64,000 nucleotides of DNA from positions 27,500 to 91,499 of the forward strand of contig JADLED010000038.1 of the NCBI GenBank assembly GCA_020846335.1, read 5' to 3'. The notes beneath the pieces were generated by a model. That model did not search any database, had not been told where the DNA came from, and saw nothing but the letters and a program-made list of their open reading frames with translations. The translations under genes and the position numbers were made by a program. Below, in pieces: positions 1 through 64,000 of this stretch. The first letter of the stretch is position 1; each line of letters starts with the position of its first letter. The DNA is from Bacteroidia bacterium. GTDB lineage: Bacteria > Bacteroidota > Bacteroidia > B-17B0 > Aurantibacillaceae.

Positions 1-1
1 C

Positions 2-1657
2 ACCGGACAATCCTGGTTTCAGGGCAATCCATCGGTTTTTAACGCCTACAACGGTGCTCCAGCCGATTATCTTGCATGTAACTGGGCAAGTTGTGGCAAC
101 AACTCTTCGCCTGAAACCATTAGCAACTGGCTGATTACGCCTACGGTTACTCTGGTAAATGGTGGCGTTCTTGAATTTGCCTCCCGCACTTCTACCAACC
201 CTGCTACCTTTCCGGACAGACTTGAGGTTTATTATAGCCTTGGAAGTGGTACCAATGTTGGAAATACTTCCACCTCACTTGGCACCTTTTCTACTTTAAT
301 TGTAAGCGTTAATCCCAGCTTAACCACCACCGGCTATCCCGGCACATGGACCTTGTACACCAATGCCCTAACCGGTCTTTCGGGTCCAACTGTTGGTCGT
401 ATTGCATTCAGGTATCACGTAACTAACGGCGGCCCTGCCAGCTCTGCGGCCAATAGCGATTTTATTGGTTTGGATGCAGTTAAATACAGCGTACCGTGCG
501 GTGTGAGTGTGTCCAGCTATACTATTTGTTCGGGTGGTACAGCCACTCTTTCGGCTATTGGTGGAACTACCAACACCACTTATACCTGGTCGCCTGTTAG
601 CGGTTCGGTATCTTCAATTGTTGTTAGCCCAACAGCTACCTCTGTTTATACACTTTCTTACAGCGAAGGATCTAATATTTGCCCTGACAAAACCGCCACG
701 GTAACCATTGGCTCGCAATTATCAATGAATGTAGTTGCCAGTGCCAACACCGTGTGTTTGGGCAGTGCAGCCACTTTATCGGTTATTAGTTCGGCCACTA
801 CTTATTCATGGAGCACGGGTGCCACTTCTCCTGTAATTACTGTTACTCCTACTGGTGCCTCTACAACATATAGTGTTGGCGGTTTAAGCGGCCTGTGTTT
901 TGGTGGCAACACCATTGCTATAAGCACTGTTCCATTGCCAACTGTTACTGCTGTTACAAGCCCTTCGCTTTCCTGCCCTGATAGCGACGCCACTCTAACG
1001 GCTTCAGGTGCCTCAAGTTATGTTTGGGATTTGAGTGGATCACCTGCTACAACCAATCCTCTGTTAGTAAACGCCCCTTCAGTAAGTGGTGTTTATACGG
1101 TTGGTGTTAAAGGTAGTTCTGCTTTTGGTTGTGTTTCAAATCTTACCATTATCAATTTAACAGTGGTACCATCTCCTACAGTTGTGGCAAGCATTTCGCG
1201 CTCTTCGGCCTGTACCAACGAAACGGTATCACTTAATGCTTCTGGCGCCAACACTTATGCCTGGTCTGGTTCAACAACTTCGGCTCTGGCTTCGTTGATT
1301 TACACTACCGGAACTGTTGCGGGTAATAAAACATTTACACTTATTGGCATTGACGCAAACGGTTGCAGCGATACCACTAATGTAACTTTGAGTGTGAGCT
1401 TGTGCACCGGCATCGAAAAAGTTAATGGCAATGGCCTTGAAGCCTCTGCTTTCCCAAATCCATTCACCAACGAACTGAACCTTTCGGGTATTGTTGGTAA
1501 AATTGAAATTTACAACGCTTTGGGTCAGGTTGTGGTGAGCATGAGCACTAACGATTCTGAAAAAATTAATACAAGTGAGCTTCCAAAAGGTGCTTATATT
1601 CTTAAGGCTTACGCCATTAACGCACCGGTAAGAACCATTAAACTTTTAAAGAATTAA
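2..1657 (+). CDS. T9SS type A sorting domain protein, 5'-truncated by window edge (choice-of-anchor-like N-terminal region plus Ig/PKD-like repeats)
   Basis: Frame is open from base 2 (TGQSWFQGNPSVFNAYNGAPADYLACNWASCGNN...) into the listed 353..1657 ORF; C-terminus AFPNPFTNELNLSG...GAYILKAYAINAPVRTIKLLKN is a T9SS type A CTD. Confidence 0.85.
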   Translation, partial: TGQSWFQGNPSVFNAYNGAPADYLACNWASCGNNSSPETISNWLITPTVTLVNGGVLEFASRTSTNPATFPDRLEVYYSLGSGTNVGNTSTSLGTFSTLIVSVNPSLTTTGYPGTWTLYTNALTGLSGPTVGRIAFRYHVTNGGPASSAANSDFIGLDAVKYSVPCGVSVSSYTICSGGTATLSAIGGTTNTTYTWSPVSGSVSSIVVSPTATSVYTLSYSEGSNICPDKTATVTIGSQLSMNVVASANTVCLGSAATLSVISSATTYSWSTGATSPVITVTPTGASTTYSVGGLSGLCFGGNTIAISTVPLPTVTAVTSPSLSCPDSDATLTASGASSYVWDLSGSPATTNPLLVNAPSVSGVYTVGVKGSSAFGCVSNLTIINLTVVPSPTVVASISRSSACTNETVSLNASGANTYAWSGSTTSALASLIYTTGTVAGNKTFTLIGIDANGCSDTTNVTLSVSLCTGIEKVNGNGLEASAFPNPFTNELNLSGIVGKIEIYNALGQVVVSMSTNDSEKINTSELPKGAYILKAYAINAPVRTIKLLKN

Positions 1658-1675
1658 ATTGATTTCTGATAATTT

Positions 1676-1705
1676 AAAAGCCTCCGTTATGCGGGGGCTT
1701 TTTTA
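1676..1705 (+). terminator. intrinsic terminator
   Basis: AAAAGCCTCCG-TTATG-CGGGGGCTTTTTT hairpin with T tract just after the ORF stop. Confidence 0.8.
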
Positions 1706-1753
1706 TTTGAATAAATCAGAATTCAATTGGTAAATTAGTGGCACCGATAAAAC

Positions 1754-2881
1754 ATGAATGTAGACAATTTATTAAACCGTGCTTTAAAATTTGATTTTCT
1801 GAGCATTGAGGAAGGTGTTTTTTTATTTGAGCACGCACCTAGTTCGGAACTGATGTTTGTGGCCAACGAATTGCGGAAAATTCAAAAAAAGAATTCGAAT
1901 AAAGTTACCTGGATTATAGACCGCAACATGAATACCACCAATGTGTGTATTGCCAATTGCAAGTTTTGTAATTTTTACCGCATACCGGGTCATGCCGAAA
2001 GTTATATTACCGATATTGAAACCTATAAACGTACAATTGAAGAAACCTTTAAATACGGCGGCGAACAATTGTTGTTACAGGGTGGCCATCATCCTGATTT
2101 AGGATTGTCGTTTTATGTTAATTTATTCAGAGAGTTAAAAGGACTTTACCCCAATTTAAAACTTCATGCCCTGGGGCCACCCGAAATTGCACACATTACC
2201 AAGCTCGAAAAAAGCACCCACACTGAAGTGTTAAAGGCATTGGTGGATGCGGGCATGGACAGTTTACCCGGTGCCGGTGCCGAAATTTTGAATGACCGCG
2301 TTCGTAGATTAATAAGTAAAGGCAAATGCACCGGCCGTGAGTGGCTTGAAGTGATGAAGGCCGCACACCAATTGAACATTACCACCAGTGCCACCATGAT
2401 GTTTGGACACGTTGAAACCATTTACGAACGTTTTGAACATTTGGTTTGGCTGCGCGAGGTTCAGGCGCTGAAACCTGCCAATGCCAAGGGTTTTCTGGCG
2501 TTTATTCCGTGGCCTTTTCAGGACGATGGTACTTTGCTGAACAGATTGAAGGGAATTAAAAACAATGTTACTTCCGATGAATACATACGAATGTTGGCGC
2601 TTAGCCGCATCATGCTACCCAATGTAGAAAACATTCAGGCAAGTTGGTTAACGGTTGGCAAGCATACTGCGCAAATTTGTCTTCATGCAGGCGCCAATGA
2701 TTTTGGAAGTATTATGATTGAAGAAAATGTGGTGAGTGTGGCGGGAGCTCCGCACCGTTTTACCTATAAACAAATTCAGGAATCGATTAAAGAAGCCGGA
2801 TTTGAGCCACAATTGAGAAACCAACAATACGATTACCGCGAAATTCCGCAGGGCATAGAAGAGCAGGTTATCTCTTACTAA
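1754..2881 (+). CDS. mqnC: cyclic dehypoxanthinyl futalosine synthase (radical SAM)
   Basis: CIANCKFCNFYR radical SAM motif; LLLQGGHHPDLGLSFY, GAGAEILNDRVR and FIPWPFQDDGT typical of MqnC. Confidence 0.9.
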   Translation: MNVDNLLNRALKFDFLSIEEGVFLFEHAPSSELMFVANELRKIQKKNSNKVTWIIDRNMNTTNVCIANCKFCNFYRIPGHAESYITDIETYKRTIEETFKYGGEQLLLQGGHHPDLGLSFYVNLFRELKGLYPNLKLHALGPPEIAHITKLEKSTHTEVLKALVDAGMDSLPGAGAEILNDRVRRLISKGKCTGREWLEVMKAAHQLNITTSATMMFGHVETIYERFEHLVWLREVQALKPANAKGFLAFIPWPFQDDGTLLNRLKGIKNNVTSDEYIRMLALSRIMLPNVENIQASWLTVGKHTAQICLHAGANDFGSIMIEENVVSVAGAPHRFTYKQIQESIKEAGFEPQLRNQQYDYREIPQGIEEQVISY

Positions 2882-2918
2882 TTTATTTAATTCGCCACTT
2901 TTTAAACTATATTTGTTA

Positions 2919-3566
2919 ATGCTTAAGAAAATTTACGTTTCTTTTCTTCTGATACTTTTTTGTAATTGTGCAAGCGCTCAGAGCAGTGTTCAGGACACGG
3001 TTTACCTGATGAACGGGCTGGCAATTGGCGAAAAAATTATTGATACCACTTTGGGTGCGGTTACCATTTACAACCCAAAAAAACACGCCCAACGGATTAA
3101 TTATGAGTGGGATCAGTTGTACATGATTCGTTATGCCAACGGAAACAAGCGTTATTATTACCGACAGGATTCTTTGCTCAACAATGTTTTTACACGCGAC
3201 GAAATGTGGCTATACATGAAGGGTGAAAACGACGCACGCAAAGGATTTAAGGCCAGAGGCGCATTGGTAACGGGCATTGCCTTGGGTTTTGTTGGTGGAG
3301 CTACCGGAACATTTTGGGGGCCGGTTGCCCCTTTCAGTTTTATGGCTCTTTCGGGCGTGACCAAAATAAAAATAAAGGCCGAAACGATTAGCAATCCGGC
3401 ATGGATAGACAGCGACGCCTACATTTTAGGCTACGAACGGGTGGCACGGCAAAAACGCAAAGTGAAATCGCTTTTAGGTGGTGGCATTGGATTGGTTGCA
3501 GGTTATCTCTTTTTTGCCGCCTTGCACAATAGTTACCCTCAAAGCATATATTCAGGATCAAAATGA
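2919..3566 (+). CDS. hypothetical exported/membrane protein
   Basis: Signal peptide then Gly-rich hydrophobic segments; stop overlaps the next start (ATGA). Confidence 0.7.
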   Translation: MLKKIYVSFLLILFCNCASAQSSVQDTVYLMNGLAIGEKIIDTTLGAVTIYNPKKHAQRINYEWDQLYMIRYANGNKRYYYRQDSLLNNVFTRDEMWLYMKGENDARKGFKARGALVTGIALGFVGGATGTFWGPVAPFSFMALSGVTKIKIKAETISNPAWIDSDAYILGYERVARQKRKVKSLLGGGIGLVAGYLFFAALHNSYPQSIYSGSK

Positions 3567-5710
3567 AAAATAAATTTTTTACGACATTTTTATTCTCCGG
3601 ATTACTATTTTCGGGGGTAGTGGCTCAAAACGCATTTAACTGCAACAGTCACGAACAGTATCAAAAGCAAATGCAGCAGGATGCTTCCTTTAAAAAAAAT
3701 CAGGAACAACTGGAACAGGAAACAAAGGCCCTCATTGCCAACATGGCCATGGCCAAACCTGCAGCAGCAGCGCCATACATCATACCAGTGGTGTTTCATG
3801 TAATTTATACCACAGCCTATGGTAACATCAGCGATGCGCAAATTATTGATCAGGTAGCTATTTTAAACAAAGAATTTAACCGCCAACAGGCCGATACTTT
3901 GCTTACGCCGTCGGCATTTCTTCCTGTAGCAGGCAAGTTTAATGTTGAATTTCGTTTGGCCACCCTTGACCCTAATGGTAACTGTACCAATGGCATTAAC
4001 CGTGTTTACAGCACATTGAGTAATTGCTCAGTTAACGAAAACGATGTGAAAGCAGTTTCTTACTGGCCAAGCAATATGTATCTCAATATCTGGCTTACAC
4101 AATCCATGCACTATTCAAACAGCACCGATTGCGGCGGAGGTGGTTATGCCACTTTTCCGGGGGGTGCTGCAACTAATGACGGAATTAATATACGTGGCGA
4201 CCTAATTGGAAACATTGGTACTGCTGCTACCAACTCGGGTTGGGGAAACTTTAAAGGCCGCTATCTGATTCACGAACTCGGTCACTGGTTTAATCTGCGC
4301 CACATTTGGGGCGATGCTATCTGTGGCAACGACCAGGTAGCCGATACACCTCCGGCGGTTTCCAGCAATAGTTCCTGTCCTGTGTTTCCACGCAATCCTT
4401 TTAACTCCTGCGGCAGTGGTGCCAGTGGCGAAATGTTTACCAATTACATGGATTATACCAATGGTCCCTGTTTAAATATGTTTACCGCAGGTCAGGTAAC
4501 CCGCATGACAGCGGCTCTAAGCTCCAGCATTTCGGGGCGCAACAATTTATGGAGTACCTCCAACCTAAATGCCACAGGCACCAACAATCCATATACCTAT
4601 CCCGTAGCCTGTGCCTCTGAACCAGATGTGTTGCCTCTCACCCCAATTATTGCCTGCGTGGACGATTCTGTTTTAATTACAGATAATTCCTACGGTGGTT
4701 CGGTGAGTTCGCGTGTTTGGAATTTTGGTAATGCCGGTGCATCCAGTTTAAGTAATGGTGCTGTAAAGGTTAAATATTCTGCACCCGGTGTTTACTCGTT
4801 TACTTTAACCAACAATTATTTAAGCAGCAGCAAAACCAGGGTGTTTAGTAACAAGGTATATATTCTTCCGAATGTAACCAGCGCCAGTTACGTAGTGCCT
4901 TTTACCGATAGTTTTGAAGATGTAAATGCTTATTTGAATGACTGGACAGTTGTGGACAGAGACAATGATGCGGTGAGCTGGGAAATAACTGCATCTACTG
5001 CTTACACAGATTTTAATTCTATTTACATTGCCAATTTTGATAATCGTGCCCCAACGGTTGATGAAATTATTTCTCCACCCTACAACCTGAGTGCTGTTGA
5101 AAATCCAACGCTTACTTTTATGCTTCATTCTGCAAGGCGCACAACCACAGACAACGACCAACTGCAGGTTTTTATTTCAAACAATTGTGGTGCCACCTGG
5201 AATTCGATTTATTTTAAAAGTGGCTCTGCACTAAAAACCATTTTGGCCAACCAGGCCAGTTCTTACACGCCGGCGGTTACTTCTGCCGACTGGCGCCTTG
5301 AAAAAATAAACATTCAGCCTTTTATGGCAACCGGTATTGTTCATTTTAAATTTGCTTTTACCGGTGGTGGTGGCAACAATATTTTTATTGACGACATTAA
5401 TCTGGATGGTATAAATACCACAGGCCTAAAATCCATTCAGGCACCTGCTTTGTTGCGTGTTTTCCCAAATCCTGCCAACAATTATCTGAATGTGAAATGG
5501 AGCGCGCATAGCAAAGCGGGCGGGGACATTGATGTTGTGGATGTGTTGGGACGAAGCTGTTTGCAAATTAAAAACGGTTCGGCCCTGATGAAAGAAAACA
5601 CGACCGTTATTGATATTGCAGGACTTGAAAACGGTGTTTATTTTATTAACCTGCGTCAAAATGGCCAGGTGCTAAGCACCACTAAATTTGTGAAACAAAG
5701 TGCCGAATAA
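3563..5710 (+). CDS. secreted zinc metalloprotease, M43/pappalysin-like, with T9SS type A CTD
   Basis: HELGHWFNLRHIWGD (HExxHxxxxxH); PKD-like region; C-terminal FPNPANNYLNVKW...GVYFINLRQNGQVLSTTKFVKQ. Confidence 0.88.
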   Translation: MKNKFFTTFLFSGLLFSGVVAQNAFNCNSHEQYQKQMQQDASFKKNQEQLEQETKALIANMAMAKPAAAAPYIIPVVFHVIYTTAYGNISDAQIIDQVAILNKEFNRQQADTLLTPSAFLPVAGKFNVEFRLATLDPNGNCTNGINRVYSTLSNCSVNENDVKAVSYWPSNMYLNIWLTQSMHYSNSTDCGGGGYATFPGGAATNDGINIRGDLIGNIGTAATNSGWGNFKGRYLIHELGHWFNLRHIWGDAICGNDQVADTPPAVSSNSSCPVFPRNPFNSCGSGASGEMFTNYMDYTNGPCLNMFTAGQVTRMTAALSSSISGRNNLWSTSNLNATGTNNPYTYPVACASEPDVLPLTPIIACVDDSVLITDNSYGGSVSSRVWNFGNAGASSLSNGAVKVKYSAPGVYSFTLTNNYLSSSKTRVFSNKVYILPNVTSASYVVPFTDSFEDVNAYLNDWTVVDRDNDAVSWEITASTAYTDFNSIYIANFDNRAPTVDEIISPPYNLSAVENPTLTFMLHSARRTTTDNDQLQVFISNNCGATWNSIYFKSGSALKTILANQASSYTPAVTSADWRLEKINIQPFMATGIVHFKFAFTGGGGNNIFIDDINLDGINTTGLKSIQAPALLRVFPNPANNYLNVKWSAHSKAGGDIDVVDVLGRSCLQIKNGSALMKENTTVIDIAGLENGVYFINLRQNGQVLSTTKFVKQSAE

Positions 5711-5734
5711 ATTCGTGCAAAAATTTCGACAGTC

Positions 5735-6277
5735 ATGATTCGTTTTTTCGCAGGGTTGTTTTTTGTACTAAGCTTTTGCGCAAAGGCTCAATCTGTCGAT
5801 TCATTAATTCAACATTCCGAAAGTATTTTAAAATCACTACAGGTGGGCGACTCTGTTATTTATTATCAGTGCCACGTGGAAGAAGCCGGCGTTCAGATTT
5901 CTACCGCTTCGGGTCAAACACTTAGTGGCAGCAGCCATAAATGCTCCATTACCGAAAAACTGGTGGTTATTAAAACCCAGTCGGGTTATTTTGCGAGGCG
6001 TTACTTTTCGTCGTTTACGGATTTGCCTAACCGAAAATTTACAGGCTTAAAGTTGCGCGAAAAGGCTTACTGGAATTTTAAGCTGGAGCGTGAGTTTAGT
6101 TTAACGGCAATGCATTTACGGGTGTTAGTGGGCTTGGAGCGCAAAGGCCGTGAAGCCATTGAATACGATTTTGTGATTTCGAAAAACAATCCCAATCAAT
6201 TAATTATTAGACATCACAAAAATTTTAAGCAACTGGTAATCGATGGGGATTATGTGTTGTCGAAGTTGATGAAATGA
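5735..6277 (+). CDS. hypothetical exported protein
   Basis: 180-aa ORF with signal peptide MIRFFAGLFFVLSFCAKAQ. Confidence 0.65.
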   Translation: MIRFFAGLFFVLSFCAKAQSVDSLIQHSESILKSLQVGDSVIYYQCHVEEAGVQISTASGQTLSGSSHKCSITEKLVVIKTQSGYFARRYFSSFTDLPNRKFTGLKLREKAYWNFKLEREFSLTAMHLRVLVGLERKGREAIEYDFVISKNNPNQLIIRHHKNFKQLVIDGDYVLSKLMK

Positions 6278-6280
6278 ATT

Positions 6281-7099
6281 TTAAGCGGAATACTTCGCAA
6301 TAAAATAACTGTTTTTCATGTCGGCTTTATTATAAACCATTGGCTGACCGGTTTCGTAATCCACCAGTTTGCTGCCCGCCTGCTCTAATATACATTGCCC
6401 GGCAGCAGTGTCCCATTCCATTGTGGTGCCAAATCGCGGATATTCGTGCGCTTTGCCCTCGGCCACCCAACATTGTTTTATGCTGCTGCCCACGCTGATA
6501 ATGTCTATCTGTCCATAAAGGCTTTTAAGGTGAGCCACACGGTCTTTTACCTCACGGCTCAAATGCGAACGACTGGCCACCAGTGTGTAGCTTTTGGGTG
6601 GTTTTTGTAATGGTAGTTTTCTACCAAACTCAAATAAATAATCCGCAATGTTTTTTTTGGTGAGTTCGCTGATTAAATCGTGTTGTGTGATTTTATAGCT
6701 GCCTTCATTTTTACAGGCAAAATAAATTTCCTTGTTAACCGGCACATAAATTACCCCAATGCTGGGACTCCCGTTTTCAACCAATGCAATGTTTACGGCA
6801 AACTCGCCGTTGCGTTTAATGTATTCTTTGGTGCCGTCGAGTGGGTCAACAATCCACACCTGTTTCCAGTTTTTGCGGATGGAATAATTTTGAATGTCTT
6901 CTTCTTCACTAATAACGGGTATGCCAGATTGAGCCAATATCGCATCAATACATTTTCCGGAAGCTTTGTCGGCAATGGTTACGGGTGTGTTGTCGGATTT
7001 TGTTTCCACATCAAAATCGGTGTTATAAATCCTCAGGATTTCTTCACCGGCTTTTAATGCCGCATTTACAGCAAGTTTAAGAAGTAACTGGTAATCCAT
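6281..7099 (-). CDS. cysQ: 3'(2'),5'-bisphosphate nucleotidase CysQ
   Basis: WIVDPLDGTKEYIKRNGEFAVNIALV and EWDTAAGQCILEQAG inositol-phosphatase motifs. Confidence 0.9.
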   Translation of the reverse strand: MDYQLLLKLAVNAALKAGEEILRIYNTDFDVETKSDNTPVTIADKASGKCIDAILAQSGIPVISEEEDIQNYSIRKNWKQVWIVDPLDGTKEYIKRNGEFAVNIALVENGSPSIGVIYVPVNKEIYFACKNEGSYKITQHDLISELTKKNIADYLFEFGRKLPLQKPPKSYTLVASRSHLSREVKDRVAHLKSLYGQIDIISVGSSIKQCWVAEGKAHEYPRFGTTMEWDTAAGQCILEQAGSKLVDYETGQPMVYNKADMKNSYFIAKYSA

Positions 7100-7101
7100 T
7101 T

Positions 7102-7482
7102 TTATTTTTCGATTTCAAAGCCTTTTCTTTTCCAGTCTTCAAAACCTTTTTCGAGATTGATTACCGATTTAAAACCGAGTTTCTGCATTAGCTCTGCACA
7201 ATCGCCGCTTCTGCCGCCACCTGCACAATAAATCAGGTATGTTTTTTTACGGTCGAGTTTTGCAATTTTTGTTTCGGCTTCTTTGTCCAAAAAATCGAGT
7301 TGCTGTGCGCCTTTAATTTTTCCTTTGTTTTTAATTTCATCGTTCGTTCTTAAATCAATTAGCACCGCTTTTTTGTCGGTCATCAATTTTTTAAAATTTT
7401 CGGCGTCAACGTTTTTTACAACGTTTTGTGCATGGCTTATAAAAGCGAAGAAAAGAAAAATGAGTGTAATTATTTTTTTCAT
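7102..7482 (-). CDS. rhodanese-like domain protein (exported)
   Basis: VLIDLRTNDEIKNKGKIKGAQQLDF ... YLIYCAGGGRSGDCAELMQKLGF; signal peptide. Confidence 0.88.
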   Translation of the reverse strand: MKKIITLIFLFFAFISHAQNVVKNVDAENFKKLMTDKKAVLIDLRTNDEIKNKGKIKGAQQLDFLDKEAETKIAKLDRKKTYLIYCAGGGRSGDCAELMQKLGFKSVINLEKGFEDWKRKGFEIEK

Positions 7483-7713
7483 TTTATTGGTTTGAATAGC
7501 AAATTTAGTGCTTAATCCTTTACTTTTTTTGCAATTATTACATTCTTCTTTTCGGCCACCAAAATGGCTAATTTATTGATAGTGTGCTGGTTTGAGCATT
7601 CAACTGTGACACTTATTAACAGTGAGTTGCGAAAAGCTTCATCATAAATTCAATAATTGTAGGATATTAATCCGCAACTTTGCAAAACAATCCGCCCTAT
7701 TAATATTAAAACT

Positions 7714-8535
7714 ATGAAAACATCTTTAAAATTTTTGTGTCTATTACTGCTTGCCTCTTTTGGCGTAAAATCGCAGACACCCGACTCCATTAACGTTTAT
7801 TATTATGAGAACTATCCATACTCCTATAGCGAATCAGGCAAATTAAAAGGCATTGAGGTGGATATAATTGACGAATACATTTATTGGTTAAAGGAGAAGA
7901 AAAACATTGTGATGAATCTAAATCCCAAACCGTTTAAAGAGTTCAGTACATTCTATAATGCGGTAAAGGGTGCGGGTTCAAAAGTTATTGGCATTGGTTC
8001 GGTTACCTACAACACGGAGCGTGAAAAAGACATTCAGTTTTCGGCGCCCTACATGCAAAATCTTGCGGTATTGATTACTGACGGACGTGTTGCGACAGTA
8101 AAAACCAAAAGCAGAGATGAAGTTAGCAAAGCATTTAATGGCATGACGGCCATGGTGGTAAATAATTCGAGCCATTTGGTATATATCAACGATCTGAAAA
8201 AATCGTTTGCCCCCGATTTAAAAATTAACACCACCGAAACCCAAAGCAGTGTGTTGAGCAGTATTGCCGCCGACCGCAAGGTGTTTGGTTTTGTGGACAT
8301 AGTGGCCTATTGGTCTTATCTGAAAATGAATCCCGAAAAGTTTTTAAAAATTCAGAAGGCATTTAACACACCTAAAGAAATGCTTGGTTTTATTATGCCA
8401 AAAAACAGTGTACACGCCGCCTACATCAACGAATTTTTTGAAGCAGGTTTTGGTTTTACATCCACAAAACGTTACCACCAGATTTTGGAGAAATACCTCG
8501 GTCACGAAATTATTGAAGCTGTAGAGATTAAATAA
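7714..8535 (+). CDS. periplasmic solute-binding protein family 3-like
   Basis: YSESGKLKGIEVDIIDEYIYWL..., VGSVTYNTEREKDIQFSAPYMQNLAVLI pattern. Confidence 0.75.
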   Translation: MKTSLKFLCLLLLASFGVKSQTPDSINVYYYENYPYSYSESGKLKGIEVDIIDEYIYWLKEKKNIVMNLNPKPFKEFSTFYNAVKGAGSKVIGIGSVTYNTEREKDIQFSAPYMQNLAVLITDGRVATVKTKSRDEVSKAFNGMTAMVVNNSSHLVYINDLKKSFAPDLKINTTETQSSVLSSIAADRKVFGFVDIVAYWSYLKMNPEKFLKIQKAFNTPKEMLGFIMPKNSVHAAYINEFFEAGFGFTSTKRYHQILEKYLGHEIIEAVEIK

Positions 8536-8546
8536 ACTAACACTTT

Positions 8547-9671
8547 CTACTCCTGCTTATTTTTTAATCCCATTAAAAGTTGGTAGGCACCTTTTACCAC
8601 AATGCTTGAATTATTTATTTCAGTGGCATTGAGTATTTCTATACGTCCTTTTTCGCTGTTGCCGGTTTTTACTTCTGTTAAAACAAATTTGTTTTTTTGT
8701 TTTTCCACAAACACATAGTTTCTGCCTTCATAGTTTAAAATGGCATCTTCGGGCAACACCGCGCAGGCAGCAGATGTTAGGTCTATTTCTGCATTCATGT
8801 ACATGCCGGGTATTAAAGACTTATCGTAGTTTTTAAAATGGCAATGCACTTCAATGCTTCTTTCGTTAGAGAGGTTTTGACCAATGAGCAATATTTCGCA
8901 GGCGTGCTTTTTTTCCAAATTATTATTTGTAAAAGCAACCAGCTTCTGACCGATATAGAGCTTGTCGATGTCTTTCTCAAAAACAGTCAGTGCCAGGTGA
9001 ATGTCGCTGGGATTTACCAATTCAAAAACAACATCGGCCGGATTAACGTATTTGCCAATGTTGGCGTTTATTTTAGAAACATAACCATCTATCGGTGCAA
9101 ATACATTCACACTTCTAGAAATGTTGTTCTCGTTTAGCTGTTCGGGATTAACGTTGATTAAACGCAGTTTTTCGGACAAAGATTTTAAGGCAATTTTTTG
9201 TGTGAGGTACTCCGCCTCGGCCTGCTGAAACACTTTGTCGCTGCTGGTTTTGTTAGCATTCAGTTCTTTTTGCCGTTGATATTCATTTTCGGAATAATTT
9301 ATTTTTGCTTTTACAGAAAGGAAGTCCTGTTGCAACTGAATGTATTGCGGGTCTTCAAAAGTGGCGATTACCTCGCCCTTGTTTACCTTCATGCCAGGTA
9401 ATAATTGTGTTGATTTTAAGTAACCTCCTAATGGTACACTTACCGATACCATGTTTTGTGGCGGCACATCAATCTTTCCATTTACCTTTAATATGGCCGA
9501 AATAGTGTCCATCTCTATTTTTCCATAACCCAAACCAATTGCGGCTATTTGTTCGTTGCTTAAATTAATTTCGGTACCGGTATCTATTGGTGTTGCGCTT
9601 TCGCTTGGCTTTTCCTTGTTTGAACAATTAACCAATAAAACGGATAATAATATGATTGCTGATTTTTTCAT
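8547..9671 (-). CDS. czcB: heavy-metal efflux RND periplasmic adaptor (CzcB/CusB family)
   Basis: Lipoprotein signal, GGYLKSTQLLPGMKVNKGEVIATFEDPQYIQLQQDFL, FAPIDGYVSKINANIGKYVNPADVVFELVNP. Confidence 0.88.
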   Translation of the reverse strand: MKKSAIILLSVLLVNCSNKEKPSESATPIDTGTEINLSNEQIAAIGLGYGKIEMDTISAILKVNGKIDVPPQNMVSVSVPLGGYLKSTQLLPGMKVNKGEVIATFEDPQYIQLQQDFLSVKAKINYSENEYQRQKELNANKTSSDKVFQQAEAEYLTQKIALKSLSEKLRLINVNPEQLNENNISRSVNVFAPIDGYVSKINANIGKYVNPADVVFELVNPSDIHLALTVFEKDIDKLYIGQKLVAFTNNNLEKKHACEILLIGQNLSNERSIEVHCHFKNYDKSLIPGMYMNAEIDLTSAACAVLPEDAILNYEGRNYVFVEKQKNKFVLTEVKTGNSEKGRIEILNATEINNSSIVVKGAYQLLMGLKNKQE

Positions 9672-9709
9672 GTTTTTCTTTTTACAGTTGTTTTTGAGTA
9701 CTTGTGCGT

Positions 9710-12700
9710 TTACTTAGTTGATAAATAATTAAGCAGCGTAGCATTTTCGTTAAGGTTTTTTAAAGTGTTGATATAGTCGTTTTGCAAACCAATTGACTGA
9801 TTCATGAGCATTACCCATTCCAGATAATTAATTTCACCATTGGCAAACTGCTTACTTGCCGCGCCGGCAATGTCATCTGCGCCCTTTAACAATTTATTTT
9901 CGTAGAGCTGCAAATTGCCGCGCTGGTTTTTGTATTGAAACAATGTGGCATAATATTCAGTCGTAAGATTATTTATTGTAATCTCGTAATTGTTGGCTGC
10001 TATTTGCTCCATGGATTTTAAGGAAGCAATTTTGGCCTTTTGCGATCCAAAAAACAAAGGTATGCCCACACTCAGCTGTGCCGATTGAAAGCGTGTGGAA
10101 CGGGTAGTGTACAGCACATTGTCGGAACCGGTGCCCAACATGCTCATGTTATTGTAGAGCAACGAGATTTCGGGAAGCAAGCGGGCTTTTTCAAGGCGCG
10201 AAGCCATTGTAGCACTTTCTTTCTGCTGAAGAATTAAGCGGCCGGCCGGATGATCTTTAACAGTCGGCGTTTCGTTTATAGTTGCTGCCGGTATTTTTGC
10301 TTCGTTTTTATCCGGCACAAACAGTTGTTTGCAATTTAACAAGAGGTTAAACTTCAATGTCGAAATTTCAATGTCCGCTTCAAGCTGATTGAGCTGCAAT
10401 GCTATCTGCATGCGCTGAACCTCCACACTTGTTTTTTCAACAAGATTGCTTTCCCCAAGTTTAAACCGTTCTTCTGAGCGCTTTAAAAAATCGGCAAACA
10501 AACTATCTGACTTTAACAACAATTGCTTTTTTTGTTGCAGGTACACGTTGTTCGAAAACTCCATCGAAACGTTTCTTTTTATTTCAGCTTCTTTTAGGTT
10601 CACACTTAATTGCCCGCTTTTCCATTCCTGATTCAAAAGCTGTTTTTGTCGGGCATAAACCGTAGGGAAACTAAAACTCTGCCCCACACTAAACCGGTTG
10701 TCCTTATAGGCACTGTTAATTTGTCCGTATTCGCCCGACACGGTTGTAAGTGGGATGTTTGCAGAAGATTGAATGAGCTTTTGTTTGTACTCGAGCAACA
10801 GCTTTTCGTTACGAACCATTAAGTTATTTTTTAAAGCAGAATCAATCGCCAAATTTAACGACACTGGTTTTTGCGAAAAAATAGTCGGAGATAAAAACAC
10901 TAACAATACACTTATTGCTGTGGGATTTATTCCTTTAGATTTTTTTTGTTTCTCAAACAATATGTACAATACCGGCAAAACATACAACGTTAAAAAAGTG
11001 GCTATTAAGAGGCCGCCTATTACCACAGTTGCCAGTGGACGTTGAACTTCTGCACCGGAACCATTGCTTACAGCCATCGGAAAAAATCCAAGCGATGCCA
11101 CAAAAGCCGTCATTAGTACCGGGCGCAATCTTAGGCGTGTGCCTTGTTGCACAATTTGTTTTAAATCCGAAAGGCCTTCTTTTTTAAGCCGGTTAAACTC
11201 CGCTATTAACACAATGCCATTAAGCACCGCCACACCAAACAGCGCAATAAAGCCTACGCCTGCGCTAATGCTAAATGGCATACCACGCAAAGCCAGTGCA
11301 AAAATTCCACCAATGGCAGATAAAGGACTGGCGGAATAAATTAGCAGACCATGTTTAATGGAGTTAAAAGCAAAATACAATAACAAAAAAATGAGGAGCA
11401 ATGAAACCGGAACTGCCACCATCAATCGTTTTTTGGCGGCATTCAAATTTTCAAACGCACCACCGTAAGTGGGATAATAGCCCACCGGAAATTTTATCTC
11501 TGCTGCAATTTTATCCTGCAATTCGTTCACCACGCTTTGTATGTCTCTGCCGCGTACGTTAAAACCAACCGTAATGCGGCGCTTGGCATCTTCGCGTTGC
11601 ACCTGGTTGGGCCCGTCCTTTATTTCAACGCTTGCCAGTTGTTGCAATGGTATTTGAGTTCCCATGGGTGTTGGAATTAAGAGGTTACGCACATCTTCCA
11701 TATTGGTGCGTTTGTTGTTTTGAAGTCTCACCACCAAATCAAACCGCTTTTCACTTTCAAACACAAGCCCTGCGCTTTGTCCGGCAAACGATGCATTAAT
11801 AGTTTTGTTTATGTCATCAATTGAAAGGCCATACTGTGCAATGGCGGCACGATTGTAGTTAACAACAATTTGCGGCATACCCGTAACGGCTTCCACATAC
11901 AAATCCTTGGCGCCTTCTACTGTTCCAATTATCTCGCCCATTTTTTTTGCGTAGCGCGCCAGTGTGTCCAGGTCTTCGCCATATATTTTACAAACCACGT
12001 CCTGCTTGGCGCCCGTCATCAACTCGTTAAAACGCATTTGCACCGGGAACTGAAAACTGAAAGTAACACCAGGCAGCACCACCAATGCCTCCGACATTTT
12101 TTCGGCCAATTCGTTAAATGTTTTTGCCGATGTCCATTCTTTCTTATCCTTCAATATTATCATCATATCCGCCGCATCCATTGGCATAGGGTCAGTGGGT
12201 ACTTCGCCGCTTCCTATTTTGGTCACAATTTTTTGTATTTCGGGAAATTTTTGCTGAAGTATTTTTGCCGCTTTTTGTGTATTGGCGATGGTGGTGTTAA
12301 GATTACTTCCCGGTAATACACGCGTTTCCACGGCAAAATCGCCCTCTTCAAGTGTTGGAATAAACTCTCCACCCAAATAGGTAAGAACAATTATGGCAAT
12401 GGCAAACAATGCAAGTGTTGATGCCAGCAATGTTTTTGGGATGTTCAAAATTTTAATCAGTGTGTTTTGATAACCGCTCCCTAAGCGATTCATTAAACGG
12501 TCTGAAAAGTTTTCGCCGGGATTTACTTTTTTACTTAAAAATAATGCGCTCATCATGGGGATATAGGTGAGCGAAAGGATGAAAGCACCGAGCAAAGCAA
12601 AGGCAACGGTTTGTGCCATGGGTTTAAACATCTTTCCTTCAATGCCTTCGAGGGTAAATATGGGTAGGTAAACCACCAGAATAATAATTTGGCCAAACAC

Positions 12701-14053
12701 CGCACTATTCATCATTTTACTGGCCGATTGATTCACCTCTTTGTCCATTTGCTGCTGATTAAGTTGTGCAAAAGCTGTGGTTTTATTGTGATGCAAACGG
12801 TGCATAACAGCTTCCACAATAATTACCGCACCATCCACAATTAATCCGAAATCCAATGCGCCTAAACTCATAAGGTTACCACTTACTCCAAACATGTTCA
12901 TCATAATAATGGCAAATAACATGGCGAGTGGAATAACAGAAGCAACCAACAATCCGGCTCTTACATTACCCAAAAACAATACCAATACAAAAATCACAAT
13001 AAGTGCGCCTTCCATCAGGTTTTGTTCAACGGTGCCAATGGCATTGTTTACCATTTTTGTGCGGTCTAAAAACGGTTCCAGTATTACTCCTTCTGGCAAT
13101 GTTTTCTGAATCTGTTCTATTCTCTCTTTCACCCGTTTTATCACATCGCTGCTGTTCGCTCCTTTAAGCATCATGACTATGGCTCCCGCCACTTCGCCTT
13201 TATCATTAAAGCACATGGCGCCATAGCGGGTGGCTGCTCCATAATTTACCTCGGCAATGTCTTTAATTAAGAGTGGTGTACCGTTGTCAAGATTTTTTAC
13301 CCGGATGTTTTTGATGTCTTCGAGAGAACCCACTAATCCTTCGCTGCGGATGTATAACACCACGGGTCCTTTTTCAATGTAGGCTCCACCCGTGTTTTGA
13401 TTGTTTTTTTCGAGAGCAACAAACACATCGGTGATGGTGAGGTTAAACGATTTTAATTTGTTTGGGTCAACACCTATTTCGTATTGTTTGAGTGTGCCGC
13501 CAAAGCTGCTTACCTCGGCAACACCTTTAACGCCGAGCAACTGCCGTCGCACAATCCAGTCCTGAATGGTGCGCAACTCGGTGGTGTTAAACTTTTTTTC
13601 AAAACCTTCCTTAGGCCTTACCACGTATTGGTAAATTTCTCCCAAACCCGTTGTTACAGGGCCCAGCTCCGGTATCCCTACTCCGGCAGGAATGCGCGCC
13701 TGCACATTTTGAAGTCGTTCGGCCACCTGTTGCCTTGCCCAATAAATATCGGTGGCATCGTTAAAAACAATGGTAACCAACGACAAACCAAAGCGCGAAA
13801 AGCTTCGTATTTCGGTAAGCCCCGGAATGTTGTTATTGGCCTGTTCAATCGGAAAGGTTATTAAGCGCTCTATGTCGGTGGCGCCAAAAGAAGGAGCGGT
13901 GGTAATAATTTGCACCTGATTGTTGGTGATGTCAGGAACTGCATCGATGGGCAGTTTACTTAGTTGCAAAGCGCCGTAAATTATCATGCCCAGCGTAAAC
14001 AAACCTATTATAAGTTTATTCTTTATTGAAAAAGAAATGATTTTATCTAACAT
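9710..14053 (-). CDS. czcA: CusA/CzcA-family heavy-metal RND pump fused to a C-terminal TolC-like outer-membrane factor
   Basis: N-terminal ~1030 aa RND (APSFGATDIERLITFPIE; GLIVDGAVIIVEAV); C-terminal ~400 aa OEP-like domain (LAIDSALKNNLMVRNEKLLLEYKQKLIQSS...). Confidence 0.9.
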   Translation of the reverse strand: MLDKIISFSIKNKLIIGLFTLGMIIYGALQLSKLPIDAVPDITNNQVQIITTAPSFGATDIERLITFPIEQANNNIPGLTEIRSFSRFGLSLVTIVFNDATDIYWARQQVAERLQNVQARIPAGVGIPELGPVTTGLGEIYQYVVRPKEGFEKKFNTTELRTIQDWIVRRQLLGVKGVAEVSSFGGTLKQYEIGVDPNKLKSFNLTITDVFVALEKNNQNTGGAYIEKGPVVLYIRSEGLVGSLEDIKNIRVKNLDNGTPLLIKDIAEVNYGAATRYGAMCFNDKGEVAGAIVMMLKGANSSDVIKRVKERIEQIQKTLPEGVILEPFLDRTKMVNNAIGTVEQNLMEGALIVIFVLVLFLGNVRAGLLVASVIPLAMLFAIIMMNMFGVSGNLMSLGALDFGLIVDGAVIIVEAVMHRLHHNKTTAFAQLNQQQMDKEVNQSASKMMNSAVFGQIIILVVYLPIFTLEGIEGKMFKPMAQTVAFALLGAFILSLTYIPMMSALFLSKKVNPGENFSDRLMNRLGSGYQNTLIKILNIPKTLLASTLALFAIAIIVLTYLGGEFIPTLEEGDFAVETRVLPGSNLNTTIANTQKAAKILQQKFPEIQKIVTKIGSGEVPTDPMPMDAADMMIILKDKKEWTSAKTFNELAEKMSEALVVLPGVTFSFQFPVQMRFNELMTGAKQDVVCKIYGEDLDTLARYAKKMGEIIGTVEGAKDLYVEAVTGMPQIVVNYNRAAIAQYGLSIDDINKTINASFAGQSAGLVFESEKRFDLVVRLQNNKRTNMEDVRNLLIPTPMGTQIPLQQLASVEIKDGPNQVQREDAKRRITVGFNVRGRDIQSVVNELQDKIAAEIKFPVGYYPTYGGAFENLNAAKKRLMVAVPVSLLLIFLLLYFAFNSIKHGLLIYSASPLSAIGGIFALALRGMPFSISAGVGFIALFGVAVLNGIVLIAEFNRLKKEGLSDLKQIVQQGTRLRLRPVLMTAFVASLGFFPMAVSNGSGAEVQRPLATVVIGGLLIATFLTLYVLPVLYILFEKQKKSKGINPTAISVLLVFLSPTIFSQKPVSLNLAIDSALKNNLMVRNEKLLLEYKQKLIQSSANIPLTTVSGEYGQINSAYKDNRFSVGQSFSFPTVYARQKQLLNQEWKSGQLSVNLKEAEIKRNVSMEFSNNVYLQQKKQLLLKSDSLFADFLKRSEERFKLGESNLVEKTSVEVQRMQIALQLNQLEADIEISTLKFNLLLNCKQLFVPDKNEAKIPAATINETPTVKDHPAGRLILQQKESATMASRLEKARLLPEISLLYNNMSMLGTGSDNVLYTTRSTRFQSAQLSVGIPLFFGSQKAKIASLKSMEQIAANNYEITINNLTTEYYATLFQYKNQRGNLQLYENKLLKGADDIAGAASKQFANGEINYLEWVMLMNQSIGLQNDYINTLKNLNENATLLNYLSTK

Positions 14054-14133
14054 GTTGTGTTTGATTTAAAAAATTAGAACAAGGCATGGAGATTAATCAC
14101 ATGCAAAATGAGTTACACTTAAAAGAAATGTAA

Positions 14134-14541
14134 TCAGGCCTTTGGCGGCTGCCAGATAGAAACCTGAAATGAAGATGGGATAAACTGTAATTGAGGTAAT
14201 GAATACGTTTTTGTTTTCGTTTCGAGAGGATGAAAAGCGTAGGCCTGATGAACCGAGCCGGTGAAAAGATTGTTGCTTACCGAAGCGCAATTATTGTGCG
14301 ATTTAAATGGTAATTTCATGTCCCTGTCTGCATCACCATCATCGTCCTGTGTATTCGAATAGTGCATGTCGAGAAAATCAAAAAACGAAATGAGGTGATT
14401 TTTTTCTTTGTGTTCATGATAATGTTCTATCATTTCCGGAAACTTAAGTAATTCACGGAATTCGGTTGCCGAGAACAGATAAACAAACAACACGGTTATG
14501 ATAAACAGTTTTTTCAGAAACACAAAGGTAAGAAAAAACAC
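14134..14541 (-). CDS. small hypothetical protein upstream of the czc operon
   Basis: N-terminal TM then His/Asp-rich stretch (EHYHEHKEKNHLISFFDFLDMHY...DDDGDADRDMK); same strand, directly upstream of czcA. Confidence 0.65.
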   Translation of the reverse strand: MFFLTFVFLKKLFIITVLFVYLFSATEFRELLKFPEMIEHYHEHKEKNHLISFFDFLDMHYSNTQDDDGDADRDMKLPFKSHNNCASVSNNLFTGSVHQAYAFHPLETKTKTYSLPQLQFIPSSFQVSIWQPPKA

Positions 14542-14561
14542 AGGGTTTGCAAAACCTCTGA

Positions 14562-15752
14562 TTAAGCCGTTTTGGTTAAAAGAGCCATGTAAAAGCCATC
14601 AAACCCTTCATGTGGTAATAGCGTTTTTTCTTTAAGTAACTTAAAATTTTTATTCGCAGTTAAAAACGTTTTAACCTGCTCTTCGTTTTCGGATGGTAAA
14701 ATACTGCAGGTACTGTAAACCATGCTGCCATTAACTTTAAGCATGGCCGAATAGGTGCTGATTATTTCCTGCTGAATTTTTTTTGTATTTTCGATTGAGT
14801 CATCGCTTAGTTTCCATTTGGCATCCGGATTTCTTTTTAAAACACCCAGTCCGCTGCAAGGTACGTCGAGTAGTAGTTTGTCGGCTTTTGCTTCCAGGTT
14901 TTTAATGGTATTGTTTTTTTCAATAAGCCGGGTTTCCACATTAAAGGCACCGGCCCTTCTGGCCCTTTTTTTCAGTTCTTCGAGTTTCCAGTCTTCCACA
15001 TCCATGCTAATTACGCGGCCCTTGTTTTTCATGAGTGCAGCCAAATGCAGACTTTTGCCTCCTGCCCCGGCACATGCGTCAATAACCGTATCGCCGGGTT
15101 TTGGTTCTAAAAAACGACTGATTAATTGCGATCCGGCATCCTGCACTTCAAAAAAACCGTCTTTAAATAACTTGTTCTGAAACACATTCTCGCGCTTTAT
15201 TAATTGCAGAGCGTCTTCACAATCACTTACCTCCACGGTTTCAATTCGTTCTTTTAATAATGCCTCTTTAAGTTGTTGTCGCGTGGTTTTGAGTTGGTTC
15301 ACCCGCAAATACACTGCCGCCTGTGTATTCATGGCCAACGATTCTCTTTCCCATTTTTCGGCTCCCAGTTCTTTTGTACCCAACTGCCACAACCAATCGG
15401 GATACGATTCGTAAATAGCAGTGTTGTCTTTAAGGCTATCTTTCTTTTGCAAAATATAATCCACATCAACGTGTTTAAATTCCTGCCAATCCGGAATTTC
15501 GATGCCTTTTACCACTAACCAAACAGCCGTTATAAACCAAAAATTATTTTGTGATTCGGCCAACTCGGCAAACAGGCGGTAATTGCGAACTATATCGTAG
15601 GTGCCTTCGGCCACAAAACGGCGGTCGCGACTGCCCCATTGTGGATTTTGTTTAAATATTTTTTCGAGTGCTTTATCGGCGTAACGGCCTTTTGATAAAA
15701 TTTCCTGCGTGGTTTGCGCCACGGCGTTTACTAAATTTCGGTATAACTTCAT
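14562..15752 (-). CDS. RsmB/NOP-family SAM-dependent RNA methyltransferase
   Basis: VIDACAGAGGKSLHLAALMKNKGRV, LLLDVPCSGLGVLKRNPDAKWKL, MVYSTCSILPSENEEQV. Confidence 0.9.
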   Translation of the reverse strand: MKLYRNLVNAVAQTTQEILSKGRYADKALEKIFKQNPQWGSRDRRFVAEGTYDIVRNYRLFAELAESQNNFWFITAVWLVVKGIEIPDWQEFKHVDVDYILQKKDSLKDNTAIYESYPDWLWQLGTKELGAEKWERESLAMNTQAAVYLRVNQLKTTRQQLKEALLKERIETVEVSDCEDALQLIKRENVFQNKLFKDGFFEVQDAGSQLISRFLEPKPGDTVIDACAGAGGKSLHLAALMKNKGRVISMDVEDWKLEELKKRARRAGAFNVETRLIEKNNTIKNLEAKADKLLLDVPCSGLGVLKRNPDAKWKLSDDSIENTKKIQQEIISTYSAMLKVNGSMVYSTCSILPSENEEQVKTFLTANKNFKLLKEKTLLPHEGFDGFYMALLTKTA

Positions 15753-15770
15753 AGTGTATATCTGACCCGG

Positions 15771-18524
15771 CTACCTTACAACTTCAACAAATCCTTTAAG
15801 TGTTCGCTTAATTGTTCCCCTGAGCCTGGGTTCAAAAACATCGCAGGTATAAAAAAACGTTCCCTGACTAACTGTCTGTTTGCTAATAATACTAATTCCA
15901 TCCCATTTAAAATAAGGGTCGGTGGTAGTGTAAACCAGATTGCCCCAGCGGTCAAATATGTTAAGGTTTATCTCCTTAATCTGTCTTACTCTTACAGCCA
16001 TGTAAAAATCATTGATGTTATCGTTGTTGGGCGTAAACACATTTGGCAATTCAAAAATTGGGCAATTGTCTATGCAATAATCGCCACCCTTATTACTTTT
16101 GTTGTTTGCCGAATCCACGGCCTGAACAATATAGCAACCTACTATTTCCGACAATCCTTTGGCCACATATTCAAGTTTATCGGTACTTAGCAAGGTGTCG
16201 AGCAATTTGTATTCGTGGTTAATGCTTGGCCTGTAAAATAAAAAATACTTTGTCACGTCGTCGCTGCGATCGCAAAGTGTTCTCACATCCTGCCACGTTA
16301 TTACAACGTCCCCTGCCGGGCAATCGGCGCTTATATTCAAAGTTGGCGAGCAGGGTGGGGTTAAATCAACGGCAGTGGTGCACGATTGTTGCGAATTATT
16401 AATTAAGGGGCTTGTAATTCCAGGATCGGAGTAGGCGCCTTCACTGGTAACAAAGTAGCAATAATCATTTCGGTTGGCAATATTGTTTACGTCGGTATAA
16501 TTTGGTACAGTGGTGGTGGCAATGGCCGTGTAGGTAGCAGAGCCCGGATTCTTTCGGCTAACAGTGTAAGTGGTGTTAGTCCATGGTGTATTAAAGGACC
16601 ATTTTAAATCCATTCGCCGATCGGAAGGGGTGATGATAAGGAATACCGAAGAGGCCCTTTGTGATGTGCCCACGGTGCTTGTACCCGAAGTAAACTCTAC
16701 CACGTATTCATGAGGCGTGGTTTGAGTATTAAGGTTATTGTCAATAAACTGAATCGGAAGGTTTTGAACCCTGTTAGCTGTTGCGGAAAATATAATATCC
16801 ATGCCGCCCGCAGCGTTTTTGCGTTTAAGATTGTATTTGTAAGGCCCTGTAAAAACCAGAGTGTCCAGATTTTCGGAATTGGTAATCGGATGTTCCCATT
16901 TTACTCTGATGGAACCGGTGCTTGTGGAAGTACTCAACACGTCCACATTTAAAATCACCGGCACATCGCGCTTAAGTTCGCCGCACACCTGTGTGGTACC
17001 ATAGGTTTGAGTGCCATCTTTATAAAAAGCAACCACCAGATAGCTATACCTTTGCCCAACAACCAAGCCATTGCCGTTGTTGTTATCAATAAAAAAACTG
17101 ACGTTGTTATTTGTCTGACCTATCAGCACAAAGCCGCTGGAAGCAGGAATGATTCCGGTGCAGGGGTCGGGTGTAAAAGGAGTGCAATTGTTTTTACGAA
17201 AAATACGGTAGGACACAATTGGATTGTTAGCCGGATTACAGGAAGAGAGTGTCCACGATACACGCATGTTGGTGCCTTGTGGAACAGCCGTAACATTTTT
17301 AACAGCAGGTGGAATAACTTTTATGGCATAGCTCGCAAAAGACACTTGTTGAGCGATGGATCCGTTATCCTGTGCTTTAAAAATGGTAATGTATGGCTGC
17401 ACCCTTATGTGGTTACAATCTGTTTGCCATCTGAAATTTGAAACCAGGCCTGTGAGCGGATTGGTTTGAGTGACCGCCGAAAGCGGATTGAGAGTGGCGT
17501 TCGGTAAATTAGAAGAAAATGCTCCGCCTGCACCCTGCAGTGTTACAACGTCGCCATCGTTAGGGTCATACACATAAATGTTTTTTTCAATTAATATGCC
17601 GGCTTCCACACAGGTATCTTTTGGGACAATTATGTAGGGAGGATCTTCATTTCTACAAACCCCCACAATCACCTGCATATCGCGCAGCACATAGCCAATT
17701 AACTGATACACCCGGTTGGTGTTTTTTCGCCATTCTTTTACAATAAATGCAAGGTTGTATTCGCCTTCCCTACGAGGCGAACACCAGGATAAATTACCCG
17801 TAATGGCGTCTATATTGTATTCTTTTGGTCTTTCGCCCGGATAGGTATATCCTTGAACGGTTGTTCCACCCTGACCTCTGGAAGTGGAAATTTCATAACT
17901 TAAACTGTCTCCGTCCACATCATAGGCTGCCGGATTGTGCTGAAAACACTGACCCACACAAGCCTTATCAATGGGTGCATTATTAAAAATCGGAGAAGTG
18001 TTAGCGCCCGTAAAACTGTTAATGATTAATAGCGACTCCACATAAAATGGCTGACTTACCGAATATGGTATATTAACAACATTTTCGTTACGGTTGGGGT
18101 CATAACTTCGGATAAGGTAATCGCCAGGTCCCGGATAAACGTGCTCAATAATATATATGCTTTTATTTACCACATAACCAGATGCATTAATAATAATGGA
18201 GCCGCAAGGAATGGACGTGTTGCCAACATTGCAGCCACAGGTGTAGGTGTTTCCGTTTGTGCGGGGGGCAATGCCCCTTGTCCCATCGCCAAAATAAATG
18301 GTATCCACACAGCGGTCGGCAACCCCGCTGCCATAGTCGGTGTACTTCACCAGTGTAATGCGGTACTTGTATAACTCCACTGTAACTCCGCCAACAACAG
18401 TGGTGGTTGGGGCAATGCGCGTGTAGGTTATTTCGCCGGCACGGTTGTGTGTGGCATGAAGTAAATTAAATGCAGTGGTGCAAAGGATAAAAAGCAATAT
18501 TTTGCGGGCGGCTTTCATGTGCAA
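15771..18524 (-). CDS. secreted protein with gliding-motility-type (T9SS type B) C-terminus
   Basis: C-terminal LPNVFTPNNDNINDFYMAV...NIFDRWGNLVYTTTDPYFKWDG...GTFFYTCDV; FnIII-like repeats. Confidence 0.88.
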   Translation of the reverse strand: MHMKAARKILLFILCTTAFNLLHATHNRAGEITYTRIAPTTTVVGGVTVELYKYRITLVKYTDYGSGVADRCVDTIYFGDGTRGIAPRTNGNTYTCGCNVGNTSIPCGSIIINASGYVVNKSIYIIEHVYPGPGDYLIRSYDPNRNENVVNIPYSVSQPFYVESLLIINSFTGANTSPIFNNAPIDKACVGQCFQHNPAAYDVDGDSLSYEISTSRGQGGTTVQGYTYPGERPKEYNIDAITGNLSWCSPRREGEYNLAFIVKEWRKNTNRVYQLIGYVLRDMQVIVGVCRNEDPPYIIVPKDTCVEAGILIEKNIYVYDPNDGDVVTLQGAGGAFSSNLPNATLNPLSAVTQTNPLTGLVSNFRWQTDCNHIRVQPYITIFKAQDNGSIAQQVSFASYAIKVIPPAVKNVTAVPQGTNMRVSWTLSSCNPANNPIVSYRIFRKNNCTPFTPDPCTGIIPASSGFVLIGQTNNNVSFFIDNNNGNGLVVGQRYSYLVVAFYKDGTQTYGTTQVCGELKRDVPVILNVDVLSTSTSTGSIRVKWEHPITNSENLDTLVFTGPYKYNLKRKNAAGGMDIIFSATANRVQNLPIQFIDNNLNTQTTPHEYVVEFTSGTSTVGTSQRASSVFLIITPSDRRMDLKWSFNTPWTNTTYTVSRKNPGSATYTAIATTTVPNYTDVNNIANRNDYCYFVTSEGAYSDPGITSPLINNSQQSCTTAVDLTPPCSPTLNISADCPAGDVVITWQDVRTLCDRSDDVTKYFLFYRPSINHEYKLLDTLLSTDKLEYVAKGLSEIVGCYIVQAVDSANNKSNKGGDYCIDNCPIFELPNVFTPNNDNINDFYMAVRVRQIKEINLNIFDRWGNLVYTTTDPYFKWDGISIISKQTVSQGTFFYTCDVFEPRLRGTIKRTLKGFVEVVR

Positions 18525-18530
18525 GGTTTT

Positions 18531-20510
18531 CTAGTTAACAATCACTTTTTTTGTAATGTTGGTATTGTTGTTTCCGGTTATTTTTAAAATATAAATGCCT
18601 TTTGGCAAGTCGTGTGTATTAAAACTAAACTCAGTTTCTTGTTGCTTCACCCAATCTCTTAACAGTTCCTGCACCAGTTTTCCCTGCGAGTCGTAAAGGC
18701 AAAAGCTCAGGTATTCCGGTTTTTTTAATTCAATTTTTACAAAATAAATAGTGAGCGCCGGATTCGGAAAAACAGAAGCCTTGTTGCTTTTGTCGCTGGT
18801 GGTTTCTTTAATTGCATTGTATTTCTGACGTTCAACAATTTGAGCCACCCAGGCAGCATGTGCCTTCGGGAAGCCCGAAGAGTGATTGTAGGAATAGTAG
18901 CCACTCATCCACACTTCGCCGGGATTGTTGTAGCGCCTTTGCGAACCTGAGTAATCGCCCCAACGTTCCTGACCCGAACTGAGTATGTTAATAAAAACAG
19001 AACCGTCTTTAATTTTTAAACGTGGCGAAAAGTTACCTGAGCCGTCTGCCTGAATGGCCGAACAGCCCGGAAAGACAGTAGCAGAGCTATGATCGAATGT
19101 AATAATGGATGAATTATCGGTTGAGGAGTTGCCCAAATAAGAAATGTTGGGATAAGCAATGTCAAAAGTATCGTTGGGCAAATAGTAGCCATTAATAACA
19201 GGATTAGCCGATTGAGGGTTATCAATGGTGCCGTAGTAAACGGTTACGTGGTTGTTGGCCGGATTATTGGTGTTGTGTACGTATTGTATTTTATTGTTTT
19301 CGATAAAAGCGCCAAGGTTTCGGGCATCGTTGGTGGCCAAAGAATTGGTAGCGTTGGGTTGAATGCCATCGGGAGGAAAATAATAAGGCTTTGGTGTTTT
19401 AAGCACTTTTACAGTAAGTGTTCCGGATGGTGCGCCAATAGTATCGGTAATGTTAACCAAAAACACAGTGTCGTTTTGAGTGGCCATGTTTCGGTTGGAT
19501 AGGAAATACATGTTGGGTGAATACAGTTTGCTTCCACCTTTAACAGGGCAAAGGTTGCGAATGGCCTTGCCATTATACTTTATATTTGAGTGCAGCACCG
19601 AGCCAATTGAAGTTTTGCCGGCATAACCGCTGTCTTTTTTCATTTGCCAAATAATGGTTTCAACAAAACCCGTTTGCCATGGGCTGTTATTGGTAAGCAG
19701 ATTCACCGTTAAAAACAACTCCTTCTCAGTCATTGATATCATGGGATAATCCGTCCAAAGGGTGTTATTTAATGGATTTCCTGGCAACACATATAAATTC
19801 CATTGCCCGTTAGGTTTGTTGGTTTTAGAAAATCCAACGATTACTCTGCTGGTGCTGTCTTCGTTGCCAACAAGGCACACCAACACAAAACGATCGGACT
19901 TTGGATCATACATTACCTTTGGGTCGTATTGCGAATTGCGTGTGTTTACTGCAAACTTAAAGCTGTAAAGCGATTTTGAGGCGTAAACGGAATCGTTGTT
20001 AATGTCGCGAATATAAATTCTTGAGTTAATAACTGAAACCACCATACCCGAATCGGAAATGGCCATATCGTTATCGTTGGGAGTGGCCACATCAAAAGAA
20101 TTACCAACAAAACTTTGTCCCAATGCCGGAACCGTAATGGCGGCCGAACTTCTTTTTTGAGTGCTGCTGTTTATGTCCGAAGGAGGATAATTATATTTTT
20201 CAGGCACTTTTCCGGTATGCCTCGACATTTCCTGAGCCGAAAGGCCTGGTGCCAAATCCATTGTGTTGTCAGACAAATTAATGGTGGCGGTCTTTTTAAT
20301 TTGAAAATACGTTTTTTTGGTAGTGGCCTGTGCCTCTGGTAAGGCCTGTTTTGGCAATTCGATTACCTGAGTTTTGGTGGGTTCGGTAATTTTAGCAGTG
20401 GTGCTGCTAAGTCCCCCTTTTATCGAAAAGTTAGTACTCTTTGCGTTCGGTTGTGCGAAACCACACAGGCTTAAAAAAACAACCGGTAAAAATGCTGTTT
20501 GTATTCTCAT
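18531..20510 (-). CDS. secreted protein, T9SS type A sorting domain
   Basis: Signal peptide; C-terminal VFPNPALTIYFVKIELKKPEYLSFCLYDSQGKLVQEL...LPKGIYILKITGNNNTNITKKVIVN. Confidence 0.85.
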   Translation of the reverse strand: MRIQTAFLPVVFLSLCGFAQPNAKSTNFSIKGGLSSTTAKITEPTKTQVIELPKQALPEAQATTKKTYFQIKKTATINLSDNTMDLAPGLSAQEMSRHTGKVPEKYNYPPSDINSSTQKRSSAAITVPALGQSFVGNSFDVATPNDNDMAISDSGMVVSVINSRIYIRDINNDSVYASKSLYSFKFAVNTRNSQYDPKVMYDPKSDRFVLVCLVGNEDSTSRVIVGFSKTNKPNGQWNLYVLPGNPLNNTLWTDYPMISMTEKELFLTVNLLTNNSPWQTGFVETIIWQMKKDSGYAGKTSIGSVLHSNIKYNGKAIRNLCPVKGGSKLYSPNMYFLSNRNMATQNDTVFLVNITDTIGAPSGTLTVKVLKTPKPYYFPPDGIQPNATNSLATNDARNLGAFIENNKIQYVHNTNNPANNHVTVYYGTIDNPQSANPVINGYYLPNDTFDIAYPNISYLGNSSTDNSSIITFDHSSATVFPGCSAIQADGSGNFSPRLKIKDGSVFINILSSGQERWGDYSGSQRRYNNPGEVWMSGYYSYNHSSGFPKAHAAWVAQIVERQKYNAIKETTSDKSNKASVFPNPALTIYFVKIELKKPEYLSFCLYDSQGKLVQELLRDWVKQQETEFSFNTHDLPKGIYILKITGNNNTNITKKVIVN

Positions 20511-20693
20511 AACTGGCTAAAAATAAAGCTGATTCCAGATATTAAATGTATGTAAAAAAACACCGCCAAACCAAGGTTTTTAGTTATTTAACGTAAAGAT
20601 TGAGGTGTTATTGTAAAAAAGCGGGGTAAAGTTTATTTTTAGCGCAGCGTTTAATCGTCTTAGGTTCGCAGTGCTTTTGCCACACCTACTGCT

Positions 20694-20730
20694 AAATAAA
20701 TACCTGAATTTTTAAGAGGGGTATTTATTT
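20694..20730. other. perfect 11-bp dyad upstream of kup
   Basis: AAATAAATACC (20694-20704) and GGTATTTATTT (20720-20730). Confidence 0.5.
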
Positions 20731-20769
20731 TTATAGTAATTTTGACTCCTGTTTTAAAATAGACCCCAA

Positions 20770-22722
20770 ATGGGACATTCACACAACGGCCACTCGAAAA
20801 TAACCTTTGCTGGCTTAATCGTAACTCTCGGAATTATTTACGGCGATATCGGAACCTCTCCGCTCTATGTAATGAGCGAAATTATTGGAAAGGGCGCCAT
20901 TCAGGCCGACATTGTTAAAGGTGGACTGTCCTGCATCTTCTGGACCCTCACGCTTCAAACAACCGTAAAGTATGTTATTCTGACTCTAAGGGCCGACAAC
21001 AAAGGTGAGGGTGGGATTTTTTCTCTATACACCCTTGTAAAAAGAACCCGCTTTAAATGGTTGTTGGTTACTGCCATTATTGGTGGTAGTGCACTTCTTG
21101 CCGACGGAATTATTACTCCTCCCATTTCGGTTGCTGCGGCTGTAGAAGGTTTGCGTTTCTTTAATGCAGAAATTAATACGGTGCCAATTGTTATAGGCAT
21201 CTTGTTCGCCTTGTTTTTTATTCAGCAATTTGGTACCAGCTTTATTGGTAAATTTTTTGGTCCACTCATGATGCTCTGGTTTTTAATGCTCGGGATTTTG
21301 GGCGTTATTCAGCTTTCGGGCAATTGGGCAATTTTTTCGTCACTCAGCCCCTATTACGCCTATCACCTCTTAAGCACTCACCCATCAGGCATCCTTATTC
21401 TTGGTGCCGTTTTTTTATGTACCACCGGAGCCGAGGCTCTTTACTCCGATTTAGGGCATTGTGGCAAACAAAACATTCGCATTTCGTGGGTGTTTGTTAA
21501 AACCACTTTGGTGTTAAACTATTTTGGTCAGGGCGCCTGGCTTATTTCGCACGAAGGACAAACGCTTGATTCCTTTAAATCAAGCAATCCGTTTTTTGCC
21601 ATGATGCCCGAAAGCTTTTTACCATACGGCATTATCATAGCTACCATAGCCGCGGTTATTGCATCGCAGGCCTTAATCAGTGGTTCGTTTAGTTTAATTA
21701 ACGAGGCCATGCGCTTAAATCTTTGGCCTAAAGTAAAGGTTAAATACCCTTCTGTTTTAAAAGGGCAATTGTATATCCCATCGCTTAACTGGTTGCTTTT
21801 AGGCGGTTGCATAGGTATTGTATTGTATTTCCGCGAATCGTCGAACATGGGCGCTGCTTATGGTTTGGCCATTGTACTGTGCATGCTCATGACCACCACC
21901 CTGCTCAATTTTTACATGCACATGAAGCGGTATAACAAATTATTTATTTACAGCATTATAACCGTTTACATAATCATTGAACTGGCCTTTTTAACTGCCA
22001 ACCTCAGCAAGTTCTTTAATGGCGGTTGGATTACTTTGCTAATTGCCATGGTGTTAATGACCGTGATGACCGTTTGGTACCTTGCCAAAAAAATCAGGCA
22101 GCGCTACGTTGACCTGGTTAAACTGGCCGATCATCCGGGTAAACTGGTGGATTTAAGCAACGACAATTCCATTCCAAAATATGCTACCCATTTGGTTTAC
22201 ATGACCGGTGCCAACAACCCTGAAGAAATTGAATCAAAGGTTATTTATTCCATTCTTCAAAAAAGACCGAAACGCGCCGATGTGTATTGGTTTGTACACG
22301 TTGATGTAATGGACGAACCTTACCGTATGGAATATAAGGTGACTCACATTGCCGCCGATGACATTATTCGCGTTGACTTTAGGTTGGGCTTTAGGGTAGC
22401 ACCTAAAATTAATCTGATGTTTAGAAAAGTGGTGGAAGATTTGGTGAAAAACAAAGAGGTGGACATTACCAGCCGCTACGAATCGTTGAATAAAAACAAC
22501 ATTATTGGCGACTTTAAATTTGTGGTACTCGAAAAGTTTTTGTCTTACGACAACGAATTACCTTTCTTTGAAAAACTGATTTTGAATACCTACTTTGTGT
22601 TAAAACATTTTAGTTTAAGCGAAGCGCGTGCTTTTGGTTTGGATAGTAGTTCGGTAAAAATTGAAAAATACCCTATGATAATCAGCCCGCCAAAAGACCT
22701 GAATTTGAGGCGAATTTCTTAG
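20770..22722 (+). CDS. kup: KUP/HAK/KT family potassium transporter
   Basis: LGIIYGDIGTSPLYVMSEI; TTGAEALYSDLGHCGKQNIRISW; about 12 TM segments. Confidence 0.93.
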   Translation: MGHSHNGHSKITFAGLIVTLGIIYGDIGTSPLYVMSEIIGKGAIQADIVKGGLSCIFWTLTLQTTVKYVILTLRADNKGEGGIFSLYTLVKRTRFKWLLVTAIIGGSALLADGIITPPISVAAAVEGLRFFNAEINTVPIVIGILFALFFIQQFGTSFIGKFFGPLMMLWFLMLGILGVIQLSGNWAIFSSLSPYYAYHLLSTHPSGILILGAVFLCTTGAEALYSDLGHCGKQNIRISWVFVKTTLVLNYFGQGAWLISHEGQTLDSFKSSNPFFAMMPESFLPYGIIIATIAAVIASQALISGSFSLINEAMRLNLWPKVKVKYPSVLKGQLYIPSLNWLLLGGCIGIVLYFRESSNMGAAYGLAIVLCMLMTTTLLNFYMHMKRYNKLFIYSIITVYIIIELAFLTANLSKFFNGGWITLLIAMVLMTVMTVWYLAKKIRQRYVDLVKLADHPGKLVDLSNDNSIPKYATHLVYMTGANNPEEIESKVIYSILQKRPKRADVYWFVHVDVMDEPYRMEYKVTHIAADDIIRVDFRLGFRVAPKINLMFRKVVEDLVKNKEVDITSRYESLNKNNIIGDFKFVVLEKFLSYDNELPFFEKLILNTYFVLKHFSLSEARAFGLDSSSVKIEKYPMIISPPKDLNLRRIS

Positions 22723-22743
22723 TATTTGTTGTTTAGTAATAAT

Positions 22744-22780
22744 TAAGCCGCCTCCATTTTCTGAAGGCGGCTTTCTCTTT
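22744..22780 (+). terminator. intrinsic terminator after kup
   Basis: AAGCCGCCT...AGGCGGCTTTCTCTTTCTT. Confidence 0.75.
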
Positions 22781-22983
22781 CTTATTAATTCTTTTTTAAA
22801 TCTCTTGATACTTCACTGGAATGTTCATAACATTATCATCGTTATAGTAATGCTTACTTAATCTTCCGAAGAGCCCCACAAGGTTAAATAGCAACGCGCA
22901 TTCATACCATAAACTCTATCATGACACAGGAAAAATTCCAAATGATTACTGCGACACCAATAAATTACTTTTGAAGTACTTTA

Positions 22984-23781
22984 CTAAATAAAATAACTTA
23001 AACCCAGGCCCCACCATGGTCGGGAGTACCTCATCCGAAAACTAAAATTTCTAAACACTGTTACTTCGTACTGACGTTTACCAGAAACTAATCTGTAAGA
23101 TAGTGTGGGGCGATAAGATACGCCTGCGCCGGCACTCGCATCCAACAATGATTCTCCCATTAAAGAATTCTTACTTACAGTATTTATTGGCGCAACTTCT
23201 GTTTGTGTGTTATTCAGATACACGTATGGGTTTCCTGCAGGGTAATTGGTGTAGGTTGTTGTTACTGAGTTGCCCCGTTCGGAACCGACAGTAAGAAGAT
23301 GTGCATGTAAAATTAGGAAGTTGCCTAAATAGAATTTTTCTGAGAGTTTTCTCCTAATTCCAATTTCGGCACTCATTAGGTAAATTGTTTCTCGAACGTC
23401 AACATCTCGATCGGTATATTTACCTTCATACCATCCTGAGCTTTGATTCTCAGGTGAATGAATTATATGTTTATATTGATTTTGAGTAATTGAAAATGCC
23501 GCACCATAAACAAATTTTCTTTTGGTTTTTTTGCCTGTTATGCTGTTTATGCTCAAATAGAGTCCTGGCTTAATTAACCTTGGGTTTCCCAAGGGATTTA
23601 TCTGTTCATAGTAACCGCTGCGGCCAAAACTTCCATAAAGCTCTTCATGCTGGGAATAGGCTTTATTAAGAATTAATGAGCAATTAATATAAATACGGTC
23701 TTTCTTTATCGTATCTACTTGTGCCGAAAAAAAATTACACAAAAGAATGAGAGCACTAATTATCCAATTTTTTAGTTTCAT
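22984..23781 (-). CDS. hypothetical exported (outer-membrane-like) protein, paralogue A
   Basis: Signal peptide, alternating beta pattern, terminal FRNFSFRMRYSRPWWGLGLSYFI; similar to the 23893..24732 product. Confidence 0.7.
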   Translation of the reverse strand: MKLKNWIISALILLCNFFSAQVDTIKKDRIYINCSLILNKAYSQHEELYGSFGRSGYYEQINPLGNPRLIKPGLYLSINSITGKKTKRKFVYGAAFSITQNQYKHIIHSPENQSSGWYEGKYTDRDVDVRETIYLMSAEIGIRRKLSEKFYLGNFLILHAHLLTVGSERGNSVTTTYTNYPAGNPYVYLNNTQTEVAPINTVSKNSLMGESLLDASAGAGVSYRPTLSYRLVSGKRQYEVTVFRNFSFRMRYSRPWWGLGLSYFI

Positions 23782-23892
23782 AAATTATAAGAGCTAAATG
23801 CACCTGTTTTCCAATATTTGCTTTCGTTTTTGGCAACGATTCTAATTATTCATACTTACTTGATTCTCGTCTCAGTTGGCCAAACTATAAAT

Positions 23893-24732
23893 TTATTTAT
23901 CATCCGGTTTTCCCAAATGGTAGTTAATTCCTATCCCCCACAAAGGCACACTTGTGCGACGGGAAAGTGCAAAGTTTCTGAACACCATTGCTTCAAATGT
24001 TGATTTCCTGTACTTTACCTTAACAAACAAAACAAGCCTGTAACAAGCCAAATTATTTTGCGAACGGGTTCCATCAATGTTAGTTATTTTTTGATTGATT
24101 GGAGTTGTTTCTGAATATGAGAAATTTGAATAATTATTGTACCAATACTCACTCAAATTTCCTGTTACTTTTTCGGTTCTTTTAATTGTAGATTGAATGA
24201 TGAATAAGTGAGATATCGAAAAAGGATAAAACAATTGTCGTTTCAATCCAAGTTCAAAATTAAGCGCAAGCAGCCTTCCATAAACATCTACATTGCTATT
24301 GCTCGTCCTATAAGCACTTGGGAACCGGCTTGAGAAATAAGGCTCTGAATCAGTTGAAATGTATTTATATTGATATTCCGTGTGCGCAACACTTAAGCCT
24401 ACCACCAGTTTCCTTTGTCCTTTTCCAAGCAAAGTGTTAAGCCCACACCAAAAGCCAGGTAAAATAACATCCGACCCGAGTAGCGAAGTTTCCTCTCTTG
24501 AAAAATGTCCCTGATTATCAGATGGCATTTCAAAATGAGAGTAGGCCCTGTTTAATATTAAGCCCCCGTTTGCAGAAAAATGGAAAAATTTGCGAGGCAC
24601 CACATTCCCAAAACCTCCACTGGACCGGGTGCTGTTTTGAGCCAAACTAAACTCAAAAATAAGAAGAATGCCAAAAATTATTTTAGAATAGGTTTTCAAA
24701 TTACTATACTCAAATATAGTAATTTTCCTCAA
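23893..24732 (-). CDS. hypothetical exported (outer-membrane-like) protein, paralogue B
   Basis: Shares LILNRAYSHFE..., LGLKRQL.YPF..., FRNFALSRRTSVPLWGIGINYHL with the neighbour. Confidence 0.7.
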   Translation of the reverse strand: MRKITIFEYSNLKTYSKIIFGILLIFEFSLAQNSTRSSGGFGNVVPRKFFHFSANGGLILNRAYSHFEMPSDNQGHFSREETSLLGSDVILPGFWCGLNTLLGKGQRKLVVGLSVAHTEYQYKYISTDSEPYFSSRFPSAYRTSNSNVDVYGRLLALNFELGLKRQLFYPFSISHLFIIQSTIKRTEKVTGNLSEYWYNNYSNFSYSETTPINQKITNIDGTRSQNNLACYRLVLFVKVKYRKSTFEAMVFRNFALSRRTSVPLWGIGINYHLGKPDDK

Positions 24733-24737
24733 ATAAC

Positions 24738-26264
24738 CTAATGTTTAAAGTGTCTTGTTCCGGTCATCACCATGCTCATGCCATTGACATCGCAGTAAGC
24801 AATGCTTTCTTTGTCTTTTATAGAGCCGCCTGGCTGCACTACCGCACGAATGCCTGCGTTGTGTGCAATTTCAACACAATCCGGAAAAGGGAAAAAGGCA
24901 TCGCTCGCCATTACCGCACCGTTTAAATCAAAGCCAAAACTTTGTGCCTTGGCAATGGCTTGTCGGAGTGCGTCCACTCGCGAGGTTTGACCGGTTCCGC
25001 TGGCAAGTAATTGTCCGTTTTTAGCCAACACAATGGTATTGGATTTTGTGTGCTTAACCAGTTTGTTGGCAAACAATAAATCTTTTATTTCAGAAGCATT
25101 AGGTGTTAACTTAGTGGCAGGTTTTAAATCTGCTTCGGTTTCGGTTCTTAAATCCTTATCCTGTTCAATCACGCCGTTTAAAAGTGTTCTGAAGGCGATT
25201 TTACTTAACGCCACTTTGTTTTGCACCAGTAAAATGCGGTTGGGCTTCGATTTTAAAAGTTCCAGAGCATCGTCATTATAAGCCGGAGCAATTACCACCT
25301 CACAAAACAATTTGTTTACTTCGTTGGCAGTGGCAATATCAATAGGGCGATTGGCAATTAAAATTCCGCCAAAGGCCGAAACAGGGTCACCAGCCAAAGC
25401 ATCCACGTAAGCCTGATGAATGCTGCTGCGCGAAGCCACACCACAGGCGTTGTTGTGTTTTAAAATGGCAAAAGTTGGCTCTTCAAAATCGGCAATAAGA
25501 TTAACGGCCGCATCCACATCTAACAAGTTGTTATAGGAAAGCTCCTTGCCATTTAATTTGGTAAACATGGCGTCCAGATTGCCGTAAAACGTTCCCTTTT
25601 GGTGCGGATTTTCACCGTAACGTAATACCTGACTTTGTTGTATGCTTTGTTTAAACTGAGGAATGTTTTCGCTTTGATTAAAGTAGTTGAAGATGGCGCT
25701 GTCGTAATGCGAGGAGGTGGCAAAAGCCTTTGCAGCAAAGTGTTTACGGTCTGATAAATCGGTAGCGCCGTTTTTACTTTCGAGCAGGTTTAATAATTCG
25801 GAGTAGTCGTTACGTGAAGACACAATCACCACATCGTTAAAGTTTTTTGCTGCCGCGCGTATTAAGGAAATGCCCCCAATGTCAATTTTTTCGATGGTAT
25901 CTTCTTCCGATGCTTTGGCCGCAACGGTTTCTTCAAAAGGATACAAATCCACAATTACTAAATCAATGTCGGGGATATTGTGTTGTGCCTTTTCTTTTTT
26001 ATCAGAATCGTTGTCTCTGCGGTTCAATATCCCACCAAATATAGCAGGGTGCAGGGTTTTTACACGTCCGCCAAAAATTTCGGGATAGGTGGTTACCGAA
26101 TCCACCGCCGTTACAGGTATGTTTAATTTTTCGATGAAGGAAAGGGTTCCGCCAGTGCTGTATAATTTTACATTAAGGCTGTGTAGCTTTTTTATAATTG
26201 GCTCCAGATTATCTTTGTAATACACCGATACCAGTGCGCTTTTAATCGATTTTGATTGGCTCAT
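24738..26264 (-). CDS. purH: bifunctional AICAR formyltransferase/IMP cyclohydrolase
   Basis: IKSALVSVYYKDNLEPIIKKL, STGGTLSFIEKLNIPVTAV, GGRVKTLHPAIFGGIL, RYGENPHQKGTFYG. Confidence 0.95.
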   Translation of the reverse strand: MSQSKSIKSALVSVYYKDNLEPIIKKLHSLNVKLYSTGGTLSFIEKLNIPVTAVDSVTTYPEIFGGRVKTLHPAIFGGILNRRDNDSDKKEKAQHNIPDIDLVIVDLYPFEETVAAKASEEDTIEKIDIGGISLIRAAAKNFNDVVIVSSRNDYSELLNLLESKNGATDLSDRKHFAAKAFATSSHYDSAIFNYFNQSENIPQFKQSIQQSQVLRYGENPHQKGTFYGNLDAMFTKLNGKELSYNNLLDVDAAVNLIADFEEPTFAILKHNNACGVASRSSIHQAYVDALAGDPVSAFGGILIANRPIDIATANEVNKLFCEVVIAPAYNDDALELLKSKPNRILLVQNKVALSKIAFRTLLNGVIEQDKDLRTETEADLKPATKLTPNASEIKDLLFANKLVKHTKSNTIVLAKNGQLLASGTGQTSRVDALRQAIAKAQSFGFDLNGAVMASDAFFPFPDCVEIAHNAGIRAVVQPGGSIKDKESIAYCDVNGMSMVMTGTRHFKH

Positions 26265-26339
26265 TTTAGTAATAAAGCGCAAAGATACTTTAAGAATTTG
26301 AAAAGAAGGGAGATGTTTAAAAAGTTTGAAAAAGAAGGA

Positions 26340-26729
26340 TTATTTCTCCTCTGTCATACGTGCCTCCAGCCATTTTACCGCCACAGCCCTGTCTTCAAAA
26401 AAGCGGGTGGTTACTTTTGGCCGGTTTACTTTTATAAAAAGATTGCCTAAAATGTTAATGGCCAAGCGCTTGCTAACCACGGCCAGGGCCTTTACTTTAT
26501 CCCCATATTTTTCTGAAGCCACTGCCCGCCTTGCCTCCAAAGAGGCCTCGCTGTTTTCTTCGCTTTCAAGTAAAACAAAATAGCAACTAAGCGGCATTAA
26601 TTTTTGAGTTTGTTCATAAGACTCCCAAACATCTTCCGGCTGCGCCACGCAGTCTTTTTTTACGGTAATTTCTTTTAAGCCGTTTTCGTGCAGGCAAATG
26701 CGTAGTGCGTTAGTTTCAAATTCTTTCAT
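26340..26729 (-). CDS. hypothetical cytosolic protein
   Basis: ~129 aa ORF from MKEFETNALRICLHENGL. Confidence 0.6.
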   Translation of the reverse strand: MKEFETNALRICLHENGLKEITVKKDCVAQPEDVWESYEQTQKLMPLSCYFVLLESEENSEASLEARRAVASEKYGDKVKALAVVSKRLAINILGNLFIKVNRPKVTTRFFEDRAVAVKWLEARMTEEK

Positions 26730-26780
26730 ATTACCGATATATAGCAAATCCAGCCTAAAATTAATACTTTTAATATGTTT

Positions 26781-27548
26781 ATGGCCAGGAAAACCTGTAT
26801 TGTTGTTTTATTATTTCTATTCGTATGCAGCTGTTCTGTTACAAAAAGGAAATATATGCATGGTTGGCATATTGAAAAATTATTTAATAAAACCCCTACA
26901 ATTGCCAAAAATCAAAAGCCTTCTGTTAATGAAAGAAAAAATCTAACCGAAAAAACGGCCAGTGTCACATTATTAAAAACAGCAAACCATCATCAAAGCG
27001 ACACAATTGAGAAAACAGAATCAACATTTTCAGGTATAAAAAAAGACTTTGCTTTTGAACGTGGTATAAATTTGACAGAAAAAAAAGACTTTGAAAAAAA
27101 ACCAGGCATTATAAATCAAGTCATCAAAAAAGTTTCTTTAAAAAATCAGGACAAAGTTTCAAATAATGGACTTCACCTCCTGATTGTTTATTCTCTTTTA
27201 ATTTTAGGATTAGCCTTATTAGCACTTGTAATAACATCGTTAATTAATGCATGGGGAATAGCCGTATTATTATTTTTAGCCGGAGTCTTCTGTCTGGCTC
27301 TTTCTATAGCAGCGAGTATTAGCTTTTTAAACGATATCCGTGAAGAAAAATCCTCTGACATTAAATGGCCCTATAAAATCATCATAGCTTTTGGCGCAAT
27401 GATTCTGTCGCTGCTCATCACAGGTATTCTCATTCTCATGCTTTATTTAATCATTTTTGATCCGCCAATTTTAACCATCGTCCTTTCAGCCTCAATTTGC
27501 TTTATTGTGTGTATGATTATTTTGCTGAGCCCTTTACTTTCGGACTAA
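26781..27548 (+). CDS. hypothetical lipoprotein/membrane protein
   Basis: Lipobox-like FLFVCSCSVTKRKYMHGWHIEK; several C-terminal TM segments. Confidence 0.65.
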   Translation: MARKTCIVVLLFLFVCSCSVTKRKYMHGWHIEKLFNKTPTIAKNQKPSVNERKNLTEKTASVTLLKTANHHQSDTIEKTESTFSGIKKDFAFERGINLTEKKDFEKKPGIINQVIKKVSLKNQDKVSNNGLHLLIVYSLLILGLALLALVITSLINAWGIAVLLFLAGVFCLALSIAASISFLNDIREEKSSDIKWPYKIIIAFGAMILSLLITGILILMLYLIIFDPPILTIVLSASICFIVCMIILLSPLLSD

Positions 27549-27551
27549 TTC

Positions 27552-30500
27552 TTAATACGCCAACACCGGTCCCAACCAACGCTCTGCCACTTCAATTGTC
27601 ATTCCCTTCCGTTTGGCATAATCCTCCACCTGCTCTTTGGTAATTTTTCCCACGCCAAAATAATGCGATTGCGGATGACCAATATACAAGCCACTCACAG
27701 CCGCAGTTGGTATCATGGCTAAACTATCGGTAAGTTTAATCCCCGTATTTTTTTCCACATCAAGCAATTTCCATATGGTAAGCTTTTCAGTATGGTCAGG
27801 TTGCGCCGGATAGCCCGGTGCCGGGCGAATGCCTGCATACTCTTCCTTTATTAAGTCCTCGTTGCTGAGGGCTTCATTTTCGGCATAAGCCCAATATTCC
27901 TTACGCACCTTTTTGTGCAACAACTCCGCAAAAGCCTCGGCCAAGCGATCGGCCAAAGCCTTGAGCATAATGGCGCTGTAATCATCGTGGTCTTTTTCAA
28001 AACGCGCAACATGCTCGTCAATGCCAATGCCGGTGGTTAAGGCAAATGCGCCAATGTAATCAGTGCCCGGAGTGTCTTTCGGTTTTACAAAATCAGACAA
28101 GGCAATATTGTACTGTCCGGCAGGTTTTTTTGTTTGCTGGCGAATGGTATGAAAATGGTAATTCTCTGTGGTAGCATTTTCAACACGCACTTCAATGTCA
28201 TCGTGATTAACCGTGTTTGCGGGATAAATGCCAATTACTGCATTGGCCTTGAGCCACTTTTCCGAAATAATCCGGCTCAACATGTTTTGGGCATCGTTGA
28301 ACAATTTTTTTGCTTCTGTGCCGCGCTCAGCATCCTCCAGAATTTTTGGATAAGAGCCCTTGAGCTCCCAACTGTGGAAGAACGGCGTCCAGTCGATGTA
28401 TTCCGCAATTTCTTTTAAATCGTAATTGTTCAACACCTTGTTGCCTGTAAAAGTCGGCGCAACGCTTTGGTGTTCCTGCCAGTTTACAGGGAATTTGTTG
28501 GCACGCGCTTCGTGTAAGGCAATAAATTTATTTTGCGATTGAGCGTTTTTGTTTTGTTCGCGGATTCGGGCGTAATCCTTGTTAAGCTCTTCCATAAACG
28601 CGCCACGCAATTCGTTTGATATTACACTACTGGCCACTGGCACAGATTTACTGGCATCGTTGACATGAATTACGGGCCCTGAATAATTTTGAGCAATCTT
28701 CACTGCTGTGTGAACGCGCGACGTAGTGGCACCGCCTATCATCAAAGGAATTGTAAAATTAAGGCGTTCCATTTCTTTTGCCACATGCACCATTTCATCC
28801 AATGAGGGTGTTATGAGACCACTCAATCCAATAATATCCACCTGATGTTTTTTGGCTTCTTCCAGAATTTTATCGCAGGAAACCATCACCCCCAAATCAA
28901 TTATTTCGTAATTGTTACAGGCCAACACCACACCCACAATATTCTTACCAATGTCGTGTACATCGCCCTTTACGGTTGCCATTAATATTTTTCCGGCATT
29001 GGTTCTTCCGTCGCCAACAATACCTGCCTTTTTATTTGCTTCCTTCTCGGCAATTAAATAGGGCTCCAGATAGGCCACGGCTTTTTTCATAACCCGAGCG
29101 CTTTTTACTACCTGTGGTAAAAACATTTTCCCGCTTCCAAACAAATCGCCCACCACATTCATGCCTGCCATTAACGGCCCTTCAATAACGTGCAGTGGAC
29201 GACCTAATTTTTGCCTGGCCTCTTCGGTGTCGGCATCAATGTATTCCACTATGCCTTTAACCAATGCATGGCTCAAGCGCTCTTCAACAGTGCCCCTACG
29301 CCATTCCTCATCTTTCTCTGTTTTTTCTTTTGTAATTCCTTTTAACGATTCGGCGTGTTCCACCAATCTTTCTGTGGCATCATCGCGGCGATTTAGTAAC
29401 ACATCTTCCACCAACTCCAACAAGGTTTTATCAATGTCGTCGTAAATAACCAGTTGCGATGGGTTTACTATCCCCATGTCCATGCCATTTTTTACTGCAT
29501 GAAACAAAAATGCGGAGTGTATGGCTTCACGCACATGGTCGTTGCCGCGAAACGAAAAAGACACATTGCTTACGCCTCCGCTTACTTTGGCATGTGGTAA
29601 ATTTTCCTTAATCCATTTGGTGGCATTAAAAAAGTCGAGGGCGTTGAGGCGATGTTCTTCCATGCCGGTAGCTACCGGAAAAATATTCGGGTCAAAAATG
29701 ATGTCTTCGGCAGGAAAGTGAACCTTATTTACCAAAATGTGATACGCTCGGCTGCAAATGTCTATGCGCCTTTGGAGGGTGTCTGCCTGACCCACCTCAT
29801 CAAAAGCCATCACAATAACAGCAGCGCCGTATTGTCGGATTTTATGTGCCTGCTCAATAAATTTTTCCTCGCCTTCTTTCAACGAAATGGAATTAACAAT
29901 GGCTTTTCCCTGCACGCATTTTAATCCGGCTTCAATCACAGTCCATTTCGAAGAGTCAATCATAATTGGCACACGTGATATATCGGGCTCCGAAGCAATC
30001 AGGTTTAAAAAAGTGGTCATTGCGGCTTCGCTATCGAGCATGCCTTCATCCATGTTCACATCAATTACCTGCGCGCCGCCTTCCACCTGCTCGCGGGCAA
30101 TTGACAAGGCTTCTTCGTAATTGCCTTCTTTAATCAAGCGTAGAAACTTTTTGGAACCGGTAACGTTTGTGCGCTCGCCCACATTTAAAAAATTGCTTTC
30201 GGGGCGAAGGGTCAATGGCTCCAATCCGCTCAGGCGCATTAAATGGTCGACCACCGGTTTTTTGCGGGGCTCCGCTTTTTTGGCCAATTCGGCAATGCGC
30301 TGAATGTGCGATGGTGTGGTGCCGCAGCAACCACCAACAATGTTTAAAAATCCGGCTTTTAAAAATTCTTCAATCTGGTGGCCCATTTCGTGGGCATCCT
30401 GATCGTACTCCCCAAACTGATTGGGCAGTCCGGCATTGGGATAGGCGCTCACATAAAAAGGCGCTTTGGAAGAAAGTTCTTCCAGATACGGTCGCATGTC

Positions 30501-31253
30501 TTTGGCACCCAATGCACAATTTAAGCCAACGCTCAATAATTCAACATGCGAAACCGAGTTTAAAAAAGCCTCGGTGGTTTGGCCCGAAAGTGTGCGGCCA
30601 CTTGCATCGGTAATGGTGCCTGATACCATCACCGGCATTTTTCGGTTAATGGTTTGGCAATAATTTTGAATCGCAAACAGTGCTGCTTTTGCATTTAAAG
30701 TATCAAAAATTGTTTCTATTAATAGCAAATCGGAGCCACCTTCTACCAGGCCCTTTACCTGCTCTTCATAAGCAGTTACCAGTTCATCAAAGGTAATGGC
30801 TCTGTAGCCGGGGTCGTTAACGTTGGGCGACAGCGATAATGTGCGGTTAGTGGGCCCAATGGAACCCGCCACAAATTTGGGTATGCCTGCCAATTGAGGA
30901 AACTCACGTTTAAACTCTTCAATGGCTTCTTTGGCAATTTTTGCCGACTCGTAATTAAGCTCATACACAAACTCCTGCATGTCGTAATCGGCCATGGCAA
31001 TAGTGGTTCCGCTAAACGTGTTGGTTTCAATAATATCAGCCCCAGCCTTCAGGTATTCCTTATGAATGGCTTTAATTATTTGTGGTTGGGTAATAGAGAG
31101 CAGGTCGTTATTACCTTTCACATCCTTGTGCCAATTGGCAAAGCGTTTGGCACGGTAATCTTTTTCTTCCAGCTTGTATTGCTGAATCATGGTGCCCATA
31201 GCGCCGTCAATAACAAGCACGCGCTTTTCTAATTCCTGTTGTAGTGTACTCAT
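27552..31253 (-). CDS. metH: cobalamin-dependent methionine synthase
   Basis: [53 protein letters not shown]-terminal AdoMet activation domain; start taken as [11 protein letters not shown]. Confidence 0.95.
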
Positions 31254-31291
31254 AAAAATAAAAATCCCCTCCGTTTGCATCGGAAGGGATT
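31254..31291 (-). terminator. terminator-like hairpin directly upstream of the metH start
   Basis: Minus strand AATCCCTTCCG-ATGCAAA-CGGAGGGGATT then TTTATTTTT and ATG; the single non-Watson-Crick pair is G-U on the minus strand but C-A on the plus strand. Confidence 0.75.
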
Positions 31292-31411
31292 AGTTTATAT
31301 TGTTTAAAATGTTTTATACTAATGGTCTCCGACTTATTTTTTCCCGACGAATTTGTCAGGAACGAATTCCCACCTTCTTGATAAATGATAAATGTTGAAT
31401 GATAAATTTTA

Positions 31412-31510
31412 AATAAACTCATTTAAAATTTAACGTCCCCAATCTAACATTTCCCTAAGGGTTGGTAAAGCTTCACAGGGCGTATCCCTCTGCTTTTCTG
31501 AATAAGTGAT
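31412..31510 (-). ncRNA. SAM-I (S-box) riboswitch aptamer, metH leader
   Basis: Minus strand CACTTATTCAGAAAAGCAGAGGGATACGCCCTGTGAAGCTTTACCAACCCTTAGGGAAATGTTAGATTGGGGACG...AATGAG; P1 CUUAUU/AAUGAG, P2a AAAGC/GCUUU, GGG-AUACG-CCC, UGUGAAGC, CAACCC-UUA-GGG match the S-box layout. Confidence 0.75.
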
Positions 31511-31526
31511 TTAAAAGAACTGGCAT

Positions 31527-31534
31527 CAAAGATA
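31527..31534 (-). promoter_or_regulatory. -7 element (TATCTTTG) for the metH leader
   Basis: Bacteroidota TAnnTTTG match on minus strand, ~17 nt upstream of the aptamer P1. Confidence 0.5.
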
Positions 31535-31559
31535 TTACATTTTGTTTAAATTTACATGG

Positions 31560-31979
31560 ATGCAAAAATTAATTTTAAGTTTTTTAGTGTTTGTTAGTCT
31601 GCTTAGTAAGGCGCAAAACAAGCAGGTAAACATTGTTCTTGGGCTAATGAGCATTCAGGAAACAGCCTGGAACAACGGCGACCTAAAGGGTTTTATGGAA
31701 CATTACTGGAAAAGCGACAGTCTTAAATTTATTGGCAGCAAAGGCATTACCTACGGTTGGCAAAAAACGCTCGACAATTATTTAAAGAGCTATCCTACCA
31801 AAGAGGCCATGGGCGTTTTAAAATTTACAATAATTGAAGCAAGCCAACTTTCGAAAGAAAGTATTTACATAATTGGCAAATGGCAATTAACCAAAGAGAA
31901 GCCCGTTGGCGGACATTTTACATTACTTTGGAAAAAGATAAATGGCAAATGGGTAATTGTAGCCGACCACACCAGTTAG
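31560..31979 (+). CDS. DUF4440/SnoaL-like exported protein
   Basis: IQETAWNNGDLKGFMEHYWKSDSLKFIG ... HFTLLWKKINGKWVIVADHTS. Confidence 0.8.
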   Translation: MQKLILSFLVFVSLLSKAQNKQVNIVLGLMSIQETAWNNGDLKGFMEHYWKSDSLKFIGSKGITYGWQKTLDNYLKSYPTKEAMGVLKFTIIEASQLSKESIYIIGKWQLTKEKPVGGHFTLLWKKINGKWVIVADHTS

Positions 31980-31981
31980 TT

Positions 31982-32194
31982 ATGACAATTGAACCCGGTT
32001 TATACCAGCATTACAAAGGCAACATTTACGAAGTAATTGGAATTGCCCGGCATAGCGAAACCCTTGAAGAACTGGTGGTTTATAAAGCCACCTATCAAAA
32101 AGAGGGCGAAAATTTATGGGTACGGCCACTTGCCATGTTTATAGAAAGCATTGAAAAAGACGGGCGTGCAATCAAAAGGTTTACTAAACTGTAA
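31982..32194 (+). CDS. DUF1653 domain protein
   Basis: PGLYQHYKGNIYEVIGIARHSETLEELVVYKATY...LWVRPLAMFIE. Confidence 0.88.
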   Translation: MTIEPGLYQHYKGNIYEVIGIARHSETLEELVVYKATYQKEGENLWVRPLAMFIESIEKDGRAIKRFTKL

Positions 32195-32262
32195 CAATTA
32201 AGTGCGCTTAAACGTCTTAATCTTAGGCTGTTAAAAAAGACAAAAGACTGAAAATTAATTAG

Positions 32263-32289
32263 TTGATTTTTAAGCTTTTGTTATCTTTG
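32263..32289 (+). promoter_or_regulatory. Bacteroidota-type promoter for uppS
   Basis: TTG-N16-TATCTTTG, ~20 nt upstream of the uppS ATG. Confidence 0.55.
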
Positions 32290-32309
32290 CCAACGCCTCA
32301 AAAAAAGGA

Positions 32310-33056
32310 ATGGATTTAAAGCACTCTATCAATAAAAACAACATCCCCCAGCACGTGGCCATTATTATGGACGGAAACGGGCGTTGGGCCAAGCAACACG
32401 GCGAGGACCGTATTTTTGGGCACCACGAGGGCGTTAACTCAGTTCGCGAAATTGTGGAAGCCTGTGGCGAAGTGGGTGTTAAATACCTGACTTTGTATGC
32501 TTTTAGCACCGAAAACTGGAACAGGCCAAAAGATGAGGTGGATGCCCTGATGGAACTTTTGGTTTCCACCATTAGTTTAGAGGCCATTAACCTTCACAAA
32601 AAAGGCGTTAGGCTTCAGGTAATTGGCGATGTGGAAAGCCTTCCCGCTTCCTGCCAAAAAGAACTTCAGGAGTCGATGGACCTAACTGCCAACAACACCA
32701 CCGTTACCCTGATTCTTGCTTTGAGTTACTCCAGTAAATGGGAAATTGCCGATGCTGTTAAAAAAATTGCGCGTAAAATTGAAGAAGGCACCCATAAAAG
32801 TTCCGACATTACTTCCAAACTGATTGAAGAAAACCTGAATACCAAAAACTATCCCGACCCTGAATTGATGATACGCACCAGCGGCGAACACCGCATCAGC
32901 AATTTTTTATTGTGGCAACTGGCTTATGCCGAATTTTATTTTACCGATGTGCTTTGGCCCGATTTCAGAAAGAACGAATTTTTTAAAGCCATCATTTCTT
33001 ACCAAAACCGCGAACGCCGCTTCGGTAAAACCAGCGAGCAAATATCCAGCAATTAA
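32310..33056 (+). CDS. uppS: isoprenyl transferase (undecaprenyl diphosphate synthase)
   Basis: PQHVAIIMDGNGRWAKQ; YAFSTENWNRPKDEV; ELMIRTSGEHRISNFLLWQLAYAEFYFTDVLWPDF. Confidence 0.95.
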   Translation: MDLKHSINKNNIPQHVAIIMDGNGRWAKQHGEDRIFGHHEGVNSVREIVEACGEVGVKYLTLYAFSTENWNRPKDEVDALMELLVSTISLEAINLHKKGVRLQVIGDVESLPASCQKELQESMDLTANNTTVTLILALSYSSKWEIADAVKKIARKIEEGTHKSSDITSKLIEENLNTKNYPDPELMIRTSGEHRISNFLLWQLAYAEFYFTDVLWPDFRKNEFFKAIISYQNRERRFGKTSEQISSN

Positions 33057-35641
33057 TGATCAAAAAAATTTATAGCATCCTGTTTTTACTGGGTATTTAT
33101 TCCGGCTATATGGCGCAGAATAAGGACAGTCTTTTTTTGGAAACACTCCGGGTTAAGAAAAAATACCGCATTGCCAACATCGAAATTACCGGCGCCGACA
33201 ACACCGATAAAAACGTGATCAGTCTGCTCTCAGGTCTTAGCAAGGGCGATGAAATTACCGTGCCCGGCGAAAAGCTTCAGGAGGCCATTAAAAAATTATG
33301 GAAACAGGGCCTTTTTGAAGACGTTCAGATACTAAAAGACAAAGTAATTGGCAACGACATTTTTTTAACCATTCACTTATTGTAGCGTCCACGCCTTTCA
33401 CGCTACAAATTTTCGGGGGACGTAAGAAGAGGAGAAGCCGATGACATTCGTGGTAAAATACGTTTGGTAAAAGAAAAAGTGGTAACCGATTTTATGATTG
33501 GCAGCATTAAAAACACCGTGCACGATTATTACCTCGACAAAGGTTATTACTTTAATACCGTAGAAGTTATTCAAACCAAAGATACACTTAGAATACCTCA
33601 CACCATTTTAAACATTAAAGTTACCAAAGGCCAAAAAGTGCGCATTAAGGATGTGAACATTTATGGCAACACGGTTTTTAAAGACTGGCAGTTGCGCCAC
33701 AAACTTGAAGACAGCAAAGCCTTTCGCTGGTACTTTTTAAAGTCGGGTAAATACCTCGAAGAAAACCTGCACAAGGATTTACCAGCCATTGCCGAAAAAT
33801 ACAATTCAAAAGGCTACCGCGATGCCCGCGTGGTAAAAGACACCGTGTATTTTGTTGCGCCCAACCGCGTGGCCATTGATATTACTGTGGATGAGGGCCA
33901 CCGCTATTATTTTGGAAATTTTAAATGGTTTGGTAATACCAAATACCGCAGCGGACAGTTAGACACGATTCTCAACATCCGTCCGGGTGAGGTGTTTGAC
34001 CAAAGCAAACTCGAACAAAAATTATTTATGAACCCCAACGGCTACGACATTTCGAGCCTTTATCTTGACGATGGTTATTTGTTTTTTCAGGTAAACGAAC
34101 AGGAAAGTAATGTTCATAACGATACCATTGATTTTGACGTGTTGATGTACGAAGGCAAACAAGCCACCATAAACAAAGTAACTGTTAAGGGCAACGATAA
34201 AACCAACGACCACGTAATTTACCGCGAAATCAGAACCAAGCCGGGTCAGTTGTTCCGCCGCTCCGATATTATCCGCACCAACCGCGAACTGGCTCAGTTA
34301 GGTTATTTCGACCCTGAAAAACTGAATGTTGTGCCAACACCTAATGCCGCTGATGGCACTGTGGACATAGAATACACGGTTGAGGAAAAACCCAGCGACC
34401 AGATTGAGTTGAGTGGTGGCTGGGGCGGACGTTCCAATGCCAGCTCGGGCACACAAACCGGTTTAGGCATTATTGGTACATTGGGAGTTACCTTTAATAA
34501 CTTTTCGGCTAAAAATATTTTTAAGAAAGAGGCCTGGAGACCTTTGCCTAGCGGGGACGGGCAGCGTTTGAGTCTGCGCGCACAAACCAATGGTATCTAT
34601 TATCAATCCTACAATTTTTCGTTTACCGAACCATGGCTGGGTGGCAAAAAGCCAAATTCATTAACCGTGTCTGCATTCCACTCGCTATTTAACTCTACCG
34701 GCGCCACCAAATATGTGAACACCGATGCAGGCAAAGTAATTAACCCCGACCGCTCAAGCATGAGTATTATTGGCGGTTCGGTGGGATTGGGCAAGCGCTT
34801 AAAATGGCCCGACAACTTTTTTAACATGTACGCCCACATAAGTTACAACTATTACGACCTTATTAAGTATAATGTATTTGGCTTCTCTTCGGGCTATGCC
34901 AACGATTTGAATTTCGGCGTTAATATTTCTCGTAACTCTATTGATGCGCCCATTTATCCTAAATCAGGTTCCAATTTTGTGCTGAGCGGACAGTTTACCC
35001 CGCCCTATTCCAGCTTTAACGGCAAAGATTACACCAATCTTACCGATGAGCAGCGCTACAAATTTATTGAGTATCAAAAATATAAAATCACTGCCGAGTG
35101 GTTTACACAACTTACCAATAAAAAAGCAGCCGAGGGCAAAGAAGCCCGTAATCTGGTGTTAAGAACCAAAGTGGGTTATGGCTTTTTGGGTTATTATCAA
35201 AAAGCGGTTGGTTTCTCGCCTTTTGAGCGTTTTTACATGGGTGGCAGCGGTATCAGTGGTTTCCAGAATTTTGTGGCCCGCGAAATTATTGCCCTCAGGG
35301 GCTATAAGGACAATTCAGTTTCATCGAGTTTTGGCGACCCAATTTGTGCGCGCTATACCATGGAATTGCGCTATCCGGTTAGTTTAAACCCTCAGGCCAC
35401 CATATTTGTTTTAGGATTTGCTGAGGCCGGTAATACCTGGGCCAACTTTAAAACCTTTAATCCGTTTCAGGTTAAACGCAGTGCGGGGGTTGGTTTAAGA
35501 GTGTTTTTACCAATGTTTGGTTTGTTGGGCATCGACTACGGCTGGGGCTTTGATAAAATACCCGGAAGCACCGATGCCAGCAATGGTAATGGCAAAGGGC
35601 AGTTCCATTTTACCATTGGCGGAACACTGGGCGAGTTGTAA
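33056..35641 (+). pseudogene. bamA: outer membrane assembly factor BamA, interrupted by one in-frame TAG at 33383-33385
   Basis: ORFs 33056..33385 and 33464..35641 share a frame; readthrough gives ...IFLTIHLL*RPRLSRYKFSGDVRRGEADDIRGKIRLVKEKVV...; POTRA and C-terminal beta-barrel intact; start overlaps uppS stop (TAATG). Confidence 0.85.
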
Positions 35642-35710
35642 CAAAAAATGTTAATTAAACGATAAATTGTATATTGGCACGTTTTATGTGTGACTATAAA
35701 AAGTAAAAAA

Positions 35711-36238
35711 ATGACACGGAAAATAACCTTATTTTTTTTGTTGCTGTTTTGTTTAAACAGCCTCTTTTCGCAAACAGGAGCTGCCAAATTTGGCTATGTG
35801 GACACGGATTACATTCTGAGCCAGATACCTGAATACAAGGCCGCACAAAGTGAGCTCGACAAAACAAGTGTGCAATGGCAAAAAGAAATTGATGCTAAGT
35901 TTTCGGAAATAGACAAACTCTACAAAGCCTATCAGGCCGATGCCATTTTGCTAACCGACGACATGAAGAAAAAACGTGAAAACGAAATCATCAACAAGGA
36001 AAAGGAAGTAAAAGACTTGCAAAAACAACGTTTTGGTGCCGATGGCGAATTGTTTAAAAAACGTCAGGAATTGGTAAAACCCATTCAGGACAAGGTGTAC
36101 AATGGCATTAAAGCCGTTGCCGAAAAAAACGCTTTAGGTTTTATCCTAGACAAAAGCGGGCAGGTATCTATTTTATATGCCAATCCAAAATATGATAAAA
36201 GTGACGATGTGTTAGTTTTCCTAGGATATAAAAAGTAA
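35711..36238 (+). CDS. OmpH/Skp family periplasmic chaperone
   Basis: KFGYVDTDYILSQIPEYKAAQSELDK...VLVFLGYKK. Confidence 0.88.
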   Translation: MTRKITLFFLLLFCLNSLFSQTGAAKFGYVDTDYILSQIPEYKAAQSELDKTSVQWQKEIDAKFSEIDKLYKAYQADAILLTDDMKKKRENEIINKEKEVKDLQKQRFGADGELFKKRQELVKPIQDKVYNGIKAVAEKNALGFILDKSGQVSILYANPKYDKSDDVLVFLGYKK

Positions 36239-36273
36239 ATTTGAAACCTCAATTTAACCAAGAAATAAAATAA

Positions 36274-36897
36274 ATGAAAACAACTATTAAAAAAGCGGTA
36301 TTTACAGTTGCGGCCATTAGCTGTTTAACTTTTGCCCAAGCCCAAAAAATAGCGCATTTAAGTTTTGACTCGCTCATCAGCCTTATGCCCGAAACAAAAA
36401 CCGCCTCGGAGGCTGCCCAAAATTATTTAAAAGGTCTCGAGCAGGAACTCACTGCCATGCAAACCGAATTTGATGGCAAGTACAAAGACTATCAGGAAAA
36501 AGAACCTACCATGACAGAACCTGTTAAACAAAGCCGCATGGCAGACTTACAACAATTACAAACACGTATTCAGGAATTTCAGCGTCAGGCCGAAGTAGAC
36601 TACAAACGCAAACAAGCCGAATTAACCACCCCAATTGTTGACAAAGCAAAAAAAGGAATTGAAATGGTTGCTAAAGAAGGCGGATACAAATACGTGTTGG
36701 ATACAAGCTACGAAAGAACTTCGGTACTTTACAGCGAAGCATCTGACGATATTTTATTGTCCGTTAAAAAGAAATTAGACAGCATGCCTTTGGCCAGCAT
36801 TCCGGGTGCTGCAATGCCAGGTACCGGTGGAATTAAACCGGCTCCTGCTCCAAGCGGCGGCAGCAAACCTCCCGCTCCTAACAAAGGCGGCAGATAA
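36274..36897 (+). CDS. OmpH/Skp family periplasmic chaperone
   Basis: KIAHLSFDSLISLMPETKTASEAAQNYLKGLEQEL...YKYVLDTS; Pro/Gly-rich tail. Confidence 0.88.
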   Translation: MKTTIKKAVFTVAAISCLTFAQAQKIAHLSFDSLISLMPETKTASEAAQNYLKGLEQELTAMQTEFDGKYKDYQEKEPTMTEPVKQSRMADLQQLQTRIQEFQRQAEVDYKRKQAELTTPIVDKAKKGIEMVAKEGGYKYVLDTSYERTSVLYSEASDDILLSVKKKLDSMPLASIPGAAMPGTGGIKPAPAPSGGSKPPAPNKGGR

Positions 36898-36916
36898 TAA
36901 CGCTTTAAACAAGTTT

Positions 36917-36948
36917 AAGACTGAAAATTTTTTTCAGTCTTTTTTTTT
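36917..36948 (+). terminator. intrinsic terminator after ompH pair
   Basis: AAGACTGAAAA-TTT-TTTTCAGTCTTTTTTTTT. Confidence 0.85.
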
Positions 36949-36966
36949 GCCGTAATTTACATACCT

Positions 36967-38430
36967 ATGCAAGCGCTTTCGATATACAATACCCTCAGCC
37001 GAAAAAAAGAAGAATTTAAAGCCCTTAATCCCCCATTCGTTGGCCTTTATGTGTGCGGACCTACTGTTTACAGCGATGTTCATTTGGGTAATTGCCGCAC
37101 CTTTATTTCTTTTGATTTAATTTATCGTTACCTGCTGCATTTGGGTTACAAAGTACGCTATGTGCGCAACATTACCGATGCCGGGCATTTGGAGGGCGAC
37201 CGCGACGAAGGCGATGATAAGTTTGCAAAAAAAGCCAAGCTCGAACAGGTGGAACCTATGGAAATTGTGCAAAAATACACCGTAGGTTTTCACGAAGTTT
37301 TAGGCGCCTTTAATACCTTACCTCCCAGTATTGAACCTACTGCCACCGGCCACATTTGCGAACAGATTGAAATGATAAAGCAAATTATGGTCAATGGTTT
37401 AGCCTACGAAGTAAATGGCACTGTTTATTTTGACGTTGAAAAATACAGCAGCGAATTTAATTATGGTCAGCTTACCAACCGCAAGCTCGAAGAATTGTTG
37501 GAAGGCTCGCGCGAACTCAACGGACAGGATGAAAAAAAAGGAAAACTTGATTTTGCCTTGTGGATTGCGGCCAAGCCCGAAACGTTGATGCGTTGGCCTT
37601 CGCCATGGGGTTGGGGTTTTCCGGGATGGCACATTGAGTGCTCGGCCATGAGCCGCAAATACTTAGGCGATACCTTTGACATACACGGTGGTGGAATGGA
37701 TTTACAAGCAACGCACCACACCAACGAAATTGCACAATCGCAAGCTTGTTACCATAAAACTCCGGTAAATTATTGGATGCACACCAACATGCTTACCGTA
37801 AACGGTGTTCGCATGTCGAAAAGTGCTGGCAATGGATTTTTACCCAGCGAATTATTTACCGGCAATCATCCTTTGTTAGATAAAGGTTACGCCCCAATGG
37901 CTGTGCGTTTTTTTATGCTACAAACACATTACCGCAGCACACTCGATTTTAGCAACGAGGCGCTGCAGGCCAGCGAAAAAGGATTTGAACGCCTGATGGA
38001 CAGCTACACCACACTTCAAAACCTGAAAGCATCAAACGCTTCATCCGAAAACATTACAGAGCTTCAGACTAAATGTTATGAAGCCATGAACGATGATTTT
38101 AATACCTCCATATTAATAGCGCATTTGTTTGAAGCTGTTAGAATAATTAATTCGGCCAACGATTTAAAAACCAATCTTACTCAGGCCGATATTGATTTGC
38201 TTAAAAAAATATACAACGATTTTGTATTCAGTATTCTGGGTCTTAAAACCGAAGAAAGCAATCAAAAAACAGATGCCGCTCTGGCTAAAGTTATTGGTCA
38301 CATGCTCGATATGCGAACAAGGGCTAAGACGGAAAAGAATTTTAAACTCAGCGATGAAATACGCGACAAATTAATTGAAGCCGGTATTCAAATAAAAGAT
38401 ACCCGCGAAGGAAGTACCTGGAAAATTTAG
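36967..38430 (+). CDS. cysS: cysteinyl-tRNA synthetase
   Basis: VGLYVCGPTVYSDVHLGNCRTFISFD; GWHIECSAMSRKYLG; MSKSAGNG. Confidence 0.95.
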   Translation: MQALSIYNTLSRKKEEFKALNPPFVGLYVCGPTVYSDVHLGNCRTFISFDLIYRYLLHLGYKVRYVRNITDAGHLEGDRDEGDDKFAKKAKLEQVEPMEIVQKYTVGFHEVLGAFNTLPPSIEPTATGHICEQIEMIKQIMVNGLAYEVNGTVYFDVEKYSSEFNYGQLTNRKLEELLEGSRELNGQDEKKGKLDFALWIAAKPETLMRWPSPWGWGFPGWHIECSAMSRKYLGDTFDIHGGGMDLQATHHTNEIAQSQACYHKTPVNYWMHTNMLTVNGVRMSKSAGNGFLPSELFTGNHPLLDKGYAPMAVRFFMLQTHYRSTLDFSNEALQASEKGFERLMDSYTTLQNLKASNASSENITELQTKCYEAMNDDFNTSILIAHLFEAVRIINSANDLKTNLTQADIDLLKKIYNDFVFSILGLKTEESNQKTDAALAKVIGHMLDMRTRAKTEKNFKLSDEIRDKLIEAGIQIKDTREGSTWKI

Positions 38431-38432
38431 GC

Positions 38433-39275
38433 ATGAGAAAAGTAGTTTTAATAGTAGGTACTTTGGCATTGCTGGCCGGAATACTAAGCCTATGCACACC
38501 CGAAAAACCTGCACAGGAAGAGCACAAAACAGTGGACCTGCCGCCCGAAGTAAAACTGGCACCCATGATAAATTATTCAGTCGTAAATAAATTTCCGCAC
38601 GATGTAAATTGTTTTACCGAAGGCTTTTTATTTCACAACAATCAATTGCTCGAAAGCTCAGGCGCGCCGGAACAATTTCCACTCTGCAAATCCAACTTTG
38701 GCGTGCTTGATTTAAAAACCGGTAAGCTGGAACAAAAAGGCGAGTTGGATAGAAAAATCTATTTTGGTGAAGGGATTTTGGTGTTGAACAATTTACTCTA
38801 CCAACTCACTTACACCAATCAAATTGGTTTTATTTACGATGCCAAAACCTACGAACGCAAAGGCCAGTTTAATTATGCCAACCGCGAAGGCTGGGGTATG
38901 ACGACAGATGGCAAACACATGATTATGAGCGATGGCACAAACGAACTGACTTATCTTAATCCTTCCGATTTTACAGTGCTTAAAAAACTAGGCGTGAAAG
39001 AAAACGGATTTGCGCTTGATCACATCAACGAACTGGAATACATTAAAGGCTATATTTATGCCAATGTGTGGTTAACGAATTACATTGTTAAGATTGACCC
39101 AAACGATGGCAACGTAATTGGTAAGTTGGATTTGACCGCATTGCAAAGCGATGCCCGAGAAGGCAACGTAACTATTGCCGAAATGAATGGCATTGCCTAC
39201 GACTCTATTAACGACAAAATTCTGGTTACCGGCAAGCTGTGGCCAAAGGTTTACGAAATCAGTTTTCCTCATTAA
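38433..39275 (+). CDS. glutaminyl-peptide cyclotransferase
   Basis: FPHDVNCFTEGFLFHNNQLLESSGAPEQ; LDLKTGKLEQKGELDRKIYFGEGI; NELEYIKGYIYANVW. Confidence 0.9.
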   Translation: MRKVVLIVGTLALLAGILSLCTPEKPAQEEHKTVDLPPEVKLAPMINYSVVNKFPHDVNCFTEGFLFHNNQLLESSGAPEQFPLCKSNFGVLDLKTGKLEQKGELDRKIYFGEGILVLNNLLYQLTYTNQIGFIYDAKTYERKGQFNYANREGWGMTTDGKHMIMSDGTNELTYLNPSDFTVLKKLGVKENGFALDHINELEYIKGYIYANVWLTNYIVKIDPNDGNVIGKLDLTALQSDAREGNVTIAEMNGIAYDSINDKILVTGKLWPKVYEISFPH

Positions 39276-39408
39276 ATTTAGTTACACTTCGGGGCTCTCA
39301 GGTTAAGCAATTGAAACGCCTGCCCTAAAGTCCTACAACTTATCCACAGAACACCACTTTTACTTTCGCATCCCATAAAATTTATTTTTCTTTATGTAAA
39401 TTATTCGC

Positions 39409-39960
39409 ATGAGAACCTTCATCTATACTATAGCATTCAGCGCCCTGTCGGCAATGCTTTGCGCGCAAAACACATTTGTAAAAGGCTACATCCTCACCGA
39501 AAAAGGCGACACGATTAAAGGTGAAGTGCGTCTTAACGCAAAAAAAGAAGGTGATAATTATTACAAGGTGTTTTTTAAAGACAACAATGGAATGCAAAAA
39601 AACTACAAACCCGAAAAAACAAAGGGTTATGGTTTTGAGAACAAACATTTTGTATCGATGGAATCGGACGGAGAAGTAAAATACTTTGAAATAGTGGTTA
39701 AGGGTTCGCTTAGTTTGTATAAAATTATGCAGGAAGTAATGAAAATGAACGAGCTGTTTTTTGAAGCCGAATATTACCTCACTACCGAAGGCGAAAACAA
39801 GCCTATTGCAGTAAAAGAAAGTAAGTTTAAAAAACAGATTACCGAACTAATGAAAGATAATGCCGAACTTGCTGCTTCTTATGCCGAAGAAAAAAAGTTT
39901 GACCTCGAAAAAGCCACTGACCTCTTTAAAAGTTACAACGCCTGGAAAGCAGGCAAATAA
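39409..39960 (+). CDS. hypothetical exported protein
   Basis: 183 aa ORF, signal peptide, FVKGYILTEKGDTIKGEVRLNAKKEGDNYYKVFFKD. Confidence 0.7.
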   Translation: MRTFIYTIAFSALSAMLCAQNTFVKGYILTEKGDTIKGEVRLNAKKEGDNYYKVFFKDNNGMQKNYKPEKTKGYGFENKHFVSMESDGEVKYFEIVVKGSLSLYKIMQEVMKMNELFFEAEYYLTTEGENKPIAVKESKFKKQITELMKDNAELAASYAEEKKFDLEKATDLFKSYNAWKAGK

Positions 39961-39969
39961 TCCCCACTT

Positions 39970-42819
39970 ATGATAACCAAACAAACTGAAAAAAAATTAT
40001 TTCTGTTAGATGCCTTTGCCCTCATCTACCGTTCCTACTTTGCCTTTAGCAACAATCCCCGCGTTAACTCAAAGGGCTTTAACACCTCGGCCATTTTTGG
40101 TTTTACCAATACCCTGCTCGAAATTTTAAATAAGGAAAAACCCAGTCACATTGCCGTGGTGTTTGATATGGAAGGCCCCACACAACGCCATGTGGAGTTT
40201 GAAGCCTACAAAGCCAACCGAGAGGAGATGCCCGAAGACCTCCGAACCTCTATTCCCATTATCATCGAACTCATTAAGGGTTTCAACATTCCTGTAATGG
40301 GTATTGAAGGCTTTGAGGCCGACGACCTTATTGGCACACTGGCCAAAAAAGCAGAGCTGGCGGGCTTTACCACCTACATGATGACACCCGACAAGGATTA
40401 CGGGCAATTGGTGGATGCCAATACCTTTATTTACAAACCCGCACGATTGGGCAATGGCGCAGAAATTCTGGGTCCTGAAGAAATTTGCAAAAAATGGGAA
40501 ATCCGCAATGTGAGTGAACTCATAGACATTTTAGGATTAATGGGCGACAAGGTGGATAACATTCCGGGCATACCCGGTGTGGGCGAAAAAACAGCCATTC
40601 AACTCATAAAAGATTTTGGCAGCATCGAAAACCTGTTGCAGAACACCGACAAGCTAAAAGGCAAATTGAAAGAGAAGGTGGAAATGCATAAGGACATGGC
40701 CATACAATCCAAACGCCTTGCCACCATTATTTTAGATTGCCCCGTGGAGCTGGACGAGGAATTACTGGCGCTAAAGGAAGTAAACAAACCTGCCCTTCTC
40801 GAAATTTTCCGTGAGTTGGAGTTCCGACGCATTGCCCAGCAAATTGTAGGTGAAGACATAGGAGGCAACGAAAGCCTTCCATCCGAAAAAACAAAAGTTG
40901 AAAAGGTTAAAGCAAAAGGAAACCCTTCGCAGGTTGATATGTTTGCTGACAACAGCAACGAAAATGCCGGCAGCGACGAAGAACAGGAGCCTGCCGCGCC
41001 GGTTTACAAAACCATTGCCGATACCGAACATGTTTATGAACTGGCCGATACTGATGAAAAAATAAATGCGCTGATTAAAGAGCTTCAACAGCAAACAGAA
41101 TATTGTTTCGACAGTGAAACAACTTCGCTCGATACACTGGAGGCAGAGATTGTAGGCTTGTCGTTTGCCATTAAACAATTTCATGCCTGGTATGTGCCCA
41201 TATCGGCCAACAAAGAAGAAGCACAACGCACACTCGATATGTTTGCTCCCGTTTTTAACGATGAAAACAAAACACTGATTGGGCAAAACATTAAATACGA
41301 TTATCAGGTTCTTAAAAATTATGGCATCGAGATTAAAAACAAATTGTTTGATACCATGGTGGCCCACTTCCTGATTATGCCCGACATGCGCCACAACATG
41401 GACGTGCTTTCACAAACCTACCTCAACTATTCGCCGGTGAGTATTGAAACGCTGATTGGTAAAAAGGGCAAAGAGCAAGGCAGCATGCGCGATGTGGAAG
41501 TTGAAAAAATAAAAGACTACGCTGCCGAAGATGCCGATGTGACCCTGCAACTGAAACACAAATTTGCACCCGAACTCGAAAAAAACGAATTGCTTCCGCT
41601 TTTTAACAACGTGGAAGTGCCCCTCATAAAGGTACTGGCCAACATTGAACGCGAGGGCATTAATCTGGATGTTAACGGCCTCCGTGAGTTTTCGGCACAG
41701 TTACAAAACGACATTGCTCTGGTGGAAAAGGAAATTCAGGATTATGCCGGCACCAAATTCAATGTGTCGTCGCCCAAACAGGTGGGCGAGATTTTGTTTG
41801 AGTATTTAAAGATTGTGGAAAAGCCTAAAAAAACAAAAACAGGCCAGTATGCCACCGGCGAAGATGTGTTGAGTAAACTCGAAAACGCACATCCTATTGT
41901 TTCTAAAATTCTGGATTACCGCGAGCTGAACAAATTAAAAAACACCTATGTGGACACGCTGCCCGAAATGGTGAGTAAACAAACGCACCGCATTCACACC
42001 TCCTTTAATCAGGTGGTGGCCGTTACCGGGCGCCTGAGCAGCGATAATCCCAACCTGCAAAACATCCCTATCCGCACCGAGCGCGGCAGGCAAATCCGCA
42101 AGGCTTTTATTCCACGCGACAACGATCATATTTTACTCAGCGCCGATTATTCGCAAATTGAATTGCGCATTGTGGCCAGCATTAGCGGCGACAAAAACAT
42201 GTGCGAGGCTTTTCAGTTAGGTAAAGACATACATACTGCCACCGCCGCCAAAGTGTTTGGTGTGGCCGAAGCCGATGTGACCAAGGAAATGCGCTACAAA
42301 AGCAAGAGCGTTAACTTTGGCATTATTTACGGTCAGGGCGCCTTTGGTTTGGCCGATAACCTCAACATTCCACGCAAGGAAGCGCAGGAACTCATCAGCA
42401 ATTATTTTAAGGAATATGGCGGCATAAAAAGTTATATGGACGACACCATCAATTTTGCCCGCGAAAACGGTTATGTGCAAACGCTGTTGGGCAGAAGGCG
42501 TTGGTTGCGTGACATTAATTCGAACAACGCCACGGTAAGGAGTTTTGCCGAACGCAATGCCATTAACGCGCCCATACAGGGCAGCGCGGCCGACATGATT
42601 AAGGTGGCCATGATAAACATTTACAACGAACTGAAAAAACAAAACTTTAAAAGCAAAATGCTCTTGCAGGTGCATGACGAGTTGGTGTTTGATGTGTATA
42701 AGCCTGAGTTGGAAACCATTCAACCCATTATAGAAAAACTGATGCGCGAAGCCCTGCCTCTAAAAGTGCCAGTAGAAGTAGGACTGGGAACGGGAGAAAA
42801 TTGGTTGGCCGCGCATTGA
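39970..42819 (+). CDS. polA: DNA polymerase I
   Basis: 5' nuclease, 3'-5' exonuclease and polymerase motifs (SADYSQIELRIVASISGD; YKSKSVNFGIIYGQGAFGLA; LLQVHDELVFDV). Confidence 0.95.
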   Translation: MITKQTEKKLFLLDAFALIYRSYFAFSNNPRVNSKGFNTSAIFGFTNTLLEILNKEKPSHIAVVFDMEGPTQRHVEFEAYKANREEMPEDLRTSIPIIIELIKGFNIPVMGIEGFEADDLIGTLAKKAELAGFTTYMMTPDKDYGQLVDANTFIYKPARLGNGAEILGPEEICKKWEIRNVSELIDILGLMGDKVDNIPGIPGVGEKTAIQLIKDFGSIENLLQNTDKLKGKLKEKVEMHKDMAIQSKRLATIILDCPVELDEELLALKEVNKPALLEIFRELEFRRIAQQIVGEDIGGNESLPSEKTKVEKVKAKGNPSQVDMFADNSNENAGSDEEQEPAAPVYKTIADTEHVYELADTDEKINALIKELQQQTEYCFDSETTSLDTLEAEIVGLSFAIKQFHAWYVPISANKEEAQRTLDMFAPVFNDENKTLIGQNIKYDYQVLKNYGIEIKNKLFDTMVAHFLIMPDMRHNMDVLSQTYLNYSPVSIETLIGKKGKEQGSMRDVEVEKIKDYAAEDADVTLQLKHKFAPELEKNELLPLFNNVEVPLIKVLANIEREGINLDVNGLREFSAQLQNDIALVEKEIQDYAGTKFNVSSPKQVGEILFEYLKIVEKPKKTKTGQYATGEDVLSKLENAHPIVSKILDYRELNKLKNTYVDTLPEMVSKQTHRIHTSFNQVVAVTGRLSSDNPNLQNIPIRTERGRQIRKAFIPRDNDHILLSADYSQIELRIVASISGDKNMCEAFQLGKDIHTATAAKVFGVAEADVTKEMRYKSKSVNFGIIYGQGAFGLADNLNIPRKEAQELISNYFKEYGGIKSYMDDTINFARENGYVQTLLGRRRWLRDINSNNATVRSFAERNAINAPIQGSAADMIKVAMINIYNELKKQNFKSKMLLQVHDELVFDVYKPELETIQPIIEKLMREALPLKVPVEVGLGTGENWLAAH

Positions 42820-42849
42820 TGAAGGTGGAAGAAACCAACTTTACACCTG

Positions 42850-42880
42850 TTTGTTTAGACCTTTTATTCTTATATTTTTG
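42850..42880 (+). promoter_or_regulatory. Bacteroidota promoter for the toxin-antitoxin module
   Basis: TTTG-N19-TATTTTTG, between polA and the antitoxin. Confidence 0.65.
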
Positions 42881-42961
42881 TAAAACCACAACAATATAGG
42901 TCTTTTAAATAGGTGCTTATTATTGTTTAAAGGATATACTTAAAACACAAAATTTAAGCCA

Positions 42962-43204
42962 ATGACTCTTCAATTCATTCACGACAACAGAGGCAATACT
43001 ACAGGCGTATATATTCCTATTGAGGAATGGCAATTGTTAAAAACCAAATATGCCGATTTACAAAAGGAGGAAACAGAAAACGTTGAGGAGCCGGCCCCAT
43101 GGCAAAAACAAATTATTGAGGAGCGTTTAAACGATTATTATAAAAATCCTAATGATGTTGGGGACTTTGATAAAACCATAGATGATGTTGAAGAAAGTAT
43201 ATGA
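42962..43204 (+). CDS. putative antitoxin (type II TA)
   Basis: 80 aa, ...PAPWQKQIIEERLNDYYKNPNDVGDFDKTIDDVEESI; overlaps the toxin start by 4 nt (ATGA). Confidence 0.8.
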   Translation: MTLQFIHDNRGNTTGVYIPIEEWQLLKTKYADLQKEETENVEEPAPWQKQIIEERLNDYYKNPNDVGDFDKTIDDVEESI

Positions 43205-43500
43205 ACTATTCTTTTGTAAACAGCCCGTCTGTAAAGTTTGATATTATCAATGCTACTGATTATTATAAAAACATTAACCCTGAACTTGCCAGGCAGTTTT
43301 TGTTTCGTATTCGTGAAGCCAAATCATACATTGCACGCTCTCCCCTTGGCTTTCAGGTTAAATACAAAAACGTAAGAACATTATTGCTAAAACAGTTTCC
43401 TTATCATATTCATTATCTCATTAATGACACTGAACAAAAAATTGTAATTCTTGCGGTGATTCACGCTTATAAAAACCCTTACGATTTTACAACTAGGTAG
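43201..43500 (+). CDS. RelE/ParE family toxin
   Basis: 99 aa, FDIINATDYYKNINPELARQFLFRIREAKSYIARSPLGFQVKYKNVRTLLLKQFPYHIHYLINDTEQKIVILAVIHAYKNP. Confidence 0.88.
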   Translation: MNYSFVNSPSVKFDIINATDYYKNINPELARQFLFRIREAKSYIARSPLGFQVKYKNVRTLLLKQFPYHIHYLINDTEQKIVILAVIHAYKNPYDFTTR

Positions 43501-43573
43501 TACCCCAAATTATTATGTCAAGGTTTATGACACCAGTTACAAAACCGAAATCGTAAGCGAGAAACCCATTCCT

Positions 43574-43660
43574 GAAAAACTGATGCGCGAAGCCCTGCCT
43601 CTAAAAGTGCCGGTTGAAGTAGGACTGGGAACGGGAGAAAATTGGTTGGCGGCACATTAA
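43574..43660 (+). pseudogene. orphan duplicate of the polA 3' end (EKLMREALPLKVPVEVGLGTGENWLAAH*)
   Basis: 82/87 nt identical to 42733..42819; all five differences synonymous (including TGA/TAA). Confidence 0.93.
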
Positions 43661-43767
43661 TCCTATTTAATAAATTAAATCTCTCTTAATTAGATCGATT
43701 TGCCTAATCAATGTAGTTCTTCAATAATCAGCTTAACCATTTCAGCTAAAGATTCCACCATAAAAAA

Positions 43768-43793
43768 ATCCCCACCGGCTACCGATGGGGATT
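43768..43793. terminator. bidirectional terminator
   Basis: AATCCCCACCGGCTACCGATGGGGATT with flanking A and T tracts. Confidence 0.75.
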
Positions 43794-43823
43794 CTTTATT
43801 AATTATAAAATCAATTTCCTTTG

Positions 43824-46208
43824 CTAGTCAACCACCACTTTCTGGCTAACACTTTTTATTCCGTTTTGACCCATTACAAAATACACACCGCTGCTTAATC
43901 CGTTTACTTTTGCCTTGTACTTGTTGGACGCATTGAGTGAAATAGTTTTTATTACCTGGCCCAATTGATTTACCAGACTTAGTTCAATCGTACTTTCAGA
44001 CTCAATCATAAACCATTCATTGCTTGGATTCGGATAAACTACGAGATTGCTTAAGTTAAGATTGTTTTCATTAATGCCCACACAACCATTCACTTTAATT
44101 TGAACGTTGGCCGTGTTACTGCAACCAAACGAGTTGGTGCCCACCACCGAAATATTGAGTGTGGTTACCAGGGTGGATGTTACCACAATGGAAGGTGAGG
44201 TGGCAAATGTGCTCCAGCTATAAGTGCCCGCTCCTGATGCCGTAACGGTAATGGTTTCTGCTTTACACATGCTGGTGCGGCTTGACACTGCTGTTACAGT
44301 AGGGTTTGGATTAACCGTTACCTGAATGGTTTGAGTGTCGGCACAATTAATGTTTCCGGTAGCGGTAATTGATGTTACGGTATAAATAGTGGTAGCCAAA
44401 GGTGTTACGTTTAAAGCAGGGAAAGGGTTATTAGGCAACCACGTATAAGTATCGGCACCGCTGGCTGTGAGTGTGGTACTCATTCCGTCGCAAAGCACCG
44501 TGTTTCCGGCTATTGAAACGGAAGGCGTGTAAACTTCAATAGAAACGGTTTCGGTACCATTACAGCCGCTCAATTCACCGGTTACTGTATAAACAGTTGT
44601 ACTAAGTGGCGACTCAACAGTTACCGATGTGGTAGGCCCGCTGCTCCAGGTGTAGTTGCTGGCGCCACCTGCTGTTAAAGTGGCTGTACCGCCGGCACAA
44701 ATCAACACATCGCTGCTAACAGCCGTTACTGTAGGGCTTGGGTTGGTAATAACCACTGCCACATTGCCCGCCGAACAACCTAAAGAATTGGTAGCGCCCA
44801 CCGAATAGGCAGTTGGTGCTGTTGGATTAACAGTTATGTTAGGTGTGGACATATTACCCGGTGTCCAGGTATAGGTTAAACCACCACTGGCCGTCATAGT
44901 CACAGCGTCGCCCGCACAAACCACAGAGGAGCTGGAAACAATACTGATGGTTGGTATGGGGAGTGCATTAAGGCTTACGGTAGAAGTTCCAGAACAGGTG
45001 CCGTCACTGGCTGTAACTGTATAAATGGTAGTGTTTTGTGGGCTAACTGACACTGAATTGCTCGATGAGCTGCTGTTAATCGGCATCCACGTATAATTGT
45101 TGGCCGCTGCAGCCACATTAAGCACTGCTGTTTGGCCGGAACAAACTACCGAAGGCGAAGCCAGTAAAGAAACTACGAGCGGCGCCACTGTAATGCTGGT
45201 GGTAGCGCTGCCTGTGCCGCACCCGTTTAATCCGGTAACGGTGTAAGTTCCGGAAACCGACGGTGTAAAACCTGTTCCGTTAATAACACCGCCACTCCAG
45301 GTGTAAGAATTAGCACCAGAAGCAGTAAGAATTACTGTTTTACCAAAACACACGTTATTGGTATTGGTGGTAACCGAAAGCACCGGTGCGCCCGCACTTA
45401 CGGTAACTGTAATAACGGTAGAAGACATGCAGTTAGAAACACTCATGGCGGATAAGGTATACGTGGTGTTTACTGACGGTGATACCGCAATGGTTGAGGC
45501 CGTTGAGCCTGTGCTCCAACTGTAATTACTCACCGCATTGGTGTTTAGAGTTATTCCGCCACCCGAACAAACCGCAGGTGCCACCGTGCTGCTGCCCGAT
45601 GTAGCAAATAAATTAATGCTGCAGGCCCCGGTTATTAAAATGTCGTCCACATAAATCCCATCATAGGCATTGCCAATTCCGTCAACCGAATCAAAATTAA
45701 ACTTTACAATAATGGTTTGGCTGGCATAGGCCGAAAGGTTGTAACTCACGGAAGTCCAACCCGAGGTGTTTGACAAACCGCCAGGAGAGCTGCTCGAAGA
45801 AACAATGTCGGTATAGCTTGCACCGTTGTTATTTGATATCGACATTCTTAAAATGTCGTAGGTACAACTGCCACTGCCACATTCGTTGGCCACAAAGTAA
45901 TTAAACGTAAGAGTGCCGCCTAAAGCGCCAATAACCACGGTAGGTGTACGTAAATCGCCACTGGTGGTGCTGCTACCATTACCAAACTGACAACCCGAAC
46001 CCTGGAAAATAGCATGACCGGGGGCACTGTGTCCGGTAAGAGAGCTCTGCGCGCAGGAGTTAGACCAGGCCCAGGCTCCATTTGAAGAGTTGGTGGCCGT
46101 GGTGGTTCCTAAATTGGAATTAAAGGTTTCGGAGTAAAGAATGGTTTGAGCATTGAGTGTTAACCCAGTTACAAATAGTAACAATGTTGCAAGTAAAAGT
46201 TTTTTCAT
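43824..46208 (-). CDS. secreted multi-repeat Ig/PKD-like protein with T9SS type A CTD
   Basis: Signal peptide; many CxGxxxTLTASGAxxYTWSxG...TTxYTVT repeats; C-terminal VVYPNPSNEWFMIES...GVYFVMGQNGIKSVSQKVVVD. Confidence 0.88.
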   Translation of the reverse strand: MKKLLLATLLLFVTGLTLNAQTILYSETFNSNLGTTTATNSSNGAWAWSNSCAQSSLTGHSAPGHAIFQGSGCQFGNGSSTTSGDLRTPTVVIGALGGTLTFNYFVANECGSGSCTYDILRMSISNNNGASYTDIVSSSSSPGGLSNTSGWTSVSYNLSAYASQTIIVKFNFDSVDGIGNAYDGIYVDDILITGACSINLFATSGSSTVAPAVCSGGGITLNTNAVSNYSWSTGSTASTIAVSPSVNTTYTLSAMSVSNCMSSTVITVTVSAGAPVLSVTTNTNNVCFGKTVILTASGANSYTWSGGVINGTGFTPSVSGTYTVTGLNGCGTGSATTSITVAPLVVSLLASPSVVCSGQTAVLNVAAAANNYTWMPINSSSSSNSVSVSPQNTTIYTVTASDGTCSGTSTVSLNALPIPTISIVSSSSVVCAGDAVTMTASGGLTYTWTPGNMSTPNITVNPTAPTAYSVGATNSLGCSAGNVAVVITNPSPTVTAVSSDVLICAGGTATLTAGGASNYTWSSGPTTSVTVESPLSTTVYTVTGELSGCNGTETVSIEVYTPSVSIAGNTVLCDGMSTTLTASGADTYTWLPNNPFPALNVTPLATTIYTVTSITATGNINCADTQTIQVTVNPNPTVTAVSSRTSMCKAETITVTASGAGTYSWSTFATSPSIVVTSTLVTTLNISVVGTNSFGCSNTANVQIKVNGCVGINENNLNLSNLVVYPNPSNEWFMIESESTIELSLVNQLGQVIKTISLNASNKYKAKVNGLSSGVYFVMGQNGIKSVSQKVVVD

Positions 46209-46338
46209 TTGGTTTAGTTTTAGTTCGTCTGTTTATTAAGATTCAGTTTGTCAAAATTAGGCCATTTTTTGCAATATATCACGCTTGTCTCCTTTTTTAC
46301 CCATTAGGAGCGTGTCTGTTTCCTTTTCAATAATTTTC

Positions 46339-46369
46339 TTTGATGCTCGCAATTTGATTTATACATTTA
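46339..46369 (+). promoter_or_regulatory. Bacteroidota promoter
   Basis: TTTG-N19-TACATTTA upstream of the 46386 ATG. Confidence 0.6.
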
Positions 46370-46385
46370 ATCTAAATTAAACCGC

Positions 46386-48578
46386 ATGAAAAAAACATTA
46401 CTTCTGTGTTTCTCAGTGCTTAGCTGCCTAAATCAGTTGTGGGCGCAAAATGCCGGCGATGCCGCCGTTCAAATCAGTGCCATCACTCAATCCTCACCGG
46501 CGCAAATTACCTTAAACTGGTTAACCAACAGCAGCACCTCACAATATCAGGTGTATCGCAAACTCAAAAACGCCACCTTTTGGGGCAGCCCACTGGCAAC
46601 GCTTTCGGGTACCATTGGTCAGTATGTTGACAATACGGTAAGTGCCGGTACCAATTACGAATACCGCATAATTAGGACAGGCACCAATTATTCGGGCTTT
46701 GGCTACATAAATTCAGGAATAGAAATTGCCGCCACCGATTACCGCGGCGAAGTAATTTTACTGGTGGATAGTACTCACATTACTGCTCTTGCTTCTGAAA
46801 TAAAACGTTTAATAACAGACATCGAGGGCGATGGCTGGACCGTAATTCGACACGACGTGGATAGAAACGGTTCGGTTTACCATGTAAAATCTTTGATTGT
46901 TGATGACTATGCCCGCGATTCGGCTGAAATTAAAGCGGTGTTTATTTTGGGTCATGTGCCCGTACCTTACAGCGGTAACATCAATCCCGATGGTCACGGC
47001 GACCACCTGGGCGCATGGCCGGCAGACATTTATTACGGCGATGTGGATGGAATCTGGACCGACCAGTTTGTTACTTCCACCACTGCCTCACCTGCTCGCA
47101 CACAAAACGTTCCCGGCGATGGCAAGTTCGACCAAAGTGTGGTGCCCTCAGATGTGGAACTACAGGTAGGGCGCGTTGATTTTAATAACATGCCCGCATT
47201 TACTTTAACCGAGCAACAACTTTTAAAAAATTATCTGGACAAAGATCATGACTACCGAAAAAAACTATTTGTGCCTGTTAAACGCGCAGTGGTGGATGAT
47301 AACTTTGGTTATTTTAGTGGCGAAGCCTTTGCTGCCAGTGGCTACAAAACCTTTGGAGCCGTGGTGGGAACAAACTCTGTAAGTGTTGCCGATTATATTA
47401 CCAGCATGACGGGCAACAGCTATTTGTGGTCGTATGGCTGCGGTGGGGGCTCCTACACCAGTGCATCGGGCATTGGCACTACGGCCAATTTAGCTTCGGC
47501 CAATTTGCAGGGTGTGTTTACCATGTTGTTTGGTTCTTATTTTGGCGACTGGGATTCACAAAACAATTTTTTAAAAGCACCACTGGCTCAGGGCAAAGTG
47601 CTCACCAACGTGTGGGCGGGCCGACCGCATTACCAGTTTCACCACATGGGATTGGGCGAAAACATAGGTTACGATTTATTGCAAACTCAAAACAATCCGG
47701 GTGGACTTTATTATGCCAGCCCAACCGGAATTACAGGTAGGTGGATACACAATGCCCTGATGGGCGATCCCACGCTTCGCAACAATGTGCTCTCGCCGGT
47801 ATCGAATGTAGTAGCTACTCGAATAGGTAACGATTGTTACATCAACTGGTCGGCAAGCACCGAAACCAATATAGCTGGTTATAATATTTATGTGCGCAAC
47901 GATTCGCTGAAATCCTATATTAAAATTAATTCTGCTCCTGTGGCCGGTACCACTTACACCGACAATTGTTTGCTGGTGAAAGGCATTTATAGCTACATGG
48001 TGCGAACGCTTAAACTGGAAACCACTCCGAGCGGAACTTATTACAACATGAGCGAAGGCATAGCCGATACCGCTTACAACACCAACAACTACGCAGGTTG
48101 CGCCTCTTTTAATTATTCCCTCACTTCGGGCAATGTGGTTAATCTTTTTAATCTCTCAACCGTTGCCACCACTTATCAATGGGACTTTGACAATGGCGCT
48201 ACCAGCACAGCCACTAATCCCGTGGTAACCTATGCCAACAATGGCGTTTATAACATTTCTTTAATTGCTACCAGTGCCTGTTTGGTGGATACAGCCTATC
48301 AAACAGTGGTAATTAACGAGGTTGGGTTGGATAAACTGAGCCTTAACAAACGGGTTACTCTGCTCCCAAATCCCAGTCATGGTAAGTTTAATGTGAGCGT
48401 GGATGGTTCAGAAAAATTCAGTCTTAGCGTAATGGGTAGCGACGGACGCATGGTGTTTTATCAGGAGGCTGTAAATTCCGGCGAAACTCTGAATCTGGAA
48501 TTTTTAGCCAAAGGGGTTTATTTGGCCGAAATTAAATTCAACGGTAATACGGTAACCAAAAAACTTTTAATTGAGTAG
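46386..48578 (+). CDS. secreted gingipain (C25)-like domain protein, FnIII and PKD modules, T9SS type A CTD
   Basis: AVFILGHVPVPYSG...DIYYGDVDGIWTD...DVELQVGRVDFNNMPAF...LLKNYLDKDHDYR, MGDPTLRN; PKD YQWDFDNGATSTATNPVVTY; CTD LLPNPSHGKFNVSV. Confidence 0.75.
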   Translation: MKKTLLLCFSVLSCLNQLWAQNAGDAAVQISAITQSSPAQITLNWLTNSSTSQYQVYRKLKNATFWGSPLATLSGTIGQYVDNTVSAGTNYEYRIIRTGTNYSGFGYINSGIEIAATDYRGEVILLVDSTHITALASEIKRLITDIEGDGWTVIRHDVDRNGSVYHVKSLIVDDYARDSAEIKAVFILGHVPVPYSGNINPDGHGDHLGAWPADIYYGDVDGIWTDQFVTSTTASPARTQNVPGDGKFDQSVVPSDVELQVGRVDFNNMPAFTLTEQQLLKNYLDKDHDYRKKLFVPVKRAVVDDNFGYFSGEAFAASGYKTFGAVVGTNSVSVADYITSMTGNSYLWSYGCGGGSYTSASGIGTTANLASANLQGVFTMLFGSYFGDWDSQNNFLKAPLAQGKVLTNVWAGRPHYQFHHMGLGENIGYDLLQTQNNPGGLYYASPTGITGRWIHNALMGDPTLRNNVLSPVSNVVATRIGNDCYINWSASTETNIAGYNIYVRNDSLKSYIKINSAPVAGTTYTDNCLLVKGIYSYMVRTLKLETTPSGTYYNMSEGIADTAYNTNNYAGCASFNYSLTSGNVVNLFNLSTVATTYQWDFDNGATSTATNPVVTYANNGVYNISLIATSACLVDTAYQTVVINEVGLDKLSLNKRVTLLPNPSHGKFNVSVDGSEKFSLSVMGSDGRMVFYQEAVNSGETLNLEFLAKGVYLAEIKFNGNTVTKKLLIE

Positions 48579-48585
48579 GTTCTTA

Positions 48586-48779
48586 AACCGTAAATAGACA
48601 GTTGTGTTTAGCAACGAAAACTAAAAGCCCCAAGGGATTTGCTTAGCGCATCCCGCGAATTGGCGGGAGAGGACTGTAAGAATAGTTTACACTATTTTGA
48701 AGCCCGCAGAATCGAGTACAAGCAAAGACCGCAGGGGATTTTACGTTTGCAGTCGAAAGTCAACTGTCTATTTACGGTT
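48586..48779. mobile_element. MITE-like or structured element with perfect 19-bp terminal inverted repeats
   Basis: AACCGTAAATAGACAGTTG (48586-48604) and CAACTGTCTATTTACGGTT (48761-48779); internal hairpins TCCCGC-GAATTG-GCGGGA and AATAG-TTTACA-CTATT; possible TAA target duplication. Confidence 0.6.
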
Positions 48780-50280
48780 AAATTTCCTTGCGCATGCGGC
48801 CCACCGGAATATCTAACTGTTCGCGGTATTTGGCCACCGTGCGGCGGGCAATGTTGTAGCCCTTTTCGTTGAGTTTGGCGCAAAGTTCGTCGTCGGTTAG
48901 TGGGTGCTTTTTGTCTTCGTTGCCGACCAAATCTTTTAAAATGTTTTTTATTTCGCGGCTGCTTACTTCCTCACCGCTATCGGTGCTCATGCTTTCGCTA
49001 AAAAGTGTTTTTAATAGAAAGGTGCCATAGGGCGTTTGCACATATTTGCTGTTGGCCATGCGCGAAATGGTGGAAAGGTCCATGCCCACACGGTTGGCAA
49101 TGTCTTTTAAAATCATGGGGCGAAGTTTGTTTTCATCGCCAGTAGCAAAATAATCGTTTTGGTATTCGAGTATGCACTTCATGCAAATGGATAAAGTGGC
49201 ATAGCGTTGCTGCAAGGCTTCGATGAACCAAGAAGCACTTTCAATTTTGTTTTTTATAAAACCCGATGCCTCTTTGCTGCTTTTGTCTTTACTCCTCGAA
49301 TATTCTTTCAGCATTTCCTGATAGTCTTTGCTGATTTTTAAATCGGGCAGGTTACGGCCATTGATGCTTAATTCGGGTTTGCCATCGTTTACGGCCACAA
49401 TAAAATCGGGCACTACTGCGCTCGAAGTGGCTTCCTTGTTTTCGCTGTTTCCGGGTCTGGGGTCGAGGTGCGTTATTTCGCTGATAACTTCTTTTAGTTC
49501 TTCGTTATCAATTTCCAAACGCCGCAAAATTTTATCGTAATGTTTTTTCGAAAACTCTTCCATTTGGTGGTTAATCACCTCAATGGCCAGAATTATTTCG
49601 CGGGTTTTGTGTGGTTTTCTTTCAAGCTGAATAAGCAAACACTCCTGCAAATTGCGTGCGCCAATGCCGGGCGGGTCGAAGGATTGAATTGTTTTTAAAA
49701 CCTTTTCGAGGTCGGCCACCTGCACATTGAGGTTGTAATTAAAAGCCAAATCATCCACTATCAAATCCAGTTCGCGCCGAATGTAGCCATCTTCATCAAT
49801 GCAGCCAATCAGGTAATTCCCAATGGTGTATTCTTCTTCAGTAATATCTTTTAATCCTAACTGCTGTATTAAATTTTCCTGCAGGTCAATGCCATCCACC
49901 ACTACAAAGTCGCGCGATTCATCGTCGGCACCCTTGTTCACCACTTCGTATTTGTAGGAGTCCATTTCTTCATCGCCCATGTAATCTTCCATGCCCACCT
50001 CATCGGTAATTTTTTTGAGCTCATCTTCTTTCACATCGCCATTGTCGTCGTACTCAATTTCATTGGCTACTTCTGAGTTGTCGTCAGAATCTTCGTTGCT
50101 GTAAAGCTCTTCGTCGGTGGTATCGTTCAGGTCTTCTTCGAGGGCCGGATTTTCTTCGAGCTCTTCTTTTATTCGTTCTTCAAGTGCCAGTGTGGGCAAT
50201 TGCAACAACTTCATCAGCAGTATTTGCTGAGGCAGGAGTTTTTGAGACAGTTTAAGTTGTTGTGATTGCTTTAATGCCAT
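48778..50280 (-). CDS. rpoN: RNA polymerase sigma-54 factor
   Basis: LKQSQQLKLSQKLLPQQILLMKLLQLP; SFDPPGIGARNLQECLLIQL; C-terminal NIARRTVAKYREQLDIPVGRMRKEI (RpoN box ARRTVAKYRE). Confidence 0.95.
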   Translation of the reverse strand: MALKQSQQLKLSQKLLPQQILLMKLLQLPTLALEERIKEELEENPALEEDLNDTTDEELYSNEDSDDNSEVANEIEYDDNGDVKEDELKKITDEVGMEDYMGDEEMDSYKYEVVNKGADDESRDFVVVDGIDLQENLIQQLGLKDITEEEYTIGNYLIGCIDEDGYIRRELDLIVDDLAFNYNLNVQVADLEKVLKTIQSFDPPGIGARNLQECLLIQLERKPHKTREIILAIEVINHQMEEFSKKHYDKILRRLEIDNEELKEVISEITHLDPRPGNSENKEATSSAVVPDFIVAVNDGKPELSINGRNLPDLKISKDYQEMLKEYSRSKDKSSKEASGFIKNKIESASWFIEALQQRYATLSICMKCILEYQNDYFATGDENKLRPMILKDIANRVGMDLSTISRMANSKYVQTPYGTFLLKTLFSESMSTDSGEEVSSREIKNILKDLVGNEDKKHPLTDDELCAKLNEKGYNIARRTVAKYREQLDIPVGRMRKEI

Positions 50281-50281
50281 A

Positions 50282-51616
50282 TCAGTTCACGCTGCACAAA
50301 TTGTATTTCCCTTTTCCTTTTTGAATAATGATGTATTTATTTTTCACCAAATGTTTTGTGTTTACAAGCAATTCGTGTGTTTCAACTTTCTCTTTATTAA
50401 TTTTCACTCCTCCGCCCTGTATCATTTTTCTTGCTTCGCTTTTGCTGGGAAACACATTTGTTTTTTCTGCCAAAAGATCCAATACTGCTATTCCTGTTTC
50501 TAATTCAGTTCGCGAAACCTGAGATTTATCCATGCCATCAAAAACTTCTAAAAAAGTAGTATCATCCAGATTAATTAAATCCTGAATACCGCCATTAAAC
50601 AAAATGTTGCTTGCGTCAACGGCTGCACTGTATTTTTCTTCGCCGTGTACCAAAATGGTAAGTTCTTTTGCCAGTGTTTTTTGCAATACGCGTTTGCCGC
50701 GGTCTTTATTGTGTTCCGCAATCAGGTTCTCGGTTTCTTCTTTGGTATGAAATGTAAATATTTTTATAAAGTTGATGGCATCATCATCGCTTGTATTAAA
50801 CCAAAACTGATAAAACCGGAATGGTGATGTTTTTTCCGAATCGAGCCAAATGTTGCCGCTTTCGGTTTTTCCAAATTTGGTACCATCGGCCTTCTTAACC
50901 AATTGTGTGGTTAATCCCCAGGCTTTACCGTTACCTTTTCGGCGAATTAACTGTGTGCCCGTAGTAATGTTTCCAAACTGGTCCGATCCGCCCATTTGTA
51001 TTTTTACGTCCTTGTTTTTCCAAAGCCAGTAAAAATCGTAACCCTGAATGAGTTGGTAGGTAAACTCTGTAAACGACATGCCGCCACTTTCTTCTTCCGA
51101 ATCAGCTTCAGTCTCTTCATTTTCGTTTAATCGTTTTGGATTGATTCTGTTTTTTACAGAATCTTTTGCCATCATGTAATTAACAGTTATGTGTTTGCCT
51201 ATATCTCTGATAAATTCAAGAAAGGTATATCCTTTCATCCAGTCGTAATTATTTACCAGTTCGGCACCGCTTTTAGAATCGGTGAAATCAAGAAATTTTT
51301 CGAGTTGTTTTTTAAGTCCTGCTACGTTTTTGTTCAGAGTTTCCTCATCCTGCAAATTGCGTTCGGCCGATTTGCCGCTGGGATCGCCCACCATGCCTGT
51401 GGCACCACCAAGTAGTGCAATTGGTTTGTGCCCTGCTCTTTGAAAACGGATGAGTGTAAATATTTGTGTGAGGCTGCCTATGTGTAATGAATCGGCAGTG
51501 GGATCGAAACCAATGTAGCCGGTTACTGTTTCTTTTTTAAGTAATTCTTCGGTACCGGGCATTATGTCCTGCAGTAGCCCACGCCAACGCAATTCTTCAA
51601 CAAAATCTTCTTTCAT
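50282..51616 (-). CDS. tyrS: tyrosyl-tRNA synthetase
   Basis: [47 protein letters not shown]4 domain. Confidence 0.95.
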
Positions 51617-51701
51617 AGTAAAACAAAATTACAAATATTATACCAAGGTTATTGAACTTTTAAGCCCTCTTGTTATCACTTAATTTTTTTATATTAGTTG
51701 C

Positions 51702-52004
51702 ATGTTTATATACAATGTTACTGTAAATGTTTCGGCTGATTATTGCTCAGACTGGCTGCAATGGATGAAGGAAAAGCACATTGCGGATGTGATGAAAACC
51801 GGCTGCTTTGTGGACAGTCGCATTTTAAAAGTATTGTTTGTGGAGGATTTGGGTAATACCTATTCGGTGCAATACACTTTTTTGGAAATGGCAGATATTG
51901 AAAGGTATCAGAAACAATTTGCACCTGCCCTGCAGGCCGAGCACAAGGCGCGCTACGGCGAAAACTACACGGCTTTTAGAACGGTCTTGGAAATTGTGGA
52001 TTAA
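51702..52004 (+). CDS. DUF4286 family protein
   Basis: MFIYNVTVNVSADYCSDWLQWMKEKHIADVMKTGCF...YSVQYTFLEMADIERYQKQFAPALQAEH. Confidence 0.85.
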   Translation: MFIYNVTVNVSADYCSDWLQWMKEKHIADVMKTGCFVDSRILKVLFVEDLGNTYSVQYTFLEMADIERYQKQFAPALQAEHKARYGENYTAFRTVLEIVD

Positions 52005-52013
52005 CCCAATAAA

Positions 52014-52038
52014 AAAAGCCGGTAACCAACCGGCTTTT
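52014..52038 (+). terminator. intrinsic terminator
   Basis: AAGCCGGT-AACC-ACCGGCTTTT. Confidence 0.7.
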
Positions 52039-52108
52039 ACCAAAGCAACTAATTGCTTAACCCTTAATTATGACAATTGTTACTTATTCTCAATCAACAA
52101 AAACCAGG

Positions 52109-52546
52109 CTAGTTCATTTTAAACGGAGGTATTTTTCCGTCTTTCATTAACTGCAGGCTTTTCTTTTTATGTTCTTCAAAATTACCAAAGGCCAAAGCGT
52201 CCAACATTTCCTGGCGGGTCATGTCGGGGTTACCAAACTGGCGACGGATTTCGTCGGCACAGCGGTCCACATATTTTTCAAATTTAATTGGTGCCCAAAC
52301 GTATTCTTTTTTAACCGCGTCTTTTTTTATGGCAAACTCTTTAGGCAGCACGCCTTCAATTTTTGCTTTAATGTCAAGACCTTCGTATGTTTTAGGCAAT
52401 TGCCTGTTATCAAACATAAACGGTTTGCTGATAATGATGACATGCTTTTTTCTCTTAGGATCTATCATTGACAGTCCTTCGATGCGCAACCCTTTTTTCT
52501 TAAGGGTTCCGTATTTGCTTTCAAAATGCTTTAAAATTTCAAACAT
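52109..52546 (-). CDS. hypothetical protein
   Basis: 145 aa ORF on minus strand; plausible coding composition. Confidence 0.65.
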   Translation of the reverse strand: MFEILKHFESKYGTLKKKGLRIEGLSMIDPKRKKHVIIISKPFMFDNRQLPKTYEGLDIKAKIEGVLPKEFAIKKDAVKKEYVWAPIKFEKYVDRCADEIRRQFGNPDMTRQEMLDALAFGNFEEHKKKSLQLMKDGKIPPFKMN

Positions 52547-52767
52547 GTTTCTGATTCGGGGGACTAAGTTAACTATAAAATTGTTAATAACTTTATTTTT
52601 TAGACAAAAAGAGAATTATTTTATTACCCTAATTGTTATTTTTTGGTTTAAAAGCTGTTCAAAATCTTTTTATTAAAGGTTAATTTGCTAGAAAACAGAT
52701 AATTAGGAAGTTAGCTCCTGTTCTTTAAAAAAGCCTTGGGCCTTGGGCGCTTTTCGACTAAACCTTA

Positions 52768-53850
52768 TTATTTATAGACAAGCACGTTAAAAACGTAAGG
52801 ATTAATTTTTTTAATCTGTTCGGTACGTTTTAAGTGTTTAAGCGCGTTTTTCTTGTTTTTTAAGAGGGTTACCTCTTTTTGTGTGCTGTCGGGCGCGTTG
52901 CTGATGGTGCTGATGATTTCGCTGGCTTTTACAGCAAAGCCGGTGGCTTCGGCGCCTGAAATTTTTCCGCGAACCACACCAATAATGTTGCCATATTCGT
53001 CGAGCAAAGGGCCGCCGCTGTTGCCCGGATTAACCGGAATGGAAATTTGGTACATGCTGCTATCGTTGGCATAACCGCTCAACGAGCTGAGTGAGCCTTC
53101 GCCATAAACCATGTCTTCGCGCGGGTAACCAAGGGTAAATACTTTTTCGCCCACATCGCTGTTTTTTTCTTTAATGGAAAAAGGCACTTGCCAGTTTTTA
53201 ATCAACTCGGTGTTTTCTACTTTTAAAATGGCAATGTCGAGTTTGGGATTGCTTAGAATAACTCTTGTAAGCGAGCGCTCAAAATCCTTGTTTTGAATAA
53301 AAACACTGTCGGCATCCTTTACCATGTGGTAGCTGGTAATTACATAACCCTGATTGTTAAGGGCAAAGGCGCTGCCCTCAATTTTAGCCGGGGCATAAAC
53401 GGTGCGTTTTGGGCGGGTGATTCCTTCAACAATGCCGTCCTGTGAGGCTTTGAGGTCCATCACAATTCGGTTAAGGTTGGTAATCTGATTGTTTTGTTTG
53501 GTAAATAAATAGCCCCCGGTGCTTAGTAGTGCCACGGTTGTAAGCACTGCAATAAAGGCTGTACTGGCTGCCACCGCAATGGTTTTACCGTGTCGTTTGG
53601 CAAAGGTTTCTTCCTGATTAATGGAAAAGATTTTGGTATTGTGGCCATATTCTGTGTGGTGAATGGCCTTTAGTTTGTCTTTTAGTTGCTTGCGTTTGTT
53701 CTGGGTTTGCAGAACTTCCAGCAACTGTTTGTGTTCCTGAAAAGCCTTGTTAATAATTTCGTTGTTTTTAAGTTCGTTTTCGAAATTTGTTTTTTCTTCC
53801 CCGCTAAGTAAGCCGTTAAGATAATCGTCAAATAAATCTACCTGTCTCAT
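52768..53850 (-). CDS. anti-sigma factor-like N-terminus, one TM, and C-terminal trypsin-like (S1C/DegP-type) protease domain
   Basis: N-terminal DLFDDYLNGLLSGEEKTNFENELKNN; TM IAVAASTAFIAVLTTVALLSTGGYLF; protease motifs VITSYHMV (H), LDIAILKV (D), NPGNSGGPLL (S); no PDZ domain seen. Confidence 0.8.
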   Translation of the reverse strand: MRQVDLFDDYLNGLLSGEEKTNFENELKNNEIINKAFQEHKQLLEVLQTQNKRKQLKDKLKAIHHTEYGHNTKIFSINQEETFAKRHGKTIAVAASTAFIAVLTTVALLSTGGYLFTKQNNQITNLNRIVMDLKASQDGIVEGITRPKRTVYAPAKIEGSAFALNNQGYVITSYHMVKDADSVFIQNKDFERSLTRVILSNPKLDIAILKVENTELIKNWQVPFSIKEKNSDVGEKVFTLGYPREDMVYGEGSLSSLSGYANDSSMYQISIPVNPGNSGGPLLDEYGNIIGVVRGKISGAEATGFAVKASEIISTISNAPDSTQKEVTLLKNKKNALKHLKRTEQIKKINPYVFNVLVYK

Positions 53851-53862
53851 GTCTTTAAATAA

Positions 53863-54444
53863 TTATTCCTGTTCAATTGTTGTATGGTCAAAAAAATGTT
53901 TTTTTAATCGTTGGAGGCACTTGTATTTTTGGGTTTTGGCATTGTTGGCATTGGTGTACCCAAATTTTTCGGCAATTTCCTCCATGTTTAGTTTATATAC
54001 ATAAAAGTCTTTAATAAGTGTGGCGCAGGGTTCTCCGAGTTCCAAAAGGCTTTTATTCATTTGTTCAATTTCGTTTTCTTTACCTTCGTGCTCCGTTATT
54101 TCTTCGGTTACATCGGCCACCTCGTTTTCCTCCTCCTCTTTAAACAGAAACGTTTTCCCTCCTTTTTTAAGTTGCTTTAGCCAAAGGCGTTTGGCTACCG
54201 AATAAATGTAGGTTTGCAACTGACATTTTAGTTCGAAACCGGTTTTGTTGGCATTTTCATAGAGCACAATAATGGTCTCCTGGTAAATGTCCTGAGCCGC
54301 TTCCTGACTGCCACTGTTATTAACAATAAGTTTAAGAACGATGTTGTAGTACTTTTTGTACAGGGCTGTTAATACCTCATTATCTCCGCTTCGTAAGCCA
54401 TCAATAAATTGGTTGTCGGTAAACTGCACACTCCTTTTTGACAT
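53863..54444 (-). CDS. ECF-type RNA polymerase sigma factor
   Basis: LRSGDNEVLTALYKKYYNIVLKLIVNNSGSQEAAQDIYQETIIVLYENA...; sigma-4 region MEEIAEKFGYTNANNAKTQKYKCLQRLKK. Confidence 0.88.
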   Translation of the reverse strand: MSKRSVQFTDNQFIDGLRSGDNEVLTALYKKYYNIVLKLIVNNSGSQEAAQDIYQETIIVLYENANKTGFELKCQLQTYIYSVAKRLWLKQLKKGGKTFLFKEEEENEVADVTEEITEHEGKENEIEQMNKSLLELGEPCATLIKDFYVYKLNMEEIAEKFGYTNANNAKTQKYKCLQRLKKHFFDHTTIEQE

Positions 54445-54683
54445 ACGAGCCCTGTTAGCGTTAATTCTCTTTTTTGATAAAGGTAACCTGTATTAAAGCA
54501 GATTTTATTTTTTAATTGCAATTATTTACTCAAAACATGGGTAACCCAAATTATTTCCAATTTTATTACACTGGTAATCAGTACGTTATGGCCATTTGTC
54601 GGATTTTTTATTTTTTATTCGGTTACCTTTTTAAGCTTGTGGGTATTAATGTAAAATTAATCAACAATTTAAAATTCAAAAAA

Positions 54684-54920
54684 ATGAAAAACGTATTATC
54701 AATTATCGCCGTAGCTGCTTTAACTGCAGGTTTCGTATCATGTGGTCCTTCTGCTGAAGAAAAACAAAAAATGGAAGAAAGAGCTAAGTTTGTAGCCGAT
54801 TCTACTGCCAATGCTATCAGCACTACTATGGAAACTACTGCTGCTCCGGTTGATTCTGCCGCCGCTGCTGCTGCTGCCACTACTGAAACAGTTGCTCCTG
54901 CTGCTGAAGAAAAACATTAA
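54684..54920 (+). CDS. small lipoprotein, Ala-rich tail
   Basis: MKNVLSIIAVAALTAGFVSCGPSAEEKQKMEERAKFVADSTANAISTTMETT... lipobox. Confidence 0.75.
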   Translation: MKNVLSIIAVAALTAGFVSCGPSAEEKQKMEERAKFVADSTANAISTTMETTAAPVDSAAAAAAATTETVAPAAEEKH

Positions 54921-55032
54921 TATTTGTGTTTAGTTAGTTAGCTGAATGGCCTCAAAGCGAAATGCTTTGGGGCTTTTCTGTTTTTTACTTAGTTTTGTTA
55001 TCCTAATTATTTTTAGAATTAATTCCAATCCT

Positions 55033-55263
55033 ATGAACAAAAATTTAATCTTATCCGCCCTTGCTCTTGTATTTGCGCTCATTTCATGTGGCCCCGCTGC
55101 CGAAAACCGACAAATTATGCACGAAAGGGCTAAAATTTTTCAGGATTCGATTGCCAACGTTATCCGCACAACCATTGCCGAGGCCGAAGGTCCTGCACCT
55201 GCAAGCCCCGTTATAGTTGTACCGCCAACGCCTACCGCAGCAGCAACACCTACCACAAAATAA
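55033..55263 (+). CDS. small lipoprotein, paralogue of previous
   Basis: MNKNLILSALALVFALISCGPAAENRQIMHERAKIFQDSIANVIRTTIAEAEG...; same block as upstream gene. Confidence 0.7.
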   Translation: MNKNLILSALALVFALISCGPAAENRQIMHERAKIFQDSIANVIRTTIAEAEGPAPASPVIVVPPTPTAAATPTTK

Positions 55264-55285
55264 TTTATTACGCCAACTTTTCTTT

Positions 55286-56365
55286 ATGGAAATTACAGTT
55301 GAAAAAGTGCTTGATGCCCTTAGGTACGTGGATGATCCTGATCTTAAAAAAGATTTGGTTACCCTGAACATGATTCGCGATGTGGCCGTGGATGGAAAAA
55401 ACATTGCGTTTACCGTGGTGCTTACCACCCCGGCCTGCCCAATGAAAGACATGATACACAACGCCTGCATGAATGCCATTTTGCATTTTGTGGACAAAGA
55501 GGCCAAGGTAAAAATCAACATGACTTCGAATGTAACTTCTAAAAAAGAGAAGGACGAAACCACTTTGCGCGATGTAAAAAACATTATTGCAGTGGCCAGT
55601 GGAAAAGGTGGTGTTGGAAAAAGCACCATTGCTGCCAACCTGGCTTTAGGCCTCGTTAGGCAGGGCGCTAAAGTGGGACTGGTGGACGCTGATATTTACG
55701 GCCCATCCCAGCACATTATGTTTGGTGTAACTTCGGATGCGCCGGGAAACGCTGTTTTTGAAGGACAGAAAAAAATGGCACCGGTTGAAAGCTACGGTGT
55801 AAAAATAAATTCGGTTGGCTTTATGGCCGGACCCAATCAGGTTATTGCACTAAGAGGACCAATGGCCAGCAAAGCGCTTTCACAATTATTTTTTGATACC
55901 GTTTGGGGTGAGTTGGATTACCTTATTGTGGACTTGCCTCCCGGTACCGGCGATATTCAGATAAGTTTGTGCAGTTCGGTGCCCTTAACAGGTGCGGTAA
56001 TTGTATGTACACCTCAGGATGTAGCCCTTGCCGATGCCCGCAAAGGCATTGCGCTTTTTCAGCTCGAACAAATTAATGTGCCCATTTTAGGTTTGGTGGA
56101 AAACATGGCCTGGTTTACGCCTGCCGAATTGCCCGAAAACAAATATTACATTTTTGGTAAAGACGGCGTGAAACATTTGGCCGAAGAACTCAATTTGCCC
56201 TTACTGGCTCAGGTGCCACTGGTGCAAAGTGTGCGCGAAGCCTCAGATGCCGGCCGCCCTGCTGTTATGCAGGAAAGCACCACGTCGTCGGATTGTTTTA
56301 TTGAAATGGCACAAAACATTGCGCAACAGGTGGCTATTAAAAATGCCAGTGTGACTTTGGTCTAA
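55286..56365 (+). CDS. mrp: Mrp/NBP35-family Fe-S cluster carrier ATPase
   Basis: IIAVASGKGGVGKSTIAANLALGL; DIYGPSQHIMFG; YLIVDLPPGTGDIQISL; VVCTPQDVALADARKG. Confidence 0.93.
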   Translation: MEITVEKVLDALRYVDDPDLKKDLVTLNMIRDVAVDGKNIAFTVVLTTPACPMKDMIHNACMNAILHFVDKEAKVKINMTSNVTSKKEKDETTLRDVKNIIAVASGKGGVGKSTIAANLALGLVRQGAKVGLVDADIYGPSQHIMFGVTSDAPGNAVFEGQKKMAPVESYGVKINSVGFMAGPNQVIALRGPMASKALSQLFFDTVWGELDYLIVDLPPGTGDIQISLCSSVPLTGAVIVCTPQDVALADARKGIALFQLEQINVPILGLVENMAWFTPAELPENKYYIFGKDGVKHLAEELNLPLLAQVPLVQSVREASDAGRPAVMQESTTSSDCFIEMAQNIAQQVAIKNASVTLV

Positions 56366-56387
56366 TTACCAAAAAGTTATATCTTTA
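56356..56387 (+). promoter_or_regulatory. Bacteroidota promoter
   Basis: TTTG-N20-TATCTTTA, overlapping the mrp 3' end. Confidence 0.45.
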
Positions 56388-56422
56388 TTAGTGTTAGACA
56401 CAAAGGTGTGTGACAACTACCA

Positions 56423-57488
56423 ATGAAAAAAACACTCTTTGTTGCATTACTGGCTTGTTCGGTGGCATTACAGGCTCAAAAAAAAGCCAAACACTCATTT
56501 AGGAACAAACTCTTCCGTTTATACTAAAAATTCGGCAAGCAGCAGCCTATATGGTTTTACTACATTCACTGCGCCATATCAGGAAATTACCGGCACTCTT
56601 TTAACGGGTGGGCAAAAGTGGGACGACCCGGATTTTGATGTGCCCATTGGTTTTAATTTTAAAATTTATAACGACCAAAACGACACGATTGTTTTTTCGG
56701 GTGGCTCTTTTGGCACTTTTGATGACCCTGCAAATGATCCGGTGATAACACTGGCGGCACCCATGTTTGAGGATTTGTGTGACAAGGCCTTTGATCCAAA
56801 TGTTGATTCAGAGGGCGATCCGGGTGGAACCTCAGCCATATCTTATACCACCACGGGCACGGTTGGTAGCCGCACCTGCGTAATTCAGGTAAAAAATGCC
56901 GGATTTTTTGGTGAAAACGATGTGAATGGTACTTCTACAAGTGTTGTTAATTTTCAATTATGGTTGTATGAAACCACCAACGATATTGAGTTTAGATTTG
57001 GTACAACCAACATTCTAAATCCTTCTGATAATTTAGAAAATCCGAATGGGTTTTTGAGTGGCCTTGCCGAAGACCTGGATGCAAACAGTGGTTTGTGCAC
57101 CAACTCGGATGTGCTTTATGGCCCGCACAACAATCCTATTAAGGGTTTACTCAATGGCGTTTCGAATGTGATTACCGGCCAAATTCAAAGCGGCAGGGTT
57201 TACAGATTTGCGAGGGTAAATAATTTTGTGGGTATTGATGCCACTGTGCAATTGCCTGAATTTAGTATTTATCCAAATCCTGCACGTAACACTCTTTTTA
57301 TAAATGGCAATCAGTTGTCAGAGGCCGCCTCTGTTGAGTTTTTTGATGTAACAGGAAAACGAGTTTGTTCTTTGCCTTTAAAGAATCAGATTGACATATC
57401 TGCTTTTAAAGCAGGAATATATTTTATGAAGATTTGTAACGCTGAAAAAGCCGTTGTATTTAGCAACAAATTAATTATTGCCGACTAA
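56423..57488 (+). pseudogene. T9SS type A secreted protein with frameshift at an A8 tract (56478-56485)
   Basis: ATG 56423 gives MKKTLFVALLACSVALQAQ then stops; removing one A joins it to ...KKPNTHLGTNSSVYTKNSASSS... of the 56439 ORF; CTD FSIYPNPARNTLFINGNQLSEAAS...GIYFMKI. Confidence 0.8.
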
Positions 57489-58441
57489 GCCGGTATTTGC
57501 TGTTTTAAATTCACCAACATATTTTCCACCAACTTAGGCAAATCGTATTTTACTTTCCAACCCCAGTCTTTTTGAGCAGCTTCGTCGTTAATGCTTTGCG
57601 GCCAGCTATCGGCAATGGCCTGACGGAAATCGGGTTTATACGTAATCGTAAAATCAGGAATGTGTGTTTTTATTTCGTCGGCAATTTGTTTTGGGCTAAA
57701 GCTCAATCCCGATAAATTATAACTGCCTCTTATTTTAATTTTTTCGGCGGGCGCCTGCATAATTTCGATGGTGGCTCTGATAGCGTCTTCCATGTGCATC
57801 ATGGGCAGCGTTGTGTGTTCGCTTAAAAAGCTTTCGTACCTGCCGTTTTTTAATGCTTCGTGAAAAATATGTACGGCATAATCGGTGGTGCCTCCGCCCG
57901 GTGCGCTTTTCCAGCCAATTAAGCCCGGGTAGCGCAGGCTGCGTGTATCAACCCCGTGTTTTTTAAAATACCATTCGCACCAGCGTTCGCCGGCCTGTTT
58001 GCTTATGCCATAAATGGTGGAAGGTTCCATTACCGTATTTTGTGGTGTGTTTATGGCCGGTGTGGTTGGACCAAAAACCGCAATGGAGCTTGGCCAGTAA
58101 ATTTGTTTGATGTGTTTTTCTTTGGCTAAATCCAGCACATGAAACAAACTTTCCATGTTGAGTTTCCAGGCAAACATGGGGTTTTGTTCGCCAGTGGCCG
58201 AAAGCAGCGCTGCCAAATGGTACACCTGGGTGATGCCGTGTTTTTTTACAATGTCGAACAGCGCATTTTTGTCCAAAGCATCCAACTGTTCAAATTCCGC
58301 ATCTTTTAATCCTTCAGAGGCTTTTAAATCGGAGGCAATAACGTTTGCGGCTCCATAAATTTTTGAAAGGTTTTCGGTTAACTCAACTCCTATCTGGCCT
58401 CCGGCGCCAATAATGAGTATTTTTTCGTTTGTGCTCAACAT
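57485..58441 (-). CDS. NAD-dependent epimerase/dehydratase, L-threonine dehydrogenase-like
   Basis: ILIIGAGGQIGVELTENLSKIYGAANVIASDLK; STIYGISKQAGERWCEWYFKKHGVDTRSLRYPGLIGWKSAPGGGTTDYAV. Confidence 0.88.
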   Translation of the reverse strand: MLSTNEKILIIGAGGQIGVELTENLSKIYGAANVIASDLKASEGLKDAEFEQLDALDKNALFDIVKKHGITQVYHLAALLSATGEQNPMFAWKLNMESLFHVLDLAKEKHIKQIYWPSSIAVFGPTTPAINTPQNTVMEPSTIYGISKQAGERWCEWYFKKHGVDTRSLRYPGLIGWKSAPGGGTTDYAVHIFHEALKNGRYESFLSEHTTLPMMHMEDAIRATIEIMQAPAEKIKIRGSYNLSGLSFSPKQIADEIKTHIPDFTITYKPDFRQAIADSWPQSINDEAAQKDWGWKVKYDLPKLVENMLVNLKQQIPA

Positions 58442-58587
58442 GTTTGAATCGGTATTGGTTAGGAACTATTTTGTACCTTTACAAACGTAAAAATAATTTT
58501 TGATTTATTGTTCGGCCTTGCACTTAAAGCAGGCAATGCATCAGAAAAAAAATTAATAGTATAACCTGCAATTATACTTTATTATTT

Positions 58588-59652
58588 ATGGCATTATTGG
58601 TAAACCGCGTTGATAAACGCATTTTGAAAGAACGGCTTTTGGCCGAATCGGTGAAACGGAACACGGTTTCTTTTTACCGTTATGTAAACATTCCCAATCC
58701 TAAAGAGTTGCGCGACGAGCTGTTTAAAGCCTGGAGCGGATTTAATTGTTTTGGAAGAATTTATCTGGCCCAGGAAGGCATTAACGCGCAAATGAGTGTG
58801 CCCGAAAGCACTTGGGGCGACTTTGTGGCACATTTATATTCGTTGCCCTACTTTAAAGATGTGCCTTTTAAACACGCGGTGGATGGCAATGGCAAGTCGT
58901 TTTACAAACTGATTGTGAAGGTGCGCGATAAAATTGTAGCCGACGGCATTTCGGACCCTGATTTTGATCCCTCAAACACGGGTACCTATTTGAATGCCAA
59001 ACAATTTAACGAAGCCATTGAAAACGAAGAAACGATTGTGATTGATATGCGCAATCATTACGAAAGTGAAGTGGGCCGTTTTGATCGTGCTTTTTGTCCG
59101 GACGCTGATACATTTAGAGAAGAATTGCCTTTGGTGATTGACCATTTAAAAGGCATGGAGGATAAAAAAATTGTGATGTACTGCACCGGTGGCATACGTT
59201 GCGAAAAAGCCAGCGCTTATTTTAAACACAAGGGTTTTAAAGATGTGAACCATTTGCAGGGTGGCATTATTCAATATGCCAAAGAGGTAAAAGACCAACA
59301 ACTGGATAGTAAATTTCGTGGAATGAATTTTGTGTTTGATGAGCGGGTTGGTGAGCGGGTAACGGACGACGTATTATCGAAATGCCACCAGTGTGGCAAG
59401 CCCTGCGACAAACACGTGAACTGCAAAAACGACGACTGCCATTTGTTGTTTATACAATGTGATGCCTGTGCCGAAAAAATGAAAGGCTGCTGCACGCCGG
59501 AGTGTGTGCGCATTTCGGAATTGCCGGTTGAAGAGCAGCGAGCATTGCGCAAGGGCAGGGTAAAAAACGGACCGGAATGTTTGTCGGTTTACAAAAGCCG
59601 TTTACGTCCCAATCTGGCCGAGATATTAAAAAATAACTTACCTTTAAAGTAA
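58588..59652 (+). CDS. trhO: rhodanese-family tRNA uridine(34) hydroxylase
   Basis: FYRYVNIPNPKELRDELFKAW; GRIYLAQEGINAQMSVP; MYCTGGIRCEKASAYFKHKGFKDVNHLQGGIIQYAKEV. Confidence 0.92.
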   Translation: MALLVNRVDKRILKERLLAESVKRNTVSFYRYVNIPNPKELRDELFKAWSGFNCFGRIYLAQEGINAQMSVPESTWGDFVAHLYSLPYFKDVPFKHAVDGNGKSFYKLIVKVRDKIVADGISDPDFDPSNTGTYLNAKQFNEAIENEETIVIDMRNHYESEVGRFDRAFCPDADTFREELPLVIDHLKGMEDKKIVMYCTGGIRCEKASAYFKHKGFKDVNHLQGGIIQYAKEVKDQQLDSKFRGMNFVFDERVGERVTDDVLSKCHQCGKPCDKHVNCKNDDCHLLFIQCDACAEKMKGCCTPECVRISELPVEEQRALRKGRVKNGPECLSVYKSRLRPNLAEILKNNLPLK

Positions 59653-59663
59653 ATTTTATAAAT

Positions 59664-60206
59664 ATGAAAAAAATAGTAGCGCTCTTATTAACCAGCGTTC
59701 TTATGATGGGCCTTGGCTCGTGTCAAAAAACCAAAGATCAGATAAATGAACTAACTGAATTTGATATTGATTACACATCCAGCATGACCATTCCTTCAAC
59801 CAGTTTTACAACAGTAACTGCTCCGGTAGAAATTACCACGCCCAACATTGCCACCAACACTTCTACCAAATTTGCCGAAAACAAAACCACTCAGGATTTG
59901 GTGAGTGAAATTAAAATGACCAAGTTTAACATCAGCACCACCGGAGCCAATCTCGATTTTTTAAAGTCGGTTTCTATTTACATTAAAACAGCAGGGCAAG
60001 CCGATCAGCTGGTTGCTTCTAAAAGTAACATTCCGGCTGGTGCTACTTCTATTTCTGCCGATTTGCAGGATGTAAATATTAAAAATTATCTGTTTGCCGA
60101 AAACATGCAGTTTAGGGTTAGTTTTCTTTTTCAAACCGGAAGTCCCGGTAATCAAAATTTAACCTTGTCGGAAACTGTACACGTAAAAGCCACTTTAGTA
60201 AAATAG
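59664..60206 (+). CDS. hypothetical lipoprotein
   Basis: MKKIVALLLTSVLMMGLGSCQKTKDQ lipobox. Confidence 0.7.
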   Translation: MKKIVALLLTSVLMMGLGSCQKTKDQINELTEFDIDYTSSMTIPSTSFTTVTAPVEITTPNIATNTSTKFAENKTTQDLVSEIKMTKFNISTTGANLDFLKSVSIYIKTAGQADQLVASKSNIPAGATSISADLQDVNIKNYLFAENMQFRVSFLFQTGSPGNQNLTLSETVHVKATLVK

Positions 60207-60221
60207 TTTTATTGCTCCTTC

Positions 60222-61379
60222 ATGCCTATTTACCATAAACTGGGAGAGATTCCTCAAAAGAGACATACTGTTTTTCAAAACAAAAACAGTGCCCACTATT
60301 ACGAACAGCTTTTTGGAACCGAGGGTTTTAATGGCATGTCATCGTTGCTATATCACACTCACCGCCCTACACAGGTAAAAGAAATAATAAAGAGTTACTC
60401 TGTGGCACCTAAAATTGCCATTGATAAAAACATTAAAGCGCTGCTTTTAAAAGGTTTTGAAATTAAGCCGGAAAAGGATTTTTTACAAAGCCGCAAAAGT
60501 TTGTTGCTTAACAGCGATTGCATTATTGGTTTGGCTGCTCCTACCGAAAGTCAGACTTCATACTTTTACAAGAATGCCGATGCCGACGAAATGTTGTTTA
60601 TACACAAGGGCAAGGGTGTTTTAAAAACCTTTATGGGTAATATTCCGTTTGAATACGACGATTACCTGATTATTCCACGCGGAATGATTTACCAAATGCA
60701 CTTTGAAACAAGCGACAACCGCATTTTGTTTTGCGAAAGTTACTCGCCTTATTACACGCCTAAGAGATATAAAAATTCTCAAGGCCAGTTGTTGGAGCAC
60801 TCTCCTTTTTGTGAGCGGGATTATAAATTGCCCACCGAACTTGAAACGCACGATGCCAAAGGTGATTTTGTGATGAAGATAAAAAAAGAAGGCATGATGC
60901 ACGAGTTGGTTTTTGCCACGCATCCTTTTGATGTGGTGGGTTGGGACGGTTACAATTATCCATGGGGCTTCTCCATTCATAATTTTGAACCGATTACAGG
61001 CCGTGTGCACCAACCACCACCGGTACACCAAACCTTTGAAACCGCCACTTTTGTGGTGTGCAGTTTTTGTCCGAGGTTATACGACTATCACCCCCGTGCC
61101 ATACCGGCGCCATACAACCACAGTAATATTGACAGCGACGAGGTGTTGTATTATGTGGATGGCGACTTTATGAGCCGAAACAATATTGAGCAGGGACACA
61201 TTACCCTGCACCCAAAAGGCATACCGCACGGGCCGGCACCCGGCGCCATGGAAAGAAGCATTGGCCAAAAAGAAACGCAGGAGCTGGCTGTGATGATAGA
61301 TACCTTTAGACCTTTAATGGTTACTGAAGAGGCCATGGGCATTGACGACGGCAAGTATTATAAAAGCTGGGTGGAATAA
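60222..61379 (+). CDS. hmgA: homogentisate 1,2-dioxygenase
   Basis: YYEQLFGTEGFNGMSSLLYHTHRPTQV; HKGKGVLKT; SDEVLYYVDGDFMSRNNIEQGHITLHPKGIPHGP. Confidence 0.9.
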   Translation: MPIYHKLGEIPQKRHTVFQNKNSAHYYEQLFGTEGFNGMSSLLYHTHRPTQVKEIIKSYSVAPKIAIDKNIKALLLKGFEIKPEKDFLQSRKSLLLNSDCIIGLAAPTESQTSYFYKNADADEMLFIHKGKGVLKTFMGNIPFEYDDYLIIPRGMIYQMHFETSDNRILFCESYSPYYTPKRYKNSQGQLLEHSPFCERDYKLPTELETHDAKGDFVMKIKKEGMMHELVFATHPFDVVGWDGYNYPWGFSIHNFEPITGRVHQPPPVHQTFETATFVVCSFCPRLYDYHPRAIPAPYNHSNIDSDEVLYYVDGDFMSRNNIEQGHITLHPKGIPHGPAPGAMERSIGQKETQELAVMIDTFRPLMVTEEAMGIDDGKYYKSWVE

Positions 61380-61700
61380 ATTTATTGTCCCCACTTCTTT
61401 TCCTCTGCATTTTTATTTATTTAGTTCAGGATTCTTTTTGTGTGTTTGCACAAATTCCATTTTAAGCCTACTCCGGTTTTATTTAAAGGCTAATTCTACT
61501 CGTTTTTTTGGATTTTAAATTTTACTTATTATATTTATCCAGCTAAAGCAGTTTAAAACCGATTTATTTACACTTTGTTGCCAGTTACAATGTTTTAGTT
61601 GCAATTAAACCATCTTAATAAAAGTGGAAGCCAGAACCCACTCTAAAAAACGGGGCGTTATCTGAAAAGCCATACGAGTAGGAATAAAAAACAAAATAAG

Positions 61701-62027
61701 ATGAAATATTATGTAAAAGTTCTACAAAATTACGCCACTTTTAGCGGCAGAGCGAGAAGAAGTGAATACTGGTACTTTGCATTGTTTAATGTGCTTATTT
61801 CTGTTGTTTTGTCTCTTGTAGGGGCACAAATGGGAACGACAATGATTTCAAATATTTATTCATTGGCCGTATTAATTCCGGGAATTGCTGTTGCTGTTAG
61901 GCGCATGCACGATGTTGGAAAAAGCGGTTGGTACCTTCTTATTCCTATTTACAATTTAATTTTAGCCTGCACCAATGGCAATAGTGGCGATAACGAATAC
62001 GGCCCGGATCCAAAAGCCAGCGCATAA
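61701..62027 (+). CDS. DUF805 domain membrane protein
   Basis: YATFSGRARRSEYWYFALFNVLIS...VAVRRMHDVGKSGWYLLIPIYNLILACTNGNSGDNEYGPDPK. Confidence 0.93.
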   Translation: MKYYVKVLQNYATFSGRARRSEYWYFALFNVLISVVLSLVGAQMGTTMISNIYSLAVLIPGIAVAVRRMHDVGKSGWYLLIPIYNLILACTNGNSGDNEYGPDPKASA

Positions 62028-62052
62028 TTTTTCTTAATTATAAATTCTAATA

Positions 62053-62085
62053 GAGCCGGTGAATTAATTTTTACCGGCTTTTTTA
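62053..62085 (+). terminator. intrinsic terminator
   Basis: AGCCGGT...ACCGGCTTTTTT. Confidence 0.75.
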
Positions 62086-62094
62086 TGTGTTGGC

Positions 62095-62238
62095 CTAATT
62101 ATAGCCCAGCACTTCTCTAATCTGTTTTAGTTTTTCGTTGGCCATGGTGGCGGCTTTGGTTTCGCCAATGGCCAGTTCTTTTTCGAGCAGATTGGGGTCG
62201 GCAATTAGTTTGTTGTAGTTTTCGCGGGGTTCTTTGTA
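62095..62238 (-). pseudogene. orphan 3' end of tryptophanyl-tRNA synthetase
   Basis: Minus strand reads YKEPRENYNKLIADPNLLEKELAIGETKAATMANEKLKQIREVLGYN*, matching the TrpS C-terminal pattern; in-frame TAA directly upstream, no trpS body in window. Confidence 0.72.
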
Positions 62239-62341
62239 TTACTGCTCAGGCCTCGCGACAAAAGCACGATATTGTGAAAAGTGGCTGATGTTTGTTGCTA
62301 TCTGTTTAAAATGTGGTTTTTTTACTCAAAGGTCATTGCTT

Positions 62342-62372
62342 TTTGTCGATTTGAACCAATCTATTATCTTTA
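62342..62372 (+). promoter_or_regulatory. Bacteroidota promoter, 4 nt from the start codon
   Basis: TTTG-N19-TATCTTTA, ATG at 62377. Confidence 0.6.
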
Positions 62373-62376
62373 TCTT

Positions 62377-64000
62377 ATGAGACATGCTATTTTGTTTATT
62401 CTATTTTCTACGTTTCTGTTTAATGCCATTGGACAAATCGACTCTTTAAATGGATTTGATGAAAAGGCGGTTCTAAATGACTTGAGAAGCAGGGGGGCAA
62501 ATCTATCTGAAATGAACTGTATTTTAAGACTAAAAAAAATAGATTTCATAAAAAACAAGTTTAATTTACCGAAGGTTCCTGTTTCAAGTCCTTATTTGCG
62601 CAAATCAAGTAATTCGAACGGTCAAAATATTGATTTTGAAGCAGGAAATTTAACTGGTTGGTCAATTTTTTCTGGAATAAACGTTAATTCATTGGAAATG
62701 CCTGATAATAGTTTCCAAAATTCTGGTGGAACAGCTTCTGTTGTGAGTGGTGGTTTCGATCCTATTGTTGGCATACCCTTAAACTCACCATTGGGAGGGA
62801 ACTGGGTCGTACAGGTAAATACTAATGTACCTTATGGTAAACAAACAAAATTAAGGAACAAAATTAAGGTAACAGAGTCGACAAATTTATTAAAATTCGC
62901 CTATGCTACTGTACTAAACTCAGCCTATCACGATTGTGATGGTCAACCATATTTTGCTGTACTTTTAAAGGATACTAATAACAATTTACTTTTTAAATAT
63001 ATTGTTGAGGCTCATGACACCTTAAGTGGTCCGAATTATTGTTGGGGTCATAACCAAACGAATTTTCTACTTCATAACAATTTTAATTATTTTTCAAATT
63101 GGGCTACAAGATGTGTCGATTTGACTCCTTATATTGGAGATGATATTTATATTGAAGTAATAGGTGCAGGGTGTTATGGTTCCATTCATTATGGTTATGG
63201 CTATTTTGATGCTAAATTAGAGAGTTGTCCTGAGTATGGGTATCCAAACATTCTTACCATTAATAATTATACCGTTGATCTTAGCGCTAATTATTTGGAA
63301 TATAACAATCCGGTATGCGATAGTTTGATTACGTTAGTTGCTCCAAACTGGCCCCAATTCTACAATTGGAATGGCGCTCCAAAAAGTGGTATATATGCCT
63401 CTCCAAACCAATCAATTTCAGTTAGAAAAAATGGAATACATACTTTGGCACTTAGTAATGGTTCATCCTGCCCAATAACCAAAACAATGTTATTAAAACC
63501 ATATACAAACGATGAGATTGTCATTGGAACTCTTTCTCCTTGGTGTGAAAATACTGAGCAAACTTTGTGGATTTCAGGTCCTAGATCTTTCACAATTAAT
63601 AATACGTTTCCTATTTATAGCCCTGTTTATGGCCTTTATACGATAGTTACACCAACAGCCACGGGTGTTTCCTCACTTAATATAGCCGCTACATCGAGTG
63701 CTGGGTGTGTTTTTTTAAAAACTTACACCTATAATGTGGCCCCGTTGCCAACTCTTGCCGTCACTGGTAATTCAGTGTATTGTAATGGTAGTCAAATCAC
63801 TTTAAGTGCGAGTGGGGCAACATCCTATTACTGGTCATCACTCTCTTCTTCTCTTGCTTTTACAGCCTCGGGAGCCGTAATAACTGCTAGCAGTTTACCA
63901 GGGAATATTGTTCAATTAACCGGAACCGGGCCTACTGGCTGCCAATCTAAAACTATCTGTTCAGTAAATGTGCAATATATAGTACCCCCTTTACCTAGTA
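62377..64000 (+). CDS. large secreted Ig/PKD-like repeat protein, 3' truncated by window edge
   Basis: Open from MRHAILFILFSTFLFNAIGQIDSLNGFDEKAV... to the last base; not in the ORF track because there is no stop; repeats ...TGNSVYCNGSQITLSASGATSYYWSS... Confidence 0.85.
   Translation, partial: MRHAILFILFSTFLFNAIGQIDSLNGFDEKAVLNDLRSRGANLSEMNCILRLKKIDFIKNKFNLPKVPVSSPYLRKSSNSNGQNIDFEAGNLTGWSIFSGINVNSLEMPDNSFQNSGGTASVVSGGFDPIVGIPLNSPLGGNWVVQVNTNVPYGKQTKLRNKIKVTESTNLLKFAYATVLNSAYHDCDGQPYFAVLLKDTNNNLLFKYIVEAHDTLSGPNYCWGHNQTNFLLHNNFNYFSNWATRCVDLTPYIGDDIYIEVIGAGCYGSIHYGYGYFDAKLESCPEYGYPNILTINNYTVDLSANYLEYNNPVCDSLITLVAPNWPQFYNWNGAPKSGIYASPNQSISVRKNGIHTLALSNGSSCPITKTMLLKPYTNDEIVIGTLSPWCENTEQTLWISGPRSFTINNTFPIYSPVYGLYTIVTPTATGVSSLNIAATSSAGCVFLKTYTYNVAPLPTLAVTGNSVYCNGSQITLSASGATSYYWSSLSSSLAFTASGAVITASSLPGNIVQLTGTGPTGCQSKTICSVNVQYIVPPLPS

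Follow-up and report, generated by a model that had tools for sequence, protein, structure and literature searches.

How does a toxin-antitoxin (TA) pair come to lie between an intact housekeeping gene and a second copy of that gene's own 3' end? The question is raised by a locus in the window (the whole 64,000-nt stretch of DNA analysed here), in which polA is followed by (i) a two-gene TA module and (ii) a second polA terminus (Table 1).

The TA pair and the two polA tails

A self-BLAST search recovered the repeat as one ungapped block of 99 nt and 92% identity (42722-42820 and 43563-43661; E ~1e-34), its two copies starting 841 nt apart. Over the last 29 codons, the final 87 nt of polA (42733-42819) match positions 43574-43660 at 82/87 nt, and all five differences, the TGA/TAA stop swap included, are synonymous, which confirms what the initial annotation had reported for this tail. 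The reading frame of tail 2 is open for 66 codons only, PolA similarity ending near 43563, and the ORF list contains nothing between the tails other than the antitoxin-like ORF and the toxin.

The toxin scores 27.1 bits against PF05016, where the cut-off is 23, and thereby belongs to the ParE/RelE family; the antitoxin-like ORF, which overlaps the toxin gene, has Pfam matches below cut-off and no NCBIfam match. The pair resembles ParE/RelE and HicAB type II TA modules in general in its two-gene layout and in the Pfam domain of its toxin. The RelE/ParE-type pair itself is ordinary; its genomic setting is the unusual part. The cassette had also been credited with its own promoter, TTTG-N19-TATTTTTG. 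The motif is indeed present and has a probability of ~0.4% of arising by chance on the same strand of the 142-nt polA-TA gap, but over both strands of the whole window the pattern is at chance level (4 found vs. 3.8 expected), and it is listed here as a candidate.

Table 1. Parts of the window locus (window positions) and gene-tail duplications at other loci; polA, uvrB, and pdxA aside, host genes were named by inspection of the sequence alone
Feature	Location	Strand	Insert	Basis
polA, DNA polymerase I, 949 aa, intact	39970..42819	+		Pfam DNA_pol_A, 5'-3' exonuclease, and 3'-5' exonuclease domains; NCBIfam TIGR00593/NF004397
Tail 1, 3' end of intact polA, first direct-repeat copy	42722..42820	+		Repeat search and tail scan
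Candidate Bacteroidota-type promoter of the TA pair, TTTG-N19-TATTTTTG	42850..42880	+		Sequence pattern
Antitoxin-like ORF, 80 aa, overlaps toxin start	42962..43204	+		Weak RelB-like and Unstab_antitox Pfam matches
RelE/ParE-superfamily toxin, 99 aa	43201..43500	+		PF05016 above curated cut-off; 68% aa homolog in G035
Tail 2, second, partial polA 3' end, stop TAA, no intact gene	43563..43661	+		Repeat search; synonymous-only differences in the last 29 codons
polA, three tails	L162 9311-12028, Cytophagales MAG, ahead of tgt		See text	polA locus scan and Pfam
uvrB tail pair	G009 (genus)		RelE-type TA	
pdxA tail pair, 96%	G009 (genus)		HicAB	
hemD tail pair, 250 nt, 95%	G012 (genus)		HicB-like with HicA	
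Unnamed gene tail pair	G034 (genus)		ParE-type TA	
SpoIIE-like gene, three tails	G018 (genus)		TA between second and third tails	
Methylase-like gene, four tails	L299, G035:C18:14000-19500 (genus)		RelE-type pair between last two tails	
ABC-F gene tail pair	G259 (outside genus)		DUF4160 and second small ORF	
T9SS gene tail pair	G076 (outside genus)		DUF4160 and second small ORF	

The polA 3' side in related genomes

The genus was sampled with 40 genomes, one per species and mostly draft or MAG, whose polA genes mostly share 70-80% DNA identity over the aligned stretch. Among the 32 other congeners for which 3 kb or more was available downstream, a second polA tail was present in one (G002; 53 nt at 87%, located after a TPR gene). 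The initial annotation had predicted TA-less relatives with a single tail and had held that relatives all carrying both tails would point to an old fixed arrangement; a single tail is what nearly all congeners show, and the window insert is therefore not an old fixed arrangement. It had further suggested establishing which of the two tails the relatives match, and here the nearest relatives, being at most 83% identical in the tail, are too diverged for either tail 1 or tail 2 to be assigned as the native copy. Across the class sample of 368 matching genomes, no further second tail was confirmed adjoining polA; candidates came up in five other class genomes, and the four of these examined (G350 was left out) had none near polA.

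In oriented congener sequences where synteny is kept, polA is followed by a conserved T9SS gene (c0), an rpoN-like gene, and a tyrS-like gene. The interval between polA and c0 (42820-46385 in the window) is variable in the genus, being empty, or occupied by one gene or by a five-gene cargo (G006 and G018). Two contigs of one congener, G019, namely C19 (1-1050) and C14 (1-3700), corresponding to loci L062/L063, carry differing cargo in this interval; their polA tails are 95% and their c0 starts 98.5% identical, and the sequence between them diverges from the polA stop codon onward. The two contigs are probably strain variants.

The presence of probable strain variants at the very same polA site, together with the draft state of the source genome (352 contigs) and the MAG-like appearance of most genus members, would suit an assembly artefact in which variants of a mixed population had been merged. 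However, the TA-tail junction is unique sequence within a 91-kb contig, and the same architecture recurs, with other genes and TA families, in several independent assemblies (below). We therefore regard an artefact as highly improbable.

Recurrence at other genes and with other TA families

Two scans, one covering 160 TA-gene neighbourhoods from the genus and the class, the other 80 further Bacteroidota polA loci, located the additional tail duplications listed in Table 1. TA-type inserts at polA 3' ends, whose recurrence the initial annotation had suggested surveying, are found again at the three-tailed Cytophagales locus (L162), where HicA/HicB lies between tails 1 and 2, while tails 2 and 3 enclose a DUF4160 gene together with an unassigned ORF and a RelE-like pair. 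The layout is also found at unrelated host genes, however, and the tail-TA-tail phenomenon is special neither to polA nor to the TA family of the window. The T9SS case in G076 is weaker than the others, since a single genome can contain paralogous C-terminal sorting domains. The strict scan passed over two loci, L296 and L471, which were picked up on inspection. At L299, the four methylase-like 3' ends part successive small inserts, an array much like a cassette array.

The strict scan, which required a stop codon near the repeat end, returned five events, not counting that in the window, from 0.59 Mb selected around TA genes, vs. four events (G002, L162 twice, and L194) in 2.90 Mb unselected for TA (conditional binomial, P=0.009), which indicates a rough enrichment, the control set being centred on polA. 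No further events appeared in ~0.57 Mb of unselected sequence from G009 and the source genome, G000. In a relaxed scan, TA loci showed 3'-end duplications only, some of these calls being weak, and none at 5' ends. The cargo of the unselected tail duplications is not always a TA module, as it comprises a TPR gene in G002 and a protease in L194. In the latter (Olleya aquimaris, minus strand, 1629-6027), the tail of a YgiQ-like gene is duplicated around a large secreted protease, and a cytosine DNA methyltransferase gene stands immediately after tail 2.

Several candidates were rejected. A uvrB tail at a contig start in G060 proved to be a 141-nt assembler overlap and no duplication, a match at L495 was discarded as low complexity, and the repeats that bracket TA genes at L118, L454, L319, and L491 are intergenic rather than gene ends, possibly reflecting other insertion routes.

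Repeat boundaries and substitution pattern

Ten tail pairs were aligned, and in most of them the similarity extends no further than ~2 nt from the stop codon; across the ten it ends at the stop or a few bases beyond, the uvrB pair being the loosest, and it collapses at the stop in the 96% pdxA pair, too. The left ends of the tails are variable, and the length of the shared block varies from about 52 to 250 nt across cases. A rescan with wide slack around the stop returned very few repeats running past it.

By a minimal count, the tail pairs differ at 63 synonymous and 22 non-synonymous positions, where neutral change would give ~75% non-synonymous. Under a conservative count, in which every changed base in an altered codon was scored as non-synonymous, the ratio is 43:40, with 6 stop swaps, and it rejects neutral decay (P=1.5e-7) but departs only at P=0.02 from a local duplication with one constrained copy. 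The youngest pairs differ mostly synonymously, and older cases such as uvrB lack that bias. At uvrB, moreover, the sequence beyond tail 2 enters the neighbourhood that follows uvrB in G060 (GNAT, smpB). Judged from these alignments, the stop-codon boundary, the synonymous bias, and the uvrB flank favour a history in which orthologous gene ends with different downstream neighbours would have been joined by recombination. The initial annotation had found the paired window tails to fit import from a related strain better than decay of a local copy; the synonymous-only differences, the recurrence at unrelated genes, and the stop-codon boundary all support import from another lineage.

The simplest source of a nearby second copy would be a tandem duplication in place, in which the polA end was doubled before a TA pair inserted and the extra copy decayed, and the older, more diverged cases, which exclude it less strongly, fit it less poorly. 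We nevertheless consider it very improbable, because the window differences are synonymous only, because different sequence directly follows each tail, and because the pooled departure reported above persists even with conservative counting.

Target duplication on insertion is a different proposition, in which the survivors are only those events whose duplication restores the host gene, and survival would then favour gene 3' ends. Insertions of R-M systems are accompanied by target duplications that are long and variable, of the order of 100 bp (PMC3874152, PMC3031569), and both repeat length and addiction-type cargo match those insertions. As expected of a long target duplication, the window carries a long direct host repeat (99 nt) that is single in insert-free genomes (most congeners). 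Such duplications should, however, overrun the stop codon as often as not, and very few repeats did so in the wide-slack scan, similarity collapsing at the stop even at 96% identity; they should also begin as identical copies whose ends are independent of gene boundaries, whereas in the young pairs most differences are synonymous. On balance, target duplication appears unlikely.

One-sided homologous import as the favoured origin

The explanation that we favour, with moderate confidence, is one-sided homologous import of DNA consisting of a gene 3' end and a TA pair. Homologous exchange at polA had been proposed in the initial annotation; import stands, but a two-sided homologous exchange would leave no second tail, which implies that one junction was illegitimate or that the incoming DNA was circular. 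In the first case, DNA from a related lineage with a TA pair following polA would have entered the cell, aligned with the resident polA, and undergone a crossover inside conserved coding sequence. Its non-homologous far end would have been joined illegitimately shortly before the stop codon of the resident gene, by homology-facilitated illegitimate recombination (HFIR). In the second, ligation would have closed the fragment into a circle, which one crossover within the tail then integrated. By either route, the predicted product is an intact polA with a donor-type 3' end, the TA pair, the leftover resident tail, and the resident flank, and repeated events would build multi-tail arrays. TA modules may be over-represented in such products since they are small and often transferred, and since addiction would penalise any recombination of the flanking tails that removed them.

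Both routes are documented, HFIR as well as the integration of circularised linear DNA through one crossover (PMC3240628), and HFIR has been proposed for the shifted 3' ends in Vibrio T6SS immunity arrays (PMC5361080). The window architecture would fit one homologous junction plus one non-homologous junction with short microhomology; neither a donor locus nor a same-species empty site was found in our sample of one genome per species. The pattern as a whole suggests that imported TA genes arrive with a borrowed gene end and leave the host gene intact.

Genomic islands integrate at gene 3' ends by tyrosine recombinases, restoring the gene and leaving a remnant end, and a restored gene end together with a remnant on the far side is likewise what the window presents. 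An integrase acting in trans, site-specific at gene 3' ends, would yield this classic product, with the att site of the element restoring the gene and tail 2 representing the other att; an element-borne att site would also suit the synonymous differences. Unlike in such islands, however, the window insert contains the TA ORFs only, no integrase gene was recognised by eye in the other short inserts, and the targets comprise at least eight unrelated host genes, which share long homology blocks of variable length and no evident common core. We give an integrase in trans little credence.

Relation to known systems

To our knowledge, it is largely unexplained how chromosomal TA modules come to occupy so many unrelated positions when no transposase or integrase is involved. 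Insertion of R-M systems with long target duplication was reportedly described by Nobusato et al. (2000) and Furuta et al. (2010). As characterised in PMC3874152 and PMC3031569, those insertions resemble the present loci in that an addiction unit lies between direct host repeats of ~100 bp, with the host gene usable and no mobile element known, and they differ in three respects: here, (i) the cargo is a type II TA module, (ii) the repeat is a gene 3' end that stops at the stop codon, and (iii) the copies resemble diverged orthologs and not fresh duplicates. The T6SS effector-immunity arrays of Vibrio cholerae (PMC5361080) are also alike in having a homology anchor in the upstream gene, old 3' ends displaced downstream, and stepwise arrays. 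There, however, the anchoring gene is that of the effector, whose function changes, whereas here it is an unrelated housekeeping gene that keeps encoding the same protein, the cargo being an independent TA module. In the literature outside subscription journals, our search turned up no account of TA modules flanked on both sides by gene 3' ends.

A broader and only tentative proposal is that gene-tail-delimited cassettes provide a general, integrase-free form of TA mobility in Bacteroidota. Such a TA-plus-tail unit might pass from one strain to another, perhaps as a circle released when two tails recombine, re-enter by homology to the same gene end, always restore the gene, and accumulate in arrays stabilised by addiction. 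The recurring scar, a host 3' end on both sides of a TA module, offers a concrete and testable route for TA spread, and the tail-TA-tail layout a searchable signature of recent TA arrivals. Blocking by addiction of the reversal that repeat recombination would bring about may be a reason for the over-representation of TA modules.

Sequences related to the window TA pair

Occurrence of the window TA pair on plasmids was considered and rejected, the plasmid matches reaching only 31-34%. The fragment between the TA pair and tail 2 had been taken by eye for a remnant of the c5 gene; BLAST gave no support, and a DNA search of the genus genomes was likewise at chance level. The closest relative of the window TA pair lies at L064 (3433-3970; G035:C12), between gpsA-like and addB-like genes; its toxin, 68% identical at the amino acid level, is encoded by a gene with a premature stop, and the pair is unaccompanied by a gene-tail duplication.
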